Shown: positions 1 to 64,000 of the stretch, piece by piece
How positions within the stretch are numbered: the stretch's first letter is position 1
Layout: every line of letters starts with the position of its first letter
DNA from: Verrucomicrobiales bacterium
GTDB taxonomy: Bacteria; Verrucomicrobiota; Verrucomicrobiia; Verrucomicrobiales; DEV007
Length of the DNA: 64,000 nt
NCBI GenBank assembly: GCA_029213065.1
Contig: JARGPH010000004.1
Location: 62,001 to 126,000, forward strand
Direction: 5' to 3'
The notes under the pieces: generated by a model
What the model was told of the DNA's origin: nothing
Databases searched by the model: none
Seen by the model: only the letters and a program-made list of their open reading frames with translations
Translations under genes and position numbers: made by a program

Positions 1-3000
1 GGAGCGGGAGTTTGGTGGGGAATACAGCCGGACCGTGAAGTTCCGCAGGCTGAAACCACCCTCAAAGCCGAAATAAAGAAACGCGATGAAATTGCCTATC
101 CCAAAGAGACACCCCCGTTACAATCGACCTCGTTGGCTTACCCGCCCGGGAAATGGGTTCAAATACTGAAAACGCAGGCCGAATTGGATTCCGCTCTCTT
201 TGCCAACCGCGGAGAAAATACAATACGTGACGGATGGGTAGATGGTTCCACAACCGAAAGCACACCGACCCTTCGCTTCCCCGCCATTGAAGCACAAAAC
301 GGCGGCCTCCGACTACGTCTTAAAATCTCTGACAGAAAGCCCTTACCAACCGTTTTGACGATCAATCTACGCTCTTCAAACGAAGAGGCCGCAGTTGCCG
401 GGCTCTCAGCTTACAGGCTGTCAATTTTCGGGATGCACCGAGATGAGCTTTCAATAAGCTCCGGATACTACCAATTTGATTCCAATGAATGGACTCCGCT
501 ATCCACCGTGAAATCGACGCCATTACCGGTTCCGGGCGACGAATTTGATGTCGAGTTCTACACGATTGGTAGTCGGATCATGGGGCGGTTTAACGGCCAG
601 CCCCTCGATATCGCTACTGATACGCGTCTCGTGAGCGGTCAGGTGATGCTGCAAAACCCCCATCTCATTCGCGATGTCGAATTCATCAATCTCGACGGAT
701 TAAGTGAAACCGAAGCGCTCAGGATTGCAGGCTTCTTCGAAACCGAACCAACGACACATAATTTCACCACGGGCCGACTTCGAGCCGCCGGATTAAGTAA
801 TGCCAACAAACCTTTCGATCTCTCCAGCGCAGAGCCTTTTGACGACATCGTTGATATCGCCAGCAACGGCTACACATGGGTGGCCCTCCGGGAAAATGGC
901 GAAACCCTTTCATCCAACCCCAATCTGATTCGCAAGGGGATTAAGGCCCTGACATGGCAGGAAAGCACCCCTCCAGCGTTTCTCACTAAAGATGGAACGA
1001 TTGAGATTTTTGAGAACAGTCAGTGGCACGGAAAATCAGCATTTCCCGCGTCTCTCGAAAAGACCGGGGTGGAACAATTCGCCCTGGGATCGAAGCATGG
1101 CGTCGCACTGCTTCGAAACGGAGACGTTGAAATTTGGGGCCCACGCTATGAGAGAGCCATCGCGAAAGGCGAAGTACTCCCCACCTACGAATCAGAAACC
1201 TGGCCCCCGCCCCCTCTCGCAAATGATCTGAAAAATACGATTTCAGTCGCGGCTACAACCACACATGCAGCAGCCCTTCGTGAAGACGGAAGTGTCATTA
1301 TCTGGGGGCACAGCGGGATCATCGATTCTGCGGCCTACAGACAGATCCACCCGATCAAAACCATCAAAGGGAGTGGCGATTCCTTTTACCTGCTAACCGA
1401 ATCAAATGAGATCTATCGATTCCGAGTTCCCCGAAGCACCGACCCTGATTCACCCACCGGGACGAATGTCCGACTGGAATATGTGAGCTCAGGCACGAGC
1501 TTAACGAGTACTTTCTACCTCAACGAAGATGGAAAATGGAAAGCTTTCTCACTGTTGGAAAACTCCGGGGACCTACTAGCCCGCTTACCCTCCGAAGCAG
1601 GTGTTGTTGCCTGTGGCAATTCTACAATCAGAGATGGTGAAACACAAAGCTGGCTCCTCTGGATCGAGCCCTCTGCCTCCGCAGCTCCAAGCAAGCCTCC
1701 CACCTCGAGTAAAGCCAACCTCCCTCCCGCCCTTGCCGCGATGAAAGAACGCGGCGGGCAACTGCGACAATGGCACAGCGAGCGAGACACCCCCATCGAT
1801 ATCAGCGCAGCAGCGGGCGCCCGCAATCTGATCGCGCTGAATGGATCACTGACGCCTACGGAACCGCGCTGGCTGGTCAGAACCAGCACCGGCGAAAGCA
1901 TTACGTCACTTACTGATTTCGACCGTAGCAGTGAATTAATTGCACTGGGCAGCCACAATGGCCTACTGCGAGATGGCACTCTCCTCCACTGCTGGAAGAC
2001 CCAGAGAGAACTGAATGCTAACAATATTGCTGATGCCGACTTTTGTAAAAACTCGAACAATCTTCAATTTGAACTTCTCCAGCATGACAACGGAACCGTG
2101 TCAATGCGTCCGCACGGAAAAAACTCAGCCTGGAATGGAGAAGAGTTCGCTGAAATACGAGAGAAAATTGCGCAGATAAAAGATGCCGCCGCCATTGACT
2201 GCGGCTGGGGAGCCGCCGCTGTGCTCCGAGCCAACGGCGAAGTATTCTCATGGGGATCGCTGGATGGAATTGTCAAAAGCGCCCCTCAGATTTCGACCGC
2301 AGTTGAGATCGCTGTAGGCCCGGAAACATGGGCTGCACGACTTGCCGATGGAACGGTCAAAGTTTGGCTGAATTTCAAGGAACACAACAACGGTTCATCC
2401 CTCTACATGTCGCCTCCGGACGATCTCGCCCCCGCGTTCGCCATTCGAGTGAGCCAGAAAGTCTGCGCCGCACAAATGGCTGATGGGACTTGGAGAGCCT
2501 GGGGCAGAGATGATTCCGGTTTAATTGAAAAAATCAATTCCCTGGGGCCCGCCGTCGATATTCTCTTCGTGACCACTTCACAATTGACCGAAGGCGGCGG
2601 ATTAAAACAGCAAGACAGCAAATTACTCTGGATCGAGCCCGCGAAGCCAGAAGATACCATTCCCCTGTCACCACCCGGGAAACTGACCGCCACCGGCACT
2701 TACAGTAATGGCGAGCCAATCGACATTTCCAGAGCAAAAGGAATTAACGATTTCGTAAAAGTTGTCCTGCAACGTAGCGGATGGATTGGACTTCGTGAGG
2801 ATGGAACGACCATTTCATCCGACGGACTCGGGGATCGCGAAAATATCGTGGATATCTACCCAGCCGGCCATGTTAGCTTCACCGTTAAAAGCAGTGACCG
2901 ATCTCTCGAGGTCCTGAGCTCCTATGATAAATTGGAACCAAAACTCAATGATGAGATCCCGGAAGAGATACGTAGACAAACGCTGGTCGACTACTTTGGA

Positions 3001-4431
3001 GTGATCAAACACTACACTTGCCTGCTGGAGAACGGCAGCATTAGCGTCTGGGGCGATTACTACGATCATCCGGAAAGACTCCCTGAATGGGCAAATCCAG
3101 AAACCGCCTGGCCGCGCCCACCGGCTGAAGCGGCAGAAAATGTGATTTCCATCGGAGGCGGGATCACACACGCTGGAACCGTCACCGCAGATGGAAAACT
3201 ATGGCTCTGGGATCATGAAGGACTGATCGATTTAGGGGAATTCGAAAAGCTACAGGGAGATTTTGTTTCACTTGGCAAATCAACCCATCACGGAACCGAT
3301 GCCCTGCTGAATGATGGTCGAATCCTGCAAATCAACCGAAAAACCGGTCGTTTTTCCCTTATCGAAAGATACAATTCGCCCTCGGCCACTGCCAACTCCG
3401 GTTACCGCCCCCTCTATCAGGCCCCCGAAGGGGAGTGGTATACGACCTGGCCGACCAAAGGGATCGAACCTTTCCTCGAAACCCTTAAGAGTCGCCCTCC
3501 CGAAGAGTTTTCGATGAACACCAGCTTCATCGAGTATGGACCGGATGGTGAGAAGATCTCCATCGGCTTGATCACGATCGACCCTCCACACGCTGACAGC
3601 GGAGCCTCAAACGAAATCGCCGATCCGCACCTCGGCAACGCAGCCGGGGAAGAGCGCCTCTTCGAAATCTCCCCCGGAGTGGAGATCCCCTTTCTCTGGT
3701 GTCCTCCCGGAAAATTCACGATGGGCAGCCCCGAAAAAGAAATCGGCCGGAAGCCCGACGAGATCCAGCACGAAGTAATCCTGACCAAAGGCTACTGGCT
3801 CGCAAAGACCGAATTCACAAGAGAGGACTGGCTCAAGATTCCCGGCAACACCCCCCGCGGCCCTCAGGGTCGCGATCCTCGAACCCCTGTCACCCATGTA
3901 AGCTGGGACATGATCGCCGGGGAAAATGGCTTCCTGAAGAAAATTGCCCAATCGGCTCCGAAGGGCTGGCAATTCAACTTACCCACGGAAGCCCAGTGGG
4001 AATATGCCTGCCGCGCGGGAACCTCCACGCTGTTTTTCTGGGGCAAAGCCAACTACAAGTCAGAAAAACATCAGCATCATCTTTATGCGAATCTCGCCGA
4101 CGTCAATTCGAGCAAAGACTGGGCAATGAAAATGATCGATGATGGCTTCGGGGACGAGGCCGCACCCGTGGGAACCTTCCAACCGAACCCGTGGGGATTT
4201 CTCGATATGACCGGGAACGTCAACGAGCTATGCCGCGACTGGAAGCAGGACCACACCGGAGAAACGGTCACTGACCCCGTCGGCCCCGCAGAGGGAGAGA
4301 AAAAAGTGACCCGCGGTGGAAATTTTATCAACGGCTGGGCCGACATTCGTTCCGCGAGCAGAACCGGTATCGAACCCGACTTGTCCGGATCGCCTTACAC
4401 AGGCTTCCGCCTCGTCTTGGAACAGAACTAG
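1..4431 (+). CDS. Giant RCC1-like repeat protein with C-terminal formylglycine-generating-enzyme domain (5' partial)
   Basis: The reading frame is open from base 1, so the gene starts upstream of the window; 1476 residues are visible. The first residues (GAGVWWG) look like the end of a membrane segment. Residues about 45-240 resemble a concanavalin-like or DUF1080-type beta-sandwich. Residues about 280-1105 hold at least ten degenerate RCC1-type repeats of the form xxHxxALxxDGxVxxWG. Residues about 1221-1476 are an FGE-sulfatase/SUMF1-type domain (FLWCPPGKFTMGSP, PTEAQWEYACRAGT, GNVNELCRDW, VTRGGNF, TGFRL). In Verrucomicrobiota and Planctomycetota such proteins often begin with a Ser/Thr kinase domain; that part lies outside the window and is inference. 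The true role is unknown; the FGE-like module need not be an active sulfatase-maturing enzyme. Confidence 0.85.
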   Translation, partial: GAGVWWGIQPDREVPQAETTLKAEIKKRDEIAYPKETPPLQSTSLAYPPGKWVQILKTQAELDSALFANRGENTIRDGWVDGSTTESTPTLRFPAIEAQNGGLRLRLKISDRKPLPTVLTINLRSSNEEAAVAGLSAYRLSIFGMHRDELSISSGYYQFDSNEWTPLSTVKSTPLPVPGDEFDVEFYTIGSRIMGRFNGQPLDIATDTRLVSGQVMLQNPHLIRDVEFINLDGLSETEALRIAGFFETEPTTHNFTTGRLRAAGLSNANKPFDLSSAEPFDDIVDIASNGYTWVALRENGETLSSNPNLIRKGIKALTWQESTPPAFLTKDGTIEIFENSQWHGKSAFPASLEKTGVEQFALGSKHGVALLRNGDVEIWGPRYERAIAKGEVLPTYESETWPPPPLANDLKNTISVAATTTHAAALREDGSVIIWGHSGIIDSAAYRQIHPIKTIKGSGDSFYLLTESNEIYRFRVPRSTDPDSPTGTNVRLEYVSSGTSLTSTFYLNEDGKWKAFSLLENSGDLLARLPSEAGVVACGNSTIRDGETQSWLLWIEPSASAAPSKPPTSSKANLPPALAAMKERGGQLRQWHSERDTPIDISAAAGARNLIALNGSLTPTEPRWLVRTSTGESITSLTDFDRSSELIALGSHNGLLRDGTLLHCWKTQRELNANNIADADFCKNSNNLQFELLQHDNGTVSMRPHGKNSAWNGEEFAEIREKIAQIKDAAAIDCGWGAAAVLRANGEVFSWGSLDGIVKSAPQISTAVEIAVGPETWAARLADGTVKVWLNFKEHNNGSSLYMSPPDDLAPAFAIRVSQKVCAAQMADGTWRAWGRDDSGLIEKINSLGPAVDILFVTTSQLTEGGGLKQQDSKLLWIEPAKPEDTIPLSPPGKLTATGTYSNGEPIDISRAKGINDFVKVVLQRSGWIGLREDGTTISSDGLGDRENIVDIYPAGHVSFTVKSSDRSLEVLSSYDKLEPKLNDEIPEEIRRQTLVDYFGVIKHYTCLLENGSISVWGDYYDHPERLPEWANPETAWPRPPAEAAENVISIGGGITHAGTVTADGKLWLWDHEGLIDLGEFEKLQGDFVSLGKSTHHGTDALLNDGRILQINRKTGRFSLIERYNSPSATANSGYRPLYQAPEGEWYTTWPTKGIEPFLETLKSRPPEEFSMNTSFIEYGPDGEKISIGLITIDPPHADSGASNEIADPHLGNAAGEERLFEISPGVEIPFLWCPPGKFTMGSPEKEIGRKPDEIQHEVILTKGYWLAKTEFTREDWLKIPGNTPRGPQGRDPRTPVTHVSWDMIAGENGFLKKIAQSAPKGWQFNLPTEAQWEYACRAGTSTLFFWGKANYKSEKHQHHLYANLADVNSSKDWAMKMIDDGFGDEAAPVGTFQPNPWGFLDMTGNVNELCRDWKQDHTGETVTDPVGPAEGEKKVTRGGNFINGWADIRSASRTGIEPDLSGSPYTGFRLVLEQN

Positions 4432-4528
4432 CCGAGTTCCCCGGCCGGACGCATCAGCACCCGTCAGGATTTCCCTGTTCCCGCCCGTGCAAATATGCTA
4501 CCCAGTGGCAGGTTCTTCCCATACCCTC

Positions 4529-4927
4529 ATGAAATTCACACTAGCCCCCTACCAGTCCATCCTCCTCAGCGTTCTCCGCATCATCTCAGGCCTCCTCATG
4601 ATGCAACACGGAGGCCAGAAAGTGCTCGGATTTCCCGCCCCTTCACGAGCCCCTTTTGAACTGATGTCCAAAATCGGCGTAGCCGGAATGCTGGAACTCG
4701 TCGGCGGCCTCCTCCTCGCGATTGGACTTTTCACCCGTCCGACCGCCTTCATCCTCTCCGGCCTCATGGCATTCGCCTACTTCATCGCTCACGGCCTCAC
4801 CGATTTCTGGCCCATGCTCAACGGCGGTGAGCTCGCGGCTCTTTACTGTTTCGTCTACCTCTACCTCGCCGCTGCCGGCGGCGGGTATTTCAGCGTCGAC
4901 GCGATGCTCGCGAGAAAAAAGGGCTGA
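4529..4927 (+). CDS. DoxX family membrane protein
   Basis: 132 residues with about four hydrophobic helices. The opening MKFTLAPYQSILLSVLRI and the following LLMMQHGGQKVLGFP match the DoxX/SURF4 family pattern of a first helix followed by a G-x-x-K turn, and the GGLLLAIGLFTRP motif is also typical. DoxX-type proteins are small inner-membrane proteins linked to redox or thiol-stress functions in some bacteria; the exact activity here cannot be read from sequence. The ATG at 4529 is chosen because an in-frame upstream extension to 4316 would overlap the end of the preceding gene and has no family similarity. It is separated from that gene by about 100 bp and is convergent with the downstream helicase. 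Confidence 0.85.
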   Translation: MKFTLAPYQSILLSVLRIISGLLMMQHGGQKVLGFPAPSRAPFELMSKIGVAGMLELVGGLLLAIGLFTRPTAFILSGLMAFAYFIAHGLTDFWPMLNGGELAALYCFVYLYLAAAGGGYFSVDAMLARKKG

Positions 4928-4974
4928 TCCCCTCTCTCAACATTTCCATGACGGGCTGATGCGAACCGGCCCGC

Positions 4975-6081
4975 TCACCCGAGCGATTCGAGGCGCTTGA
5001 TCAGATTGAGGTCCCGGTCGGTCACGAAATTGATCACCGTTCCTTTGCGTCCCGCTCTCGCGGTTCGTCCTGCGCGGTGGAGGTAATTCTTCATCTCTTT
5101 GGGGAGATGATAATTAATGACCCGATCCACATTTTCAACATCGAGCCCCCGCGCACCGAGATCGGTTGAGATGAGAACTTCAAGGGTGCCGTCGCGGAGT
5201 TCCTGAAGATTCTTGCGACGCTCTTTTTTGTCCATGTCGCCGCGATAGAGAGCACAGCGGTAATCATTCGCGATGAGCTCTTCGGCGATCTTGTCGCACT
5301 GCTCACGCGTGTTCGCAAAAATCAGAGTCCCTCCGTCAACGGGTTTAGCGAGGACCTCTTCGAGAAGCGGAAAGCGCCTTCCGTTGGGAACTTTGCGGTT
5401 ATCGGTGATGAGCGATTCCACGAGGCGATGGCGCCGGGCTGTTTCGATGACTTCCGCGCCAGTGAACATTTCCGCGATCAATGCCTGGATCGGATCCGAA
5501 GCCGTCGCGGTGAAAAGAGCGAGCTGCCGCTCACGGGGAGTTCCGTTCAGGATGCGTTTGACGGCGGGAAGGAACCCCTGATCCAGAATCTGATCCGCCT
5601 CATCAAAAACGAGAAACCGCACATCGGAAAGTCCCAACAGTTTTTGCTGCATGAGCTGTTCAAGCCGTCCAGGTGTCGCGAGGAGAATCTCAAAAGGACC
5701 CGCGACATTTCTGCGCGTGATCGCCATACCACTGCCGCCAAGCGCGGTGCGAACCCGAAGCCGCGTGTCGTGCGTGAAGGTTTTGAACACTTTTGCGACC
5801 TGCTCGCCGAGGTCACTGGTTGGAACGAGAATCACTCCCCGTGGTCTCCCCGGTTCTGAAACACCTTCGCCCGCTTCTTCAAGCTGCTTCATTTTCTGCA
5901 AAACCGGCAGCGCGTATGCGAGGGTCTTCCCGCTTCCCGTCTCGGCCACGCCGACGACAGAATCCCCCCGCAGTAGGACAGGAAGAGACCGCTCCTGAAT
6001 TTCAGTGGGCGTGGTGAACCCCTGTTTTTTCAAGGTGGATTGGATAGTGGGAATCAGCTCAAATGCTTTGAACGAGGACAT
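4975..6081 (-). CDS. DEAD-box ATP-dependent RNA helicase
   Basis: 368 residues, the minimal two-RecA-domain helicase core with no long tail. Visible motifs in order: Q motif FTTPTEIQ (22-29), Walker A AETGSGKT (46-53), PTSDLGEQ (Ia), ATPGRLEQL (Ib), Walker B DEAD (160-163), TAT (191-193, in place of the usual SAT), STDLGARGLD (V) and HRAGRTAR (335-342). It should unwind or remodel RNA duplexes in the cytoplasm, for example during ribosome assembly or mRNA decay. The compact length resembles RhlE-like proteins, but the subfamily cannot be fixed without a C-terminal extension. It is transcribed alone, convergent with doxX, and faces a long regulatory region shared with the aminotransferase. Confidence 0.93.
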   Translation of the reverse strand: MSSFKAFELIPTIQSTLKKQGFTTPTEIQERSLPVLLRGDSVVGVAETGSGKTLAYALPVLQKMKQLEEAGEGVSEPGRPRGVILVPTSDLGEQVAKVFKTFTHDTRLRVRTALGGSGMAITRRNVAGPFEILLATPGRLEQLMQQKLLGLSDVRFLVFDEADQILDQGFLPAVKRILNGTPRERQLALFTATASDPIQALIAEMFTGAEVIETARRHRLVESLITDNRKVPNGRRFPLLEEVLAKPVDGGTLIFANTREQCDKIAEELIANDYRCALYRGDMDKKERRKNLQELRDGTLEVLISTDLGARGLDVENVDRVINYHLPKEMKNYLHRAGRTARAGRKGTVINFVTDRDLNLIKRLESLG

Positions 6082-6413
6082 AGTGGCACCATACGTTTGT
6101 TGAGTGGATTGGCATCGAAAATTCTCAGGCCGGGCAACTGATTACACAATAATGAGGTATACGGTGGCGCAATCGGGAAACAATTTTCATCGTCACGGGC
6201 AAAAAGCTTGAATCTGGCTGTAGATCAAGTAGGTCTTGACTCCGCATTGACACGGAGTTGCGGTCGAGCCATCACCTTTATTCCTGTTACTGCGGGACAG
6301 TCGTATCGTGAAGGCAGTGAGTTTCCCGACCCTCTCCGCTCCCATCAACTTGGTTTTGATGGGAAGGATGGTGAGAAATTGCTGCCAAAACCTTCCAACA
6401 GCATCTAAAAGAC
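6082..6413. other. Long intergenic region with a possible structured leader
   Basis: 332 bases between the divergent helicase and aminotransferase genes. There is no convincing ORF. On the + strand it holds a 6-bp stem ACTCCG/CGGAGT (6239-6258) and an 8-bp perfect stem CCCATCAA/TTGATGGG with a 7-nt loop (6341-6363). The latter is enclosed by GGCAG (6313-6317) pairing with CTGCC (6382-6386), ending about 27 nt before the aminotransferase start. This could be a 5' leader with a cis-regulatory structure. I do not recognise a known riboswitch core. Confidence 0.4.
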
Positions 6414-7580
6414 ATGAGTTTCATCGCCGAAAAATTTTCTGAAATTGCCCCATCGCAAACCCTCGCCATCACCGCGGCCGCCAAACAAATGCGCGACGCC
6501 GGACAGGACATTGCAAGCTTCGGAGCAGGAGAGCCTGACCTCGACACACCTCAGCACATCAAGGATGCCTGCATCGAGGCCCTTCAGGAAGGTAAAACCA
6601 AATACACGCCTGCAACCGGCATTCCCGAGCTGAAGGAGGCGATCGCTGAGAAATTTCTCAACGACAACGGCATCCAGTACAATCCGACTCAGATTTCGAT
6701 CAACTGCGGCGCGAAACACTCCTGCTACAATGCGATCCTTGCCTGCTGTGACCCTGAGGACGAAGTGATCATCCCTGCACCTTACTGGACCAGCTACCCT
6801 GAAATGGTTCGCCTCGCCGGCGCGACTCCCTACGTCGTTGAGACGAAGAAGGAAAACAGCTGGAAGCTGACTGCTGAAGAGTTCGAAGACTCGATCAGCG
6901 GCCGCACCAAGATGCTCATCCTCAACAGCCCTAACAATCCTACCGGCGCTGTTTACACAAAAGAGGAAATCGAAGCGCTCGTTGAAGTGGCTGAGTCCGA
7001 GGACATCCTCATTCTTTCCGACGAAATTTACGAGAAGCTGATCTACAACGGTAAAGAGCACGTCAGTGTTGCCTCAGTCAGCGATGCCGCAAAAGCCCTC
7101 ACCATCACCGTGAACGGCTTCAGCAAAGTTTACTCGATGACCGGATGGCGTCTCGGTTACACCGCTGCTCCACTTGAGATCGCCAAAGCGATTTCCATCA
7201 TTCAGAGCCACACCACTTCCAATCCGACCACCTTCGCTCAGTATGGTGCTCTCGCTGCTCTCAAAGGCGGCCAGGGAATGATTCACGACATGGTTGAAGA
7301 GTATGACATGCGCCGTCAATACATGATGAGCCGTCTCATGACGATCAAGAACATCGACATTGTCGAGCCCGACGGCGCTTTCTACTTCCTCGTCGACACC
7401 ACAAAAATCGGCCTCAACTCAATGAACCTCACCGAGAAGTTGCTTTCACGTTTCAAAGTGGCTGCCGTTCCCGGTGAAGCATTCGGTTACGACACATCGA
7501 TCCGCCTCAGCTACGCGACCAGCCTCGACGTGATCAAGAAGGGTCTCGACCGCTTCGAAGAATTCTGCCACGCGCATTGA
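6414..7580 (+). CDS. Aspartate-type pyridoxal-phosphate aminotransferase (class I)
   Basis: 388 residues, full length for subgroup I-gamma aspartate aminotransferases. It should transfer the amino group of aspartate (or a related amino acid) to 2-oxoglutarate using PLP in the cytosol. The family signatures are NSPNNPTG (171-178), the PLP-contacting Asp in LSDEIYEKL (D203), the Schiff-base lysine in NGFSKVYSMTGWRLGY (K238), and a C-terminal arginine in SIRLSYATS that binds the substrate carboxylate. The start ATG at 6414 gives the usual MSFIAEK opening. It is monocistronic, with a long leader upstream and a strong terminator at about 7654-7700. Substrate range (Asp, or also prephenate) cannot be decided from motifs alone. 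Confidence 0.92.
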   Translation: MSFIAEKFSEIAPSQTLAITAAAKQMRDAGQDIASFGAGEPDLDTPQHIKDACIEALQEGKTKYTPATGIPELKEAIAEKFLNDNGIQYNPTQISINCGAKHSCYNAILACCDPEDEVIIPAPYWTSYPEMVRLAGATPYVVETKKENSWKLTAEEFEDSISGRTKMLILNSPNNPTGAVYTKEEIEALVEVAESEDILILSDEIYEKLIYNGKEHVSVASVSDAAKALTITVNGFSKVYSMTGWRLGYTAAPLEIAKAISIIQSHTTSNPTTFAQYGALAALKGGQGMIHDMVEEYDMRRQYMMSRLMTIKNIDIVEPDGAFYFLVDTTKIGLNSMNLTEKLLSRFKVAAVPGEAFGYDTSIRLSYATSLDVIKKGLDRFEEFCHAH

Positions 7581-7653
7581 TCCGAAACACGCCGCGAAGC
7601 GGGAATAGAGTCCATCAGGATTGATTCCCGCCACTCGCCCAACACAGATTAAT

Positions 7654-7700
7654 AAGGCCCGTCGGCACCGCAATATTTTGCGGGTGCCGGCGGGCCTTTT
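7654..7700 (+). terminator. Rho-independent terminator of the aminotransferase gene
   Basis: A long GC-rich hairpin (AAGGCCCGtCGGCACCGC pairing with GCGGgTGCCGgCGGGCCTT, loop AATATTTT) runs into TTTT. It lies 74 bases after the aminotransferase stop codon. Confidence 0.88.
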
Positions 7701-7717
7701 CTATGCGCCCCGCGCAT

Positions 7718-7752
7718 TCTCTTTTTCTTTTTCCTACTCTTTTTCTTTATCC
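7718..7752 (-). repeat. Polypurine element, copy 1 (minus-strand orientation)
   Basis: A C/T-only stretch on the + strand. Read on the minus strand it is a run of the type GGATAAAGAAAAAGAGTAGG followed by AAAAAGAAAAAGAG. It matches the intergenic family also seen at 7885, 7981, 16795, 39084, 50306 and 50386. Confidence 0.75.
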
Positions 7753-7830
7753 AAATGCGGAGACTCACGCTCTTTCCCCAACGCGCCCTCTACGGGCCCT
7801 CTGCGTGCACAGGCAGATGAACGTGGGTAG

Positions 7831-7884
7831 GCTTCGGCTTCGGCTTCGGCTTCGGCTTCGGCTTCGGCTTCGGCTTCGGCTTCG
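7831..7884. repeat. Hexanucleotide tandem repeat, (GCTTCG) x 9
   Basis: Nine perfect head-to-tail copies of GCTTCG, 54 bases in total, directly abutting a polypurine element at 7885. Perfect short tandem arrays such as this can change length by slippage. It does not lie inside a plausible gene. Confidence 0.97.
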
Positions 7885-7918
7885 AGATTAAGAGCAGGAT
7901 TATGAAAAAGAAAAAGAA
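7885..7918 (+). repeat. Polypurine element, copy 2
   Basis: Begins AGATTAAGAGCAGGATTA and continues TGAAAAAGAAAAAGA. It differs by a single base over 33 positions from the minus-strand reading of the copy at 50306-50338, more than 42 kb away. Confidence 0.85.
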
Positions 7919-7980
7919 TTGCGGATGAGACTGACCAAGGTCACGAGAGAACGCTGAGGCGGCTCATGGGCTTCGGCCTG

Positions 7981-8010
7981 GAAAAAGATAAGGATAAAGA
8001 AGAAGATAAA
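7981..8010 (+). repeat. Polypurine element, copy 3 (degenerate)
   Basis: A purine tract with TAAGGATAAAGAAGAAGATA, a looser match to the family seen at 7885 and 50386. Purine/T composition and intergenic location agree, but alignment is weak. Confidence 0.5.
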
Positions 8011-8127
8011 GTGCGTTGCTGGACTACCCCCGAGGATACGAACAACCCAGAGGCACTTGCGCGAAGCGGTTTCCCAAAGTAGGCATGAGGGAGAGCTGAT
8101 TCTTTGATCAAAACCTCCCGAAAAACC

Positions 8128-8880
8128 ATGTCTCCTGAACTCGAACTCGCCACCCATGCCGCCCGCGAAGCTGGCGCTCTATTGCGTGAGCATTTTGAAT
8201 CCGACCTCACCGTCGATGAGATGCAGGCGCACGACATCAAACTCGCGCTCGACGTCGAAAGCCAGAAACTGATCGAAGGGTTGATTCTCGAACGCTTCCC
8301 GGATCATGCCATCTACGGGGAGGAGGGACTCGCCGGAGACCAGTCCAGCGAGACCCAGTGGATCGTGGATCCCATCGACGGAACCGTGAACTTTTTCTAC
8401 GGGATCCCTCATTTTTGTATCTCCATCGCGATGCGACAGGGCGGCGAACTGAAAATCGGAGCGATCTACGATCCGATGATGGACGAAATGTTCGCAGTCG
8501 ACTTCGAAGGCCCGGCCACAAGAAACGGAAAACCAATTTCACCCAGCAATCGCAGCGAGCTGAAGGATGCCATCATCACAGTTGGCTTTTCCAAATCAAA
8601 GGAATCCATCGAAGTCGGAGCGAAACGCTACAAAGACTTCGCTTACCGCGTCCGCAAAACCCGCATGATGGGAAGCGCCGCCCTCGCCCTCGCCTACATT
8701 TCCTGCGGGCGCCTCGATGCCTACATTGAGGAAATGATCAGCATCTGGGACATCGCGGCGGGGCAACTCATGCTCGAACGCGGCGGAGGCAGCGTCGTCT
8801 TAACCCCCTCCCCTTTTGGCGAGGACAAATCGGGAATCGTCTCCAACAATGGAAAACTGTCATTTGAAGGCTTAGTATAG
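8128..8880 (+). CDS. Inositol-monophosphatase family protein
   Basis: 250 residues from the ATG at 8128. A TTG eight codons upstream is in frame but less likely. The protein belongs to the Mg2+-dependent phosphatase family that hydrolyses inositol-1-phosphate and related sugar or nucleotide phosphates. Metal-binding motifs are visible: YGEEG (E65, E66), WIVDPIDGTVNF (DPIDGT at 81-86) and the second signature IWDIAAG (D208). Length is close to SuhB/CysQ-type enzymes (about 260). Which substrate is used (inositol phosphate, PAP, histidinol phosphate) cannot be told from these motifs. It is followed after only 4 bases by ispF, so the two are probably co-transcribed. Confidence 0.9.
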   Translation: MSPELELATHAAREAGALLREHFESDLTVDEMQAHDIKLALDVESQKLIEGLILERFPDHAIYGEEGLAGDQSSETQWIVDPIDGTVNFFYGIPHFCISIAMRQGGELKIGAIYDPMMDEMFAVDFEGPATRNGKPISPSNRSELKDAIITVGFSKSKESIEVGAKRYKDFAYRVRKTRMMGSAALALAYISCGRLDAYIEEMISIWDIAAGQLMLERGGGSVVLTPSPFGEDKSGIVSNNGKLSFEGLV

Positions 8881-8884
8881 TGTT

Positions 8885-9370
8885 ATGAGATATCGAAGCG
8901 GCATCGGATACGACGTGCATCAATTCGCAGAGGGGCGCCCCCTCGTTCTGGGAGGCATCACGATCCCTCACACCAAAGGACTCGCAGGACACTCGGATGC
9001 GGATGTCCTCGCCCATGCGATCGCTGACGCGATTCTGGGAGCTATCGGCCAGCCCGACATCGGTTACTGGTTCCCACCGGAAGACAATTCAATTGAAGGC
9101 ATTTGCAGCCTCAAAATTCTCGAAAAAGCGGCAGAGCTCGTCAAAGAGACCGGCGGCTACATCGAGAACATCGACTCCACCCTCATCGCTGAAGCACCCA
9201 AGGTCATGAAACACGCGCCGGCGATGAAAGTCGCTATCGCTAAATCACTTGGGATGGAACCGGCTGATATCGGAATCAAAGCAACGACCAACGAAACCAT
9301 GGGATTTGTGGGACGCGAGGAGGGAATTGCGGCCCTCGCCTCCGCTTCAATCGCACTCCCTGAGAGATAA
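8885..9370 (+). CDS. ispF: 2-C-methyl-D-erythritol 2,4-cyclodiphosphate synthase
   Basis: 161 residues, the standard IspF length. It converts CDP-ME 2-phosphate to the cyclic diphosphate MEcPP in the non-mevalonate isoprenoid pathway, as a cytosolic trimer with a divalent metal site. The metal ligands are visible as D10 and H12 in GYDVHQF and H44 in the GHSDADVLAHA block. The nucleotide-binding IDSTLIAEAPK and the TNETMGFVGREEGIAA tail are also family-specific. Other MEP-pathway genes are not in the window. The start lies 4 bases after the IMPase gene, suggesting an operon. Confidence 0.97.
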   Translation: MRYRSGIGYDVHQFAEGRPLVLGGITIPHTKGLAGHSDADVLAHAIADAILGAIGQPDIGYWFPPEDNSIEGICSLKILEKAAELVKETGGYIENIDSTLIAEAPKVMKHAPAMKVAIAKSLGMEPADIGIKATTNETMGFVGREEGIAALASASIALPER

Positions 9371-9413
9371 AATCGTCTCTTTCACTGGGCGAAAACCGTT
9401 ATAGACTGCGCTA

Positions 9414-9436
9414 GCTCCTCAAGCGGCTTGAGGAGC
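9414..9436 (+). promoter_or_regulatory. Perfect 10-bp inverted repeat upstream of cdaA
   Basis: GCTCCTCAAG, CGG loop, CTTGAGGAGC, ending ten bases before the cdaA start codon. There is no T-tract, so it is not a classical terminator. Its 3' arm contains AGGAG, the likely ribosome-binding site for the ATG at 9447, so the hairpin would sequester the Shine-Dalgarno sequence. Confidence 0.6.
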
Positions 9437-9446
9437 GACTCCACGA

Positions 9447-10253
9447 ATGGAAGCCACCACCCAGTTTTTAAGCCTGCACTGGCGACACGCGATTGAGATC
9501 ATCATCCTCTGGGGGATTATCTTCAATACCTATCGCTATTTCCGGGCGACCCGCGGCGCCCGCATTTTCACCGCGCTGGTGGGATTTTACATCGGGATGA
9601 CCCTGCTCTCGGGCTGGCTCGATCTCACTGTGATCGGCTGGCTCCTGAAATACGTTTCGGTGATTCTCGCGATCGCCCTCATCATCATTTTCCAACCGGA
9701 ACTTCGCCGCGCCCTCGCCGAGCTGGGCAGCCATCGGTTTTTCTCCTCCATCAACGAACGCGCCCGCGCCGAGTTCGCCGACAGGCTCATTGAAATCGTG
9801 GAATCCCTCTCGCGGAAACGCGTTGGCGCACTCATCGCGATCGAACGGGGCATCGATTTGAAACAGTATCTCGAGACCGGCACCGAGATGGATTGCCTTT
9901 TCACCCCCGAGATCGTCTACACCGTTTTTTACAGCGGAACGACCCTCCACGACGGCGGCATGATTGTCCGGATCGGGGACGAACGCATTGCCGGAGCCGG
10001 TTGCGTATTCCCCCTCAACCAGCGCGAACTCAGCGACCAGAGCATCGGTCTCCGTCACCGCGCATCCATGGGCATCACCGAGGAATCCGACGCGATCGCC
10101 CTCGTCGTCTCGGAAGAGACCGGAGCCATTTCCGTTTCCATCGGCGGCAAATTGGAACGGAACCTTTCAGAGACGGAATTGAGGGAACGACTCAACGGCC
10201 TGCTGAGTAATCAGGAAATCGAAGAAGAGGAGGACGAAGATGGAGAAGATTAA
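9447..10253 (+). CDS. cdaA: Diadenylate cyclase, membrane-bound CdaA type
   Basis: 268 residues. Three N-terminal hydrophobic segments (about 12-30, 40-56 and 62-82) precede a DisA_N-type catalytic domain (about 100-250), the CdaA layout. The active-site motifs are DGG (169-171, in TTLHDGGMIV) and RHR (203-205, in GLRHRASMG). It should condense two ATP into c-di-AMP at the inner face of the membrane. The acidic tail (EEEEDEDGED) is unusual but short. The small gene that follows overlaps it by 14 bases, and glmM comes next, reproducing the cdaA-cdaR-glmM order known from Firmicutes, in which CdaR and GlmM regulate the cyclase. A hairpin covering its ribosome-binding site may control translation. 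Confidence 0.95.
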   Translation: MEATTQFLSLHWRHAIEIIILWGIIFNTYRYFRATRGARIFTALVGFYIGMTLLSGWLDLTVIGWLLKYVSVILAIALIIIFQPELRRALAELGSHRFFSSINERARAEFADRLIEIVESLSRKRVGALIAIERGIDLKQYLETGTEMDCLFTPEIVYTVFYSGTTLHDGGMIVRIGDERIAGAGCVFPLNQRELSDQSIGLRHRASMGITEESDAIALVVSEETGAISVSIGGKLERNLSETELRERLNGLLSNQEIEEEEDEDGED

Positions 10254-10473
10254 ATTATTCTTCGTTGAAAACTGGCGCGGTAAGGTGATTTCACTTTTCA
10301 TCGCCTTCTCGATCTGGTGGGTCATCAAATCCCATCTCGATGCCGACCGGCAGTCCTTTCCGGTTCCCGGCACAGGGAGCCCTGTTCCCCGGAGCACCTC
10401 CGCTCCCGTGATCGAAGACTCGATCCTGAACCCGCTGACCCCACCCGTTCCGGGGAACAGCGAGGCACGTTAA
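10240..10473 (+). CDS. Minimal CdaR/YbbR-like membrane anchor protein
   Basis: 77 residues: one transmembrane helix (GKVISLFIAFSIWWVIKSHL, about 14-33) followed by a short Pro/Gly/Ser-rich periplasmic tail. The helix and its flanks resemble the N-terminus of YbbR/CdaR proteins (consensus like K-x-x-SLxxAxxLWxxV), which also sit between cdaA and glmM. All YbbR repeat domains are missing, so this is either a reduced CdaR or a lineage-specific anchor. The ATG lies inside the 3' end of cdaA (14-base overlap), indicating translational coupling. Assignment rests on position and the helix only. Confidence 0.7.
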   Translation: MEKIKLFFVENWRGKVISLFIAFSIWWVIKSHLDADRQSFPVPGTGSPVPRSTSAPVIEDSILNPLTPPVPGNSEAR

Positions 10474-10498
10474 TTTTTTTTCCACGACTAAAAGCGAT

Positions 10499-11866
10499 AT
10501 GCAGAGGCGTTACTTTGGAACCGACGGAATTCGCGGCGAAGCGAATATTCACCCCCTCACTCCGGAGTTTATCGTCCGGCTGGGACAGGCCGCAGCTGAG
10601 GCATTCCTCGAAAAGCGCGGGGATTCCAGAGAATGGCCATCGGTCGTGATCGGCCGGGACACCCGCCAGTCAGGCGACATGCTCGAGAGCGCGATTGCCG
10701 CGGGCCTCAATTCGCGGGGCATCGACGTTCGCCTCGCCGGGGTCATTCCCACCCCTGCAGTGGCATTGCTCACGAGAGAAACCGGAGCCGCCTTCGGCAT
10801 CGTCATCTCCGCCTCTCACAATCCCTTCGGCGACAACGGGATCAAATTTTTCGGTCCCGACGGTTTCAAACTCGATGACGAATTTGAACTTGAGATCGAA
10901 CGACGACTCGAACTCGACCCATCGGACAAGAAGTGGTCCATCGGCCGCACCTCTGTGATCAAAGACGCCACGGAACGCTATGTCGCCTTCGTCCGCGAGA
11001 GCGCAGGACACGATCCTGATTTGCTCGACGGAATGGTCATCGCACTCGACGCCGCGAACGGAGCCGCCTTCGAATCCAGCGAATCAGTCCTCCGCTCGCT
11101 CGGCGCTGAGGTCAAAGTGAGCCACAACCGTCCCAGCGGCATCAACATCAACGAAGACTGCGGCTGCACCCACGCCGAAGTCATCGAGCAACTCGTAAAA
11201 GAGGCAGGCGCGCACGTGGGTGTCTCACACGATGGCGACGCCGACCGCGTCCTCCTTTGCGACGAAAACGGATCGGTCCTCGACGGGGACGAACTCATGG
11301 CGATCGCCGCAAAGGCGATGATCGAAGACGGCACCCTTAAGGACAACACCCTCGTCGCAACCGTGATGAGCAACGCCGGACTCGAAGAGGCAATCAACTC
11401 TTTCGGAGGAAAAGTCGAACGCACCGGAGTGGGAGACCGCTACGTGCTCGAAGCGATGAAAGCCAACGGATGGAACCTCGGTGGCGAGCAAAGCGGGCAT
11501 TTCATTTTCATGGATCACAACACGACCGGTGACGGCATCGTCGCGGCAGTTCAGTTACTGAAGATCCTCCGTGAGAGTGGAAAACCCCTCAGCGAACTTC
11601 GCCGGATCATGACGAAGTTCCCCCAGATTTTGAAGAACGTCAGGGTCAGCCGGAAGGTCCCCATCGAAGAGCTCGCCGCCGGGGAGCTCCTCCGGAAAAT
11701 CGAAGACGAACTCGGTACTGCAGGACGCATCATGCTCCGCTACTCGGGCACCGAGCCGCTTCTGCGAATTCTCATCGAAGGGAAAGACGCCGATTACATC
11801 CACGAGGCCGCCGAAGAACTCGCTGCTGCGATCATCGCTGAAATCGGCGAAACGGTTGCTTCATGA
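10499..11866 (+). CDS. glmM: Phosphoglucosamine mutase
   Basis: 455 residues, the normal GlmM length. It interconverts glucosamine-6-phosphate and glucosamine-1-phosphate for UDP-GlcNAc, hence peptidoglycan and LPS synthesis. Visible signatures are the opening YFGTDGIRGEAN, the phosphoserine loop ISASHNPFGDNG (S106 as the phosphorylated residue), the metal loop SHDGDADRVL, the sugar loop GGEQSGHFIF, and the phosphate-binding RYSGTEPLLRI near the C-terminus. In other bacteria GlmM binds and inhibits CdaA; its place directly after the cyclase cluster fits that partnership. Its stop overlaps the start of bioD by four bases (ATGA). Confidence 0.97.
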   Translation: MQRRYFGTDGIRGEANIHPLTPEFIVRLGQAAAEAFLEKRGDSREWPSVVIGRDTRQSGDMLESAIAAGLNSRGIDVRLAGVIPTPAVALLTRETGAAFGIVISASHNPFGDNGIKFFGPDGFKLDDEFELEIERRLELDPSDKKWSIGRTSVIKDATERYVAFVRESAGHDPDLLDGMVIALDAANGAAFESSESVLRSLGAEVKVSHNRPSGININEDCGCTHAEVIEQLVKEAGAHVGVSHDGDADRVLLCDENGSVLDGDELMAIAAKAMIEDGTLKDNTLVATVMSNAGLEEAINSFGGKVERTGVGDRYVLEAMKANGWNLGGEQSGHFIFMDHNTTGDGIVAAVQLLKILRESGKPLSELRRIMTKFPQILKNVRVSRKVPIEELAAGELLRKIEDELGTAGRIMLRYSGTEPLLRILIEGKDADYIHEAAEELAAAIIAEIGETVAS

Positions 11867-12510
11867 GCAAAGCGATTTTCATCACCGGAACGGATACCGA
11901 CGTCGGGAAAACCCACGTCGCAATGGGGCTGATTCGCGCCCTTCGCGAATCCGGCCACGATGCCATCGGGATGAAGCCGGTCGAATGCGGCGGAAACACC
12001 GACTCCACCGCGCTCCACGAGGCAAGCCGGCGCGCTGACCTCACCCTGAGCGACGTGAACCCCGTTTCTTTTCCGCAACCACTCGCCCCCGCCGCGATGA
12101 AAGCGGACGAACGTGTCTCTTTTTCAGCTCTGAAATCAGCGGCGGATAAGCTCTGCGGTCGCGCTGACTTCGTCGTCATCGAAGGCGCCGGTGGATGGCT
12201 TGTCCCCGTCGACGGCGAACGCAGCATGGAGGATCTCGCGATCGCCCTCGGCTACCCGGTGCTCATCGTTTCCGCCAACCGGCTCGGGGTTTTGAACCAC
12301 ACCCTCCTGACCCTCCGGGCCATCGAAGCTGCCGGTCTCACCTGCACCGGCGTCTATCTCAACACGATTCCCGGCCAGAGCGATCTTTCCAGCGAGAGCA
12401 ACGCCGGCGTTCTCCGCTCGCAGCTCCCCGCCCTCCCCGTTTTCGACAACGACCTCGCAGCGTTAACTGAGTTTTTGCTCAAACCCAACAGGGTTGACTC
12501 CCCGACCTAA
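11863..12510 (+). CDS. bioD: ATP-dependent dethiobiotin synthetase
   Basis: 215 residues, a normal BioD length. It closes the ureido ring of dethiobiotin from 7,8-diaminopelargonate, CO2 and ATP. The P-loop FITGTDTDVGKTHVA is at the N-terminus (GTDTDVGKT, 9-17). Also visible are the substrate-contacting MKPVECGG and EGAGGWLVPV. It is an isolated biotin gene: bioA, bioB and bioF are not nearby. It starts within the glmM stop codon, so it is translationally coupled to the cdaA-glmM operon. The stop codon is followed at once by an AACCCTGTT inverted repeat. Confidence 0.95.
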   Translation: MSKAIFITGTDTDVGKTHVAMGLIRALRESGHDAIGMKPVECGGNTDSTALHEASRRADLTLSDVNPVSFPQPLAPAAMKADERVSFSALKSAADKLCGRADFVVIEGAGGWLVPVDGERSMEDLAIALGYPVLIVSANRLGVLNHTLLTLRAIEAAGLTCTGVYLNTIPGQSDLSSESNAGVLRSQLPALPVFDNDLAALTEFLLKPNRVDSPT

Positions 12511-12517
12511 CCCTGTT
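12487..12517. repeat. Inverted repeat AACAGGGTT-N13-AACCCTGTT at the bioD stop
   Basis: Two perfect 9-base arms spaced by 13 bases straddle the bioD stop codon. A third copy of AACCCTGTT lies at 12531-12539 and encodes the first residues of the next gene. Related copies are at 28625-28655 and 39020-39077. Confidence 0.75.
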
Positions 12518-12527
12518 TGGTCATACC

Positions 12528-13547
12528 GTGAACCCTGTTCCGACACTTTCCCTCGCTCCGATGCAGGATGTTTCCGTCCTCCCGCTCTGGCGTTGCCTCG
12601 AACGGCGGGGTGGTGCCGATGTCTATGTGACGGAATACTTTCGCGTTCACCGCGACTCTCATCCTGACAAAGAGATCCTCCGCTCGATCACGGATTTCCC
12701 CGGGGACAAGCCGGTCATCGCCCAGATGATAGGGAACGACCCGGAACATCTCCTGCGAACCACGAAGCGGCTCCAGGATCAATCCGACTGCAGCGGGATC
12801 GATATCAATCTGGGCTGTCCCGCTCCCACCGTGTGCGGAAAACTATCGGGAGGAGCCCTTCTCAAGGATCACAATCTCATTCGCGAAATCGTGGAAACGC
12901 TTCGCCCTGCGGTGCGCGGAACCTTCACTTTGAAAACCCGGATCGGTTTCGAAACGCCGGAGGAATTTGAAGCCCTTCTCGCGCTTTTCGCTTCACTCCC
13001 CATCGACGGCCTCGCGATTCACGGACGCACCGTTCGCGAGAAATATCAGTCACCGGTTCATACCGACTGCATCGCACACGCCGTCAAAACGCTCCCCTTC
13101 CCCGTGACGGCCAACGGAAGCATTGTATCGCTCGAGACCGCCCTCGCGATGCACCGCACCACCGGGGCGAGAGGGCTAATGATCGGACGCGGCGGAATCC
13201 GCAACCCCTGGCTCTTTCAACAGATTCGCGATGCCTTTTCAGGGAACGATTCCCCTTCGATCACTCTGAACGATGTGCGCGATTACATCTTCGAACTGCG
13301 GGACGAAATCCGGGAAACGGGCCAGTTCGACAGCGACACCCACCTCGTGCATCGCATGAAGAAATTCACGAACTATATCGCTTCAGGTATTCACGAGGGC
13401 GAGTTCAACTACGCGCTGCGTCGCGCGAATACCCTCACTGCGTTCGAAGCAATCTGCGACGAACACCTTTGCTCCGACGAAGCCTTTCCTGAATACCCCG
13501 ATGACGACGGGAAACTCTTCTGCGGCTTCAAAGAACTGGTCGCATGA
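12528..13547 (+). CDS. tRNA-dihydrouridine synthase (DusC-like)
   Basis: 339 residues. This is an FMN-dependent TIM-barrel enzyme reducing uridine to dihydrouridine in the tRNA D-loop. It shows the family opening TLSLAPMQDVSVLPLWR, the catalytic-Cys motif INLGCPAPTV (C97), the GKLSGGALL loop, TLKTRIGF, the IHGRTV and ANGSI strands, and the phosphate-binding MIGRGGIRNPWLFQ. The GCPAPTVCGKLSGGALL pattern is closest to DusC among E. coli paralogues, though subtype is uncertain. The GTG at 12528 is chosen because it preserves the full first beta-strand; the next ATG (12561) would cut into it. It abuts, tail to tail, the small zinc-ribbon gene. Confidence 0.92.
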   Translation: MNPVPTLSLAPMQDVSVLPLWRCLERRGGADVYVTEYFRVHRDSHPDKEILRSITDFPGDKPVIAQMIGNDPEHLLRTTKRLQDQSDCSGIDINLGCPAPTVCGKLSGGALLKDHNLIREIVETLRPAVRGTFTLKTRIGFETPEEFEALLALFASLPIDGLAIHGRTVREKYQSPVHTDCIAHAVKTLPFPVTANGSIVSLETALAMHRTTGARGLMIGRGGIRNPWLFQQIRDAFSGNDSPSITLNDVRDYIFELRDEIRETGQFDSDTHLVHRMKKFTNYIASGIHEGEFNYALRRANTLTAFEAICDEHLCSDEAFPEYPDDDGKLFCGFKELVA

Positions 13548-13763
13548 CTACTCGTCACCCTCGTCTTTTTTCTTACTGAAAAGCCCGCCGAAAAAATCCC
13601 CAAGCTTTGCGCCAAGCCCACTGCGCTCCCTTTTGGATAAGGCAATTGGTGTGGGCACCGTGATTGTCGCACCGCAGCGATCATGTGGACATTTCAGCGG
13701 CATGCCGTACCACTCTTCTGATACCTTGATGTTGGCGTTGCAGTTTGGACAAGGGAACTTCAT
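13548..13763 (-). CDS. Small zinc-ribbon protein
   Basis: 71 residues. An N-terminal zinc-ribbon is visible: FPCPNCNANIKV (C5, C8) followed by LKCPHDRCGATITVP (C25, C30), a knuckle pattern seen in small zinc-ribbon and MJ0042-type proteins. The tail is charged and ends KKKDEGDE, with a short hydrophobic LGDFFGGLF patch. Function unknown; such domains often bind nucleic acid or protein partners. The stop codon abuts the end of dus on the opposite strand with no space. The start ATG at 13763 is the only reasonable choice. Confidence 0.75.
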   Translation of the reverse strand: MKFPCPNCNANIKVSEEWYGMPLKCPHDRCGATITVPTPIALSKRERSGLGAKLGDFFGGLFSKKKDEGDE

Positions 13764-13878
13764 AAAATTTAAGACAGCAGGGTTCAGTTATTCTAAAACC
13801 ATATAAACCACGATGGCAAATCCGTAAGCAGGTTTGTCTCAGTAGCGATTCCCGCGCGTAACGTAACCACTTTCAACT

Positions 13879-14943
13879 ATGCCTAAAAAGATCGCTATCA
13901 TCGGCGCGGGAGTTTCCGGACTCGCAGCCGCCTTTAAACTATCCTCCGGTGAGGACCGGATCGAAATTTTCGAGAAAAGCCGGGGGCTCTCCGGTCGGGC
14001 TGCGACGCGATCGAAAGACGGGGCGCGCTTCGACTACGGGGCCAACTACTTCAAAGTGGAAAGCCCCGAACTGGCCGAACTCATTTTCGAAGATCTGCCG
14101 ACCGAGGACCTCTGCCGCATTGCCGGGAACGTAGGCACTTTTGACAAAGGTGGCGCGTTTTCCGAGGGTGATCCGGAACAGAATGCGGGCGCCAAATGGA
14201 GCTACCGCGACGGCATCAGCACCCTGGGAAAATTGATGGCCGAGGTAGCCGATCTCGATATTCTTCCGTCCTCCCGCATCGTTCGCATCGAGAAATGCCA
14301 AACCAAGTGGGATCTCATCGATGGGGAAGGCCGCCGCTACGAAGACTATGACGCCGTGCTCCTGACACCGCCGGCGCCGCAGACGACCGATCTGCTGCGG
14401 GACAGTGAACTCGGCGACGAAGCCACTTCGGACCGGATTCTCAACGCTCTCGGAGAATCGCAGTACCACTCCCAGTTTGCCGTTTCCCTGTGCTTTCCCG
14501 GCGCCATCGAGATGCCCGGAGACTGCTACGCCTTGATCAATGCCGACCGCGAACACGATCTCGCCTGGGTCAGCCACGAGAACGCCAAAGCGGGCCACGT
14601 CCCGAAAGGCGAGAGCATTCTCATTGCTCAAATGTCCCCGTCCTGGTCCGCCGATCACTACGACGATCCCGCCGCGGAAATCATTGAGGCAGCCCTTTCC
14701 GCAGTCCGCAGCGTGATCGCAGCCGACCTCCCCGAACCGCATTGGAGTGATACCCAACGCTGGCGATATGCCCATCCCCGCACACCGGCAAATCTCGCAG
14801 AGCTCCGGAGAGCCCTGCCCCCGGGTGTTTTCATCGCCGGCGACGGACTCGTTGGAAAAGGACGTGTCGAAGGTGCGATCCGGACAGGACTGGATGCCGC
14901 CGCGCAAATGGAAAGTTACCTCACCGGCGAAGACGGAGCGTAG
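13879..14943 (+). CDS. FAD-dependent amine-oxidase/renalase-like protein
   Basis: 354 residues. The N-terminus carries an FAD dinucleotide-binding fold (IAIIGAGVSGLAAAFKL, GxGxxG at 9-14), the downstream acidic IEIFEKSRG and the GRAATR motif typical of flavin amine oxidases and renalase-like enzymes. The C-terminal FIAGDGLVGKGRVEGAIRTG binds FAD again. Residues RWRYAHP near 295 match the renalase-like group. The substrate is unknown; a soluble cytosolic oxidoreductase is expected. It ends 9 bases before an MFS transporter gene, suggesting the two are co-expressed. Confidence 0.85.
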   Translation: MPKKIAIIGAGVSGLAAAFKLSSGEDRIEIFEKSRGLSGRAATRSKDGARFDYGANYFKVESPELAELIFEDLPTEDLCRIAGNVGTFDKGGAFSEGDPEQNAGAKWSYRDGISTLGKLMAEVADLDILPSSRIVRIEKCQTKWDLIDGEGRRYEDYDAVLLTPPAPQTTDLLRDSELGDEATSDRILNALGESQYHSQFAVSLCFPGAIEMPGDCYALINADREHDLAWVSHENAKAGHVPKGESILIAQMSPSWSADHYDDPAAEIIEAALSAVRSVIAADLPEPHWSDTQRWRYAHPRTPANLAELRRALPPGVFIAGDGLVGKGRVEGAIRTGLDAAAQMESYLTGEDGA

Positions 14944-14952
14944 CGGCCTGCC

Positions 14953-16257
14953 ATGGAAAAGAAGCTCTACGAACTCGTGACCGACGACGACGACACCGTC
15001 GACCTGAGTGCCGGTATCGGCAGCGAAGCGGCGAAGCATGTCCCCGTCAATTTCGGTAAACAGGTCGTCGCCTCGGTCGCCTCGAAAACGGGCGATCAGT
15101 TCAGCAAACCGGGGCTCATCCTGACCTGGCTCCTCACAGCCCTCGGGGCACCTGCAATCACGATTGGACTTCTCGTTCCGGTCCGGGAAGCGGGTTCACT
15201 GCTCCCCCAGCTGGTCGTCGCCAATTTCATTCGCCGTCGTGAGATTCGGAAAAACTTCTGGGTCATTGGAAGTGTTTTTCAGGGAGCGGCTGTCCTCGGA
15301 ATGGGACTGGTCGCCCTCTTTCTCGAAGGAGCCGCAGCAGGCTGGACCGTGGTGGGCTTGCTGGTGTTCTTCAGTCTTGCCCGCGGGGTTTGCTCCATCT
15401 CCTCGAAGGACCTGCTGGGAAAAACGATTCCCAAAACAAGACGGGGAAGGCTCGGTGGACTTGCCTCGTCCATTTCCGGATGGATCGCGGTGGGAGTGGC
15501 TGTGTTTTTCATTTTCAACAAAGCGCAGGAACTGCCTGCGAGCCTCTTCGCCGGACTCCTTTTCGCTGCGGGGATACTCTGGCTCCTCGGTGCCTTCGTC
15601 ATGTCCCGTGTCGTTGAAAAACCGGGCGAGGTCTCGGCGGGCAAGGGATTCGTTCAGGAAATGAAGGAATCACTCGGTCTCGTCAAATCCGACCCCGTTT
15701 TTCTGAAATTCTGCATCGCGCGCGCCCTTCTCGCGAGCACCGTGCTCTCGATGCCGTTCTATGTCGTTCTCGCTCACGAAGCGACCGGGGGAAGAATCCG
15801 CAGCCTCGGCATTCTCATGATCGCAGGAAGTCTCGCGACCGCTCTCAGCGGCGTAATCTGGGGAAAATGCTCCGATGCCAGCAGTCGCAAAACACTCGCC
15901 ATCGCGGGCCTCGCCGCAGGGCTGATCGGCTGCCTCACTGCGTGGGTCTCGGCGTTCGCGATCAGTGAAGCGGGTGCCGCCTGGCTTTACGGCGGGCTCT
16001 TCTTTCTCATCGGGCTGGCACACACCGGGATTCGCAACGGACGGAAAACCTACCTCATCGATCACGCAACGCAGGACAATCGCGCCCGCCTCGTCGCAGT
16101 GAGCAATACTCTCATGGGGATCATCCTCCTCCTCAGCGGTTCCTTCGGCCTCCTCGCCGGAGCTCTCGGGGAACGCGCCATTATTTTGATCTTCGCGGTT
16201 CTGGGAATTGCGGGAAGTCTCCTCGCCTTCACCCTCCCGGAAGCGGAGGAGTCCTAG
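14953..16257 (+). CDS. MFS transporter
   Basis: 434 residues with about twelve hydrophobic segments after a 50-residue acidic cytosolic N-terminus. The first helix spans PGLILTWLLTALGAPAITIG. A conserved loop between helices 2 and 3 (FIRRREIRKNFWV) and the paired C-terminal block (WGKCSDASSRKTLAIAGL) are typical of the major facilitator superfamily. The substrate cannot be predicted. It is 9 bases downstream of the flavoprotein gene and its last bases overlap the convergent M41-type peptidase gene by four. Confidence 0.85.
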   Translation: MEKKLYELVTDDDDTVDLSAGIGSEAAKHVPVNFGKQVVASVASKTGDQFSKPGLILTWLLTALGAPAITIGLLVPVREAGSLLPQLVVANFIRRREIRKNFWVIGSVFQGAAVLGMGLVALFLEGAAAGWTVVGLLVFFSLARGVCSISSKDLLGKTIPKTRRGRLGGLASSISGWIAVGVAVFFIFNKAQELPASLFAGLLFAAGILWLLGAFVMSRVVEKPGEVSAGKGFVQEMKESLGLVKSDPVFLKFCIARALLASTVLSMPFYVVLAHEATGGRIRSLGILMIAGSLATALSGVIWGKCSDASSRKTLAIAGLAAGLIGCLTAWVSAFAISEAGAAWLYGGLFFLIGLAHTGIRNGRKTYLIDHATQDNRARLVAVSNTLMGIILLLSGSFGLLAGALGERAIILIFAVLGIAGSLLAFTLPEAEES

Positions 16258-16748
16258 CCGTTCTTTTTCCCCTGCTCAACTGCGATGCGATAAAGGTGAT
16301 CCGCTTCCCGACCACTGATCGATTCACTTGCAAGGAGGGCTTCAGCGATTGATTTCGTGGCGGCCCAATTCGCCGACTGATCGAAAAGGTGATGCACTTT
16401 ATCGAGGGTGCGTTTGAGGATTTTCTCAGCCTGCCCGGGGTTTCCAGCTCTGAATTGAGCCAGCTTCTCAGCATTTCTGAGATCCTGCGCGGCACCCTGC
16501 ATGTTGTATCGCCCGCTCTTTCTGCCTTCCGCAGCGAGCCCGGCTAAGAGGATAAGCAACTCAGCCTCGAGCGCGTCCTGGCTCGCCTTCTTACGACCTT
16601 TACTCATTTTGCAGGTGCCCAGCCGGTTGCCGCCGGGGACGATGCTTACCTTGTTCACCGGTCGTCCCACCACAATAGCAATGACAGCATGCCCCGCCTC
16701 ATGGTAGGCGGTGAGAATGCGTTGGTCGGGCTGGCGGGATGATGACAT
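16254..16748 (-). CDS. Stand-alone FtsH-type (M41) zinc peptidase domain protein
   Basis: 164 residues from the ATG at 16748; an in-frame TTG ten codons upstream is an alternative. The sequence matches the M41 peptidase part of FtsH: AYHEAGHAVIA (HEAGH, zinc ligands H16 and H20, catalytic E17), KVSIVPGGNRLG, ILLAGLAAEG, and GAAQDLRNAEKLA, whose D89 corresponds to the third zinc ligand of FtsH. The AAA ATPase module and the membrane segments are absent, so it cannot unfold substrates by itself. It may process unfolded or partner-delivered proteins in the cytosol. It overlaps the MFS gene by four bases, tail to tail. Confidence 0.85.
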   Translation of the reverse strand: MSSSRQPDQRILTAYHEAGHAVIAIVVGRPVNKVSIVPGGNRLGTCKMSKGRKKASQDALEAELLILLAGLAAEGRKSGRYNMQGAAQDLRNAEKLAQFRAGNPGQAEKILKRTLDKVHHLFDQSANWAATKSIAEALLASESISGREADHLYRIAVEQGKKNG

Positions 16749-16794
16749 GGCGGCGGGAACTGCCGGTGACTTACTCAAGGCACTGGCACTGACG

Positions 16795-16827
16795 AGATTA
16801 AGAGTATGATGACGAAAAAGAAAAAGA
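16795..16827 (+). repeat. Polypurine element, copy 4
   Basis: Begins AGATTAAGAGTATGATGA and continues CGAAAAAGAAAAAGA, the same layout as the copy at 7885 with a few substitutions. It lies between the M41-type gene and trxB. Confidence 0.8.
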
Positions 16828-16949
16828 TTTTCGTAGCGAAGGGATCATGACTTTCAGAAAGGTTCCCCACCCGGCGGCGTCAGATTGAACACTGAAAATG
16901 CGGAAGATTTCCCATTGATTCGAAAGACAACTACCGACACATTCGCGAC

Positions 16950-17885
16950 ATGGAAAACGTGATCATCATTGGAACCGGCTGCGCCGGCTGGACTTCTGCA
17001 ATTTACACGGCCAGGGCAAACCTGAATCCACTCGTCATCGCCGGCGAAGAAATCGGCGGACAGCTCGCCACGACCACTGAGGTGGAGAATTTCCCCGGTT
17101 TCCCCGAAGGCATCATGGGACCGGACCTGATGATGAACATGCACAAGCAGGCTGAGAAATTCGGCACGCGTGTTGAATATGATTTTGTCACGAGCGTTCA
17201 GCGTCGTGATGACGGCATCATTGATGTTAAAACCGCTGCCGGAAAAGAATACGAAACCAAAACGGTGATCATCGCAACAGGCGCGAGCGCTCGCTGGCTG
17301 CACCTCGACCGGGAAAAAGAACTCGTCGGCCACGGTCTCACTTCCTGCGCCACCTGCGACGGGGCTTTTTATCGCGATGTTCCTGTCGTCGTTGTTGGTG
17401 GAGGAGACTCCGCCTGTGAAGAAGCAAGCTTCCTGACCCGTTTCGCGAGCAAAGTTTACCTCGTGCATCGTCGTGACGAGCTCCGCGCCTCCAAGATCAT
17501 GGCCGACCGGGCCCTCGCGAATGACAAAATCGAGCCGGTCTGGAATTCCGAATTGAAAGAATATCTCACCGACGACGCCGGTGAAATGCGCGCCGTTAAG
17601 ATTCTCAACCGCGAGACCGGCGAGGAATCCGAGCTCGAGGTGAAATGTGTCTTTGTCGCGATCGGCCACGATCCGAACACGAAGTTCCTCGAAGGTTCCG
17701 GCGTGAAGCTCGACGAAGACGGCTACGTCATTCAGGACGGACATTCCACCGACTCCAATATCCCGGGGATTTTCTCCGCGGGTGACGTCTCCGACCACGT
17801 CTACCGTCAGGCGATCACCGCCGCCGGCAACGGGTGTCAGGCCGCACTCGATGCCGAGCGCTTTATCACCGCGCTCGAAGATTGA
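16950..17885 (+). CDS. trxB: Thioredoxin reductase
   Basis: 311 residues, the size of low-molecular-weight bacterial TrxR. It passes electrons from NADPH through FAD and a redox disulfide to thioredoxin. The FAD-binding [16 protein letters not shown], the active-site CATC (133-136) in [11 protein letters not shown], the NADPH-binding [16 protein letters not shown] and the C-terminal [15 protein letters not shown] are all present. The usual glycine-rich motif GxGxAG is here G-T-G-C-A-G. It could supply reduced thioredoxin for ArsC and MsrA encoded elsewhere in the window. It is monocistronic, with hairpins between it and pntA. Confidence 0.97.
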
Positions 17886-17950
17886 GCCGAAAAGGTTCGA
17901 CTCCATCCATAATCACCTCATCTGAAGGCGTGAGGTTCTCTTGCTGTATG

Positions 17951-18041
17951 CGATACGGAATTTCGTATCGACAGCGCCTTGCTCGCTGCTAAAGTGAACG
18001 CCCCATTTATAAGGGCTTCCCTTCCGGTAACTGAATACCGG
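17951..18041 (+). promoter_or_regulatory. Paired hairpins upstream of pntA
   Basis: Two perfect stems precede pntA: CGATACG/CGTATCG with a GAATTT loop (17951-17970), and CCGGTA/TACCGG with an ACTGAA loop (18024-18041), which ends 23 bases before the start codon. The first could also be a binding site. No T-tract follows either one. Role unknown. Confidence 0.35.
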
Positions 18042-18064
18042 GGAAGTTCCCATTACCTACAGGC

Positions 18065-19192
18065 ATGAAAATTTTTGCGCCCAAAGAAAACGATCCCTCC
18101 GAACCACGCGCCGCCCTCGATCCGGCCGCCGTAAAAAAGCTCACCGCTCTCGGTGCTGACGTCGTCATTGAAGCCGGACTCGGCGAACGATCCGACAATC
18201 CTGACAGCGCCTACGAAGCTGCCGGCGCCACCGTGACGACGGATAGAGCCGGCCTTCTCGGTTCCGCCGATATCGTGACACGGGTCCGCAAGCCGTCCCC
18301 CGACGAAATCGGAAAACTCAAAGAAGGCGCAATCCACATCAGTTTCCTCGATCCCTTCAACGAAAAGGATCTCATCGGCTCTTTCGCGAAGCAGAAATCG
18401 ACCGCGATCAGCCTCGAAATGATTCCGCGGACCACTCTGGCGCAGAAAATGGACGCGATCAGCTCGCAGGCGAACCTCGCCGGCTATGTCTCCGTGATGA
18501 CCGCTGCGAACCGGATGAATTCCATTCTTCCAATGATGATGACTCCGGCGGGGACGATTTCCCCAGCGAAAGTATTCGTCATCGGGGTAGGCGTTGCCGG
18601 ACTTCAGGCCATCGCGACCGCGAAACGCCTCGGCGCACGCGTCACCGCATTCGACACCCGCGAAGAAGCACTCGAGCAGGCCGAATCACTCGGGGCGAAA
18701 GCGCTCCGCATCGATCTCGGACAAACCGGCGCGACCGATCAGGGTTATGCGAAAGAGCTCACTCCCGAGCAGCTGGAAAAACAGCGCGTCGAGCAGGGCA
18801 AAGTTTGCGCCCAGAACGACATCGTCATCACGACCGCGAAACTCTTCGGACGTCCCGCCCCGATTCTGATCAAGGAAGACGTCATCAAGAGCATGAAACA
18901 CGGCTCCATCATCGTCGACCTCGCAGCTGACACTGGCGGCAACGTGGAAGGCACCGAGCTTGGAAAAGAGAAAGTGACCGACAACGGCGTCACCATCATC
19001 GGCACAGGGAACTTCGAAGGACAGGTCTCCAAACACGCCTCACAGGTTCTCGGAGCCAACTTCGCGAACATGATCGAGCACTTCTGGGACAAAGAAGCCA
19101 AGGTTTTCAAAATCAATCTCGAAGACGAAATCCAGAAAGGCTGCGTCATCACCCACGGCGGCGAGATTGTCCACGAACGCTTCAAAAACTGA
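18065..19192 (+). CDS. pntA: NAD(P)+ transhydrogenase subunit alpha, soluble part
   Basis: 375 residues: the NAD(H)-binding domain I of proton-translocating transhydrogenase, encoded separately from its membrane part. The opening MKIFAPKENDPSEPRAALDP, the MDAISSQANLAGYVSV block and the dinucleotide fold KVFVIGVGVAGLQAIATAKR with acidic FDTRE are characteristic. The complex uses the proton gradient to make NADPH from NADH. The split subunit arrangement (PntA1, PntA2, PntB) is the one known from Rhodospirillum-type enzymes and many bacteria. The next gene follows after 130 bases of repeat-like sequence. Confidence 0.95.
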   Translation: MKIFAPKENDPSEPRAALDPAAVKKLTALGADVVIEAGLGERSDNPDSAYEAAGATVTTDRAGLLGSADIVTRVRKPSPDEIGKLKEGAIHISFLDPFNEKDLIGSFAKQKSTAISLEMIPRTTLAQKMDAISSQANLAGYVSVMTAANRMNSILPMMMTPAGTISPAKVFVIGVGVAGLQAIATAKRLGARVTAFDTREEALEQAESLGAKALRIDLGQTGATDQGYAKELTPEQLEKQRVEQGKVCAQNDIVITTAKLFGRPAPILIKEDVIKSMKHGSIIVDLAADTGGNVEGTELGKEKVTDNGVTIIGTGNFEGQVSKHASQVLGANFANMIEHFWDKEAKVFKINLEDEIQKGCVITHGGEIVHERFKN

Positions 19193-19210
19193 TTAAAACT
19201 AGTAAATTTT

Positions 19211-19245
19211 AGCCGCAAAAAAGCGCAAAAGGCGCAAAAAAAGGA
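19211..19245 (+). repeat. A-rich GCGC spacer sequence
   Basis: A stretch of alternating A-runs and GCGC blocks (AGCCGCAAAAAAGCGCAAAA then GGCGCAAAAAAAGG) with no coding potential, between pntA and pntA2. It looks like a dispersed low-complexity element. Only one copy is seen in the window. Confidence 0.4.
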
Positions 19246-19276
19246 AGAGACCAATAATTAAAGGGCAGAAGCCCAT

Positions 19277-19316
19277 CATTCTTTACTTCTCTACTCCTTT
19301 CATTCTCTACTTCTCC
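19277..19316 (-). repeat. GAAGTAGAG-type purine repeat, upstream copy
   Basis: A pyrimidine stretch on the + strand that reads GGAGAAGTAGAGAATGAAAG on the minus strand and continues GAGTAGAGAAGTAAAGAATG. The copy at 21018-21056 has the same words on the + strand, so the two flank pntA2-pntB as an imperfect inverted pair. Confidence 0.55.
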
Positions 19317-19322
19317 AAAAAA

Positions 19323-19616
19323 ATGGAACTCATCTTACTCATCTTCGTATTCGTCATCGCCGCTTTCCTCGGCTTTGAGTTGATTCAAAAAGTCCCCAGT
19401 CAGCTGCACACGCCGCTGATGTCCGGTTCCAACGCGATCTCGGGGATCACGATGGTGGGAGCAATCATCGCGATCCGCTCAGCCGGCGGAGACGATGGTG
19501 GAGCCCTCGGAAACTGGCTCGGATTCGCGGCGCTGATTCTCGCGACGATCAACGTGGTCGGCGGTTACATGGTGACCGACAGAATGCTCGGCATGTTCAA
19601 GAAGAAGGGGCAGTAA
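19323..19616 (+). CDS. pntA2: NAD(P)+ transhydrogenase subunit alpha, membrane part (PntA2)
   Basis: 97 residues with about three transmembrane helices, matching the small membrane component (domain II, alpha part) of split transhydrogenases. The HTPLMSGSNAISGITMVGA loop is diagnostic of this family, and NVVGGYMVTDRMLGMFKKKG is the typical end. It anchors PntA1 to the membrane and forms part of the proton channel with PntB. It is followed after 28 bases by pntB. Confidence 0.95.
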   Translation: MELILLIFVFVIAAFLGFELIQKVPSQLHTPLMSGSNAISGITMVGAIIAIRSAGGDDGGALGNWLGFAALILATINVVGGYMVTDRMLGMFKKKGQ

Positions 19617-19644
19617 GCGAAACCTCTAACTGAGACACTATTTC

Positions 19645-21015
19645 ATGGAATACATCATCAACATTTCCTACATCGTCGCTTCGGTGCTGTTCATCTTCGG
19701 CATCAAAATGCTCGGTTCCGCCGACACCGCGAAAAAAGGCAACCGTCTCTCGTCGATCGGCATGCTCATCGCTGTCATCGTTACGCTTCTCGGTGCGGGC
19801 CTCGACTACACCTGGATCATCGCCGGACTCGTGATCGGCAGCGTCATCGGTATCGTCGCCGCTAAGCGCGTTCAGATGACGGGCATGCCCGAGCTGGTCG
19901 CTCTTTTCAACGGATTCGGCGGGCTCGCCTCGCTCCTCGTTGGTTGGTCGGAGTTCGCTCACAACCCGGATTTCAGCAATTCAGAGAATCCTGTTTTCGT
20001 CAGTTTCGCGGTGATCTTTGCGATCCTCGTCGGCGGTATCACCTTCACAGGAAGCTTGGTCGCCTACCTGAAACTTTCCGGAAAAATGGGTGGGTCGGCG
20101 ACGACCTTCCCCGGCCAGAAGATCATTAACGCACTCGTTTTCATTGCGATTCTCGGCCTCGGGGTACTCTTCGTATTCACCCATGCTGCCTGGGCGCTCT
20201 ACGCTGTGATCGTTCTTTCACTCCTTCTCGGCGTCCTCGGTGTCATTCCAATCGGCGGTGGTGACATGCCGGTGGTGATTTCTTTCCTCAACAGCTTCTC
20301 CGGTATCGCCGCCTCGGCCGCCGGATTTGTGATCATGAACAACGTGCTCATCGTCGCAGGCTGTCTGGTGGGAGCGAGTGGAATCATCCTCACCGTCATC
20401 ATGTGTAAGGCAATGAACCGAACTCTCGGCAACGTTCTCTTCGGCAGCTTCGGTGCCGCGAGCGGGCCGCAGCAGGAAGTTGAAGGCGAAATGAAAGCCA
20501 TCAGCAGCGAAGACGCATATTACATTCTCGAAGCGGCTGAGTCCGTTGTCTTTGTTCCCGGTTACGGAATGGCGGTTGCCCAGGCGCAGCACGCGGTGAA
20601 AGAACTCGGCTCCATCCTCGAAGCGAACGGAGCCGAAGTTCGTTTCGCGATCCACCCCGTTGCCGGTCGTATGCCCGGTCACATGAACGTGCTTCTCGCC
20701 GAAGCGGACGTTCCCTACGAGCAGCTTTGCGAAATGGACGACGTGAACGACATCATCGAAAGCGTCGACGTCGCCATCGTGATCGGAGCGAACGACGTCG
20801 TGAACCCCGCCGCCGGTGAGGATCCCAACAGCCCCATTTACGGCATGCCTATCATCAACGTGCACAAAGCGCGTTCCGTCTTCGCTCTCAAACGCGGTCA
20901 GGGACCCGGTTTCTCAGGGCTCGTGAACTCACTCTTCTTCCGCGAAAACACCCGTATGCTCTACGGTGATGCCAAGGAAACGATGACGAATCTCGTCGCG
21001 CAGTTTAAGGACTGA
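19645..21015 (+). CDS. pntB: NAD(P)+ transhydrogenase subunit beta
   Basis: 456 residues, the usual PntB length. About eight or nine transmembrane helices (to about residue 260) are followed by the NADP(H)-binding domain III (about 280-456), with VPGYGMAVAQAQHAVKE, the RFAIHPVAGRMPGHMNVLLAEA motif and GANDVVNPAAGEDPNSPIYG. These contact NADP(H). Together with PntA1 and PntA2 it forms the complete proton-pumping enzyme. Confidence 0.97.
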   Translation: MEYIINISYIVASVLFIFGIKMLGSADTAKKGNRLSSIGMLIAVIVTLLGAGLDYTWIIAGLVIGSVIGIVAAKRVQMTGMPELVALFNGFGGLASLLVGWSEFAHNPDFSNSENPVFVSFAVIFAILVGGITFTGSLVAYLKLSGKMGGSATTFPGQKIINALVFIAILGLGVLFVFTHAAWALYAVIVLSLLLGVLGVIPIGGGDMPVVISFLNSFSGIAASAAGFVIMNNVLIVAGCLVGASGIILTVIMCKAMNRTLGNVLFGSFGAASGPQQEVEGEMKAISSEDAYYILEAAESVVFVPGYGMAVAQAQHAVKELGSILEANGAEVRFAIHPVAGRMPGHMNVLLAEADVPYEQLCEMDDVNDIIESVDVAIVIGANDVVNPAAGEDPNSPIYGMPIINVHKARSVFALKRGQGPGFSGLVNSLFFRENTRMLYGDAKETMTNLVAQFKD

Positions 21016-21017
21016 AT

Positions 21018-21056
21018 AAAGAAGTAGAGGAGTAGAGTAGGAAAGGAGTCGAGAAG
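21018..21056 (+). repeat. GAAGTAGAG-type purine repeat, downstream copy
   Basis: AAAGAAGTAGAGGAGTAGAG followed by TAGGAAAGGAGTCGAGAAG, starting three bases after the pntB stop codon. It mirrors the element at 19277-19316. Confidence 0.55.
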
Positions 21057-21117
21057 ACTGCGCCGGTGCTTGCGAGTGGTGGCGAGAAGGAGTATTTTCC
21101 CGCCTTTCGCCCACTCA

Positions 21118-21909
21118 ATGCCTGCCTCGTCGCGTCTTAGCTCTATTTGTATTACTCTCCTCACCGAATGCCTCGACTCGCTTGAGGCATCGCCTACCGG
21201 ACTGGAGGACGAAGAGGTCGTGCATGCGCTTCGCGTCGCTACGAAGCGTCTTCGCGCTGCGTGGAAAATCGGGGCGGCGGCGGTGGGAGAGGAATTCGAA
21301 ACGGAAAGAGCGGATGTTCTCCGCGAGATGTCTGCCCTGCTCGCCGGAAATCGTGATCTCGCGGTGCTCGTGAATTTGAGCCGCGAACTTGCAGGGCGTC
21401 ATTCAGAACCCGGATTCGAGGACGTCGTTGAGCATCTCGAAAGCAAGTTCTCGACTACGAACGATTCGGATGCCCTTGAAACTATCAGGAAGATGATCCG
21501 AAGCGAGATTGAAGCGTGGAGGAAAGTCACCTTCGCAACCGAAGCCGACGAGACCCGCGCTCATCGACACGCTATCAGGGGAAGTCTCAGAAAGGGGAAA
21601 GCCGCAACACGCGAGGCGATTCGTGACACGGATGCGGAAGTCTGGCACGACTGGCGGAAACGGGTCAAGCGACTTCGTTACCAGCGTGAATTCCTCGCTG
21701 GAATCCAGGGCCGTAACCCGGGCGTCCGTGATTTAAGAATATCAAGACTTGGCTCGCGACTGGGAGATCGCAATGATCTCGCCAACCTCACTGAAGTCGT
21801 TTCCGAGCTCGGCAATTCACCGCCGCTCCGAAAAGCACTCGCTTCCGAAGAACGGGGAATCATGAGCAATTGTCGTCGCCTCGGGCGTCGCAACCTGGTG
21901 CGTCCCTGA
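21118..21909 (+). CDS. CHAD domain protein
   Basis: 263 residues from the ATG at 21118; a TTG at 21070 is in frame but would add a poorly conserved extension. The sequence is a helical CHAD domain (conserved histidine alpha-helical domain): EEVVHALRVATKRLRAAWKI near the N-terminus and WHDWRKRVKRLRYQREFL in the second half, with the paired His and Lys/Arg residues that bind inorganic polyphosphate in studied CHAD proteins. The function is therefore likely polyphosphate-granule binding. It is a single-domain version, without an attached CYTH phosphatase. Confidence 0.88.
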   Translation: MPASSRLSSICITLLTECLDSLEASPTGLEDEEVVHALRVATKRLRAAWKIGAAAVGEEFETERADVLREMSALLAGNRDLAVLVNLSRELAGRHSEPGFEDVVEHLESKFSTTNDSDALETIRKMIRSEIEAWRKVTFATEADETRAHRHAIRGSLRKGKAATREAIRDTDAEVWHDWRKRVKRLRYQREFLAGIQGRNPGVRDLRISRLGSRLGDRNDLANLTEVVSELGNSPPLRKALASEERGIMSNCRRLGRRNLVRP

Positions 21910-21925
21910 GCGCCCCGACAGCACT

Positions 21926-22099
21926 CTAGCGAACCGAAGCACCCAATCCTGCATTGGCGCCGGCTGAAATCCCCCCACCACCTCCGAGCGATGCGCCACC
22001 ACTACCGGAACCTCCGGCTCGTGCACTGCAGGAGATAGTGGCGAAAAGAAAGCCTGAGAGGGCGATGACGGTCAGTAGAGTTTTGATTAGTTTCATCAT
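21926..22099 (-). CDS. Small glycine-rich secreted protein
   Basis: 57 residues from the first of two adjacent ATGs; a good ribosome-binding site (AGGAAG) lies about seven bases upstream, which supports this start over the longer reading frame. The N-terminus is a signal sequence (MMKLIKTLLTVIALSGFLFA) followed by TISCSARA and a Gly/Ser/Ala-rich mature tail (GGSGSGGASLGGGGGISAGA). A lipoprotein cysteine is possible but the lipobox is poor. No family recognised. It lies between the CHAD gene and the M48 peptidase. Confidence 0.55.
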   Translation of the reverse strand: MMKLIKTLLTVIALSGFLFATISCSARAGGSGSGGASLGGGGGISAGANAGLGASVR

Positions 22100-22282
22100 A
22101 GTGAACTTCCTACATCGCAGGTGTGATGCCATCACCTCTTCACAGGGCGCACGACGACGAACTTGCTTACTGCTGTCGAAGTATCGGGGGTCCACGCATT
22201 ATAGAGGGGGTCCAGATAAAGCCAGTTTTCAACGGGGAAACCTTGCAGTATGCATCCTCGCCTGTGCAAAAAAAGAGAACCG

Positions 22283-24199
22283 CTACTTTTTACCCTTCCG
22301 GTAGATCACCGCGCCCTCGACTTTTCGAATCTTGAGCCTGAGCGAAAACGTCCACCACGTCGAAGGGAATACTTTCTGAAGCCGCGAAAAGCCGAACGGT
22401 TCGAGGCAGTTTTTCGTGATCGCACGAAGCCTGAGACGACCTGCCGCGGTCGGCTTGAGAACAAACACGTAATAGGGACTGTTGGGCATGTGCTCCAGCT
22501 TCTTCCGCACCAGCGAAACCCGTTTGATCCCCGGAACCTCGGCAAAGGCATCACACAGCTCTTTGAGATCCACCTCCTCCATTCCGTGCGGAAGGAACTC
22601 ATCGCTGCGGCGAACCGGTTTCTCCCGCTCCTTAATCGCCAGCTCAAGTTTGTCGTTCGCCTCTTCGGCATTGGCCCACGACGTCTCCGAATCCACGGTG
22701 CTTCCAAGGCGGCGCTGCAAATCCGAGAGCATCGCCAACCCGTCACGCCGGTAGCTCAGCGGATCGAGCTCTATCGCTTTTTTCAAATACCCGATCGCCT
22801 TCGGGTCCAGCGCCTCTACCAAGTGCGAGCCGTAATAAAAGTTCGCATGAGGATGGGACGGTTTCTGCTCGAGAACGTACTCGATCACCGGAATTGCCCG
22901 CTTCAATCCGAGAAAGCTGATCGAAAGGGAAGCATACTTCCAGGCACTTTCAGGACCGAGCGAGCCTTTCTCCTTCCATTCTTTTTCGAGACGGCGCATC
23001 AAAGCGGCCCCCGGCTTCGCCGACTCATGGGCCATTACCCAGGGCACCAAATGGTGATGCTGCCAGAAGGCATCAAGCTCCTGATTCATCTCAATCGTCT
23101 TACCACTGAAGACCCGATGATAACTGCTTTCGGGTCGGGTCAGGTTCCACAGGGCGACAAAGTTGGGAATCTCTGCCTCGCTTTCCGGCACCTCGATCCC
23201 CAGGGCCACGAGTCGATTCCGCAGGGAGGGATGTTCATCCCATGGCATCGCGACATCGCCGAGACGCCAGCGCATTTCGTGAGACGCCTCCTCCTGATCA
23301 ATCGTCGTTGAAAGCCTGTCAAAAAGACGCGAAATCGCTCTCGCCGAAGGGTCCTCCACGGTCGCGCTTTTTGCCCAGAGGAAATTCCAGTAGTCATCCA
23401 CGACGATCTGCGCCCTCAAGGCGCCCCGAAGCAGAGCTCTCGCCATCGCCTCCTTATCAACCGCTCGAAGGGCGAGTCGATCGGCCTCAAATTCCTGAGA
23501 CTTGCGCATCGCGACGCGGGCAGCATTGAGATACTGAAGATACCAATTCGCGAAGGCCCGGTAAGGCAGACTCAGGAGGGAACGTTGATTGAGACGCGCC
23601 GCGAGAACCTCCCAGACGACCGAGATCCGTATCAATTTTCCCGTAAAAAGGGTGTGCTTGCGGGAAAGGTGAGCGAGCTCGTGCGCGAGAATCGCCTTGA
23701 GATGTTCCCCGTTCAGCGAAGCAATTAACGGAAGCCCCACTCCCACGTAGTACTGAGAAGGACCGAACAATCCGAACAAAGGCCGGGTGCTCGCAAAAGC
23801 ATTGTAATCCCAATCGAGTATCAGCTGAATCCGCTTGCGACGAAGACGCATCGGCTTTCGCAGCGAATCAATCATGTCATAGAGATAGGGAAACTGCTCG
23901 CGCTCAATCGTGAGACCCACCGGCGGCGGAAGCCTCACAAAGAGACTGCGGACCGTCGCGATGAGAAGTAATCCGAGGGCGATATATCCCGCAACCAAGC
24001 TCCAGTGATAGCCCCACGTCATCTGCGCATAAATCAACATCCCGAGAAGCGCGAGGTTGAACAACAAAGCAAACAGAATAAAGGCGTAGCCGAGAAAGAT
24101 GAGCCCGAAAGCCTTCATTTTGAAGCGAAGTGGATTTGCTTCGAACTCGCGCTCGTATCGAGCCATCAGTTGATGCATCTCCGCTGTCGTCTTAGCCAT
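22283..24199 (-). CDS. Membrane-associated M48 family metallopeptidase
   Basis: 638 residues. Two hydrophobic helices lie at about 30-60 and 66-90. The M48 zinc-peptidase signature is HELAH (173-177, in AILAHELAHLSRKH), with the third ligand in the downstream QEFEADRLAL block (E236). The M48 domain is followed by a helical region that may include TPR-like repeats (about 430-520) and a basic C-terminus. M48 proteins of this type are integral membrane peptidases for protein quality control. Substrate unknown. It is an isolated gene between the small Gly-rich protein and rlmN. Confidence 0.88.
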   Translation of the reverse strand: MAKTTAEMHQLMARYEREFEANPLRFKMKAFGLIFLGYAFILFALLFNLALLGMLIYAQMTWGYHWSLVAGYIALGLLLIATVRSLFVRLPPPVGLTIEREQFPYLYDMIDSLRKPMRLRRKRIQLILDWDYNAFASTRPLFGLFGPSQYYVGVGLPLIASLNGEHLKAILAHELAHLSRKHTLFTGKLIRISVVWEVLAARLNQRSLLSLPYRAFANWYLQYLNAARVAMRKSQEFEADRLALRAVDKEAMARALLRGALRAQIVVDDYWNFLWAKSATVEDPSARAISRLFDRLSTTIDQEEASHEMRWRLGDVAMPWDEHPSLRNRLVALGIEVPESEAEIPNFVALWNLTRPESSYHRVFSGKTIEMNQELDAFWQHHHLVPWVMAHESAKPGAALMRRLEKEWKEKGSLGPESAWKYASLSISFLGLKRAIPVIEYVLEQKPSHPHANFYYGSHLVEALDPKAIGYLKKAIELDPLSYRRDGLAMLSDLQRRLGSTVDSETSWANAEEANDKLELAIKEREKPVRRSDEFLPHGMEEVDLKELCDAFAEVPGIKRVSLVRKKLEHMPNSPYYVFVLKPTAAGRLRLRAITKNCLEPFGFSRLQKVFPSTWWTFSLRLKIRKVEGAVIYRKGKK

Positions 24200-24373
24200 T
24201 AGACGGAGACTAGCAAGAGGACCGAATTCGCGTCAATGATAGAGGTGCTGGTGGACGGTGAAGAGATAGGAACCACGGATGAACGCGGATGCTTGTGGGG
24301 TCTGTCTGCTGCTCAGAGCTCCGCCCTCCATCGACCGTCCCCGCAAATTCCGGGTTTGCACTGAAGTCACCTC

Positions 24374-25474
24374 CTATTCCGCCACCGATGCGATAATTCC
24401 CTCGGCAGTTTCCTCCTGCAATCTCAGCTGACCGCAGGCGGCATCGATGTCATGACCTTTTTCACGCCGGAGCGTGCAGGTGACCCCGGCGCTTTTGAGA
24501 ACGCTGAGAAAGGCTTCCTGCCGCTCTTCATCGGGACGACTCCAGTCGAGGCCTTCAACCGTGTTGTAGGGAATCAGGTTCACTTTGGCATTCATAGTCC
24601 GCGCACGCTTCGCAAGCACGCCGGCCTGATCGAGGCCATCATTAACGCCTTCAATGAGAATATACTCGAAGGTGACCTTCTGCTTTTTATTGTGCCGCCA
24701 CACTTCAAGGGCCTCGAAGAGTCGCTTGATCGGATACTTCTTATTCACCGGCATGATCTGATCACGCACCTCGTCGGTCGCGCCGTGAAGCGAAATCGCG
24801 AGCCGGATCTGCATGGGAATAAGAGCCAGCTTTTCAATCTGCGGGGCAAGACCACTCGTGGAAACCGTCATTTGCCGGGCACCAATGTTCAGTCCCCAGT
24901 GCGCATTGAGAATTTCGAGAGCCTTCGTGAGCTGAGTCAAATTCGCGAGCGGTTCCCCCATGCCCATGAACACAATATTGCGAACCGCATCACCACTCGC
25001 GATTTCGGCACCAATGACCTGACCGACGATTTCACCGGCTTCGAGATTGCGCGTAAAACCGGCAAGTCCGCTCGCGCAGAACTGGCAGGCATAGGCGCAG
25101 CCGACCTGACTGGAGACGCAAAGCGTAACCCGGTCGCTCTGCCCACCGTCGAAGTGCACGTTGGCGGGAATCTTTACGGTTTCGACGAGTCGTCCGTCGT
25201 GGAGGCGGAAAAGGAATTTCTGGGTCGTGTCCTGCGAACCGGTCGTTCTCACGACAGGAAGCCGGCTGATCACAAACTCCGCTTTCAAGAGCTCACGCAG
25301 GGGCTGACTGAGATTCGTCATCTCATCAAAGGAGGCGACGCGCTTAATGTAGAGCCATTCCACGATCTGCTTCGCGCGGAACTTCGTCTGGTCATGCGCG
25401 AGCGCCCACTCGATCCAATCATCGAGGGTGAGTCCGTAGGCGGAAGGCAGTGGCTTGGCAGGTTTCTCGTTCAT
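24374..25474 (-). CDS. rlmN: 23S rRNA (adenine-2503-C2)-methyltransferase RlmN
   Basis: 366 residues from the ATG at 25474, chosen because a GGAG sits about eight bases upstream; an ATG 21 codons earlier (25537) lacks one. This radical-SAM enzyme methylates A2503 of 23S rRNA and A37 of some tRNAs. The [4Fe-4S] ligands are C126, C130 and C133 (VGCAYACQFCASGLAG), and the catalytic cysteine pair is expected at C119 or nearby and in the C-terminal RREKGHDIDAACGQL. The MGMGEPLANL SAM motif is visible. It is divergent from arsC, whose start is about 80 bases away. Confidence 0.96.
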   Translation of the reverse strand: MNEKPAKPLPSAYGLTLDDWIEWALAHDQTKFRAKQIVEWLYIKRVASFDEMTNLSQPLRELLKAEFVISRLPVVRTTGSQDTTQKFLFRLHDGRLVETVKIPANVHFDGGQSDRVTLCVSSQVGCAYACQFCASGLAGFTRNLEAGEIVGQVIGAEIASGDAVRNIVFMGMGEPLANLTQLTKALEILNAHWGLNIGARQMTVSTSGLAPQIEKLALIPMQIRLAISLHGATDEVRDQIMPVNKKYPIKRLFEALEVWRHNKKQKVTFEYILIEGVNDGLDQAGVLAKRARTMNAKVNLIPYNTVEGLDWSRPDEERQEAFLSVLKSAGVTCTLRREKGHDIDAACGQLRLQEETAEGIIASVAE

Positions 25475-25555
25475 TCGCGTTTCTCCAGTGAGACAGTTCA
25501 GCAACAAACCATGGATTGACAGATTTGGCAGGTCCATTTTAACTCGCTTTCACTT

Positions 25556-26008
25556 ATGAGCTCCCCCGACTCCCGCCCCCTCGTCCTCATTTTATGCACC
25601 GGCAACTCCTGCCGATCCCAGATGGCCGAGGTCATTTTGCGGAAAGCTGCCGGGGACGTCCTTCGCGTCGAGAGCGCCGGCTCAGATCCCAGTGGCTACG
25701 TACACCCTCTCGCGGTGAAAGCGGTATCGGATATTGGACTCAATCTCTCAGAGGGTCGCTCCAAAAATCTTGAAGAATTTCTCAATGAACAGGTCGAGAC
25801 GGTGATCACGGTTTGCGGAAATGCCAGTCAGGTATGTCCCACTTTCCCGGGTCAGATGAGACGCTACCACTGGGGCTTTGACGATCCAGCCCACGCAACC
25901 GGCACCGAAGAGGAGCAGTATGCGGTATTTCTCCGCGTCCGCGATGAGATCGATCGCGTCTTTTCGGCCTACGGGCTTGGTCGAGTGGATCAAGCGGCCC
26001 GATCGTAA
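25556..26008 (+). CDS. arsC: Arsenate reductase, thioredoxin-coupled type
   Basis: 150 residues of the low-molecular-weight phosphatase fold. The P-loop CTGNSCRSQMAE gives C14 and C19, and the redox pair is C87 and C94 (VCGNASQVCP). The spacing 5 and 7 equals that of the thioredoxin-linked ArsC of Staphylococcus plasmid pI258 (C10, C15, C82, C89). It should reduce arsenate to arsenite by a relay of disulfides ending in thioredoxin, for which trxB elsewhere in the window would supply electrons. No other ars genes are adjacent. A Rho-independent terminator follows. Confidence 0.9.
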   Translation: MSSPDSRPLVLILCTGNSCRSQMAEVILRKAAGDVLRVESAGSDPSGYVHPLAVKAVSDIGLNLSEGRSKNLEEFLNEQVETVITVCGNASQVCPTFPGQMRRYHWGFDDPAHATGTEEEQYAVFLRVRDEIDRVFSAYGLGRVDQAARS

Positions 26009-26048
26009 TCCGCTGAGAAGCCAAACCGATCCGGTGGATCATGAATGG

Positions 26049-26071
26049 AGGCTCCCGAAAGGGGGCCTTTT
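26049..26071 (+). terminator. Terminator after arsC
   Basis: GGCTCCC-GAAA-GGGGGCC hairpin (one G-U pair) followed by TTTT, 41 bases after the arsC stop codon. Confidence 0.85.
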
Positions 26072-26104
26072 CTTGTCTCCGGACTCTGGATTTTTGCCCA
26101 AATC

Positions 26105-26206
26105 GCAATAACCCTCAAAAACCGGTATTTTTAAACAAATTACAAATAATTTTAAAAATTATGGTTTATATCTTGAATTTCCATAAATTAGTTATAAAAT
26201 AACATT
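26105..26206 (+). promoter_or_regulatory. Strongly AT-rich upstream region of the outer-membrane barrel gene
   Basis: The 100 bases before the ATG at 26207 are almost all A/T, sharply different from the GC-rich surroundings. The composition suggests a strong promoter with an upstream element. I could not fix a convincing -35/-10 pair with proper spacing. Confidence 0.4.
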
Positions 26207-26950
26207 ATGGAAAAGCTGAATATTAGAATTCTCCAATTGTTAGCCATCTCTGCTGTGGCTGTTTCGTCCTCTGCCTTCGCCGGTGGCGGTTTCCGCATGA
26301 ACTCCAAAGCACCTGTTCAACACGTGCAGGAGAAGCGCATGTATCTCTTCGGATACGGCGGCATCACAACGGGAACGACGCTGGAAACAACCGGTAACTG
26401 GGATGTTCCCGGTAACTACTACGAAGACGAGTATGTCCCGAATCCCGTTAACCTTCCGATCGATTTCGATCTCCAGAACGGTTCGACCTTCGGTGGTGGT
26501 ATCGGAATTTTCTCAAATCTCTTCGGTGGAAGCCGTTTTGAATTTGAAGGTTCGCATTCCAGCAACGACATCAACGGCGTTCAGTACACAGGTTTCGCGC
26601 TTCCTGCTGACATGGAGTTCTCGACCAACGCGGTATTCTTCAACATGTTGAAGGAAGTGCGTTTCGAACATTCCACAGCTTACTTCGGTGGCGGTGTCGG
26701 TTACGCCTCCACCACTCTCAACGGCGACCTCGCCGAAGTGGAATACAATGACACAGACGAAGGTTTCGCCTGGCAGCTCATCGCCGGTATCGACATTCCA
26801 ATCACGGATTGCCTTACCCTCTTCACCCAGTATCGCTACATGGTGCTTTCAGACATGTCTTTCGTAACGGACTTCGGTGACTTCACCAACGTCACGGATA
26901 CCAATCCTGTGAGCCACTCGATCCTTGTCGGTGCGCGTGTAGCATTCTAA
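26207..26950 (+). CDS. Outer-membrane beta-barrel protein
   Basis: 247 residues. A signal peptide (MEKLNIRILQLLAISAVAV, cleaved near SSAFA|GGG) is followed by alternating-hydrophobicity strands with Gly and aromatic residues (YLFGYGGITTGTT, FGGGIGIFSN, YFGGGVGYAS). The C-terminus HSILVGARVAF ends in Phe, as expected for BAM-inserted barrels. Size suggests an eight-stranded OmpA/OmpW-like barrel. Function unknown; the AT-rich promoter region hints at strong expression. It ends 42 bases before a terminator hairpin. Confidence 0.8.
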   Translation: MEKLNIRILQLLAISAVAVSSSAFAGGGFRMNSKAPVQHVQEKRMYLFGYGGITTGTTLETTGNWDVPGNYYEDEYVPNPVNLPIDFDLQNGSTFGGGIGIFSNLFGGSRFEFEGSHSSNDINGVQYTGFALPADMEFSTNAVFFNMLKEVRFEHSTAYFGGGVGYASTTLNGDLAEVEYNDTDEGFAWQLIAGIDIPITDCLTLFTQYRYMVLSDMSFVTDFGDFTNVTDTNPVSHSILVGARVAF

Positions 26951-26992
26951 GTCCCGCCAACCCCCACTTCTAACTTTTATATTTAGCTCCAG

Positions 26993-27029
26993 GTCCTGTC
27001 CGCGGTTTTGTCCGTGGACAGGACTTTTT
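26993..27029 (+). terminator. Terminator after the outer-membrane barrel gene
   Basis: GTCCTGTCC pairs with GGACAGGAC (26993-27001 and 27016-27024) followed by TTTTT. It ends only 20 bases before the folC start codon. Confidence 0.9.
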
Positions 27030-27048
27030 ATGTACCCGTTAATGGGAG

Positions 27049-28275
27049 GTGAACTATCAGGAATCAATCGACTGGCTCTACGGCACGCAGACCTTCGGCA
27101 TCAAGCTGGGGCTCGACAACGTGAACCGTCTCGTATCGGAGCTCGGCCTCGCTGAGCAGCTCAACGGTCGAAAGGTGATCCACGTCGCGGGAACGAATGG
27201 CAAAGGGTCTGTCTGTGCTTTTTCCGATAAGATCCTCCGCGATGCCGGGGTCAAAACGGGCCTTTTCACCTCTCCGCACCTCATCACCTTCCGTGAACGC
27301 ATTCAGATCAGTGGGGAGATGATCTCCGAAGAGGCCGTCGCTTCAGGACTCACAAGGATTCGGGACCTTGTCGCCGAATGGGACCCTCATCCGACCTTTT
27401 TTGAAATCACGCTGATTCTCGCGCTGCTCCACTTTTGCGCCGACTCGACCGAGGTCATCATTCTCGAAACCGGGATGGGCGGCAAACTCGACGCGACCAA
27501 CGCCATTCAGGCCGACGTGAGCGTTATCACTTCGATCGCGCTCGATCATCAGCAGTGGCTCGGGGAAACGATTCGTGAAATCGCGGCGGAAAAGGCCGGC
27601 ATCCTCAAACCGAACGTTCCCGTCATCGTCGCGGATATCCACCCCGATGCCCGCGACGTCATCGGGAGAAAAGCCCTCACCCTCGGGATTCCCTACATCG
27701 AGGCACATCCCCTCCCCGACGATTGGAAAATGGGACTGCCCGGCCCGCACCAGAAGGAAAACGCCACTCTCGCGGTTGAAGCGGTTTGCCGCGTCGAAGA
27801 CGAACGGCTCACGCGGGAAGGGATCCAGGAGTCGCTCGCTAAGACAACCTGGCGGGGACGCTTTCAAATCATCGGTGACCGACTCGTCCTCGACGGCGCG
27901 CACAATCCCCATGCCGCGGAAGTCCTCGCAAAGACCTGGGCGACTGAATTTCCCGGCGAAAAAACCACCCTGATCTTCGGGGCGGCTGAGGGAAAAGACA
28001 TCACCGCTGAGTTCCGCATTCTCCTTCCCATGATCGGGTCCATCATCTTCGTGCCGATTAAATCCGAGCGCCGCCTTTCCACCGACGTGATGAAAGCCGC
28101 GCTCGAAGCAGTCGGTGGAACGGATATCAGAACAAGCGAAGCACCCTCGCTCGCGGAAGCCCTCGAGATGGCAAAAGCGGGCGACAAGCGAACCCTCGTC
28201 ACCGGCTCTCTTTTTCTCGTAGGCGAAGCCCTCAGCCTCATCGAAAAAGGAGACTTTGAAGTGAGCCTTCAGTAG
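27049..28275 (+). CDS. folC: Folylpolyglutamate/dihydrofolate synthase
   Basis: 408 residues, close to the family length (about 420). It adds glutamate to folates and makes dihydrofolate from dihydropteroate. The ATP P-loop VIHVAGTNGKGSV (GTNGKGS, 48-54), the FTSPHLITFRERI motif, and LETGMGGKLDATN are FolC signatures. The start is GTG at 27049; an in-frame TAA at 27040-27042 excludes anything longer, and the purine-rich GGGAG abuts it with no space. The gene lies immediately after a strong terminator, so its own promoter would be squeezed into about 20 bases or overlap the preceding unit. Confidence 0.95.
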   Translation: MNYQESIDWLYGTQTFGIKLGLDNVNRLVSELGLAEQLNGRKVIHVAGTNGKGSVCAFSDKILRDAGVKTGLFTSPHLITFRERIQISGEMISEEAVASGLTRIRDLVAEWDPHPTFFEITLILALLHFCADSTEVIILETGMGGKLDATNAIQADVSVITSIALDHQQWLGETIREIAAEKAGILKPNVPVIVADIHPDARDVIGRKALTLGIPYIEAHPLPDDWKMGLPGPHQKENATLAVEAVCRVEDERLTREGIQESLAKTTWRGRFQIIGDRLVLDGAHNPHAAEVLAKTWATEFPGEKTTLIFGAAEGKDITAEFRILLPMIGSIIFVPIKSERRLSTDVMKAALEAVGGTDIRTSEAPSLAEALEMAKAGDKRTLVTGSLFLVGEALSLIEKGDFEVSLQ

Positions 28276-28298
28276 CGGATACTGAAGAAGACCGAATC

Positions 28299-29471
28299 AT
28301 GATCTACCTCGACAACAACGCGACGACGAAGCTCGCGCCGGAAGTGCGCGAAGCGATCCTGCCGTGGCTGGCCGATTCCTATGGAAATCCTTCAGCGGGA
28401 TACCGACTCGGCAAGGCCTCACGCAAGGCAATCGAAGAGGCCCGGGAAAAAGTCGCCGCACTGATCGGAGCGGAGCCGCAGGAGATCGTTTTCACGAGCG
28501 GAGGAACCGAGTCTAACAACACCGCGATTCGCTCCGCCCTCCAACTGCGGCCCGAACGAAAAGGCTTTCTGACCACCTCGGTGGAGCACAGCGCCGTTGA
28601 TGAAGTCGCCAAATTCTTCGACCAAACAGGGTATGATGTGACACTTAACCCTGTTGACTCTCAGGGCCGACTCGACCTCGAAACCTGGAAAGCGACTTGC
28701 GCGAGCGATGAGCTTGCCATCGCCAGTTTGATTTGGGCGAACAACGAAACCGGCGTTCTCAGTCCTGTTGGGGAGGCAGCCGCGATTGCAGCAGAGTCCG
28801 ATGTTTATTTTCACACCGATGCGGTGCAGGCGATTGGCAAAGTGCCGGTTTCAGTTCGCGATCACCCCATCCATGCGCTCTCGATCTCAGCGCACAAATT
28901 GCACGGTCCGAAAGGAATCGGCGCGCTCTACCTGAACCGTCATGCCCGCTTCGAAACGCAGGCGCTCGGCGGTGGCCAGGAAAACGAACGCCGCTCCGGA
29001 ACCGAGAATGTCCCCGGCATCGTCGGCTTCGGCGTCGCCGCGGAACTCGCGCTCGCGAATCTTGATAAGATGAATGCGATCGCAGCGATGCGGGATCGAT
29101 TTGAAAAAGCCCTCATCGAAGCAATCGAGGGCGTCGAAATCAACGGGGCAATCGATTCGCGATTGCCGAACACTTCCAATCTTTACTTCCCCGGCGTGGA
29201 TGGCGAAGGCCTTCTCATTCTCCTCGACGAGGCGGGGATCTGTTGCTCTCCCGGTTCCGCCTGCAGCACCGGAGCGGTGAAGCCGAGCCGTATCATCAAA
29301 GCGATGGGCCACTCCCCTGCCCGCGCCCGCAGCAGTGTCAGGTTTTCTTTTTCCCGACTCAATCACGAAGACGAAATCGCGCCGGCCGTCGAAGCGATTC
29401 GGGCCGCTGTTTCAAAACTGCGCGTCGTGATGCCCTCCGGCGGCAGCCGGGTCGTCGGCGGCCCGCGCTGA
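28299..29471 (+). CDS. Cysteine desulfurase (NifS/IscS class)
   Basis: 390 residues. A PLP enzyme that removes sulfur from cysteine for Fe-S cluster or thio-tRNA synthesis. Signatures: the opening IYLDNNATTKLAPEV, the PLP lysine K200 in SISAHKLHGPKG, and the reactive cysteine C322 in CCSPGSACSTGAVKPS. The SSGSACSTG-type loop is the IscS/NifS kind. It could equally supply sulfur or selenium chemistry: NifS-like proteins can release selenide, which matters if the window's msrA is a selenoprotein. It starts 23 bases after folC; an AACAGGGT/ACCCTGTT inverted repeat lies inside the gene at 28625-28655. Confidence 0.93.
   Translation: MIYLDNNATTKLAPEVREAILPWLADSYGNPSAGYRLGKASRKAIEEAREKVAALIGAEPQEIVFTSGGTESNNTAIRSALQLRPERKGFLTTSVEHSAVDEVAKFFDQTGYDVTLNPVDSQGRLDLETWKATCASDELAIASLIWANNETGVLSPVGEAAAIAAESDVYFHTDAVQAIGKVPVSVRDHPIHALSISAHKLHGPKGIGALYLNRHARFETQALGGGQENERRSGTENVPGIVGFGVAAELALANLDKMNAIAAMRDRFEKALIEAIEGVEINGAIDSRLPNTSNLYFPGVDGEGLLILLDEAGICCSPGSACSTGAVKPSRIIKAMGHSPARARSSVRFSFSRLNHEDEIAPAVEAIRAAVSKLRVVMPSGGSRVVGGPR
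28625..28655. repeat. Intragenic AACAGGGT/ACCCTGTT inverted repeat
   Basis: An AACAGGGT arm and an AACCCTGTT arm with total span 31 bases, the same span as the inverted repeat at the bioD stop codon (12487-12517). It is inside the cysteine desulfurase gene, where codon constraints make chance resemblance possible. Confidence 0.4.
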
Positions 29472-29581
29472 GCCTGTAGCCGCGTTTGCCAAAACGTGGC
29501 CTGAAGCCCATCCGCCGTCTACCCGTATCCAAGCCGGTTTTGTGATTCCCAAACCGCCCCACCAATGGCACATTTCCCGAT

Positions 29582-30616
29582 ATGGGAAGTCTCTCTGCCA
29601 AGGCGAAAAGCCAGATCTATTCGAATTTGGAAAAATACGCCCGTTCCGGAATGGGAATGGAGAAAGCCTGTGAATCCCTGTTAGGGCAACGCGGCGTCCC
29701 CGGTGCCGAACGACGTATTTACAAAGGGATCCTAAAGGGTTTAGGCGAAGGCCGCGGTATCGGGGAATCACTCGGATGCGCCGGCAATGTCGTTTCGTCG
29801 CTCGAAGAGGAAGTCGTCACCGCAGCGGAATCGGGAGGCATGTTAGAGAAGGGCTTCGGCCACCTAGCGGTCTACTTTCGCCGCATTTCGAAGACGCGCC
29901 GACAGGTCGTCAAAGGGTTGACCTACCCGCTCGTCCTGCTGCATCTCGCCGTTCCCGTGACAACCCTCGCCGCAACCGTATCCAACAACTTTGCGCTGGA
30001 TGGCACCGGCGGAGCAACGCCGTTTCGGGATTCTCTGATTGCCTCGGGAAAAGCGATGCTCATCATCTACGCGATCATCGTCGTCGTTCTCGCCGGCGGT
30101 GCGATCCTCCACCGACTCTCGCGCCATTCGGGATTCATCGACGTAATCCTGAATCGCGTCCCCATCCTGGGACCGGTCCGGAAATACATCGCGATGGAGC
30201 GATTCACCCAGGTCTTCGAAATTTTTCTCCACGCGGGACGAAAAATGAGCGACTCGATCCACGGAGCGGGGAAAGCCTCCGGCAGCGGCATCCTCCGGAG
30301 CGCGACCAAAAAGGGAGCCGGGATAATCGAGAAAGGAGGCAATGTGACCGAGGCGCTCCAAGCCTCGCGACGAGCCTTCCCCAAAGACTTCATACGCGGG
30401 ATGGCCGCAGCCGAGGAGTCCGGGCAGATGGACCGTGAGCTCGCGGAGTGGGGACGTTTCTACTCCGACGCGACCGGCGAGGCAATGGAATCACTCGCCG
30501 AATGGACCCCTAAACTTTTCTACTGGGGCATCCTCCTCTTCGTCGCCTATCTCATCATCAAAGCCGCCCTCGCCTACCGCGATCTCATCGAGCGGTTGTT
30601 GGAGTTTAGTTTTTAG
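29582..30616 (+). CDS. Type II secretion/type IV pilus inner-membrane protein, GspF/PilC family
   Basis: 344 residues. The layout matches T2SF domains: a cytosolic helical N-terminal domain (GMGMEKACESLLGQRG), a hydrophobic segment near 118-140, a second cytosolic domain (FTQVFEIFLHAGRKMSDSI) and a pair of C-terminal helices (LFYWGILLFVAYLIIKAAL). The EVVTAAESGGMLEKGF and GMAAAEESGQMDREL repeats are the AxExSGxLxxxL family motif, present twice as expected. In secretion or pilus systems this protein is the inner-membrane platform. No other Gsp or Pil gene is near, so it is an orphan here. Confidence 0.88.
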   Translation: MGSLSAKAKSQIYSNLEKYARSGMGMEKACESLLGQRGVPGAERRIYKGILKGLGEGRGIGESLGCAGNVVSSLEEEVVTAAESGGMLEKGFGHLAVYFRRISKTRRQVVKGLTYPLVLLHLAVPVTTLAATVSNNFALDGTGGATPFRDSLIASGKAMLIIYAIIVVVLAGGAILHRLSRHSGFIDVILNRVPILGPVRKYIAMERFTQVFEIFLHAGRKMSDSIHGAGKASGSGILRSATKKGAGIIEKGGNVTEALQASRRAFPKDFIRGMAAAEESGQMDRELAEWGRFYSDATGEAMESLAEWTPKLFYWGILLFVAYLIIKAALAYRDLIERLLEFSF

Positions 30617-30684
30617 TCCAAACGCAGAGAGCTGACGAATTTCCCCTTTTCCAACCGCCCTATCTCGGCGAAGCTTGCCGAATC

Positions 30685-31191
30685 ATGACTCGATTCAATT
30701 TCCCCATTGGAGCCATCTTCATCGTAATACTCTTCCTTTCAGGGTGCCGGACAACGAAAGAGGAAACGGTTTCTCCGACCGTCAATCCGGGTGACACAAG
30801 CGTGGGCCAGAGCGGAAGCGGAAACAACGCCACCGCACCATCCGCTTCCCGCGGTGTGCAGACAACCTACTCAGGTCTGCAATATGAAGTAATCAGACAG
30901 GGCACCGGAAAACGCCCTTCGACCTTCAATAAAGTTAAAGTTCACTACCACGGCACTCTGACAAACGGCTCAGTATTCGACAGCAGCGTGCAGCGCGGTC
31001 AACCTGCCACCTTCGGAGTCGGCCAGGTCATCCCCGGCTGGACAGAAGGCCTCCAGCTCATGCAGGAAGGTGCCAAATACCGCTTTACGATTCCGCCGAA
31101 TCTCGCCTACGGACCGCGTGGTGCTCCTCCGAAAATCGGCCCCAACGAGACACTGATCTTCGACGTCGAATTGCTCGAAGTTCTTTACTGA
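30685..31191 (+). CDS. FKBP-type peptidyl-prolyl isomerase lipoprotein
   Basis: 168 residues. A lipoprotein signal peptide ends in the lipobox LSGC (C21), followed by a Ser/Thr/Asn-rich linker and an FKBP domain from about residue 65: LQYEVIRQGTGKRP, VKVHYHGTLTNGSVFDSS, FGVGQVIPGWTEGLQLM, PPNLAYGPRG and LIFDVELLEVLY. These contain the aromatic active-site residues of FKBP12-type enzymes. It should catalyse Xaa-Pro isomerisation at the periplasmic side, anchored to a membrane. It forms a run of three small envelope or redox genes with the next two. Confidence 0.93.
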   Translation: MTRFNFPIGAIFIVILFLSGCRTTKEETVSPTVNPGDTSVGQSGSGNNATAPSASRGVQTTYSGLQYEVIRQGTGKRPSTFNKVKVHYHGTLTNGSVFDSSVQRGQPATFGVGQVIPGWTEGLQLMQEGAKYRFTIPPNLAYGPRGAPPKIGPNETLIFDVELLEVLY

Positions 31192-31286
31192 GCCATCACA
31201 GGATCATTGCCTTGCTGCATAAAAGATTGATTCACGGGAAAATTTATCCTATTTCCTTGGGGTAGCACAGACTGACCCTCAACGTG

Positions 31287-31592
31287 ATGACCAAATTTTT
31301 AGCCGCTATCCTGATCGCCGCTGTTTCGATGCAGCTCTCGATGACCTCCGCCGAAGCAGGTCGTTTCAGCAAATGTGAATGCGTCGGCCAGTATGAGGCG
31401 CCCCGGGGCGTCTACCGTATCTGGACGTGCAAAGTGAAGAAGGAATGGGAGACACGTCAGCACTGTCTTCCCTGTGGCCGCTTCGTTCCCTATCAGGTTC
31501 AGGTTATTACCTACCGCGCCCGCTACAGCAACGGTGTTTCCCACACCTGGAAATGCGTCGTCGCCGGATCCGAGGTAACGCTCGGTAAGTAG
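31287..31592 (+). CDS. Small cysteine-rich secreted protein
   Basis: 101 residues from the ATG at 31287; GTG directly before it is an alternative. It has a signal peptide (MTKFLAAILIAAVSMQLSM, cleaved near SAEA|GRF). The mature part has six cysteines in the pairs KCEC, WTC, HCLPC and WKC, suggesting disulfides or a metal site. No known family is recognised. It lies just upstream of msrA, and a shared role in oxidative repair is a guess. Confidence 0.6.
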   Translation: MTKFLAAILIAAVSMQLSMTSAEAGRFSKCECVGQYEAPRGVYRIWTCKVKKEWETRQHCLPCGRFVPYQVQVITYRARYSNGVSHTWKCVVAGSEVTLGK

Positions 31593-31659
31593 GCCGTGGC
31601 AGCACCGAACTCCGTCCCAATTGCGGACGGAATGAAATCGGGGTAAAGTCTGAGCAACT

Positions 31660-32376
31660 ATGTTCAGTCGTAGACAATCCCCCACCCTCCCCCTCCCCGT
31701 CGAAGATGGAATCGTTTCCGCTCAAATCCTGCAGCTCGACCGGGAAACGGCGGCAGGGAGTTATGAAACGATCACGTTCGGCCTCGGTTGATTCTGGGGC
31801 CCCGACTCCCGGTTCGGGAGTCTCGATGGAGTGCTCAGAGTCCGCGTCGGCTATTGCGGCGGGACAAAAGAAAGCCCTTCCTACTACGATCTGGGCGATC
31901 ACACCGAAGCCGTCTCGATCGATTACGATCCGGATGTGATTTCATTCGATGGAATGCTGGAGCATTTCTGGGCGGCTCATCAGCCAACCCGCAACAACGC
32001 GAGCCGACAGTATCTTCACGCCCTCTTCTATCGAAGCGAGGCGCAAAAGGTGGCCGCTGAGAAATCCCTGACCGCCGTTGCTGCGGAGCTTGATCTTCCC
32101 GAAAGAAAAATCGAGACGGAGATTATTCCGATGCGCGAGTTCACCTACGCGGAAGACTACCATCAGAAATACTACCTCACGCAGTATCAGGAGTTGCGGG
32201 AGTTTCTCGTCAGGACCTATCCGACCGGAAAGGCACTTGCCGATTCAACCGTAGCGACGCGCCTCAACGCCTACCTCTTCTCCGGACTGGACAACGCCTC
32301 CGAGCGCCTTGAAAAAGAGATCGATTCCTATGATCTCCCCGAAAACCTGAAGGCCCTCGTAGGCTCCCGGATTTGA
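31660..32376 (+). CDS. msrA: Peptide methionine sulfoxide reductase MsrA with in-frame TGA (probable selenocysteine) at the active site
   Basis: 238 residues when the TGA at 31789-31791 is read as residue 44. It reduces methionine-S-sulfoxide in proteins. The MsrA active-site motif G-C-F-W-G reads here as FGLG-(TGA)-FWGPDSRFG, so the TGA replaces the nucleophilic cysteine exactly. Everything downstream is intact MsrA (RVGYCGGTKESPSYYDLGDH, EAVSIDYDP, HQPTRNNASRQYLHALFY, KYYLTQYQELREFL). The ATG at 31660 is the first start after an in-frame TGA at 31651. A bacterial-type SECIS stem-loop follows the TGA. A naive call would begin at the GTG at 31831 and lose the active site. Alternatives are a nonsense mutation or a sequencing error at one base; the hairpin argues against both. 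sel genes are not in this window. Confidence 0.85.
31789..31822 (+). promoter_or_regulatory. Predicted bacterial SECIS element after the TGA codon
   Basis: Twelve bases after the TGA (31789-31791) a perfect 7-bp stem, GACTCCC/GGGAGTC, closes a GGTTC loop (31811-31815). The loop begins with G and contains GU, as does the SelB-binding loop of E. coli fdhF, whose apical hairpin starts 11 bases after its UGA. The TGA-to-loop distance, 19 bases, is within the range known for bacterial SECIS elements. It is inside the coding sequence, as bacterial SECIS must be. Confidence 0.78.
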
Positions 32377-32469
32377 CGCCACTCTACGAAAGCCCCCTAA
32401 AAGAAGAAATTTGGCACAATCGCGGTAAATAAACTTTACTTTTTAGTGTAATTGAGGTTTCTTAACTTT

Positions 32470-33711
32470 ATGAAAATTATGGCTCGCGCATCTATTGCGA
32501 TCTTGGTATTTGCTCTCTCTGGATATTTGCATGCAGCGGAAGGCCTTCGGACGCTCGCTGACACCGCAGAGGGAATGGGCCTGAACGGTGGACGCCTTAT
32601 CATTCAGGATGATGCCGCCGTCGTTCGCACCAACCCGGCATCACTTCCCAAGATCACTCATACCACGATGGAGGTGACCTATCAGGCCTGGCACGGGAAA
32701 ACTGATTTCGAAGGTGCTATGGGCCAGAGCGATTCGATGTATGACCCCTGGAAGCACCTCGGCAGCGTCTACATCGCCCACCCGATCAACGACACCATGA
32801 CCGCCGGTCTAGGCATCACAGCCCCGTTCGGAGTCTCTATCAAATGGCCGCGCGAAGGGGCTTTCAAATACGTCGGTGCCTACAATTCCAATCTGCAAAC
32901 CGTAGCGATCAATCCTGCTCTCGGATTGAAAATCAACGATGATCTATCAATCGGTTTCGGTCTCGATATTTTCCGTTCCAAGCTGCAACTGAAGCAGAAA
33001 TATCCCTGGTTTATTGCCGCAGGTGCTGGTGCACCCGATGGTGACATGAACTTCGAAGGAGACGGTTGGGGACTCGGTGCCTACTTCGGGATCAACTACG
33101 ATATCGGTGACCGCCACCACCTCGCCCTCGTCGGACGCCTCCCCGTGAGCGTGGACTACGACGGCAAATTCGAAATTTCCAACATCCCCGCCCCCGGCGT
33201 CGCCCTGCCCCGCTCCGAATTTGATTCCGAGATCCAGCACCCCGGAAGCATCGCTCTCGGTTATGCCTTTGACGCCTCGGAAAGGCTCACAATCGGAGTC
33301 GATTTCGAATGGATCGGCAACTCCAGCCACGACGACATCCCTCTCACCATCGGAGCGAACCAGCCTCTCCTCGGTGGTAAGACAGCCTCCCCGCTCAACT
33401 GGGAAGATTCCTTCTCCGTCGGTGCTGCGATGGAATACCAGTGGACCGAATCAATCGTCCTCCGAGCCGGTTACCAGTATTCCGAGTCACCGATGACCCA
33501 GCAGTTTTACACGCCTTCCGTGCCCGCCAATGACCGGCACATCCTCAGCGTTGGCGCCGGCTATACCTGGGGCCTCAACCGTGTCGATCTCGCCTACAGC
33601 CTTCTTCTTATGGGAGACTCAACGATTCAGGGCAACGTGGATCCGGCCATCAATGGAACCTACGACTACGACTGGAATGTTCTGACTCTCAGTTACACCC
33701 GCCAGTTCTAG
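32470..33711 (+). CDS. OmpP1/FadL family outer-membrane transport protein
   Basis: 413 residues from the ATG at 32470; a TTG six codons upstream is in frame. It has a signal peptide (MKIMARASIAILVFALSGY, cleaved near LHA|AEG). The mature part begins with the FadL hatch signature: GMGLNGGRLIIQDDAAVVRT followed by NPAS. A long barrel with Gly/aromatic strands follows, ending TLSYTRQF with a C-terminal Phe. FadL-type barrels let hydrophobic molecules such as long-chain fatty acids cross the outer membrane. The substrate here is unknown. It lies alone after msrA. Confidence 0.92.
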   Translation: MKIMARASIAILVFALSGYLHAAEGLRTLADTAEGMGLNGGRLIIQDDAAVVRTNPASLPKITHTTMEVTYQAWHGKTDFEGAMGQSDSMYDPWKHLGSVYIAHPINDTMTAGLGITAPFGVSIKWPREGAFKYVGAYNSNLQTVAINPALGLKINDDLSIGFGLDIFRSKLQLKQKYPWFIAAGAGAPDGDMNFEGDGWGLGAYFGINYDIGDRHHLALVGRLPVSVDYDGKFEISNIPAPGVALPRSEFDSEIQHPGSIALGYAFDASERLTIGVDFEWIGNSSHDDIPLTIGANQPLLGGKTASPLNWEDSFSVGAAMEYQWTESIVLRAGYQYSESPMTQQFYTPSVPANDRHILSVGAGYTWGLNRVDLAYSLLLMGDSTIQGNVDPAINGTYDYDWNVLTLSYTRQF

Positions 33712-33771
33712 GATCAGGATTATCCGAAAAACTGCCCCTTGAAAATTTGACGGGCGGTAAGACAGTTTCAA

Positions 33772-33792
33772 ATGGTCAGGCTTCCTGATCAT
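33772..33792 (+). promoter_or_regulatory. Nine-bp hairpin upstream of the deacetylase gene
   Basis: ATGGTCAGG/CCTGATCAT with a CTT loop (one G-U pair), ending 11 bases before the start codon at 33804. There is no T-tract, so a translational role or an incomplete terminator of the FadL gene are both possible. Confidence 0.35.
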
Positions 33793-33803
33793 ACGGAACA
33801 CCT

Positions 33804-34616
33804 ATGAGATATGTCTGCCTGAGCTTTCTGACCTGTATCGTCTTGTCGTCGTGTCAGGTGCCCTCCTCGATTTCCTACGATCCGGTCTCCCTCACCGACG
33901 GAACGGATACCAAATCATGGGAGCCTCTCGTCGTCGGCCTCGAAGCACCGACCTGGGATCAGATCAAGCCCCCGTCAGGTATTCCCGGCTGGGATAAAGA
34001 AATCGATGCGACCTATTTCAGCATCAAAACGAGCGAGAAAGTCCTCGCGATCACCTTCGATGACGGACCGCACGGGGTGAACACGCCACGGCTTCTTGAC
34101 ATGCTGAAGAAGCGGAACATCAAAGCGACCTTCTACGTGGTCGGAAACATGATCAAGAACAGCTACGGCCCGGATGTCCTCCGCCGCATCGTCGCGGAAG
34201 GTCATGAAATAGGGAACCACACCGTTACTCACGCGACGCTTTCAAGGCAGAGTGATTCAGTGCTTCGAAAAGAGCTTCAGGATGCCCACGACATGATTCT
34301 CGATATCACAGGGGTGGCCCCGCGAACGATGCGCCCCCCCGGCGGTGCCATCAAAAACGATCAGAAAAAACTCATGATGAGTGAATTCGGCTATCCGACG
34401 GTACTTTGGACCGTCGACCCCGAAGACTGGAAACGCCCCGGCGCTTCTGTCGTCACGAGCCGCCTCGTCAACGGTGCCCGCCCCGGAGCGATCCTTCTGG
34501 TGCACGATCTCCACGAGCCAACCGTCGACGCGATGCCTTCCACGCTCGACCAGCTCCTCGCCCAGGGCTACCGCTTCGTCACCGTTACAGAGCTGATCAT
34601 GATGGACGAGAGCTGA
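33804..34616 (+). CDS. Polysaccharide deacetylase lipoprotein (NodB domain)
   Basis: 270 residues. A lipoprotein signal peptide ends in the lipobox LSSC (C17). The NodB homology domain (about 75-260) has the catalytic TFDDGPHG (D86, D87), the metal-binding GHEIGNHTVTH (H139, H143), MRPPGG and the final LVHDLHEPT. Family members remove N-acetyl or O-acetyl groups from peptidoglycan, chitin-like or other polysaccharides. Membrane anchoring and a short N-terminal extension suggest an envelope substrate, such as peptidoglycan or a secreted glycan; the exact one is unknown. It is convergent with fhs. Confidence 0.92.
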   Translation: MRYVCLSFLTCIVLSSCQVPSSISYDPVSLTDGTDTKSWEPLVVGLEAPTWDQIKPPSGIPGWDKEIDATYFSIKTSEKVLAITFDDGPHGVNTPRLLDMLKKRNIKATFYVVGNMIKNSYGPDVLRRIVAEGHEIGNHTVTHATLSRQSDSVLRKELQDAHDMILDITGVAPRTMRPPGGAIKNDQKKLMMSEFGYPTVLWTVDPEDWKRPGASVVTSRLVNGARPGAILLVHDLHEPTVDAMPSTLDQLLAQGYRFVTVTELIMMDES

Positions 34617-34636
34617 GACGCCCCGGCGCTTTCCTC

Positions 34637-36307
34637 TCAGCTGAGCCCGGTGATTCTTCCGCAATCATCGACATCGATCTTTTCCGACGATGGCTTTTTC
34701 GGAAGCCCCGGCATCGTCATGATATCTCCCGCGAGAGCGACGATAAAGCCCGCTCCGGCAGAAACTCTGATATCCCTGATCGGAAAGGTAAAGCCGGTCG
34801 CCGCGCCCACCGCGTTCGGATCCGAACTGAAACTGTACGGCGTTTTCGCAATGCAGACAGGGAACCGGGCCGCTTCGGTTCCCTTGAGTCGCGCCAGCTT
34901 CCGTTGTGCCGCTTTCGATAGAGAGATATCATCGGCCCGGTAAATCTCCGTCGCCACTTTCCGCAATTTCTCCTCCGGCGTATCCGTATCAGGATAGAGA
35001 GGCTCGAACTGGCTTTCGGGGGCTGCCTCGAGCTCGTCGACCACGGTTTGTGCGAGTTCCTTCGCGCCGGCAGCGCCATCCGCCCAGTGGGTCGAGAGGA
35101 CGCAACGAACGTTAATTCTCCCGCAAAGATCGATCACCTTTTGCGTTTCCGCCTCAGAGTCGGAGGCAAACGCATTGATCACTACAATCGCCGGGATCTT
35201 GAATTTGCCTATGTTTTCGAGATGACGCTCAAGGTTGGCAAACCCGCTCTCAAGCGCACCGAGATCTTCTTCTTCGAGTGTTCTCTGCGATGCGCCGCCG
35301 TGGTATTTAAGGGCGCGAACCGTAGCGACAACCACCGCCAAATGAGGCGAAAGCCCTGCCTTTCGGCATTTGATATCGAAGAATTTTTCCGCTCCCAGAT
35401 CCGCTCCGAAGCCCGCTTCAGTCACAACGATATCACTGAGCCTCATTGCCGCTTTCGTGGCGATCACTGAATTGCAACCGTGAGCAATATTCGCAAAGGG
35501 CCCCCCGTGAATGAGCGCCGGGCTGCCTTCGATCGTCTGAACGAGATTCGGCAACAACGCATCCTTCAACAATGCAGCCATCGCTCCGGTTGCTTTGAGG
35601 TCTCCGGCGGTGACGTCTTCCCCGTCGGTGTTTCGACCGACAATGATTCTCGCGAGACGGCGCTTGAGGTCGGCCAGATTCTCAGAGAGGCAGAAAATTG
35701 CCATGACCTCAGAGGCCACCGTGATATCGAAACCACTTTCAGCAACGACTCCATTGCCATCACCCAGGCCGGTCACGACATGACGAAGCGCGCGATCATT
35801 GCAGTCGAGAACCCGCTTCCAGGTGATGTGTCGTGGATCGAGATTGAGAGCATTCCCCCAATGCATGTGATTGTCGAGAATCGCGGAGAGAAGGTTGTGA
35901 GCCGCGGTGATCGCGTGGAAATCCCCGGTGAAGTGGAGATTGATATCCTCCATCGGCACGACCTGTGAATGACCGCCACCGGTCGCGCCACCCTTCATCC
36001 CGAAGGAAGGGCCGAGGCTGGGCTCACGAAGGCAAACAAGGGCATTGCGCCCCAAGGCCCGCAATCCATCCCCCAACCCGATCGTCGTGGTTGTCTTCCC
36101 TTCTCCCGGAGGCGAAGGGGAAATGGCGGTTACGAGAACCAGTTTCGCCGGCGATTCGTCCTCTGATTTTGCGATTTTGTCGAGATCCACCTTCGCCTTG
36201 AGGTGCCCGTAGGGGACGAGGCTGTCCGGTGAGAGGCCCAGCGTTTCAGCAGCCAACTCTCCAATCGGTCGCAGGGTCGCGTTCTGGGCGATCTCAATAT
36301 CCGTCAT
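34637..36307 (-). CDS. fhs: Formate-tetrahydrofolate ligase
   Basis: 556 residues from the ATG at 36307, the normal FTHFS length; a longer TTG-initiated reading overlaps the preceding stop codon. It makes 10-formyl-THF from formate, THF and ATP. The P-loop SPSPPGEGKTTTTIGL, the KGGATGGGHSQVVPMEDINLH loop region, the EAGFGADLGAEKF block and CIAKTPYSFS near the C-terminus are diagnostic. It is the third gene of a minus-strand run with a MOSC protein and a DUF2721 protein. Together with folC upstream it covers part of one-carbon metabolism. Confidence 0.97.
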   Translation of the reverse strand: MTDIEIAQNATLRPIGELAAETLGLSPDSLVPYGHLKAKVDLDKIAKSEDESPAKLVLVTAISPSPPGEGKTTTTIGLGDGLRALGRNALVCLREPSLGPSFGMKGGATGGGHSQVVPMEDINLHFTGDFHAITAAHNLLSAILDNHMHWGNALNLDPRHITWKRVLDCNDRALRHVVTGLGDGNGVVAESGFDITVASEVMAIFCLSENLADLKRRLARIIVGRNTDGEDVTAGDLKATGAMAALLKDALLPNLVQTIEGSPALIHGGPFANIAHGCNSVIATKAAMRLSDIVVTEAGFGADLGAEKFFDIKCRKAGLSPHLAVVVATVRALKYHGGASQRTLEEEDLGALESGFANLERHLENIGKFKIPAIVVINAFASDSEAETQKVIDLCGRINVRCVLSTHWADGAAGAKELAQTVVDELEAAPESQFEPLYPDTDTPEEKLRKVATEIYRADDISLSKAAQRKLARLKGTEAARFPVCIAKTPYSFSSDPNAVGAATGFTFPIRDIRVSAGAGFIVALAGDIMTMPGLPKKPSSEKIDVDDCGRITGLS

Positions 36308-36329
36308 TCCGGAACCAGTCACGCAGGAT

Positions 36330-36722
36330 TCATTCCTCTTCAACCCGATTCAACAGGATCTGAAGCGCTCCGCCGGAACACCAGATCTCAAGAACGAGGC
36401 AGGCGAGTGAAACTCCCATGAGGGACAAAGCGACGATAAAAGCGATCATACCGGTTTGGTGAAACTCAAAAATCACCGACACCATCGAGAGAACGCAGAG
36501 AAACAAACTGGTCGCACCGAGCAATTGCATCCAGCGAATCAGGATAAGACGACGCCGCAGGTTCTCAATCTGAGCACGGAGAGCATCATCCTTCAACTTC
36601 TCCCAATCGCGGTGCAGATTCCGAATCAGAGCCGCGAGATGGAGAAAGCGATTTGTGTAGGAGAGAAACAGCAGGCTCACTGCAGGGAACAGCAGCGCCG
36701 GGGTGGAAATTTCCAAATTCAT
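36330..36722 (-). CDS. DUF2721 family small membrane protein
   Basis: 130 residues. Three hydrophobic stretches: PALLFPAVSLLFLSY at the N-terminus, MQLLGATSLFLCVLSMVSVI and IAFIVALSLMGVSLACLVL. Between them is a charged helix (LIRNLHRDWEKLKDDALRAQ). This matches DUF2721 membrane proteins of unknown function. The start ATG overlaps the stop codon of the MOSC gene (ATGA), so the two are translationally coupled, and fhs begins about 22 bases after its end. Confidence 0.8.
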   Translation of the reverse strand: MNLEISTPALLFPAVSLLFLSYTNRFLHLAALIRNLHRDWEKLKDDALRAQIENLRRRLILIRWMQLLGATSLFLCVLSMVSVIFEFHQTGMIAFIVALSLMGVSLACLVLEIWCSGGALQILLNRVEEE

Positions 36723-37171
36723 TTTGTGAGGGTGCCGGAGCTCAGAATTTTGGCGCGGAGACCGCCTTTTCCTTTGAGCGCTTCCTCGGCCCCTTTGCCG
36801 AACGCCTCCTCCATCCAGAAACACGGCTTTGCCTCCTCGGTCCCGAGAAAACGCACCCCTTGAATCTCGAATTCCTTTCCGATGAGAGTATTTAAATCCA
36901 CCCCTTCGGTGATGACGTTGCGGCGATAGACTTCGGGGCTCTTATCGAAAACGGAAAACTCGTCGCAAAGCCGACGGTGCGTTTCGATCTCAAAAAAGGT
37001 GATTTGGCCTTTGTAGTCGGGTTTGTAATCAAAAAAGCGGTCGCCTTGAATTCCCCTGTTCTCGACGCATTCGAGCACATCGACCTCCTCGACCGGGTTT
37101 TCGCCGGCCGGCTTTCCAAAATGCCCGAAATAGTTATGCCCCGGTGAAATGTAGAGATTCAAAAGCTTCAC
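36719..37171 (-). CDS. MOSC domain protein
   Basis: 150 residues from the GTG at 37171; the longer frame begins with TTG and lacks conservation. A MOSC (molybdenum-cofactor sulfurase C-terminal) domain is visible: the opening LNLYISPGHNYFGH, VENRGIQGDRFFDY, YRRNVITEGVDLNTLIGKEF and EEAKPCFWM, whose cysteine matches the conserved one thought to carry sulfur or bind the metal-sulfur moiety. YiiM/YuaD-type MOSC proteins act on Moco-related or N-hydroxylated compounds. It is the first gene of the run MOSC-DUF2721-fhs. Confidence 0.85.
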   Translation of the reverse strand: MKLLNLYISPGHNYFGHFGKPAGENPVEEVDVLECVENRGIQGDRFFDYKPDYKGQITFFEIETHRRLCDEFSVFDKSPEVYRRNVITEGVDLNTLIGKEFEIQGVRFLGTEEAKPCFWMEEAFGKGAEEALKGKGGLRAKILSSGTLTK

Positions 37172-37468
37172 CCCGAAAGCTAGTGTAGTGACCGTCAAAT
37201 TTCCGAACAAAATTTGTATTTTTTTGAGTGGAAGATGAGCTCACTTCGTTCGGATTCTTTTCCAATCACGTTTATTTTTCGCGATTTCCGCGTTGCTCGT
37301 CAGTCACTGAGTCAACTCAGCTTCATCCTCGCGCCTTGAACTCACAAAAAATCACTCGTGAATTTTCCTCATCTCTTTGCCGTTCACTACACAGGCGCGA
37401 ATTTCCACGCTGGCAATTCGCTCAGGCGTGGATAACGTCGGACAGTTTCAACTTTCATTCAAAGAACC
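37172..37468. other. Divergent intergenic region upstream of proS
   Basis: About 297 bases between the MOSC gene and proS. It has AT-rich stretches and one small palindrome (CTGAGT-CA-ACTCAG, near 37307). I see no gene, known RNA motif or confident promoter. Confidence 0.5.
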
Positions 37469-38995
37469 ATGGCCAAAGGACCCAAAAATGCGATCAGCCC
37501 TTCTCGTGACGAAAATTTTCCCGAGTGGTATCAACAAGTCGTCAAAGCTGCCGACCTCGCCGAGAATTCGGAAGTGCGCGGCTGCATGGTGATCAAACCG
37601 TGGGGCTACGGACTCTGGGAGCAAATTCAGCAGCAACTCGATAAGTGGTTCAAAGACACCGGCCACAAAAACGCGTATTTCCCCCTTCTCATTCCCGTCA
37701 GTTACCTCGAAAAAGAGGCGACCCACGTGGAAGGATTCGCGACCGAATGCGCCGTTGTGACCCATCACCGCCTCGAGTTGAAGGATGGCAAAATGGTCCC
37801 CGCCGGCAAACTCACCGAGCCCTACGTAATCCGCCCGACTTCCGAAACCATCATCGGCGCCGCCTTCGGTCGCTGGGTTCAGAGCTACCGCGATCTGCCC
37901 CTCCTCATCAACCAGTGGGCCAACGTGATGCGCTGGGAAATGCGCCCCCGTCTCTTTCTCCGCACCGCTGAGTTCCTCTGGCAGGAAGGTCACACCGCTC
38001 ACGAAACTGCTGAAGAGGCGATGGAGGAAACTGAGAAAATGCACGAGGTCTACGAGCGCTTTCTCACCGATCACCTTGCCGTGCCGGTAATTGCGGGGGA
38101 GAAGACGGAAGCGGAGCGTTTCCCCGGCGCGCTGAACACCTTCACGGTCGAAGCGATGGTTCAGGACCGCAAAGCGATCCAGGCGGGAACCTCACACTTC
38201 CTCGGGCAGAATTTCTCCAAAGCCGCCGGCATCGAATTCGAAGGTCGCGAGCAGGGGCGTGAGTTCGCCTGGACCACGAGCTGGGGCGTCAGCACCCGCC
38301 TCATTGGAACGCTTCTGATGGCGCACTCCGATGACGACGGCCTCGTGCTTCCTCCACGCGTCGCACCGACCCAGGTCGTCATCATTCCGGTGACACCGAA
38401 GCCCGAGCACGAAGCCCCTGTCTTCGAAGCCTGCGAAGCCCTCGAAACTGAGTTGAAAAGCCAGACCGTTTTCGGCGCAGCCGTTTCCGTTGAGATCGAC
38501 AAGCGCGACCTCGGCGGCGGCGTGAAAAGCTGGGAGTGGATCAAGAAAGGTGTCCCTGTCAGGATTGAAATCGGGCCACGCGATCTCGAAAAAGGATCCG
38601 TTGCTCTGACACGTCGCGACCGCGGCCCGAAAGAGAAAAACTTTCTTCCCACCGCTGAAGCCGTTTCCTCAATCAGCGAAACACTGGAGTCGATTCAGGA
38701 AAACCTCCTCGCACGTGCCCTCGCTTTCCGTGAAGAGCACACCATTGAAATCACCTCGATGGACGAGTTCAGAAAATTCTTCACTGCTGAAAACGCAAAG
38801 CAGCCCGAGATCCACGGAGGATTCGCTCTCGTGCATTGGGCCGGAAGCGTCGAGGACGAGGAGGCGCTCCAGCAGGAGCTTAAGGTTACGGTTCGCTGTA
38901 TCCCGAAAGACTCAACCCTTCGCGGCGAAGCAGGAACCTGCATTTACACCGGGAAGCCGGCGGAGGGCCGCGTCATCTTTGCGAAAAGCTACTAG
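37469..38995 (+). CDS. proS: Prolyl-tRNA synthetase, archaeal/eukaryotic-like type
   Basis: 508 residues. It charges tRNA-Pro. The length, the opening SRDENFPEWYQQVVKAADLA, the GCMVIKPWGYGLWEQIQ block and the RPTSETIIGAAF motif are of the archaeal/eukaryotic form, which lacks the editing insertion of the E. coli type. Other class II features are MRWEMRPRLFLRTAEFLWQE and the anticodon-binding GTLLMAHSDDDGLVLPP region. The C-terminal zinc-binding-like part ends EAGTCIYTGKPAEGRVIFAKSY. The upstream 300 bases have no T-box or other regulator I can recognise. Confidence 0.97.
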   Translation: MAKGPKNAISPSRDENFPEWYQQVVKAADLAENSEVRGCMVIKPWGYGLWEQIQQQLDKWFKDTGHKNAYFPLLIPVSYLEKEATHVEGFATECAVVTHHRLELKDGKMVPAGKLTEPYVIRPTSETIIGAAFGRWVQSYRDLPLLINQWANVMRWEMRPRLFLRTAEFLWQEGHTAHETAEEAMEETEKMHEVYERFLTDHLAVPVIAGEKTEAERFPGALNTFTVEAMVQDRKAIQAGTSHFLGQNFSKAAGIEFEGREQGREFAWTTSWGVSTRLIGTLLMAHSDDDGLVLPPRVAPTQVVIIPVTPKPEHEAPVFEACEALETELKSQTVFGAAVSVEIDKRDLGGGVKSWEWIKKGVPVRIEIGPRDLEKGSVALTRRDRGPKEKNFLPTAEAVSSISETLESIQENLLARALAFREEHTIEITSMDEFRKFFTAENAKQPEIHGGFALVHWAGSVEDEEALQQELKVTVRCIPKDSTLRGEAGTCIYTGKPAEGRVIFAKSY

Positions 38996-39019
38996 GGCAG
39001 CGGCTCACTTCACAGGTTC

Positions 39020-39077
39020 ATTCAACCCTGTCAGGTCATTGATCCAACAGGGTTGAATTGACGACCCAACCCTGTCA
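39020..39077. repeat. AACCCTGT inverted-repeat cluster after proS
   Basis: A 12-bp perfect stem ATTCAACCCTGT/ACAGGGTTGAAT (39020-39031 and 39047-39058), then a third AACCCTGTCA at 39068-39077. The word AACCCTGTCAGGTCAT at 39024 matches AACCCTGTTTGGTCAT at 12509 with two differences. The hairpin may act as a weak terminator for proS. Confidence 0.7.
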
Positions 39078-39083
39078 GCCCCT

Positions 39084-39118
39084 CTCTTTTTCTTTTCCCT
39101 ACTCTTTCTCTTAATCTC
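39084..39118 (-). repeat. Polypurine element, copy 5 (minus-strand orientation)
   Basis: Reads GGAGATTAAGAGAAAGAGTA on the minus strand and continues GGGAAAAGAAAAAGAG. It belongs to the intergenic polypurine family. It sits right after the AACCCTGT cluster. Confidence 0.75.
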
Positions 39119-39178
39119 CCCGAAACCCCGCCCCGGTTTTCAAATTGAAAAACGGAGCGACGGGCGGAGTATAAGATC

Positions 39179-39394
39179 ATGATGCCTCCGGAATGCGCTG
39201 TCTGCGGGCGCGATCTTCGCAGCGATCCCGATTTGAAGTTCGGTCAGGTCAGCTTTGCCAATTTCGTCCCCCTCGACGGCCCCGGGCACCCGAAAGGGCT
39301 TGTCTGGTTTTGCGTCGATCACCTCGACGCGGCGAAGGAGCTAAGCCATCTCGCGAGTCCGGAGGCAATTCGTGAACTGCGGGCAAATCTCTGA
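39179..39394 (+). CDS. Small zinc-finger-like protein
   Basis: 71 residues. A possible zinc knuckle is visible: CAVCGRDLR at the N-terminus and WFCVDHLDAAKEL near residue 45, giving two or three cysteines and one or more histidines at knuckle-like spacing. Such short proteins are common and usually of unknown role. The ATG at 39179 follows another ATG-rich stretch (MM), so the start could be one codon later. It is isolated between proS and the PDZ protein gene. Confidence 0.55.
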   Translation: MMPPECAVCGRDLRSDPDLKFGQVSFANFVPLDGPGHPKGLVWFCVDHLDAAKELSHLASPEAIRELRANL

Positions 39395-39425
39395 GACAAC
39401 CGGGGAGGAAGTCCAGCGTCACCGC

Positions 39426-40484
39426 TCAAAGTAATTCTTTGGGAGCGTTCCCGAGCGAAGCACGCTCAAGTGGCTGCGAAGCATTTTCCGGCTTCGGGGC
39501 AGGTGCCTCCGGAGTCAGTACTTTGAGATCATCCAGTTTCATTTCTCTGAGGTGCTTCCTCGCTGCTTCCGGCAACCCCTCAATACCTGCTTCAGGATCG
39601 TATTCGCCTTCGTAAATGAAATTACCTTTCTCGTCTTTCAGGACCATTTCATGCTCGCCCTCTTTGTTGGTGATCACCAGTTCCCCTTTTTCGTTGTCGA
39701 TCTTGATAACACCGTCCGCAGAGAGGACCTTTACCGGAAAACCGGGGCGCACTGAGATCGCGGGTGGCTTTCCCGGATCGAGCCGATCTTCCCCCGGCTC
39801 CCCCGCTTCGGCATTACGCAGCGCTCCGTGGTCTTTCATCCACCTTTGCAAATGATCCTGCTGCCGCCTCACGGCCTCCTCCCACTGTCGGGACTGAGGG
39901 TGCACCGAACCGTGACCTGAGCGGAAATTTCTATCACCATCAGGACCTCCGGGTCTCACGAAGGGCCGATACTCGGTCTCCCCGAGTGTGACCTTCAATT
40001 CTTTCTCAAGCCCTTTGCGAATCACCGTCACTTTGACTTCATCACCTTCTTTGAGGCGCTTCACGAGCAGAGAGAGATGCTCCGGCGAGATCAGCATTTG
40101 ATCGTCGAACAGCACAAGAACGTCGTTTGCTTTAAGCCCGGCATCGCTCGCGGGGGAATCCTCAAGCACTTGAAAAATCTGCACGCCGAATCCCTCCTCG
40201 ACCTCAAGATACTCACGAAGCGATTCCGGCAGGGGCGCAGTCGCTACCCCGAGCCAGGTCTGAGTCTCTACTGATCTCGAAGGCTCACCCTTCGACTCCG
40301 GCCCGCGCCGCGGAGCCTCACCCCGCTTCGGTGGTTCCGGCTTCCTTTCGCGATCGACTCGCGGCTTCTCCGCCTCCGCGCGCTCCGGAGCATCCTTTCG
40401 TTCATCCGATTGGGCGGAAATATCAATCGCTGTAGAGACGGCCCAGAGACCGACGAAGAGAACGGAAAGAAGGAGATTTTTCAT
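39426..40484 (-). CDS. Secreted PDZ-domain protein
   Basis: 352 residues. Signal peptide MKNLLLSVLFVGLWAVSTA is followed by a strongly charged linker rich in Glu, Arg and Pro (about 25-72). The PDZ domain (about 75-172) shows WLGVATAPLPESLREYL, GVQIFQVLEDSPASDAGLK, DVLVLFDDQMLISPEHL and VKVTVIRKG. The remainder is low in similarity and rich in acidic residues. It lacks the protease domain of HtrA, so it may be a scaffold in the periplasm. It follows the small single-TM protein gene after only 15 bases. Confidence 0.82.
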   Translation of the reverse strand: MKNLLLSVLFVGLWAVSTAIDISAQSDERKDAPERAEAEKPRVDRERKPEPPKRGEAPRRGPESKGEPSRSVETQTWLGVATAPLPESLREYLEVEEGFGVQIFQVLEDSPASDAGLKANDVLVLFDDQMLISPEHLSLLVKRLKEGDEVKVTVIRKGLEKELKVTLGETEYRPFVRPGGPDGDRNFRSGHGSVHPQSRQWEEAVRRQQDHLQRWMKDHGALRNAEAGEPGEDRLDPGKPPAISVRPGFPVKVLSADGVIKIDNEKGELVITNKEGEHEMVLKDEKGNFIYEGEYDPEAGIEGLPEAARKHLREMKLDDLKVLTPEAPAPKPENASQPLERASLGNAPKELL

Positions 40485-40499
40485 GAGGGGGATTTCTTG

Positions 40500-41072
40500 T
40501 TAGTTGGTTTGCAGAGGCACGACAATTTCCTCACTGCGAGGCTGAAAAAAACGGATGTTGGTTCCCGTCTCCGGATCGTGCCAGTGGTAGGCATCACCGT
40601 ATTTCACATTCATTTTTTCCCGTGGACCATCAGGGGTCGAAATAACGCCGCCGGAGGAACTTTCGAAAAGGTATCCCTGAGCCGAAACCGGCAAAAAGCG
40701 ATCAACCGATTCACCAGCGGGAACCCCGGGAACGGAGGCTGAAGAGGACTCATCTGAAAGGGTCAGGGCAGGGACAGGCTCACTCGAAACAGAAACAACA
40801 TCATCGGGAAGTCGTTCCCGGATCTTCATGTAGCCCAGGACAACCATGACCGCGCAGCAAACTGCAGTCAGAGGGATGACGCGTCGCCACTGGATGTGGT
40901 TCGGATCGTAGGCACTCCCCGAAGGCTCAATACGACTCGCAACCCGCTCGAAGTCGCGCAGCAAATCAGCCTCGACTCCAACGTCGAGCGCCGCCGGATC
41001 AAGCCCTTTCAGCAATGCCTCAAGGTCCCTGTCGTTCTCCGGTAATTCGTATTCGTTGGCTTCGTCTTTCAT
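40500..41072 (-). CDS. Single-pass membrane protein of unknown function
   Basis: 190 residues. The N-terminal half is acidic and helical (YELPENDRDLEALLKGLDP, ADLLRDFERVASRIEPSG). A transmembrane segment follows (VIPLTAVCCAVMVVLGYM, about 70-88), then a periplasmic tail with a mixed beta pattern (GYLFESSSGGVISTPDGP). The layout resembles anti-sigma or zf-HC2-less regulatory anchors, but no such motif is clear and no sigma factor is adjacent. It begins a minus-strand pair with the PDZ protein. Confidence 0.6.
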   Translation of the reverse strand: MKDEANEYELPENDRDLEALLKGLDPAALDVGVEADLLRDFERVASRIEPSGSAYDPNHIQWRRVIPLTAVCCAVMVVLGYMKIRERLPDDVVSVSSEPVPALTLSDESSSASVPGVPAGESVDRFLPVSAQGYLFESSSGGVISTPDGPREKMNVKYGDAYHWHDPETGTNIRFFQPRSEEIVVPLQTN

Positions 41073-41132
41073 CCCGCTACAGATAGAGCGGGTGCGATTC
41101 CGGATTTTGTCTAAAGATTTAGATGGCCGGCC

Positions 41133-42512
41133 CTACAAAGCAGCCGCCGCGCTGAGACGCTTCTGCCACTTCGAGATCTGACGTCCCACATTCACCGGTG
41201 AAGGCGCTCCCACTGCCTTTCTCGCGCGAAGTGCTGTTTTGATATCGAGAACTTTGAAAACATCGTTCTCAAACACATCGGAAAACTGACGGTATTCGTC
41301 GAGGGTGAGCTCTCCAAATCCACGGGCTTCAGTGAGACTGAATGCGGTGAGCTTGCCGATAATTTCGTGCGCATCGCGGAAGGGAACCTTTTTCAAAACG
41401 AGGTAGTCGGCGAGATCCGTCGCGAGGAGGAAAGGATCGCTCGTCGCTTCGAGAGTCTTGTCTTCGCGCACTTTCGCGACCGCCATCATTTCGGCCATCA
41501 CTTCGAGAGCAAGCTTGATCTGATCGAGTGAATCAAAAAGCGGCTCTTTGTCCTCCTGGAGGTCCCGATTGTATGTCATCGGGAGCCCTTTGATCGTCAT
41601 GAGAAGGGACATCAAATTGCCGACGAGACGTCCTGTCTTGCCACGGGTCAATTCAGCGACATCAGGATTCTTCTTCTGAGGCATCAAGCTGGAACCGGTC
41701 GTGTGGGCATCGCTCAATTCGATGAAACCGAATTCGGCCGAAGCCCAGAGTATGATGTCTTCACTGAGACGGGAAAGATGAATCCCGATCATGGAGATGA
41801 TGAAGAGCAACTCGGCGATGTAGTCACGGTCACTCACCGCATCCATGCTGTTCTGCGTGATCGCAGGAAAGCCGAGCTTCTCGGCGACAAGCTTCCGGTT
41901 CAAAATGATTGTCGAGCCGGCAAGGGCACCTGATCCGAGCGGCATTACATTGATCCGCTTGTAGCAGTCGCGAATCCGCTGCTTGTCGCGCTCGAGCATC
42001 TCGATGTAGGCGAGAAGGTGATGAGCAAACAAAACCGGCTGGCCGCGCTGAAGGTGCGTGTATCCGGGCACGACCGCCTCGGGATGATTCACCGCAAGGG
42101 TGAGCAACGCATTCTGCATCGTGGTGACGCGATCAAAAAGGGCCGTCGATTCCGCGCGGCAGTAGAGTCTCGTATCTAGGGCGACCTGGTCGTTCCGACT
42201 TCTTGCGGTGTGGAGTTTGGCACCGGCGTCACCGATTTTCTCAGTGAGGGCCCGCTCGATATTCATGTGAATATCTTCGAGACTGGTGCGAAAGCGAAAC
42301 TCGCCTGTCTCAATCTCGGTTTTGATCTCTCGAAGTCCCTTCGCAATTTTGCGCTCTTCAGGCTTCGTAATGATTCCCGCTTCCTGCAGCGCCGCTGCCT
42401 GAGCGATCGATCCTTCGATATCGTAAGCATAAAGCCTCCAATCGTAGGAGATCGACTCGCCGTATTTTTGAACGAGATTTGAAGTTTCGGTTTGGAACCT
42501 GCCTTTCCACAT
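41133..42512 (-). CDS. argH: Argininosuccinate lyase
   Basis: 459 residues, the normal ArgH length. It splits argininosuccinate into arginine and fumarate. The lyase family signature GSSLMPQKKNPDVAEL (catalytic serine at about 274-275), the TARSRNDQVALDTRLY block and GYTHLQRGQPV are present. The rest of the arginine pathway (argG, argF) is not nearby. The start ATG at 42512 gives the usual MWKGRF opening. It lies head to tail with fur, with 43 bases between them. Confidence 0.97.
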   Translation of the reverse strand: MWKGRFQTETSNLVQKYGESISYDWRLYAYDIEGSIAQAAALQEAGIITKPEERKIAKGLREIKTEIETGEFRFRTSLEDIHMNIERALTEKIGDAGAKLHTARSRNDQVALDTRLYCRAESTALFDRVTTMQNALLTLAVNHPEAVVPGYTHLQRGQPVLFAHHLLAYIEMLERDKQRIRDCYKRINVMPLGSGALAGSTIILNRKLVAEKLGFPAITQNSMDAVSDRDYIAELLFIISMIGIHLSRLSEDIILWASAEFGFIELSDAHTTGSSLMPQKKNPDVAELTRGKTGRLVGNLMSLLMTIKGLPMTYNRDLQEDKEPLFDSLDQIKLALEVMAEMMAVAKVREDKTLEATSDPFLLATDLADYLVLKKVPFRDAHEIIGKLTAFSLTEARGFGELTLDEYRQFSDVFENDVFKVLDIKTALRARKAVGAPSPVNVGRQISKWQKRLSAAAAL

Positions 42513-42554
42513 ACAGGTGAATCGCCCGTTGCAGCCTCTATTTCAACCGCGATT

Positions 42555-43040
42555 TTACGAGATCTTTTTCCCCAACCGCATTTCGATCAGGTTTTCGCAC
42601 ATCCCGTCCGACCTCAGGCGGTCGCAACACGCCTCGATGCGCATCGATTTTGATGCCGGACGAAAGCCGAGGCGTCGCGTGATGCAGTCAATTAGAACGG
42701 CGGTATTATCGTCCTCGAACTCAACCACCTTGCCACAATCGATACAGATGAGATGGTTGTGATCCGGTGAATCGAGAAAGTTAGGGTCGTAAACCCGCTC
42801 ATCCTTACCGAGATCAATTTCACGGAGAAGGCCACATTCAAGGAGCAGTGAAATAGTCCGGTAAAGCGTCGCCCGCGAGGTTTTCGGATCAATCCGGCGG
42901 GCCTTATCCATCAATTCCTCTGCCGTAAAATGATCGTCATTCGCAAATGCCGCCTCGACGATGACGTCGCGCTGCCCCGTTCGGCGCATGCCTCGCTGGC
43001 GGATAAACTCGTCAAAGCGCTCTTTAATCTCAGGGTTCAT
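42555..43040 (-). CDS. Fur family transcriptional regulator
   Basis: 161 residues. A winged-helix DNA-binding domain (about 12-85: RQRGMRRTGQRDVIVEAAF, TSRATLYRTISLLLECGLL) is followed by the dimerisation domain with the metal-binding HNHLICIDCGK (H94, H96, C99, C102). A second CxxC, present in many Fur proteins, is not clear (EACCDRLRSDGMC). It would repress iron, zinc or peroxide-stress genes; Fur, Zur and PerR cannot be told apart with confidence, though the HNHLICxxC pattern is common to all. It is the first gene of a minus-strand unit with argH. Confidence 0.9.
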   Translation of the reverse strand: MNPEIKERFDEFIRQRGMRRTGQRDVIVEAAFANDDHFTAEELMDKARRIDPKTSRATLYRTISLLLECGLLREIDLGKDERVYDPNFLDSPDHNHLICIDCGKVVEFEDDNTAVLIDCITRRLGFRPASKSMRIEACCDRLRSDGMCENLIEMRLGKKIS

Positions 43041-43227
43041 TTGAAAAATAGATCGTGAAAGAAGGTTAGCTTTTCAATCGGAGTCAGGTCAATGCCTTTG
43101 AGAAACCAAAAAAGCAGCTGAAATCACCGGCAATTTATCCTATACACCTTTAACTATGGTTTTTAATTTCGATTTTCGGTAAAGATCCTGCTCTTGACCT
43201 GCTTCCAGATTTCAAAACACTTCCGTC

Positions 43228-44187
43228 ATGCCGTCCACTGATCCTTATATCCGATTTGAACCCATCTATCAAACTCGCGTTTGGGGGGGGCGTACTTTGG
43301 AAAGCCACCTCAACCGCAGTCTTCCCGATGACGGTCAACCTTACGGGGAAAGCTGGGAGATTTCTGCACGCGAGGAAGCAAACAGTGTGATTATCGGGGG
43401 AGCACACCGCGGAGGCAACCTGCTCGATTTGTGGGCGGATGACGATACCCGGCTTGCCGTCTTCGGGCCCGATGCGCCCGACTCCTCACGCTTTCCGCTC
43501 CTCTTTAAAATCCTCGATGCGAGGGACAGGCTCTCCATCCAGGTTCACCCCCCTGCTGAGATCGCTGAAGAACTGAACGGGGAACCCAAGTCCGAAGTCT
43601 GGTACATTGCCCATGCGGAGCCGGGAGCGGAACTTTACATCGGAGTGGAGGAAGGCGTTACCGAGGAATCTTTCAGAAAAGCGCTCGAAGAGGGCAACAC
43701 GGAGGAACTCGTCCACACGATCCGCCCCGAAACAGGGCAGCACATTTACATTCCGAGCGGACGGCTCCACGCCATCGGGGCCGGTCTCCTAATTTACGAA
43801 ATCCAGGAAAACTCCGATACAACCTACCGCGTTTACGACTGGGGCCGACTCGGGCTCGATGGGAATCCGCGCGACCTCCATATCGAGGAATCGCTGAAAT
43901 GCATCGACTTTTCCGACATTACCCCCGCGATGGATGTGTCCAGTGATGCCGTGATTTGTGAATGCGACTATTTCCGTCTCGAAAAGCACGAGATTGCCGG
44001 GCAGGAAAATATTCAGGACAAAGTGGCCGACCGCTTTGCAATTATCGCAGTGACTTCAGGTTCTCTCACCGCAGACGGAGCCGAGTTCCGCGAAGGCGAT
44101 TTCTTCATGACACCGGCAGGGGCCGATACCTCCACCATCGTCGCAGACGCGGATACGAGCTTCCTCCTCACGACCTGGCCGGGTTAA
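43228..44187 (+). CDS. manA: Class I mannose-6-phosphate isomerase
   Basis: 319 residues, the short Bacillus-type ManA. It interconverts fructose-6-phosphate and mannose-6-phosphate for GDP-mannose or mannose use. The cupin signatures are FEPIYQTRVWGGRTL, SWEISAREEANS, the zinc-site LSIQVHPPAE, GQHIYIPSGRLHAIG, YEIQENSDTTYRVYDWGR and the C-terminal ITVTSGSLTADGAEF region. The HPPAE and HAIG histidines and the QENSDTTYR glutamate are the expected zinc ligands. It is monocistronic. Confidence 0.95.
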   Translation: MPSTDPYIRFEPIYQTRVWGGRTLESHLNRSLPDDGQPYGESWEISAREEANSVIIGGAHRGGNLLDLWADDDTRLAVFGPDAPDSSRFPLLFKILDARDRLSIQVHPPAEIAEELNGEPKSEVWYIAHAEPGAELYIGVEEGVTEESFRKALEEGNTEELVHTIRPETGQHIYIPSGRLHAIGAGLLIYEIQENSDTTYRVYDWGRLGLDGNPRDLHIEESLKCIDFSDITPAMDVSSDAVICECDYFRLEKHEIAGQENIQDKVADRFAIIAVTSGSLTADGAEFREGDFFMTPAGADTSTIVADADTSFLLTTWPG

Positions 44188-44440
44188 GCGCCCACCTTCT
44201 CCCCCACTGCGTCAACGGGTTGCAGAGTGCATACGCGCTCTTGCGTTGGACTGTGCAGTTTACGGATTCCAAGCCCCTTCAGGTGGTTTTCCGCCCCCGG
44301 GACACAGCTCTGACAATACTCACAACCAAGTTATAAACAACAGGTTACAAAACAACATATCCGAATCAAGACCTGAATGGCATCGGAGATGCACTAAGAA
44401 GAGCCATAAACAAGGCCACCCGGCCGAACCGGAAAATATT

Positions 44441-44905
44441 ATGGAAACAACAGTGCAAAGAACCGAAACAGAAGAAAAATGCATCGAATGGTGCAACAAA
44501 ATGCTCCGTGGTGAGCGTTCCGCAGTCGAGACCTACGAACAGGCTATCGAAAAACACGGAACCAATCCCCGCCTCGCAGAACTCAGAGATATTCAGAGAG
44601 AGCACAAACGCTCAGTCTCCGACCTTGAAGCCTGCCTCGCTGAGATGAATGCCGAAGCCGATCAAAGCTCAGGCGCATGGGGCGTTTTCGCCAAAACAGT
44701 GCAAAGCGCCGCGAACCTCTTCGGCAAGGAATCGGCCGTCGAAGCTCTCATGAAAGGTGAGGAAATGGGTCTCAATGACTATCTCTCAGCCCTCGAAAGC
44801 AACGAACTCACAGTGGAACACCGCAAAATCTACGAAATGCGCCTGATCCCCCGGATTAAAGGAAACCTGATCACCCTTGAGGCTCTTGAATCCAGAATTG
44901 ACTGA
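44441..44905 (+). CDS. DUF2383 four-helix-bundle protein (PA2169-like)
   Basis: 154 residues from the ATG at 44441, where METTVQRTETEEKC begins; the upstream frame is non-coding. The sequence is all helical, and CNKMLRGERSAVETYEQAIEK followed by LRDIQREHKRSVSDLEACL resembles the DUF2383/PA2169 ferritin-like four-helix proteins of stress or sporulation-like contexts. Glu and His residues suggest a possible metal site. Function unknown. It is followed by a terminator whose T-tract touches the end of kdsD. Confidence 0.75.
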   Translation: METTVQRTETEEKCIEWCNKMLRGERSAVETYEQAIEKHGTNPRLAELRDIQREHKRSVSDLEACLAEMNAEADQSSGAWGVFAKTVQSAANLFGKESAVEALMKGEEMGLNDYLSALESNELTVEHRKIYEMRLIPRIKGNLITLEALESRID

Positions 44906-44942
44906 TCAACACAAACACCAGCAAACTGAATGCTGAAAAATC

Positions 44943-44972
44943 AGACCTGGGTTCACTCCCCGGGTCTTTTTT
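44943..44972 (+). terminator. Terminator shared by the DUF2383 gene and kdsD ends
   Basis: AGACCTGGG/CCCGGGTCT (one G-U pair) followed by TTTTT. On the + strand it ends the DUF2383 gene. The T-tract overlaps the kdsD stop codon on the other strand, so the hairpin lies just downstream of kdsD in minus orientation and could stop its transcript too. Confidence 0.85.
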
Positions 44973-45945
44973 ATACAACCTGGAGCCGCGCTAGATCCTG
45001 AGTATCGATCAACCCAACCGCACAGCCATCGGCATCGATCACGACGAGGTCATCAATGTGATTGTCCTCGAGCAGTCGCATCACCTCCCCGACGAGCTGA
45101 TTCTCCCGGACACGAACCGGATCTGCGGTCATGAAGTCTCCGACCGCAGCAGATCCGATCTCAGCATTTCCACTCTGGAAAGCCCTTACAAAGTCACCCT
45201 GGGTAAACACCCCGAGAAGCTTCCCGCTTTCATCGACAATCGTCACAGCGCCGCAACGGGCTTTTGTCATTTGCGAAATCGAATCGGCAATCGTCGTCGC
45301 ACTCAGGACCCTGACACAGGCATCCCCTTTCCGCATGATGTCCGCAGCGCGGAGCAGGAGCGCCTTCCCGAGCGAACCGCCGGGATGAAGCTCGGCAAAA
45401 TGATCGCGAGTGAATCCCCGCGCCTCAAGAAGGACCATGGCGAGAGCATCACCTAACACGAGCATATTGGTCGTGCTAGAAGTCGGCGCGAGATTGAGCG
45501 GACACGCCTCACGTTCCACATTCACATCGAGAACACAGTCGGCCGCTTTACTCAGAGTGGAGTTCAGTTTTCCCGTGATCGCAATCAACTGAATCTGGCG
45601 GCGCTTCAAATGGGGTAGCAGAGAAAGCAGCTCATCCGTCTCTCCCGAATAGCTCAGGGCAATGACAACGTCACCCTTGTTCACCAAACCGATGTCACCG
45701 TGAATGGCATCCTGACAATTCAACACCGTCGTCGGAGCGCCGGTCGAATTCAGAGTCGCCGCCAACTTGCTCCCGATGTTTCCCGACTTGCCGACACCGA
45801 CCACGGTGATGCGGGCTCCGCCTTCGATCGCCGTTTTCAACATTTCCACTGCGGCTGAAAACGAGGCATCGACCCGCTCAAGAAGACGATTCAATTCATC
45901 GATCTCAAGCGAGATGACGCGGCGGGCTTTTTCGAGATGATCCAT
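44971..45945 (-). CDS. kdsD: Arabinose-5-phosphate isomerase
   Basis: 324 residues from the ATG at 45945; a TTG five codons upstream is in frame. It makes arabinose-5-phosphate for KDO and so lipopolysaccharide. A SIS sugar-isomerase domain (about 35-165: RITVVGVGKSGNIGSKLAAT, ALSYSGETDELLSLL, IAITGKLNSTLSKAADCVL) is followed by the joint TSSTTNMLVLGDALAMVLL and two CBS domains (about 200-320), typical of KdsD/KpsF. This supports a Gram-negative, LPS-bearing cell. It is convergent with the DUF2383 gene. Confidence 0.96.
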   Translation of the reverse strand: MDHLEKARRVISLEIDELNRLLERVDASFSAAVEMLKTAIEGGARITVVGVGKSGNIGSKLAATLNSTGAPTTVLNCQDAIHGDIGLVNKGDVVIALSYSGETDELLSLLPHLKRRQIQLIAITGKLNSTLSKAADCVLDVNVEREACPLNLAPTSSTTNMLVLGDALAMVLLEARGFTRDHFAELHPGGSLGKALLLRAADIMRKGDACVRVLSATTIADSISQMTKARCGAVTIVDESGKLLGVFTQGDFVRAFQSGNAEIGSAAVGDFMTADPVRVRENQLVGEVMRLLEDNHIDDLVVIDADGCAVGLIDTQDLARLQVV

Positions 45946-46090
45946 AAAGGGGGCAGGCAAAATGATAAGCGCTTACGAATCAGGATCAAGAGTCGGTCGA
46001 AAGGGAAATCCAAGACATTTCCACGCCACAAAAAAATCATGACCTCTTCGCAAATTCCCTATAATCTCCCGCTCACAAAGATCCTATCCG

Positions 46091-47680
46091 ATGAAAATCT
46101 ACACGCTCGCACCCGGTGACTCCCGCCCCTCCGCCAATCAGAATTGCTGGCCTGCACAGGCTGAAATGGAAGCTCAACTCTCCGAAGCCGTCACCGCCCT
46201 CGGACACGAAATCGTCCGCGCTCACCCTTTCAAAGACGACGAGCAACACGGCTTCATCGCCGGCCAGCGCGAAGGACTCGACATTTTCAAAAACATCCCC
46301 AAAGACGCGCCCATCATCGTCGCGATCGCGGTCTGGCAGTATTCCTACCACGTCTATCCCGGACTCCTCACCCACGAAGGCCCCGTTCTCACCCTCGCGA
46401 ACTGGTCGGGCCAGTGGCCGGGGCTCGTCGGACTCCTCAACCTCAACGGCTCGCTCACGAAAGCGGGACGCGACTACTCGACCCTCTGGGGCGAAGACTT
46501 TTCCGACGAAGGCTTTCGCGGAAAACTCCGGACCTGGCTGGAGAGCGGGACGCTCGAACACCCGCAGCCTCACGTGAGATCATTCGACGCCGCAGCCATC
46601 TCTGATCAAGCCGCCGCCGCCGCCCAACAGCTCGCCGCTGAGATCGCTGAGGAAAAGGTGATCATGGGCGTTTTCGACGAAGGCTGCATGGGCATGTACA
46701 ACGCGATCGTTCCCGACGAGCAACTTCATCCTCTCGGCTTTTTCAAAGAACGTCTCTCCCAGAGCGCCCTTCTCGCGGAAATGAACACCGTGAGCGACGC
46801 TGAAGCGCAGGAGGTTTTTGACTGGATCAAAGCAACCGGCTTCACCTTCGATTTCGGAAGCGACCACGCCACCGAACTGACCGAAGCGCAGGTCCTCCTC
46901 CAGTGCAAAATGTACATCGCCGCCTGCCGGATCGGAGACTCCTTCGGCTGCGACGCCATCGGGATTCAGTATCAGCAGGGACTCAAAGACATGTGCCCCG
47001 CCTCCGACCTCGTCGAGGGCATGCTCAACAACGGCGAGCGCCCGCCCGTCAAAAATGCCGCCGGAGAGATCATCAAAGACGGCGTGCCTTTCACCCATTT
47101 TAACGAAGTCGACGAATGCGCCGGCGTCGACGGGATCCTCACCGAACGCGTTCACCGCGCCCTCGGCCAGCCCAGCGAGAACACCCTCCACGACATCCGC
47201 TGGGGCGATGCCGACCGGTCGGGGTCGACCGATGAATACGTCTGGGTTTTCGAAATCAGCGGAGCGGCACCACCCGCCCACCACATCGGCGGCTACGCCG
47301 GATCCAAAGGCGAACGCCAGCCCGCAATGTATTTTCCCTCCGGCGGGTCATCTCTCAAAGGAGTCGCCCACCCCGGCGAAATCGTCTGGAGCCGCATCTA
47401 CGTCGAGCCCAACGGCCTCAGCATGGACATCGGCAGAGGAACCGTCGTCGAGTTGCCCGAAGAGGAAACCCAGCGTCGCTGGAACAGCACGACGAGCGAG
47501 TGGCCCATCATGCACGCCACCCTCCACGGCGTCGACCGCGATCAGTTGATGGCAAAGCACAAGTCGAACCACATCCAGGTCGCGTATGGAAACTCAGCTG
47601 AGGAGGCAGATCTATGTTTGGAAGCGAAAGCCGCGCTCGCGGAGAAGTTGGGGATGCGTGTGAATTTGTGTGGGGTTTAG
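46091..47680 (+). CDS. L-fucose/L-arabinose isomerase-like protein
   Basis: 529 residues. The layout and motifs ([71 protein letters not shown]) recall the fucose/arabinose isomerase-like family, where a Glu and an Asp bind a metal. Sequence conservation to true L-fucose isomerases (about 590) is low, so the substrate could be another sugar or a polyol. The start at 46091 gives [14 protein letters not shown]. It is transcribed alone, between kdsD and a gene-poor stretch. Confidence 0.55.
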
Positions 47681-48009
47681 ATGAAGAATGGAACAGGTAA
47701 ACTTCAAAAGTGATTTCAGATTTACCAGTTCAATAGAATACTTTCAGTTTTCAGCTAGACGTCAGTTCACAACACCTCTCAATATTTGTCTGCGTCAAAG
47801 TGATCCTCATTCAATCCCCCGAAAACACATTTAGAGGAGTTGCCAACTCGAGAGACGAAATCTGGCTTTCACAGCTCAAATAGCAGGCAGAACTTTCCGA
47901 TCAGAAAGCCCCGGATCGCCTCAGCTGACTCCCGGGAAGACGGCGAGATCTGCTCACCAGATCAACAAAGGTCAGGCGGGAAAGCCCCCCGCAGGCAGCA
48001 CTGAGGATC
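47681..48009. other. Gene-poor stretch after the sugar-isomerase-like gene
   Basis: About 330 bases with no plausible ORF. It has small palindromes (GATCTG-CTCAC-CAGATC near 47950; GCGGG-AAAGCC-CCCGC near 47979) and otherwise nothing I can classify. The second hairpin, read on the minus strand, is downstream of the small membrane-protein gene but lacks a T-run. Confidence 0.5.
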
Positions 48010-48225
48010 TCAGTCCTCTTTCTCGGCGGCTCTTGCGCAGTAATTCCCCAAGGTGAAAAGCGTGGGAGCCCAGAGGCCGATAAAAAGTCCGAGCCGTTCA
48101 GCGTGTGCTTTCGAGTCCGAGTCTGTTCCCCCTGTGAAAAACCAGATAGCTATCGAACCAAAAATGGAACTGAATCCAAAGATAAGACACAACTGACTGA
48201 CCAACAAATAGCTACTTTTACTCAT
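48010..48225 (-). CDS. Small two-helix membrane protein
   Basis: 71 residues from the ATG at 48225, preceded by a purine-rich GAGGGGGA about seven bases upstream; the longer frame from 48288 has no such site. Two hydrophobic helices: LLVSQLCLIFGFSSIFGSIA and LGLFIGLWAPTLFTLGNYC, with a short charged loop between (TDSDSKAHAERL). No family recognised. Confidence 0.5.
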   Translation of the reverse strand: MSKSSYLLVSQLCLIFGFSSIFGSIAIWFFTGGTDSDSKAHAERLGLFIGLWAPTLFTLGNYCARAAEKED

Positions 48226-48491
48226 CACTTCCCCCTCAAAAACGGTGCTGAAAATGGTAGGTTTTTCGTCTTTTCCCGTCCAGAACAAAACCCTTTGGGT
48301 TTAGGGGGCACAGGTTTCGGGGTCAGGCGATTTCCTGGCAGAATCTGAGATTCATCTACGTCAGCCATCACCAGGGAGTGGCTGCATCTTGCTGCCAGTG
48401 TAGACTCCGGACGGAAGCCCAGTCTTTGGCGGGAGTCTTATCAGGCGGCTGGAAGCACGCCTCTCCATGGGGTGCTCGCGCCTTGAGGCGC

Positions 48492-49553
48492 CTAAAACAT
48501 CTCCAACTGCTCCACCTCGCCCTTCCTCTCGGAGTGAAATCTCACTCCCGCTCCGATCAGCCTGACCGATCGACCTTCCCCCCTTGCCCACGCCTCCGCA
48601 AGCAGCTCGCGAAACACTCCTGCATCGACGTGATCGAGGCCTCGCTGGGCTGAGGTGACCTGGAAGTCTTCGAATTTCAGTTTCACGACGCATTCGCGGA
48701 TCGCCCTTTCTTTGTGGCGGCCGCTGAGGTCTTCGATGAGCTCGTCTACGAGTTCGTCGAGTTTGGGCTCCCCTTCCTCGACCGAAGTCAGATTCTCGCG
48801 AAAGGTGCGTTCATTGCTCACGGACTTCCGCTCGCGGTTGGGATTCACTTTTCGTTCGTCGACGCCGCGGCAGAGCTGATAGAGAGCACTGCCGAATTTC
48901 CCGAATCGCCGCACCAGTTCCAACTCGGTACGTTCCCGTATCATCCCGCAGGTCTTGAGTCCGGAGGCGTGGAGCTTTTCCGCGGTGCGCTTTCCAACGC
49001 CCCAGATTTTCTCGACGGGAAGATCGGCGAGGAAGTCCAGCATGTCCTCATCCTTGACCTCAAACTGCCCGTCGGGCTTTTCCCAGTCGCTTGCGATTTT
49101 GGCGATGAACTTGTTCGAGGCAATCCCCGCGGAAGCAGTCAATTCGATCTCGTTTCGGATCCGCTCGCGAATTTCCCAGGCAATTGAAGATGGCTCGGAA
49201 TCGAGATGGGAGACGTCGAGGTAGGCTTCATCGAGAGAAAGCGGCTCGACGAGATCGGTGAAATCGTCGAAAATTTTTCGAATGCGACTCGATTCGTAGC
49301 GGTAGAGGTCAAAGCGCACCGGAAGGAGAATCAGATCAGGACAGAGGGCGCGGGCTTTGAAACCGGGCATGGCGGAGCGACAGCCGAACTTCCTCGCCTC
49401 GTAATTGCAGGTCGTGAGAACCCCGCGTCCGCTCGCTCCACCCACTGCGATGGGTTTGCCGACCAGCTCGGGACGCTCGCGCATTTCGATCGCGGCGTAG
49501 AAACAATCCATGTCGACATGAATGATTTTTCTAGTTGGTGAATCAATTTCCAT
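48492..49553 (-). CDS. dinB: DNA polymerase IV (Y-family translesion polymerase)
   Basis: 353 residues from the ATG at 49553; the upstream extension of the frame is antisense to the glycosyltransferase and not real. It copies damaged DNA with low fidelity. The palm motif KIIHVDMDCFYAAIE (D14, D16), PIAVGGASGRGVLTTCNYEAR, SLDEAYLDVSHLD and the helix-hairpin-helix KIWGVGKRTAEKLHASGL are visible. The C-terminus ends VEQLEMF, a good sliding-clamp-binding motif. It is divergent from a glycosyltransferase gene with 15 bases between starts. SOS control is likely but no LexA box was identified. Confidence 0.95.
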   Translation of the reverse strand: MEIDSPTRKIIHVDMDCFYAAIEMRERPELVGKPIAVGGASGRGVLTTCNYEARKFGCRSAMPGFKARALCPDLILLPVRFDLYRYESSRIRKIFDDFTDLVEPLSLDEAYLDVSHLDSEPSSIAWEIRERIRNEIELTASAGIASNKFIAKIASDWEKPDGQFEVKDEDMLDFLADLPVEKIWGVGKRTAEKLHASGLKTCGMIRERTELELVRRFGKFGSALYQLCRGVDERKVNPNRERKSVSNERTFRENLTSVEEGEPKLDELVDELIEDLSGRHKERAIRECVVKLKFEDFQVTSAQRGLDHVDAGVFRELLAEAWARGEGRSVRLIGAGVRFHSERKGEVEQLEMF

Positions 49554-49568
49554 CCGTAGCTTCCGGAA

Positions 49569-50297
49569 ATGCCGGACTACGCCATCATTATCCCTGCTTT
49601 CAACGAAGAAGCCTACCTCGCCGTGACGCTCGAAGCAACGCGGAGCGCGATGGCGGAGCAGGATTTGTCCGGTGTTCTCATTGTCGTCGATAACAACTCC
49701 AGCGATACCACGGCCGCTGTCGCGGAAAAAAATGGCGCTGACCGCGTCGTCTTCGAGCCCCACAATCAAATCGCGCGGGCCCGGAATGCCGGAGCAGAGG
49801 CGGTTCCGGAGGTTCAATTTCTCGTTTTTGTCGATGCGGACACGCTCATCACCGCCGAATTGCTCGCTATCGCGCTGAAGAATCTGCAGTCGGGCAGGAT
49901 CGCGGCCGGAGGCGCGGGGGTCGTGATGGATCAAAAGGTAAGTCCCATCGTCGATCTCATCACGATTGTCTGGAACAAGGCCTCGGTCCTTTTCAACTAC
50001 GCGGCGGGGAGCTTTTTCTACACGAGACGCGACGCCTACGAGGCCGCCGGCGGATTCGATGAAACCGTTTACGCCGGAGAGGAGATCTGGCTCGCGAAAC
50101 GAATCAAACGCCGGGCCCGAAAGGAGAAAATGCGGTTCGTGGTTATTTCGGATCCACCGGTGGTCACCTCGGGGCGCAAATCAGAGTGGTTTTCGACCGG
50201 CCAATTTATCTGGCAACTGACCATTATTGCCTTCTGTCCCTGGGCGATGCGGAATCGCAAGTTTTGCCAACTCTGGTATCGCCGGCCGGAAGAGTAG
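49569..50297 (+). CDS. Family 2 glycosyltransferase
   Basis: 242 residues. The GT-A fold is shown by YAIIIPAFNEEAYLAVTLEA, LIVVDNNSSDTTAAVA, NQIARARNAGAEA and the metal-binding DxD motif in LVFVDADTLI. The acceptor region has AAGGFDETVYAGEEIWLAKR, a GT2 signature with an acidic base. A nucleotide-sugar donor is used, substrate unknown. Hydrophobic character is low except near the C-terminus, so it is probably soluble or peripheral. The next bases are intergenic repeats. Confidence 0.88.
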   Translation: MPDYAIIIPAFNEEAYLAVTLEATRSAMAEQDLSGVLIVVDNNSSDTTAAVAEKNGADRVVFEPHNQIARARNAGAEAVPEVQFLVFVDADTLITAELLAIALKNLQSGRIAAGGAGVVMDQKVSPIVDLITIVWNKASVLFNYAAGSFFYTRRDAYEAAGGFDETVYAGEEIWLAKRIKRRARKEKMRFVVISDPPVVTSGRKSEWFSTGQFIWQLTIIAFCPWAMRNRKFCQLWYRRPEE

Positions 50298-50305
50298 TAT
50301 CCGGG

Positions 50306-50338
50306 TCTTTTTCTTTTTCTTAATCCTGCTCTTAATCT
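50306..50338 (-). repeat. Polypurine element, copy 6 (minus-strand orientation)
   Basis: Minus-strand reading begins AGATTAAGAGCAGGATTA and continues AGAAAAAGAAAAAGA. One base differs from the copy at 7885. It forms an inverted pair with the copy at 50386, around a loop that contains the palindrome CCGGCT-CA-AGCCGG (50354-50367). Confidence 0.85.
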
Positions 50339-50385
50339 AAAAGCAGAGGTGGTCCGGCTCAAGCCGGGTGCGTAAATCTCTGTGG

Positions 50386-50434
50386 AGATTAGGATTAAGA
50401 TTAGGAAAAAGAAAAAGGTTATAAAAGAAAAAGG
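50386..50434 (+). repeat. Polypurine element, copy 7
   Basis: Begins AGATTAGGATTAAGATTA and continues GGAAAAAGAAAAAGGTTATAAAAGAAAAAGG with an internal partial duplication. Its first 32 bases are nearly complementary to copy 6, so the transcript across both would form a long hairpin. The start of the next open frame (MEIRIKIRKKKK) is a reading of this repeat, not protein. Confidence 0.85.
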
Positions 50435-50525
50435 TTATGAGAGTGGGGCTATGGCCCCTGACACCGCAAAAGAACGAAAGCGCGGACTCGACCTTTCAGG
50501 GCCTCTGAACGATACTCCGTCATTC

Positions 50526-51431
50526 ATGAACAGTGCCCCCCCTGTCCTCCCTCCTGAACCCGTCCTTGCCGTCAACCAGTTGCGTCGGTCTTTCGGCCGC
50601 TTTGTCGCTGTTGACGGGCTCGACCTCGCCGTTCAGGAAGGCGAAATCTACGGTTTTCTCGGTGTCAACGGAGCCGGTAAAACGACGACGATCCGCATGC
50701 TCATGGGCATCGTCGCGCCTGACAGCGGCACAATCCGTCTTCTCGGCAAGGAGACGAAACGCACCACTCTCAAGCAAAAGCAGTCCATCGGCTACGTCTC
50801 ACAGGAACAGGCTTTTTACCCGTGGATGACGGCAGAAATGCTTGGCAAATTCGTTGGCGCTCTCTATCCCACCTGGGACATGGAGGAATACCGCCGCCTC
50901 CTCAAGGTCCTCGAAGTGCCGACGAATCGTAAAGTCTCCGGCCTTTCCGGTGGGATGAAAGTCAAACTCGCCCTCGCCCTTGCGATTGCCCCGCGTCCCT
51001 CCCTTCTCATTCTCGACGAACCCACCGCCGGGCTCGATCCGGTGGCGCGACGGGAATTCCTTGAAATCATCAAGCACCAGGCCCGGGAGTACGGCCGCAC
51101 GACTTTTTTCTCGACCCACCTTCTCGACGAGGTGGAGCGGGCCGCTGACCGCGTTGGAATCATTCACCGGGGCAAAAAGCGATTCGAGGGAAAACTGAGC
51201 CACCTCCGCGACCGTGTTCGCCGTATCCGCATTGACAGCGAAGCGCCCCTCCCGGAAGGCTTCGAAATGTGGCGTGAACTCGAACCTGAACCCGGAGACC
51301 CCGAAAACACACGGACCTTCATCATCGATGCCGATCCGATGACCTGGGCGGGCTCGGGCATCGTCGGCCAGCGACTCTCGCTCGACGACATCTTCATCGC
51401 CTGCGTCGGCATTTCCACGACCCGCATTTAA
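50526..51431 (+). CDS. ABC transporter ATP-binding protein (exporter class)
   Basis: 301 residues from the ATG at 50526; an ATG at 50451 would add a short extension of unclear value, and the reading further upstream comes from a repeat. Walker A GVNGAGKTTT, signature LSGGMKVKLALALA and Walker B LLILDEPTAGLDP are intact. The C-terminal extension with RIRIDSEAPLPEGFEMW is typical of ABC-2 exporter ATPases. It powers the two membrane proteins that follow after 4 bases. Substrate unknown. Confidence 0.93.
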   Translation: MNSAPPVLPPEPVLAVNQLRRSFGRFVAVDGLDLAVQEGEIYGFLGVNGAGKTTTIRMLMGIVAPDSGTIRLLGKETKRTTLKQKQSIGYVSQEQAFYPWMTAEMLGKFVGALYPTWDMEEYRRLLKVLEVPTNRKVSGLSGGMKVKLALALAIAPRPSLLILDEPTAGLDPVARREFLEIIKHQAREYGRTTFFSTHLLDEVERAADRVGIIHRGKKRFEGKLSHLRDRVRRIRIDSEAPLPEGFEMWRELEPEPGDPENTRTFIIDADPMTWAGSGIVGQRLSLDDIFIACVGISTTRI

Positions 51432-51435
51432 TCGA

Positions 51436-53019
51436 ATGACTGCGGTTCTCTTTCGAAAAGAGTGGAGACAACACGGTCTCTGGTTCCTCATTCTCGGAGG
51501 ACTCACCTTCGTGATTTTCCTCCTCGTCGTCCAGGGGGTTAATCAGGATGGGACCGGCGGAGGAATCTTTTTCGGGATCGGTCAGGCTCTGACTTACTTT
51601 TTCCCCATCGTCGTTTTCATCCTCTGCCACCTCCTCGTCGCGGTCGAATATCGGAGTAAAACCCAACTCTTTCTCGAAGGCTTGCCCCTTCCCCGATGGA
51701 AGATGGTTTTCGTAAAAGCATTCATCGCCACCCTGCTTGTCTGCGCCTACACGATCGGAGTGGTCCTCATCGGCTGGCTTGCCTCAGGCGGCAGCGAAGC
51801 GGTATCGCTCAAGTTTCTCGGAATCCTCATCTCCACAGCAGCGCTCTTCGGATGGTTCGTAACCTCGTTCTTTTTCCTCATCGCCTTTCTGGGACGCTAC
51901 CGAATCCCCGTTCTCATCATCGTCTTTTTCATCTTCAACTGGCTCGTCAGTTCGACGGCGGTTCCCGTGAAAGACTTCCCGCCTTTTGCCCTGATCGAAC
52001 GCTTCGGATTCGAACGGGATATCTGGACGCACAACGCGATGATCTGGACGGCAGTGATAAGCCTGTCCCTCTTTGCGGTTTCGTTCACTCTCGCTCTCGC
52101 CAAGGAGGGATCGGTCTCCGCGATCCTCGGTGAAAAGATGTCCTACCGGGAGAAAATGTTCATCGGCGCGGCCATAGCAATCGGGTCCATGGCAATCATG
52201 ATGTGGGAAACGCCGACCGCCGAACCCTTCGACATTCCCGGTGCAATCTCCGAAGAGCGGAACGGATTTCACGTTTATGTCTCGCCCGAGGGTGAGCCTG
52301 AAACCGCCGACCTCGAAGTGCAGCTCGCGAGCTACCTCGTTCGTGAGCTTTCTGAAAAACGGGACTGGCTCGGCATTTCCGAAGCTGATTTCCCGCCACT
52401 TTACGTGGTCGAGAAAACAGGGATCGAGGAGGATCTCATCGAGTGGGAACTGGTCGAAGGCGACACGGCGATTCTCATGTATGCGGACTACCGGAATCCT
52501 GAGTTCCACCGCGAAACGCTCATGGCATGGAGCATGAGCCAGACCCTCGACAGCTTTTCGATGGGACGCAACGGCCTCGAGCACCGCTGGTGGATTGTCT
52601 GTGGCTACGAAGGACTCTGGGAGATGGAGGACGCATCCCCGGAACGGATCAAAGCGAAGGAAAAACTCGCTTTTGACACGCTTGAGGAGTTCGGATTTTC
52701 CGTGAAGCAACTCATCGGTCGCGCTCAGTATGCCGACGAGGCCGGCTGGAAAGAAGCCGATGCCGTCATCTACATGGGCTTCCGCTACCTGAGCGAAAAT
52801 TTCGAAATGGAGGCGCTTCAGCAATTCGCGAGGAACACGATTAGCCGCCCTGTGACCCGCCGGGACGGAAGGGCCGTATGGTGGGACCTCACTCATCCGG
52901 TCGCGCCGAAATTTGAGCAAACCTTCGGGATGACCCTCGACGAATTCGCCGCGGCGACGATCGATTACATTCGGAAACACCAACCCGACGACGTGAACGA
53001 AAAGGAGGAATCCGAATGA
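51436..53019 (+). CDS. ABC-2 permease with degenerate extracytoplasmic peptidase-like domain
   Basis: 527 residues. The N-terminal 265 residues have about six transmembrane helices (WFLILGGLTFVIFLLVV, YFFPIVVFILCHLLVA, AFIATLLVCAYTIGVVLI and others), an ABC-2 permease layout. Residues about 265-527 form a soluble domain aligned with the next protein's peptidase-like domain. At the expected zinc site the sequence is RETLMAW (359-365) instead of HExxH, while the downstream EGLW motif (E392) remains, as in GYEGLWEME. It is therefore probably catalytically dead and may be a regulatory partner. It starts 4 bases after the ATPase gene and its stop overlaps the next gene's start (ATGA). Confidence 0.82.
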   Translation: MTAVLFRKEWRQHGLWFLILGGLTFVIFLLVVQGVNQDGTGGGIFFGIGQALTYFFPIVVFILCHLLVAVEYRSKTQLFLEGLPLPRWKMVFVKAFIATLLVCAYTIGVVLIGWLASGGSEAVSLKFLGILISTAALFGWFVTSFFFLIAFLGRYRIPVLIIVFFIFNWLVSSTAVPVKDFPPFALIERFGFERDIWTHNAMIWTAVISLSLFAVSFTLALAKEGSVSAILGEKMSYREKMFIGAAIAIGSMAIMMWETPTAEPFDIPGAISEERNGFHVYVSPEGEPETADLEVQLASYLVRELSEKRDWLGISEADFPPLYVVEKTGIEEDLIEWELVEGDTAILMYADYRNPEFHRETLMAWSMSQTLDSFSMGRNGLEHRWWIVCGYEGLWEMEDASPERIKAKEKLAFDTLEEFGFSVKQLIGRAQYADEAGWKEADAVIYMGFRYLSENFEMEALQQFARNTISRPVTRRDGRAVWWDLTHPVAPKFEQTFGMTLDEFAAATIDYIRKHQPDDVNEKEESE

Positions 53020-55022
53020 CAAAATTCGCCGCTATTCTCTGGAAAGAATGGGTTTCGTTGAAGCCCTTCGCGATCCTGCTCTTTGCTCTTTTCGTCTTCG
53101 GTCTCCTCTTTGTTCAGGTCACTGAATTCGTCGACATGTATCCGGCCTGGGACAACATGTTCGGTGAAGCCGATACGATCGCGATTGTGAATTTCGTTCT
53201 CTGCGTGGTTGTTTCGACAGGGCTCATGGTGAGGGAAAAAGACGATGGCACCCTCCTCTATCTGGACGGCCTTCCCATTACGCGAACAACGGTTTACTGC
53301 GCCAAGTGGCTTGTCGCGGTCGGGCTCATTGTCACCGTCAATCTCTTCTGGACCCTCGAAGGGTTCATCTACGATCTGACCTCGGAGACGAGCCTGACAA
53401 AACCTTCTTCATTCCGCTACTACGCTGTTTTTGGATTGCTCGAAAACTTCCTCGCCGCCTTTTTTGTATCGATCGTTGTCTGCTTTTCCTTCCTCCGCCG
53501 CTGGACCCTGCTTGTTCTCGGAGCGCTCTTCTGGCTCGTTTTCTGGCTCCGCCGACTCGAGGTCCCCTACGCGGAGTTTCTCAATCCTTTCACCCTCATC
53601 CAGCGGCCTCTTGAGCCCGGCGATCTCTGGCAGGTCCCGTGGAATCAGCTTGCGGTATTGTCCGTTGTCGGTGTCACCGCCTGGATCATCGGGCTGATCA
53701 CGTTCAACACCCGAACCGGTCCGCTCGGCCCTTCGAGAAAATGGTTTCAAAACTCCTGGATCGGAAAAGCGACGGGAGGTTGCGCGATTGTCTTGATTCC
53801 CATCGTCTGGTTGAGCCTCTTCGCCGTTTCCCTCTTTGACGAAGAGGAAACCTACAGCGAAGAACCCGTCGTGCCCGAAATCGTTCAGGAACGAGCGGCC
53901 TCCGTTTCCGGAGAAAACCAGATCCTGACAGCAGAATCAGAGCATTTTCAGTTTGTTTACCGGAGGAAAGACGAAGCCGCGATGATACCGTTTATCGAGG
54001 GAGCGGATCAGGTTTTTGGAAAAGTGGCCGATTACCTCAACGTTTCCGACGAAATCCGCTCGAGTCAGATCGTGGTCGATCTCACGAGCGCACTCGGCTC
54101 GCACAACGCGGGGCAGGCCTACTGGAAAAAGATCCGCATGGGCCTTCCGGAAAAAACGGACGAAGCCCTCGCGATCCTCGGGCACGAAGCAACCCACGTT
54201 TTCATCGATCAAATGACCGATGGACGGCTTGAGGAATCCTTCAGTTCGACCCGATGGTTTCACGAAGGCCTTGCCAGTGAAATCGAATTTGAACTCTTCC
54301 GTGCACCGGAGGAAACCGTAGACTACGAACGCTGGCTCGCGCTTTCCTCCAGTTGGGGTGAGGTGCAGTTTTCCGAACTCGTCGAAGACGGTATTCTCAA
54401 CACGACTCGAGACCGGTTCATCGTCTATCCCGCGGGAATGGTCTGGGTGGAGGCGCTCATTGATGTCTACGGAAAGGAAGCCCCCACCGCCTTGCTCACC
54501 GCGATCGCCCGCCCTGACGGACCACGAAAACTGGAAGGCATGGCAAGGTGGCGGGATGCCTGTCTCGCTGCCGGTTACGACCTCGAAAAAGTGCGGGCAA
54601 ACTTTCGTTCACGTCTTAAAAAATTGCGCGAAGAAAACGCCGCGATGACTGCGAAATTCCCCGAGGTCACTGAAGGAACCGCAACTCGCAACAATGGAAA
54701 GATTACCATCACACCGGTCCTCCCCGATGGCTGGCGCGACGGTCTCCCTGAAGGAGCGGAAATCATCTGCCGGATGCGGGCTCAGCCCGGTTCACCGCCT
54801 TTCGAATGGCAATACAGCAAGCTGAAAAAGGGGGACGTTTTCAGCGCCTCCGCCCTCACCTTTCTCAGACCGGAGATGAGCTTCCAGGTCGGATGGATCA
54901 CCGGGGAATGGTGCAAACAACATGTCTACGGCGAATGGGTCGACGTGACGATTGACGGGAAAGAGAAAAAGAGGAAACCCTCAGCGAAGGGCAAAACCGG
55001 CGCGGCGAAAACTATTGATTGA
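53016..55022 (+). CDS. ABC-2 permease fused to an extracytoplasmic HExxH peptidase-like domain
   Basis: 668 residues. Residues about 15-275 are membrane helices of the ABC-2 type (KWLVAVGLIVTVNLFWTLEG and others). Residues about 320-530 resemble the peptidase MA/M48-gluzincin fold: the zinc motif HEATH (390-394, in ILGHEATHVFIDQM) and the third ligand in WFHEGLASE (E417, 27 residues from H390). Residues about 540-668 are a beta-rich, lysine-rich tail. The whole architecture suggests a transporter that processes or senses its substrate outside the membrane. It is coupled to the previous gene by a 4-base overlap. Its 3' end overlaps the serine-protease gene by 11 bases. Confidence 0.82.
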   Translation: MTKFAAILWKEWVSLKPFAILLFALFVFGLLFVQVTEFVDMYPAWDNMFGEADTIAIVNFVLCVVVSTGLMVREKDDGTLLYLDGLPITRTTVYCAKWLVAVGLIVTVNLFWTLEGFIYDLTSETSLTKPSSFRYYAVFGLLENFLAAFFVSIVVCFSFLRRWTLLVLGALFWLVFWLRRLEVPYAEFLNPFTLIQRPLEPGDLWQVPWNQLAVLSVVGVTAWIIGLITFNTRTGPLGPSRKWFQNSWIGKATGGCAIVLIPIVWLSLFAVSLFDEEETYSEEPVVPEIVQERAASVSGENQILTAESEHFQFVYRRKDEAAMIPFIEGADQVFGKVADYLNVSDEIRSSQIVVDLTSALGSHNAGQAYWKKIRMGLPEKTDEALAILGHEATHVFIDQMTDGRLEESFSSTRWFHEGLASEIEFELFRAPEETVDYERWLALSSSWGEVQFSELVEDGILNTTRDRFIVYPAGMVWVEALIDVYGKEAPTALLTAIARPDGPRKLEGMARWRDACLAAGYDLEKVRANFRSRLKKLREENAAMTAKFPEVTEGTATRNNGKITITPVLPDGWRDGLPEGAEIICRMRAQPGSPPFEWQYSKLKKGDVFSASALTFLRPEMSFQVGWITGEWCKQHVYGEWVDVTIDGKEKKRKPSAKGKTGAAKTID

Positions 55023-55794
55023 ATAGCTCAGCAGGAGATTTGAGAGCCGGTCTCGACGGTGCCTCAGGTTCAGGGGCCGCAATGGCAATCACCTGCATCA
55101 CTGCCGACTCAGCTTCCTTTTGCAGTTCACGAAAATGCCGCGGCTTCAATCCGCTCAGTTTCGCTCCCAGCATCTTCCCGGGAACCTTCTTAAAAAGCTC
55201 AAGCAGGTAGGAGGATTTCACCGCGTAATTTACATTCTGCGGGATATACCCCTTTCGCTCTGCCAATACCAATGCATTGGCAGTCAGGGTGGTCACACCG
55301 ATTACGTGCCCCACCTCATCGATCAGGGGCCCGCCTGAATTGCCGGGTTGAATCTGAACGCTCATCTGGTAGTGGCGCGGATCGTCCCCGAGGCCGGCCA
55401 ATGCCGTGATGCTTCCTTTTGTGGTCTTCGGTGCAAGCCCTAAATTATCGGGGTCGGGAAATCCAATTGTAAAGGCATCTGACCCCGGCGCCGGATCGAC
55501 CGCTCCCTGAACCGGCAGATAGGAAAATACGGCTGAACCGGGATCGACTTTTAAAATCGCGAGGTCATTTGTCGCATCAACAACCACCAGAGTCGCTTCG
55601 CGCACTGTCTCCCCCTGCCTGACAACAAACTTTTTGCCATTCTCAATCACATGATGATTCGTCACGAGATAACCATCCGGCGAAACAAAAAAACCGGTTC
55701 CCGTCGAATCCGCGCGGGCTGAAAAGTGACCTCCCAGCAATACTGAGATAAGGAAAAGGCGACCGATATACGAACGAAAAGATAAATAGTGCAT
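55012..55794 (-). CDS. Secreted trypsin-like serine protease (S1C)
   Basis: 260 residues. A signal sequence (about 1-28, LFLISVLLGGHFSARA) is followed by a trypsin fold with the catalytic triad His48 (LVTNHHVI), Asp77 (TNDLAIL) and Ser153 (QPGNSGGPL). There is no PDZ domain, unlike full HtrA/DegP. The C-terminal helix and linker are Glu/Ala-rich. It may act in periplasmic quality control or process a partner of the convergent transporter. Its stop lies within the 3' end of the permease gene. Confidence 0.9.
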   Translation of the reverse strand: MHYLSFRSYIGRLFLISVLLGGHFSARADSTGTGFFVSPDGYLVTNHHVIENGKKFVVRQGETVREATLVVVDATNDLAILKVDPGSAVFSYLPVQGAVDPAPGSDAFTIGFPDPDNLGLAPKTTKGSITALAGLGDDPRHYQMSVQIQPGNSGGPLIDEVGHVIGVTTLTANALVLAERKGYIPQNVNYAVKSSYLLELFKKVPGKMLGAKLSGLKPRHFRELQKEAESAVMQVIAIAAPEPEAPSRPALKSPAELFNQ

Positions 55795-55933
55795 GGGCAG
55801 GGGATCAAAAAATTGATACAGTCGTTATTCTCCAAATCGGATTCCCCATGTCAATTATTCAAAGGAACCTTTTCGCCACATTATCGATCTGCTTCTCCTC
55901 TTGCAAATACAGGCATCACAACATTTCTGACAC

Positions 55934-57127
55934 ATGAAACCCGCCCTGGCATCCCTGCTTTTTTCTTCCCTCTTCACTCTATCAAACGCTCAAGACCCAG
56001 CTGAATCGACCGGGCCGGCTGCTGCTACCGACAAGAACACGAGGGACCCGTTTACGCTCACACTCCTAATCGATAAGGAACGCCAGTATGAGCAGGAGAT
56101 CGATTCCACCCCCTACGTTCACAAGGATATCGTTTATCTTTTCAGCGGGGAGGTCGTGGGGATAAGCCTCTCGGAAAGAGAGGACGGGCACCCTGCGGTC
56201 AGCTACTGCCACGACATCGAAAAGGCGGATGTCCTTTTCAGATTTTCACAGAAATGGGACAAGAAAGATGAGACCCTTATGATGCTTCTGGCGATCGACA
56301 GCCGAATTGAAAAGGAACTCTTCATGGATGGCCTCCTCGTCGTTCCAGGTAAGGAGAAGGTTTTCGAAACGACGATCCTTCCGCTGAAACCCAAAACGAC
56401 CAATTACGAATCGTGGCCTCACCCTGTCATTCAGCTTGCGATCCGGAACCTCCGCTTCGAGGAGAAAAAAACGGATATGGGGACCGACTCTGTCCCGAAG
56501 GATCGCGTCGTCACTCTCAAGGACGCCCGCATCGAGGAACTCATTCGCACCTACTCCGCGATGAGCAGGGAAGAGCTTCCCGGCATCATCAAACGATTCA
56601 AGAAGGGGCTCGAGGAAGGCTCGAAAATGTTTGTGACGACACGCATCACCGATCCTGCCAAGAACACATTCGAACAAGTCTTCGTAGAAGTCAGTGCCAT
56701 TGAGGGGGACGTCCTCTCCGGTAGGATCGCCTCTCATCTCACACAGCTCACCAACTATCGAATCGGCGATCCATACTCATGTCAGCAGAACCAAGTTCTC
56801 GACTGGACGATACAAAAACCCGATCGATCAGAAGAGGGAAATTATGTCGGTCGGTTTATGGATGTCGTGAAAGACGATGCAGTCCCTCTCATCATCGAAG
56901 CTGAGATCGATACATCAGGAAAAGTGACCTCGGCCACATTCAACCGGGCTCTGAACCGCTACAAACAGGACGTATCATTCTGCATTCCCGATGAAACCAA
57001 ACGAAAAGCGGAAAAGATCATTTCAGAATCTGTTTACCCCGATACGGAGGAGCCCGGAAAGCATTTCATCCACCTGATCTATCGATTTCACGACGACGTC
57101 ATCGAGAAGGAAAGCAGTGAAAGGTGA
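55934..57127 (+). CDS. Secreted protein of unknown function
   Basis: 397 residues. Signal peptide MKPALASLLFSSLFTLSNAQ, mature part mostly beta with charged stretches. Notable segments: GEVVGISLSEREDGHPAVSY, FRFSQKWDKKDETLMMLLAI, IQLAIRNLRFEEKKTD, and a paired block in the second half (FEQVFVEVSAIEGDVLSGRI). No catalytic motif recognised. A DUF2314-like motif is possible in the middle (VEVSAIEGDVLSGRI) but unproven. It stands alone between the S1C protease and the carotenoid-type gene. Confidence 0.6.
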   Translation: MKPALASLLFSSLFTLSNAQDPAESTGPAAATDKNTRDPFTLTLLIDKERQYEQEIDSTPYVHKDIVYLFSGEVVGISLSEREDGHPAVSYCHDIEKADVLFRFSQKWDKKDETLMMLLAIDSRIEKELFMDGLLVVPGKEKVFETTILPLKPKTTNYESWPHPVIQLAIRNLRFEEKKTDMGTDSVPKDRVVTLKDARIEELIRTYSAMSREELPGIIKRFKKGLEEGSKMFVTTRITDPAKNTFEQVFVEVSAIEGDVLSGRIASHLTQLTNYRIGDPYSCQQNQVLDWTIQKPDRSEEGNYVGRFMDVVKDDAVPLIIEAEIDTSGKVTSATFNRALNRYKQDVSFCIPDETKRKAEKIISESVYPDTEEPGKHFIHLIYRFHDDVIEKESSER

Positions 57128-57139
57128 AACCTGAAACTT

Positions 57140-57964
57140 CTACTCCGACGTTTGCTCTGCAACCGTCGCGAGGGGAATCTCAGGACGGACAACGTGCATT
57201 AAATACCGGGACCAGGCAGTAAACGCGAAGCCTCCCATAATCACTCCGCCTACCAGGGCCTGATAAGGGTGGCCGAAAATCAAGCCGAGACCGATCACTT
57301 CGAAGAGAAACGTGAGCGAGTAGAGAACCAGCAACGGAAAGAGCGGAAGGTTCCGCGGATTGACCATAAGCGTGGTGAGAAAAGAGGTCAGCCACCAGCC
57401 CGCAAAATTCGACCAGGGAATTCCGAAGTATCCCGACGGGTTCATCCATTCCCAAAATCCAAACGCCACCATTTGCGGATCCACCAGCAAATCCCACGCT
57501 GTCATGACAAGTCCTGCCAGTCCCGCAAATACCACCCGATCAATCACCGTTCCCCCTTCGGCACGCGACGGAAGCAACAGCGCAGTCACTCCCCAGGCGG
57601 GAACAATCATCATGAACCAGGCGAGTGGAATAAGAAGCGGAACGCCCTGAAACTGAACGGAGAAGGCCCCGGAATATTGATAATGACCGAAAGGGAAACC
57701 GGTTGTGGAACCCAGAATCTCAACTGAAAGGCAAAATCCCGTCACTAGAGCGGCCATCCCCGCGATTCTCTTTCCACTCCACTTTCCCGTAAGCGAAACA
57801 AAAACACATCCTGACATTGAGACAACTCCGAGCAACGTCATCAAAGTGAGGTGATTGCCTTCCGAGATATAATAGACGGTAGGAGTCAGCAACATGACGA
57901 TCATCCAGATCAACAAACTTCCTGTCCAAGCGGGCTTGAAACGGCTTTTAAAATAATCAGGCAC
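57140..57964 (-). CDS. Carotenoid biosynthesis family membrane protein (CruF/DUF422-like)
   Basis: 274 residues from a GTG start at 57964, with about seven transmembrane helices. The DUF422/CruF family motifs are SVEILGSTTGFPFGHYQYS, VPLLIPLAWFMM, AWDLLVDPQMV, FGFWEWMNPSGYFGIPWSNF and GWWLTSFLTT. CruF hydrates carotenoid ends (1',2'-hydratase), giving acyclic or monocyclic xanthophylls. No other carotenoid gene (crtB, crtI) is in the window, so the pathway context is missing. It is convergent with the preceding secreted-protein gene. Confidence 0.8.
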   Translation of the reverse strand: MPDYFKSRFKPAWTGSLLIWMIVMLLTPTVYYISEGNHLTLMTLLGVVSMSGCVFVSLTGKWSGKRIAGMAALVTGFCLSVEILGSTTGFPFGHYQYSGAFSVQFQGVPLLIPLAWFMMIVPAWGVTALLLPSRAEGGTVIDRVVFAGLAGLVMTAWDLLVDPQMVAFGFWEWMNPSGYFGIPWSNFAGWWLTSFLTTLMVNPRNLPLFPLLVLYSLTFLFEVIGLGLIFGHPYQALVGGVIMGGFAFTAWSRYLMHVVRPEIPLATVAEQTSE

Positions 57965-58093
57965 GTCGGCACACGTATAGGACAGTGAAGCTTGAAAGGC
58001 AACGCTAATTCAGCGGGACAGCCAGCGACTCGCTCACTCCAAGCCGTCGACGTTCATTCGAAACGGGAAAGAGAAAGCCCCCGAATCCAGCTG

Positions 58094-59293
58094 CTACCGA
58101 TCCCTCTTTCTCCAGACCTCCAACTGCGGCTTCTCTTCAATCGCAATCCGGTTGTAGATATCGTTCAGCTTTACGAGCATGAACGGTTGAAAGATAGACC
58201 TCCCGTTCTTTGAATAAACAATGTCGTCTGCAATGAACACGCACGAATGAATCGCGCGACCGGACTTTGCATCCCTCATGATGATCAGATCTCCAAAAGT
58301 AAGCGGACCGGTGGAGATATCGTAATTCTCCTTCGCGTACGCCATCACTTTCTCGATGTCATCAAATTGCTCATCGGGAAAATAATTGAAAAAATTCAAC
58401 GATGCCCAGAAACTATCCGGATAAGTGCCATCCACTCCCAGCGATCTGGATGGAAAAGTGTATATATACTTTCGCGGGGTCGGAGGCAGCAAACGGGTCA
58501 CATCAATGGTTTCCAGCCCTTCGATCCGGGCCACCGCATCAAAGAGCGTGACCACATCCTTGCTCTTGTAACCGGCAGACCAGTATCGCTTCAACAGTGC
58601 CGTATCGGTGTCAGGTTTAATACGAAGTGAAAGAATCAAACTTCGGGTCCGGGTCAGCGCTTTCAGAAGAGCAAGCTCTTCCTCGTCATTGTAGAGCCCC
58701 CGGACCACCGTTGAGACATCTGAAAACCCCCTCGCATTTCCCAATGGATAGGAAAGTTTCTCTATGTGCGCGATCGTCTCGTCTTTCAGGCCGCTGTTCC
58801 GGAACCACTCAAAGACATCTCCCGAAGCAATCACTACCGGTGCATGATAGCTTTTGTTCTCCGGCCACCTTCTCAACTCAGCATAAATCGTCTGCCTCGG
58901 TCCGGGTTCAAGATCACTGATAAGTTCCGCTGAAGGGAAGAATTTAAAAATGCCTCCCGTCTGATAAGCGACCGAGTAATCAAAACACGATTTCACTTCT
59001 TCAGAAGGCGCTCCGGAACTGATCAAAAACTCGTGCACCTCCTCCGCGCTTTTCCCCGGAAAACTCCAAACGGCATTCCTGCTCGGGACGTTGATCAGCT
59101 CGACCGTTGACATCGGCGCCTCCAAATAGAGATAGTGATATTCCAGATCCCCCCAGGGACCGGGCTTGCACTGGTGGACCATCATCGAGGGCAGAGAGAG
59201 TTTAATAGCCAACGGCTCATCCTCAAACAGCTGCGCCGATACCGAAGTCGCAGCCAGTAGCAGCAATGTTGCCAGTCGTCTCACTGTGATCAT
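58094..59293 (-). CDS. Secreted paralogue B of a tandem pair, unknown function
   Basis: 399 residues. Signal peptide (ITVRRLATLLLLAATSVSA) then a mostly beta protein. Segments shared with the upstream neighbour include GPWGDLEYHYLYLEA, RYWSAGYKSKDVVTLFDAV, LLPPTPRKYIYTFPS, LTFGDLIIMRDAKSGRAIHS and CVFIADDIVYSKNGRS. The last block (GDLI-x-GRAIHSC-x-FIADDIVYSKNG) resembles the way bacterial secreted proteases or NlpC-like domains end, but no catalytic set is clear. Its start overlaps the neighbour's stop by four bases. Confidence 0.6.
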   Translation of the reverse strand: MITVRRLATLLLLAATSVSAQLFEDEPLAIKLSLPSMMVHQCKPGPWGDLEYHYLYLEAPMSTVELINVPSRNAVWSFPGKSAEEVHEFLISSGAPSEEVKSCFDYSVAYQTGGIFKFFPSAELISDLEPGPRQTIYAELRRWPENKSYHAPVVIASGDVFEWFRNSGLKDETIAHIEKLSYPLGNARGFSDVSTVVRGLYNDEEELALLKALTRTRSLILSLRIKPDTDTALLKRYWSAGYKSKDVVTLFDAVARIEGLETIDVTRLLPPTPRKYIYTFPSRSLGVDGTYPDSFWASLNFFNYFPDEQFDDIEKVMAYAKENYDISTGPLTFGDLIIMRDAKSGRAIHSCVFIADDIVYSKNGRSIFQPFMLVKLNDIYNRIAIEEKPQLEVWRKRDR

Positions 59294-60519
59294 TTCCGAT
59301 ACTGAGGTTTCAGGCGAAGGAAAGTGAGGGACATTTCCTCAACGGATAAATATTCTTCAACGACATCCTCAAGAGAGGAAATAATCCACGGGCGGCCGAG
59401 GCTTTTCCCATTCTTGGTATAGATCAAATTCCCCGCGATATAGTTACAGGCATGTATGGCTCTACCGGTTTGCTTATCGGTCAACAAAATGAAATCTCCG
59501 AGCTGCAGTGGTCTTGAAGCCTTCTCGTAGCGGTTGTCAATCACCTGAGCAATCGAATCCAGGAAACGATCAGGAGGATCCTCCGAGAAGAAACTGGCGG
59601 CCGTCCAGTAGCAGTCCGGCATTTCGTTGCCGAGGCCGCTTCCATCCTCTGACGGATAGCTGTTAAGCAGCTTTCTCGGCGTCGGCGGAAGAAGGTGAAC
59701 GAGATCGAGCGTCTCAATTCCGGAAGTCATCATGATGGACTCCAGCATCGGCAGTATCTCTTTGTTCTTGCCTCCCGCACTCCAGTAATTTGCCAACTGG
59801 GAGAGATTATTCTCCTCCGTGATTCTCAGCTTCACAGAGAGGCTGCGCTCGCGGGCAATGGTCTTGATGATTCTATGCCGCTCATCTTCGCTCTGCGCTC
59901 TTGAAAACACGAGCCTGATATCGGCAAACTGAGTGGTATTACCCCTCTTGTAACTGAGCTTCTTAATCAGATCGAGCTGCTCCTGCGGAACACCGGTCGA
60001 AACATAAGTCACCTTGTCCAACCCTCCAACCGGCAAAGCATAGGTGGTGTGAAACGGATTCCTGGCGTGAAAGGGAAGAATCTGAGGATAGAGAAGCCCC
60101 CTGCTCTCAGGATCGAGCGCAATGATAACGTCTTCCGGAGGACGAATCTCAAAAATCCCGGCCTCCGAATTGAAGGTCATATACCGGTCGGAAAGAAGAA
60201 TCTCGCGCAACTCGCGCTTGATTCCCGCATTCTCAAGAATCCCCTCTACACCATCGGCATTCAGGGCACTGAATCTCCATACCGTGCCTTCTCTCCAGGT
60301 CCGGAGGTCTGAGGAAACAGCGAGAAAGAAATCGGACGGTTCAAGAACCAATTGGTAAAACTCAAGATGCCCCCACGGACCGACCGCATGACTCTTTTCC
60401 TCGGGATGCAAGGCGGTTCCCAATCGATTGCCGGTTCCGGCAGCATCCTGCCCATGGGTAGACGGCAAAATGACAAACGCGGCCGCAATGGTCAAAATAA
60501 GAGAACCCGGGGTCATCAT
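59290..60519 (-). CDS. Secreted paralogue A of a tandem pair, unknown function
   Basis: 409 residues. Signal peptide (GSLILTIAAAFVILPSTHG) followed by a sequence similar to paralogue B across its length: GPWGHLEFYQLVLEP, NYWSAGGKNKEILPMLESI, LLPPTPRKLLNSYPS, LQLGDFILLTDKQTGRAIHA and CNYIAGNLIYTKNGKS. The recurrent GRAIHxCxxIAxxxxYxKNG block is the best clue to function and contains a His and a Cys, a possible thiol-catalysis pair. Both genes look like an intact tandem duplication. It is divergent from the PAD-family gene across about 190 bases. Confidence 0.6.
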   Translation of the reverse strand: MMTPGSLILTIAAAFVILPSTHGQDAAGTGNRLGTALHPEEKSHAVGPWGHLEFYQLVLEPSDFFLAVSSDLRTWREGTVWRFSALNADGVEGILENAGIKRELREILLSDRYMTFNSEAGIFEIRPPEDVIIALDPESRGLLYPQILPFHARNPFHTTYALPVGGLDKVTYVSTGVPQEQLDLIKKLSYKRGNTTQFADIRLVFSRAQSEDERHRIIKTIARERSLSVKLRITEENNLSQLANYWSAGGKNKEILPMLESIMMTSGIETLDLVHLLPPTPRKLLNSYPSEDGSGLGNEMPDCYWTAASFFSEDPPDRFLDSIAQVIDNRYEKASRPLQLGDFILLTDKQTGRAIHACNYIAGNLIYTKNGKSLGRPWIISSLEDVVEEYLSVEEMSLTFLRLKPQYRK

Positions 60520-60601
60520 TTAATTAGAAAAGTCCGGAAGCTTCGCGCGGGCAGGGATGCGCATGGCAGGGTTCTCCGTTCAGGAAATTTTCCTTCTGTT
60601 A

Positions 60602-60613
60602 TTGCAATTGCAA
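60602..60613. promoter_or_regulatory. 12-bp palindrome TTGCAATTGCAA in the divergent intergenic region
   Basis: A perfect palindrome between the divergent secreted-pair gene and the PAD-family gene. It could bind a regulator dimer. A repeated trinucleotide origin by chance is also possible. Confidence 0.3.
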
Positions 60614-60710
60614 CCGAATTATCACGCCTCGCGAGGACACTTCATAGTCATTGCCATCCCTTTCGACGACCTTCATTCTGTAAGGATCGTGTCCGGGGAC
60701 ACTTCGCATC

Positions 60711-61781
60711 ATGCAGAATTCGGCCACACTCTTTTTCTCCCGGAATTCCGACCTCCGAATTCCGGGTGAGTTCGAACAGCAGGAAGCAATTGTTTTCGGC
60801 TGCGGCCAGTTGGTTCGACACTACCCGCAGACATTTGTCGACTTTGTGACACTCTCCCATGAGAGAGTCCGACTTTACGGCATTATCTCCCCGGGGCTGG
60901 AACGATTGGCCCGCATTCTGTTGGCAACCTCGGGACTTCCCGCCGACGCCGTTTCCTTCATCCCCCGGCAAACCTCCTCCATGTGGGTCCGGGACTTTTC
61001 CCCGATCGGGGCATTGAACCGGAACGGCGAACGAATCTTCCTGAGCTTCAATCAGGAACACATGCGAAATCGCGATGATATCGGCGCCACCGAGTTGTTT
61101 GAGTCGCAGTTTCACGGAGACTTCCGGAAAGTTGAGCTGAATCTCGAGGGAGGAAATTTGCTCTCAAACGGAGCAGGCCTGCTACTCAGCTCAAAGACGA
61201 TTCCGATGCAGAACCAACTGCGAGGGGATCACAACCGGATCGCGGAAATCCTTGATCGTGAAGCGGGCGGCGCGCAATGGGCCGCAGTCAGTCCACTGCA
61301 GGGAGAAAGGACAGGTCATATCGATCTCATGGCCACGTTTCTCTCACCGCGTCTCCTTATCGTCGGCGAAAGCGATCCGGCAGATCACCCCGGAAACGCC
61401 GGGATCCTGAACAGCATGGCCGGCTCCATTCATGGACTGGAAACCGCTGCGGGAAAGATTCAGGTAGAGCGGATCCCCATGCCTTTCTCAGGAGACACTC
61501 ATTTCAGAAGCTATTGCAACGTGCTGTTCGCAAACGGGCTCTTAATCGTTCCCACCTATCCTAACATCAACCCCAGGCTTGATCAGGAAGTGCTCGCCCG
61601 CTTCGCCGCCCTCCTCCCCGATTGGCATGTCGTCGGGCTCGATTGTGAAGAGATATCAAAAAAAGGAGGAAGCCTCCATTGCATGACAATGAACCTGCCA
61701 CAGGATTTATCCGTCATCGCCCGGTCCCGCAGCGGAATTGATGGCACTTCGGTGCAGGCGAAAGAAACCCTCCCTCTTTAG
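60711..61781 (+). CDS. Agmatine deiminase/peptidyl-arginine deiminase family protein
   Basis: 356 residues. The PAD_porph/agmatine-deiminase fold is shown by MWVRDFSPIGAL, the catalytic Asp and Glu in NLEGGNLLSNGAGLLL, GHIDLMATFLSP (His) and the nucleophile C324 in KKGGSLHCMTMNLP. The family includes enzymes that hydrolyse agmatine, arginine derivatives or protein arginine. The guanidine substrate here is unknown. Downstream is an aldehyde-dehydrogenase-like gene, starting 7 bases after the stop, so the two are probably one operon. Confidence 0.9.
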   Translation: MQNSATLFFSRNSDLRIPGEFEQQEAIVFGCGQLVRHYPQTFVDFVTLSHERVRLYGIISPGLERLARILLATSGLPADAVSFIPRQTSSMWVRDFSPIGALNRNGERIFLSFNQEHMRNRDDIGATELFESQFHGDFRKVELNLEGGNLLSNGAGLLLSSKTIPMQNQLRGDHNRIAEILDREAGGAQWAAVSPLQGERTGHIDLMATFLSPRLLIVGESDPADHPGNAGILNSMAGSIHGLETAAGKIQVERIPMPFSGDTHFRSYCNVLFANGLLIVPTYPNINPRLDQEVLARFAALLPDWHVVGLDCEEISKKGGSLHCMTMNLPQDLSVIARSRSGIDGTSVQAKETLPL

Positions 61782-61788
61782 CAGCGTG

Positions 61789-63195
61789 ATGAAAGCCTAC
61801 TACTCAGGGGAATGGAAAGCGGGTGATCGAAGGATTGAAGTTACCAATCCTTTCACCGAAGAAATCTTTGCGACAATCCCGGAGCTCGAAGAATCCATTC
61901 TCGACGAAGCACTGATCAACCTCAAAGAGGGCGGGCGCGAACTCTTGAAAACGACACGGGAAGAAAGGGCCGGAATATTCAAAAGCTTTCACGAAATTCT
62001 ATTCCGTCGAAAAGAGGAAATCGCTCAGGCCATTTCCCGGGAACAGGGCAAACCCCTGCGGGAGGCCGAACTCGAAGTGCTGATGAGCCTCAACTCAGTA
62101 GAGGCACTTGCCTACAATACCTCTCTGATCGGGCCCCGCATTCTTCCCCTCGCAAAAGAGGCATCAAACAACGGGGCAACCGGGTACACGGTTCGCCACC
62201 CTCATGGAGTCGTCGCAATCGTGACGCCCAACCCCCAGCCTCTCATTCTTCCCCTGACCCACGCGCTCTTCGCGATAGCCGCAGGAAATGCCGTAGCCCT
62301 GAAGCCGTCCCGCCACTCCTCACTCGTTGTTTTGATTCTCGTCGAGATGTTACTCGAATCAGGACTTCCCCCGCGGGCAATTGCCTGCTTCACAGGGACC
62401 GGAAAGAAAATCGGACGGGCTCTTTGCCGCCATCCCCTTGTCGATCACATTATCTGCTCGGGGAGCCTGCCGACAATCAAAGACGTTCGATCGAGGATGA
62501 GTTTTGTGACAAGCCAGTTCCAATGGGGATGTGTCTCAACCTGCATTGTCGGCAAAACCGCAAACATTGAACTGGTCGCCGATCAAATCCTGAACACCGC
62601 GTTCGAGTCCTCCGGGCAGTCAGCATTTGCACCCACCTGGATCGCCTGCTTTGAAAAGCAGTACGACGATCTTCGCGATCTTCTTGCCGATCGAATGAGA
62701 CAACTTCAACCGGGTGACCCGTTTGACCGACGCACTTCACTGGGGCCTGTCACAGAGCTGAGAAACGCGAACCGACTCGAAGACCGCGTCAAATACGAGC
62801 TGGAGCATGGAGCGGCGATCGTGACCGGCTCACGTCTCGGAAACCGTCTCTTCCAACCCATCCTTCTGGGAGAGTGCAGTCTTCACGAAACGCGATTTTC
62901 GAGAAAGGAAATCCCCGGCCCGATCATCGGCCTTACAAGGATCAACAAAGCCCGCGAGGCCACCGGAGTGATCCTGTCACAACGCCACCATATCCTGACA
63001 TTGTTTTCCAAAGATGAAGACTGGGCCGCCCGCGAAGCGATGCGAATGCCCTTCAACAACGTCCATGTAAACGGAATCCCCACGTGGAAGGACGGGCTGA
63101 TCTGCCTGCCGGGGCACCCCCTTCGCACCGGAACCAGGGAAGCCTCCGACCGTATCTCCGACATGAGCCATATCAGAGATGTGGTTTTCCACTGA
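61789..63195 (+). CDS. Aldehyde-dehydrogenase-like protein with degenerate active site
   Basis: 468 residues from the ATG at 61789; an ATG 17 codons earlier (61738) is inside the previous gene. The fold is that of the ALDH superfamily: NAD-binding VAIVTPNPQPLILPL, GNAVALKPSRHSS, SGSLPTIKDVRS, the DPFDRRTSLGPVT loop and PGPIIGLTRI. But the catalytic cysteine of G-Q-x-C is Ala279 (SSGQSAFAPTW), and the general base Glu of ELGG is Gln245 (SQFQWGCVS). Thus an oxidised-aldehyde reaction by the classical mechanism is unlikely. It may act as a structural partner, or as a reductase or binding protein. Located 7 bases after the deiminase gene. Confidence 0.85.
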   Translation: MKAYYSGEWKAGDRRIEVTNPFTEEIFATIPELEESILDEALINLKEGGRELLKTTREERAGIFKSFHEILFRRKEEIAQAISREQGKPLREAELEVLMSLNSVEALAYNTSLIGPRILPLAKEASNNGATGYTVRHPHGVVAIVTPNPQPLILPLTHALFAIAAGNAVALKPSRHSSLVVLILVEMLLESGLPPRAIACFTGTGKKIGRALCRHPLVDHIICSGSLPTIKDVRSRMSFVTSQFQWGCVSTCIVGKTANIELVADQILNTAFESSGQSAFAPTWIACFEKQYDDLRDLLADRMRQLQPGDPFDRRTSLGPVTELRNANRLEDRVKYELEHGAAIVTGSRLGNRLFQPILLGECSLHETRFSRKEIPGPIIGLTRINKAREATGVILSQRHHILTLFSKDEDWAAREAMRMPFNNVHVNGIPTWKDGLICLPGHPLRTGTREASDRISDMSHIRDVVFH

Positions 63196-63214
63196 GCCGG
63201 CGCCACCCGGGTCG

Positions 63215-64000
63215 CTACTTCTCGAGGAGAAAAATCAGGGAAAGAAGCCCTAACATCACCACCGCACAAGAAGCGGTAATTCCGATGGGGAGCGCTCCTT
63301 TACGGGCGATCCTGAAAAATGCCTGACGGTTGTCTTCGATTTGCTCGCTGTCCGCCCCCTGCATCATCCAGACCGGAGTCATGATCCAACAGGCCATGCG
63401 TGAAGCGCCGGACTCGAAGAAGTTGCAAACGTGCTTTGCGATGACGCCAATGAAGAGCGCCGAAGCGATCCGATTCGCTCCGTTCAGTCCACGGTCGAAG
63501 ATTCGGTAAAGGAACGGTCCACCGCGTCGATAGAGAACATCCGCATCGACGTTCGTTGCCCGAATCTCCGCAGGGAAGAGGCCGGACCGGATCAGCAGGG
63601 TGAAGGCAAGCCCGCCGAAGAAGAGAAACGCAAACTGGTCAGCGACGTGCGCCACGGTGTAGGGATCGTAGGATGCTTCCGGATTCGGTAACATCGGATA
63701 GAGCATCATTCCCGGGAACGTGCCGACGCAGAAACAGAGAAAAGCCACGATCCCCATGGCGAGCAACTGATTGAGAGGCGCCTCCTTGCAGCGCACCCCT
63801 GAATCACGGGAGAAGAACGTCGCGAAAGGAACCCGGATACCGGCCTGAAGAAACATCCCCGCGGCACCGAAAAGCAACACAGCCCAGACGAAGGTCGTAA
63901 ACGGCGTGTCCAGCTTCACCGCCGAACTCATGATCATCGACTTGCTCACGAAGCCACTGAAAAAGGGAAAGGAGGAACTCACCGCACCGAGGCAACAGAA
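63215..64000 (-). CDS. Mrp/Nuo-type proton-conducting antiporter subunit D (5' partial)
   Basis: 261 residues are visible to the window edge; the frame stays open to base 64000, so the gene is cut at its 5' end. The visible residues are the C-terminal part of a proton-conducting transporter (NuoL/M/N, MrpA/D) family protein: about five transmembrane helices, with SSSFPFFSGFVSKSMI matching the internal SGFxSK turn of the family and a C-terminal LGLLSLIFLLEK. Subunit D of Na+/H+ antiporters is the nearest guess, but without the N-terminal half and the neighbours it cannot be separated from a Nuo subunit. Confidence 0.8.
   Translation of the reverse strand, partial: FCCLGAVSSSFPFFSGFVSKSMIMSSAVKLDTPFTTFVWAVLLFGAAGMFLQAGIRVPFATFFSRDSGVRCKEAPLNQLLAMGIVAFLCFCVGTFPGMMLYPMLPNPEASYDPYTVAHVADQFAFLFFGGLAFTLLIRSGLFPAEIRATNVDADVLYRRGGPFLYRIFDRGLNGANRIASALFIGVIAKHVCNFFESGASRMACWIMTPVWMMQGADSEQIEDNRQAFFRIARKGALPIGITASCAVVMLGLLSLIFLLEK

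Follow-up and report, generated by a model that had tools for sequence, protein, structure and literature searches.

The window analysed here, a stretch of 64,000 nucleotides from contig JARGPH010000004.1 of a Verrucomicrobiales bacterium, carries an msrA gene with an in-frame TGA, a hairpin shortly downstream of that codon and the coding regions of two protein domains (Table 1). The TGA occupies the position of the catalytic Cys in the GCFWG motif of MsrA and is separated from the terminal TGA by 194 codons, and the read-through product matched PF01625 (PMSR) in a Pfam search with an E value of 7.7e-39. Both the placement of the TGA at the catalytic Cys and the continuation of the frame as a good MsrA had been claimed in a first-pass annotation made from the sequence and are borne out here, as is its expectation that standard gene calling would return a GTG-started fragment: an ordinary ORF listing of the locus gives only such a fragment, of 181 aa (31831–32376). 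Such a listing cuts off the active site of a real protein, whose TGA form was present in 16 of 114 genomes searched. A second MsrA of the same genome, located at G000:C52:183578–184036, is of the Cys form.

Table 1. Features of the msrA locus; positions are those of the window.
Feature	Position	Strand	Basis or remark
msrA coding frame, 238 residues, predicted Sec at 44	31660..32376	+	ATG 31660, stop TGA 32374-32376
TGA almost certainly read as selenocysteine (Sec44), catalytic position of GUFWG	31789..31791	+	TGA in 35/35 alignment rows (rows selected for TGA)
Hairpin of bacterial SECIS type, 7 bp	31804..31822	+	Stem 31804-31810 / 31816-31822, loop GGUUC 31811-31815
Cys66 codon (GYCGG), 22 residues past Sec	31855..31857	+	Translation and alignment of relatives
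Catalytic MsrA domain, residues 37-177	31768..32190	+	Pfam PF01625 match
C-terminal helical domain of Clostridium oremlandii MsrA type, approximately residues 178-238 (boundary approximate)	32191..32373	+	Homology to residue 230, helices in the model, fold match

The in-frame TGA of msrA almost certainly encodes selenocysteine (Sec), as the first-pass annotation had proposed, a reading supported by the Sec genes and tRNA-Sec present in the genome and by the retention of both TGA and hairpin in relatives. The cell would thereby possess a selenium form of methionine sulfoxide reductase A, an already known enzyme of protein repair. The window's assembly (5.9 Mb in 80 contigs, completeness 96.21, contamination 3.01) contains selA (501 bits), selB (292 bits) and selD (380 bits), all over the cut-off and clustered on contig C52 in a span of about 10 kb. 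The same contig carries a tRNA-Sec scoring 60.6 bits against a gathering score of 47, which ARAGORN called as tRNA-SeC with anticodon TCA. The genes selA, selB, selC and selD were those that the annotation had suggested looking for, and with all four present the organism has the gene set by which Sec decoding is recognized. In GC content, stretches taken from C52 (50 kb) were close to the window (0.552 and 0.555, respectively), and the tetranucleotide correlation between the two was r 0.984, compared with r values of 0.708–0.960 for five stretches from other genomes; this match in composition therefore supports, but does not prove, that C52 and the window belong to one genome. The selD gene has one TGA inside (L020:1531–1533 in G000:C52, context SSCAGUASKLS), and 32 nt past this codon lies a hairpin whose loop is likewise GGUUC, with 4 of 200 shuffles of the stretch folding equally well.

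The msrA frame would be open under any reassignment of UGA, so that in principle another amino acid could be inserted through a recoded genetic code or a suppressor. TGA is nevertheless an ordinary stop in this DNA, where it ends msrA itself and terminates 17 of the 39 non-overlapping frames of at least 250 aa in the window, and both the presence of the Sec machinery and the location of the TGA at the catalytic Cys/Sec position argue against reassignment, which we regard as extremely improbable.

Comparison with the msrA genes of relatives, put forward by the first-pass annotation as a check on both the codon and the hairpin, came out in favor of its reading. A wide contig scan, of which the best 80 of at least 577 loci were kept, gave 19 loci with TGA and 61 with Cys at the Sec/Cys site (L067 was left out of later counts). 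The 19 TGA loci included members of the Bacillota, Planctomycetota, Acidobacteriota, Synergistota, Chloroflexota, Myxococcota and Thermodesulfobacteriota. Among 114 genomes searched as relatives, the window's own included, 101 showed an MsrA match and 17 the close form of MsrA; 16 of these 17 had the TGA, and the match in the remaining one (L117 of G028) is truncated at the contig start and does not reach the site. In an even phylum sample of 387 genomes, two passed an E value of 1e-33, namely the window's own genome and G333, each with one TGA. Taken over all relatives of the same type with a readable site, TGA was found at the same codon in 34, the exceptions being four haloarchaeal orthologues with Cys, and none of them carried a random stop at the Sec codon. 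These haloarchaeal sequences (L043–L046) are of the helical-domain type described below, with Cys at the Sec site, no hairpin excess and a long branch, and perhaps represent a replacement of Sec by Cys. A second TGA-bearing MsrA group from the same genus as the window, with the motif SUFWH or GUFWH, was represented by L120 and L121; the L120 match contains a TAA, located before the stretch used in the comparisons. Genome G050 harbors, besides its main-group copy, a second TGA copy (G050:C28:7426–8022) with 42% identity.

The distribution of the TGA form was also compared with that of selA; the search for selB and selD covered the window's own genome. A selA match was found in 58 of the 114 genomes at E ≤ 0.001, and in 55 over the cut-off. 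All 16 genomes with TGA-MsrA had a selA match, compared with 42 of the 98 others (Fisher p 9.4e-6, kinship ignored); when only matches over the cut-off were counted, the values were 15 of 16 and 40 of 98 (Fisher p 6.5e-5, kinship again ignored), the selA match of G038 being partial and below the cut-off. A tRNA-Sec over the cut-off was detected in 10 of the 16 carrier genomes, these being draft assemblies in which the first search scored part of the candidates; in the other six, laxer filters gave none over the cut-off and ARAGORN none around selA. The missing tRNA-Sec in these six carriers counts against the Sec reading, a point that is weak but stands. Two tRNA-Sec matches over the cut-off in one genome were also seen (G010:C73, G036:C328, G038:C417 and C134).

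The hairpin had been described in the first-pass annotation as a perfect 7-bp stem closing a GGUUC loop 12 bases after the TGA, and this is what the sequence holds, the distance from TGA to loop being 19 nt. Checked by hand, it lies within all the limits on loop, stem, spacing and energy of the bSECIS model, as given in the available passages of PMC13188914. Folded alone it reached −12.7 kcal/mol, a value equalled by 1 of 200 dinucleotide shuffles. The hairpin was part of the best fold of stretches of 45 and 60 nt, with unexceptional total energies (58 and 10 of 200 shuffles, respectively, were as good), and the best predicted structure of a 42-nt stretch differed from it. Since the fold energy at 45–60 nt is unexceptional, the case for the hairpin rests on the comparison with relatives.

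For this comparison, the codons of each gene were shuffled among synonymous positions and pairs were counted at the seven stem positions, using 35 TGA rows (19 from the wide scan and 16 from the relatives' genomes, the window included) and 74 Cys control rows (the four haloarchaeal orthologues and 70 other Cys MsrA). Pair counting was chosen after the whole-region MFE result and the aligned sequences had been seen, with the Cys rows and slid registers serving as controls. That MFE result, obtained against synonymous shuffles, was weak for the TGA rows (mean z −0.99, 4 of 35 with p ≤ 0.05; Cys rows, mean z −0.04, 4 of 74). In the pair-count test the TGA rows had a mean of 5.57 of 7 pairs against 3.66 in the null, a value reached by 0 of 2000 permutations, although the rows are related and this gives no clean probability. 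Individually, 20 of the 35 rows had p ≤ 0.05, and the window's own row showed 7 of 7 pairs against a null mean of 3.86 (p 0.017). No excess was seen in the haloarchaeal Cys orthologues (1.25 vs 1.71 in the null) or in the 70 other Cys MsrA (2.26 vs 2.28). Covariation over the alignment was 0.249 compared with 0.131 after shuffling (0/500), slid registers giving at most 0.121; two pairs had changed on both sides, which is not unusual (reached by 203 of 500 shuffles).

Closer examination of the loop region revealed the sequences GGTTC (14 rows), AGTTT (11), AGTTC (9) and CCTTT (1), and the loop codons CGG (14), CAG (13), GAG (7) and GCC (1). The seven GAG rows, which form no inner pairs when counted in the first register, have a stem shifted by one base around a 6-nt GAGUUC loop, with 5.86 of 6 pairs against 2.97 in the null (0/5000) and z values of 6.4 in the shifted and 2.9 in the first register, a fit that is partly by construction as the shifted register was defined from the GAG rows themselves. 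In this one-base shift and 6-nt loop, the seven relatives differ from the bSECIS model as presented in the passages of PMC13188914. In the GCC row (L042, 1 of the 35), the hairpin is missing at these columns. The hairpin is thus kept in relatives beyond the synonymous null, with the register shifted in seven rows and L042 without it. The tie between register and loop codon, with CGG, CAG or GAG used by all but one of the 35 rows, is of interest as the RNA structure here appears to limit the choice of codon and amino acid.

It could be argued that the pairing is merely a by-product of the encoded peptide PDSxFGSL and of base composition, Sec insertion then needing some other signal. Part of the pairing does follow from the protein, shuffled codons still forming the 3.66 pairs given above, and stems slid by −1, +1 and +2 likewise exceeded the null, although less so than in register (z 7.8, 5.1 and 3.7 vs 11.2); slides of −3, −2 and +3 gave no excess in the 35 TGA rows. 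Part of the excess at −1 is due to the seven GAG rows (z 6.4), the other 28 rows having a z of 5.0 there and 11.1 in register. The excess over the synonymous null, its absence from Cys homologues and the pairing of the GAG rows in their own register all speak against a by-product, which is in our view very improbable, and favor a hairpin of the SECIS type.

Selection on the protein was examined in six pairs of relatives. Upstream of the TGA (up to 33 codons) as well as downstream of it (90 codons), dN was far smaller than dS, which was high or saturated in most pairs. These values bear on whether msrA is a pseudogene, or the TGA a sequencing error for TGC or TGT: either could produce a lone TGA within a Cys-type motif that is good in all other respects, and the genome also carries a normal Cys MsrA. 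The low dN, the synonymous constraint on the hairpin and the recurrence of TGA at this codon in 34 further loci, spread over several phyla, contradict both explanations, which together retain a negligible probability; an error at the TGA in particular appears very unlikely because of the 34 other TGA homologues. A phylogenetic tree was constructed from 48 rows, comprising 32 Sec rows and 16 Cys rows picked from the 74, and leaving out L037, L038 and L042 (short) and L105 (the window itself). MsrA of the helical-domain type formed one group of 36 rows (100/99), consisting of all 32 Sec rows and the four haloarchaeal Cys rows, with the canonical Cys MsrA on the other side of the tree, and the window grouped with two rows of its genus (100/99). 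As 32 of the 36 helical-domain rows contain Sec, this seems to be the usual state of this type of MsrA across several phyla.

The best solved relatives of the protein were the MsrA entries of Clostridium oremlandii (CoMsrA), with E values of 3.1e-48 and up over residues 38–230. A structure model based on a 32-row alignment (pLDDT 95.1, pTM 0.91) showed C-terminal helices, and its seven best fold matches were all CoMsrA structures sharing 41–43% identity, headed by 4LWJ (E 1.6e-21, TM 0.75 on query and 0.86 on target, 42% identity). The protein thus resembles CoMsrA (PDB 4LWJ, 4LWK, 4LWL, 4LWM and 4U66) in having Sec predicted at the catalytic position of GUFWG and in combining the catalytic domain with the C-terminal helical domain, which is absent from other MsrA structures and present here by homology, model and fold match. 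The invariant columns Y75, E83, Q117, Y118, H168 and Y171 correspond, when mapped by homology offsets, to six further active-site residues of CoMsrA, described in passages of PMC4333827 as Tyr47, Glu55, Gln89, Tyr90, His137 and Tyr140. The window protein has a longer N-terminus, with the Sec position at 44 instead of 16. With the canonical Cys MsrA, such as the second MsrA of the genome, it has the PMSR catalytic domain in common; these differ in having Cys in place of Sec, in lying on the other side of the tree and in showing no hairpin excess in 70 rows.

According to the passages available from PMC4333827 and PMC4479559, CoMsrA contains Sec naturally, its activity exceeds that of the Cys form 20-fold, the helical domain is required, and glutaredoxin rather than thioredoxin recycles the enzyme. 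Two glutaredoxin matches, both free of internal stops, were found in the window's genome. Overall, we consider it about 95% probable that the gene encodes a selenoprotein MsrA of the C. oremlandii type, with SelB-directed Sec at position 44 and CoMsrA-like catalysis. We infer Sec insertion at this codon, the enzyme activity and the reductant, and the mechanism of MetO reduction is taken over from CoMsrA on the basis of homology. SelB with Sec-tRNA(Sec) would recognize the hairpin past the UGA, leading to incorporation of Sec; attack by the selenol on methionine-S-sulfoxide would then yield free methionine and a selenenic acid, the latter to be reduced by glutaredoxin, or possibly by Cys66 first, while the helical domain would keep the active site in shape. 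The enzyme type, its motif and its domain layout are already in print (PMC13188914, PMC4479559 and PMC4333827, in the passages available), Sec MsrA with GUFWG/H being known from certain bacteria (PMC13188914).

Cys66 ends a predicted strand (58–66) and, leaving aside the Sec site, is the only Cys in the protein, the C-terminal part having none, whereas CoMsrA is described in passages of PMC4333827 as being without any Cys. An equivalent Cys was present in 15 of the 16 main-group rows of the window's lineage (L105–L118 and L135, not L119; L117 and L135 are outside the tree and were assigned to the group by identity), in neither sister-group row (L120 and L121) and in none of the 19 Sec rows outside this lineage. 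Other Cys residues occurred at scattered positions in many rows. No Sec-MsrA with a Cys in GYCGG was found in the passages of the literature searched. It is conceivable, but rather unlikely, that Cys66 acts as a resolving residue, forming an internal selenenylsulfide with Sec44 in a catalytic cycle modified from that of the Cys-free CoMsrA. Its role could equally be structural; GYC also occurs in some Cys MsrA (L084, L122, L123, L124 and L130).

In addition, the window was scanned by codon usage for genes interrupted by TGA, a crude procedure and no census of selenoproteins, in which the msrA TGA ranked fourth. The three TGAs scoring above it, on the minus strand at 11227, 38194 and 19042, have coding-like codon usage on both sides; each lies within a long plus-strand frame, and they are probably shadows of these frames.
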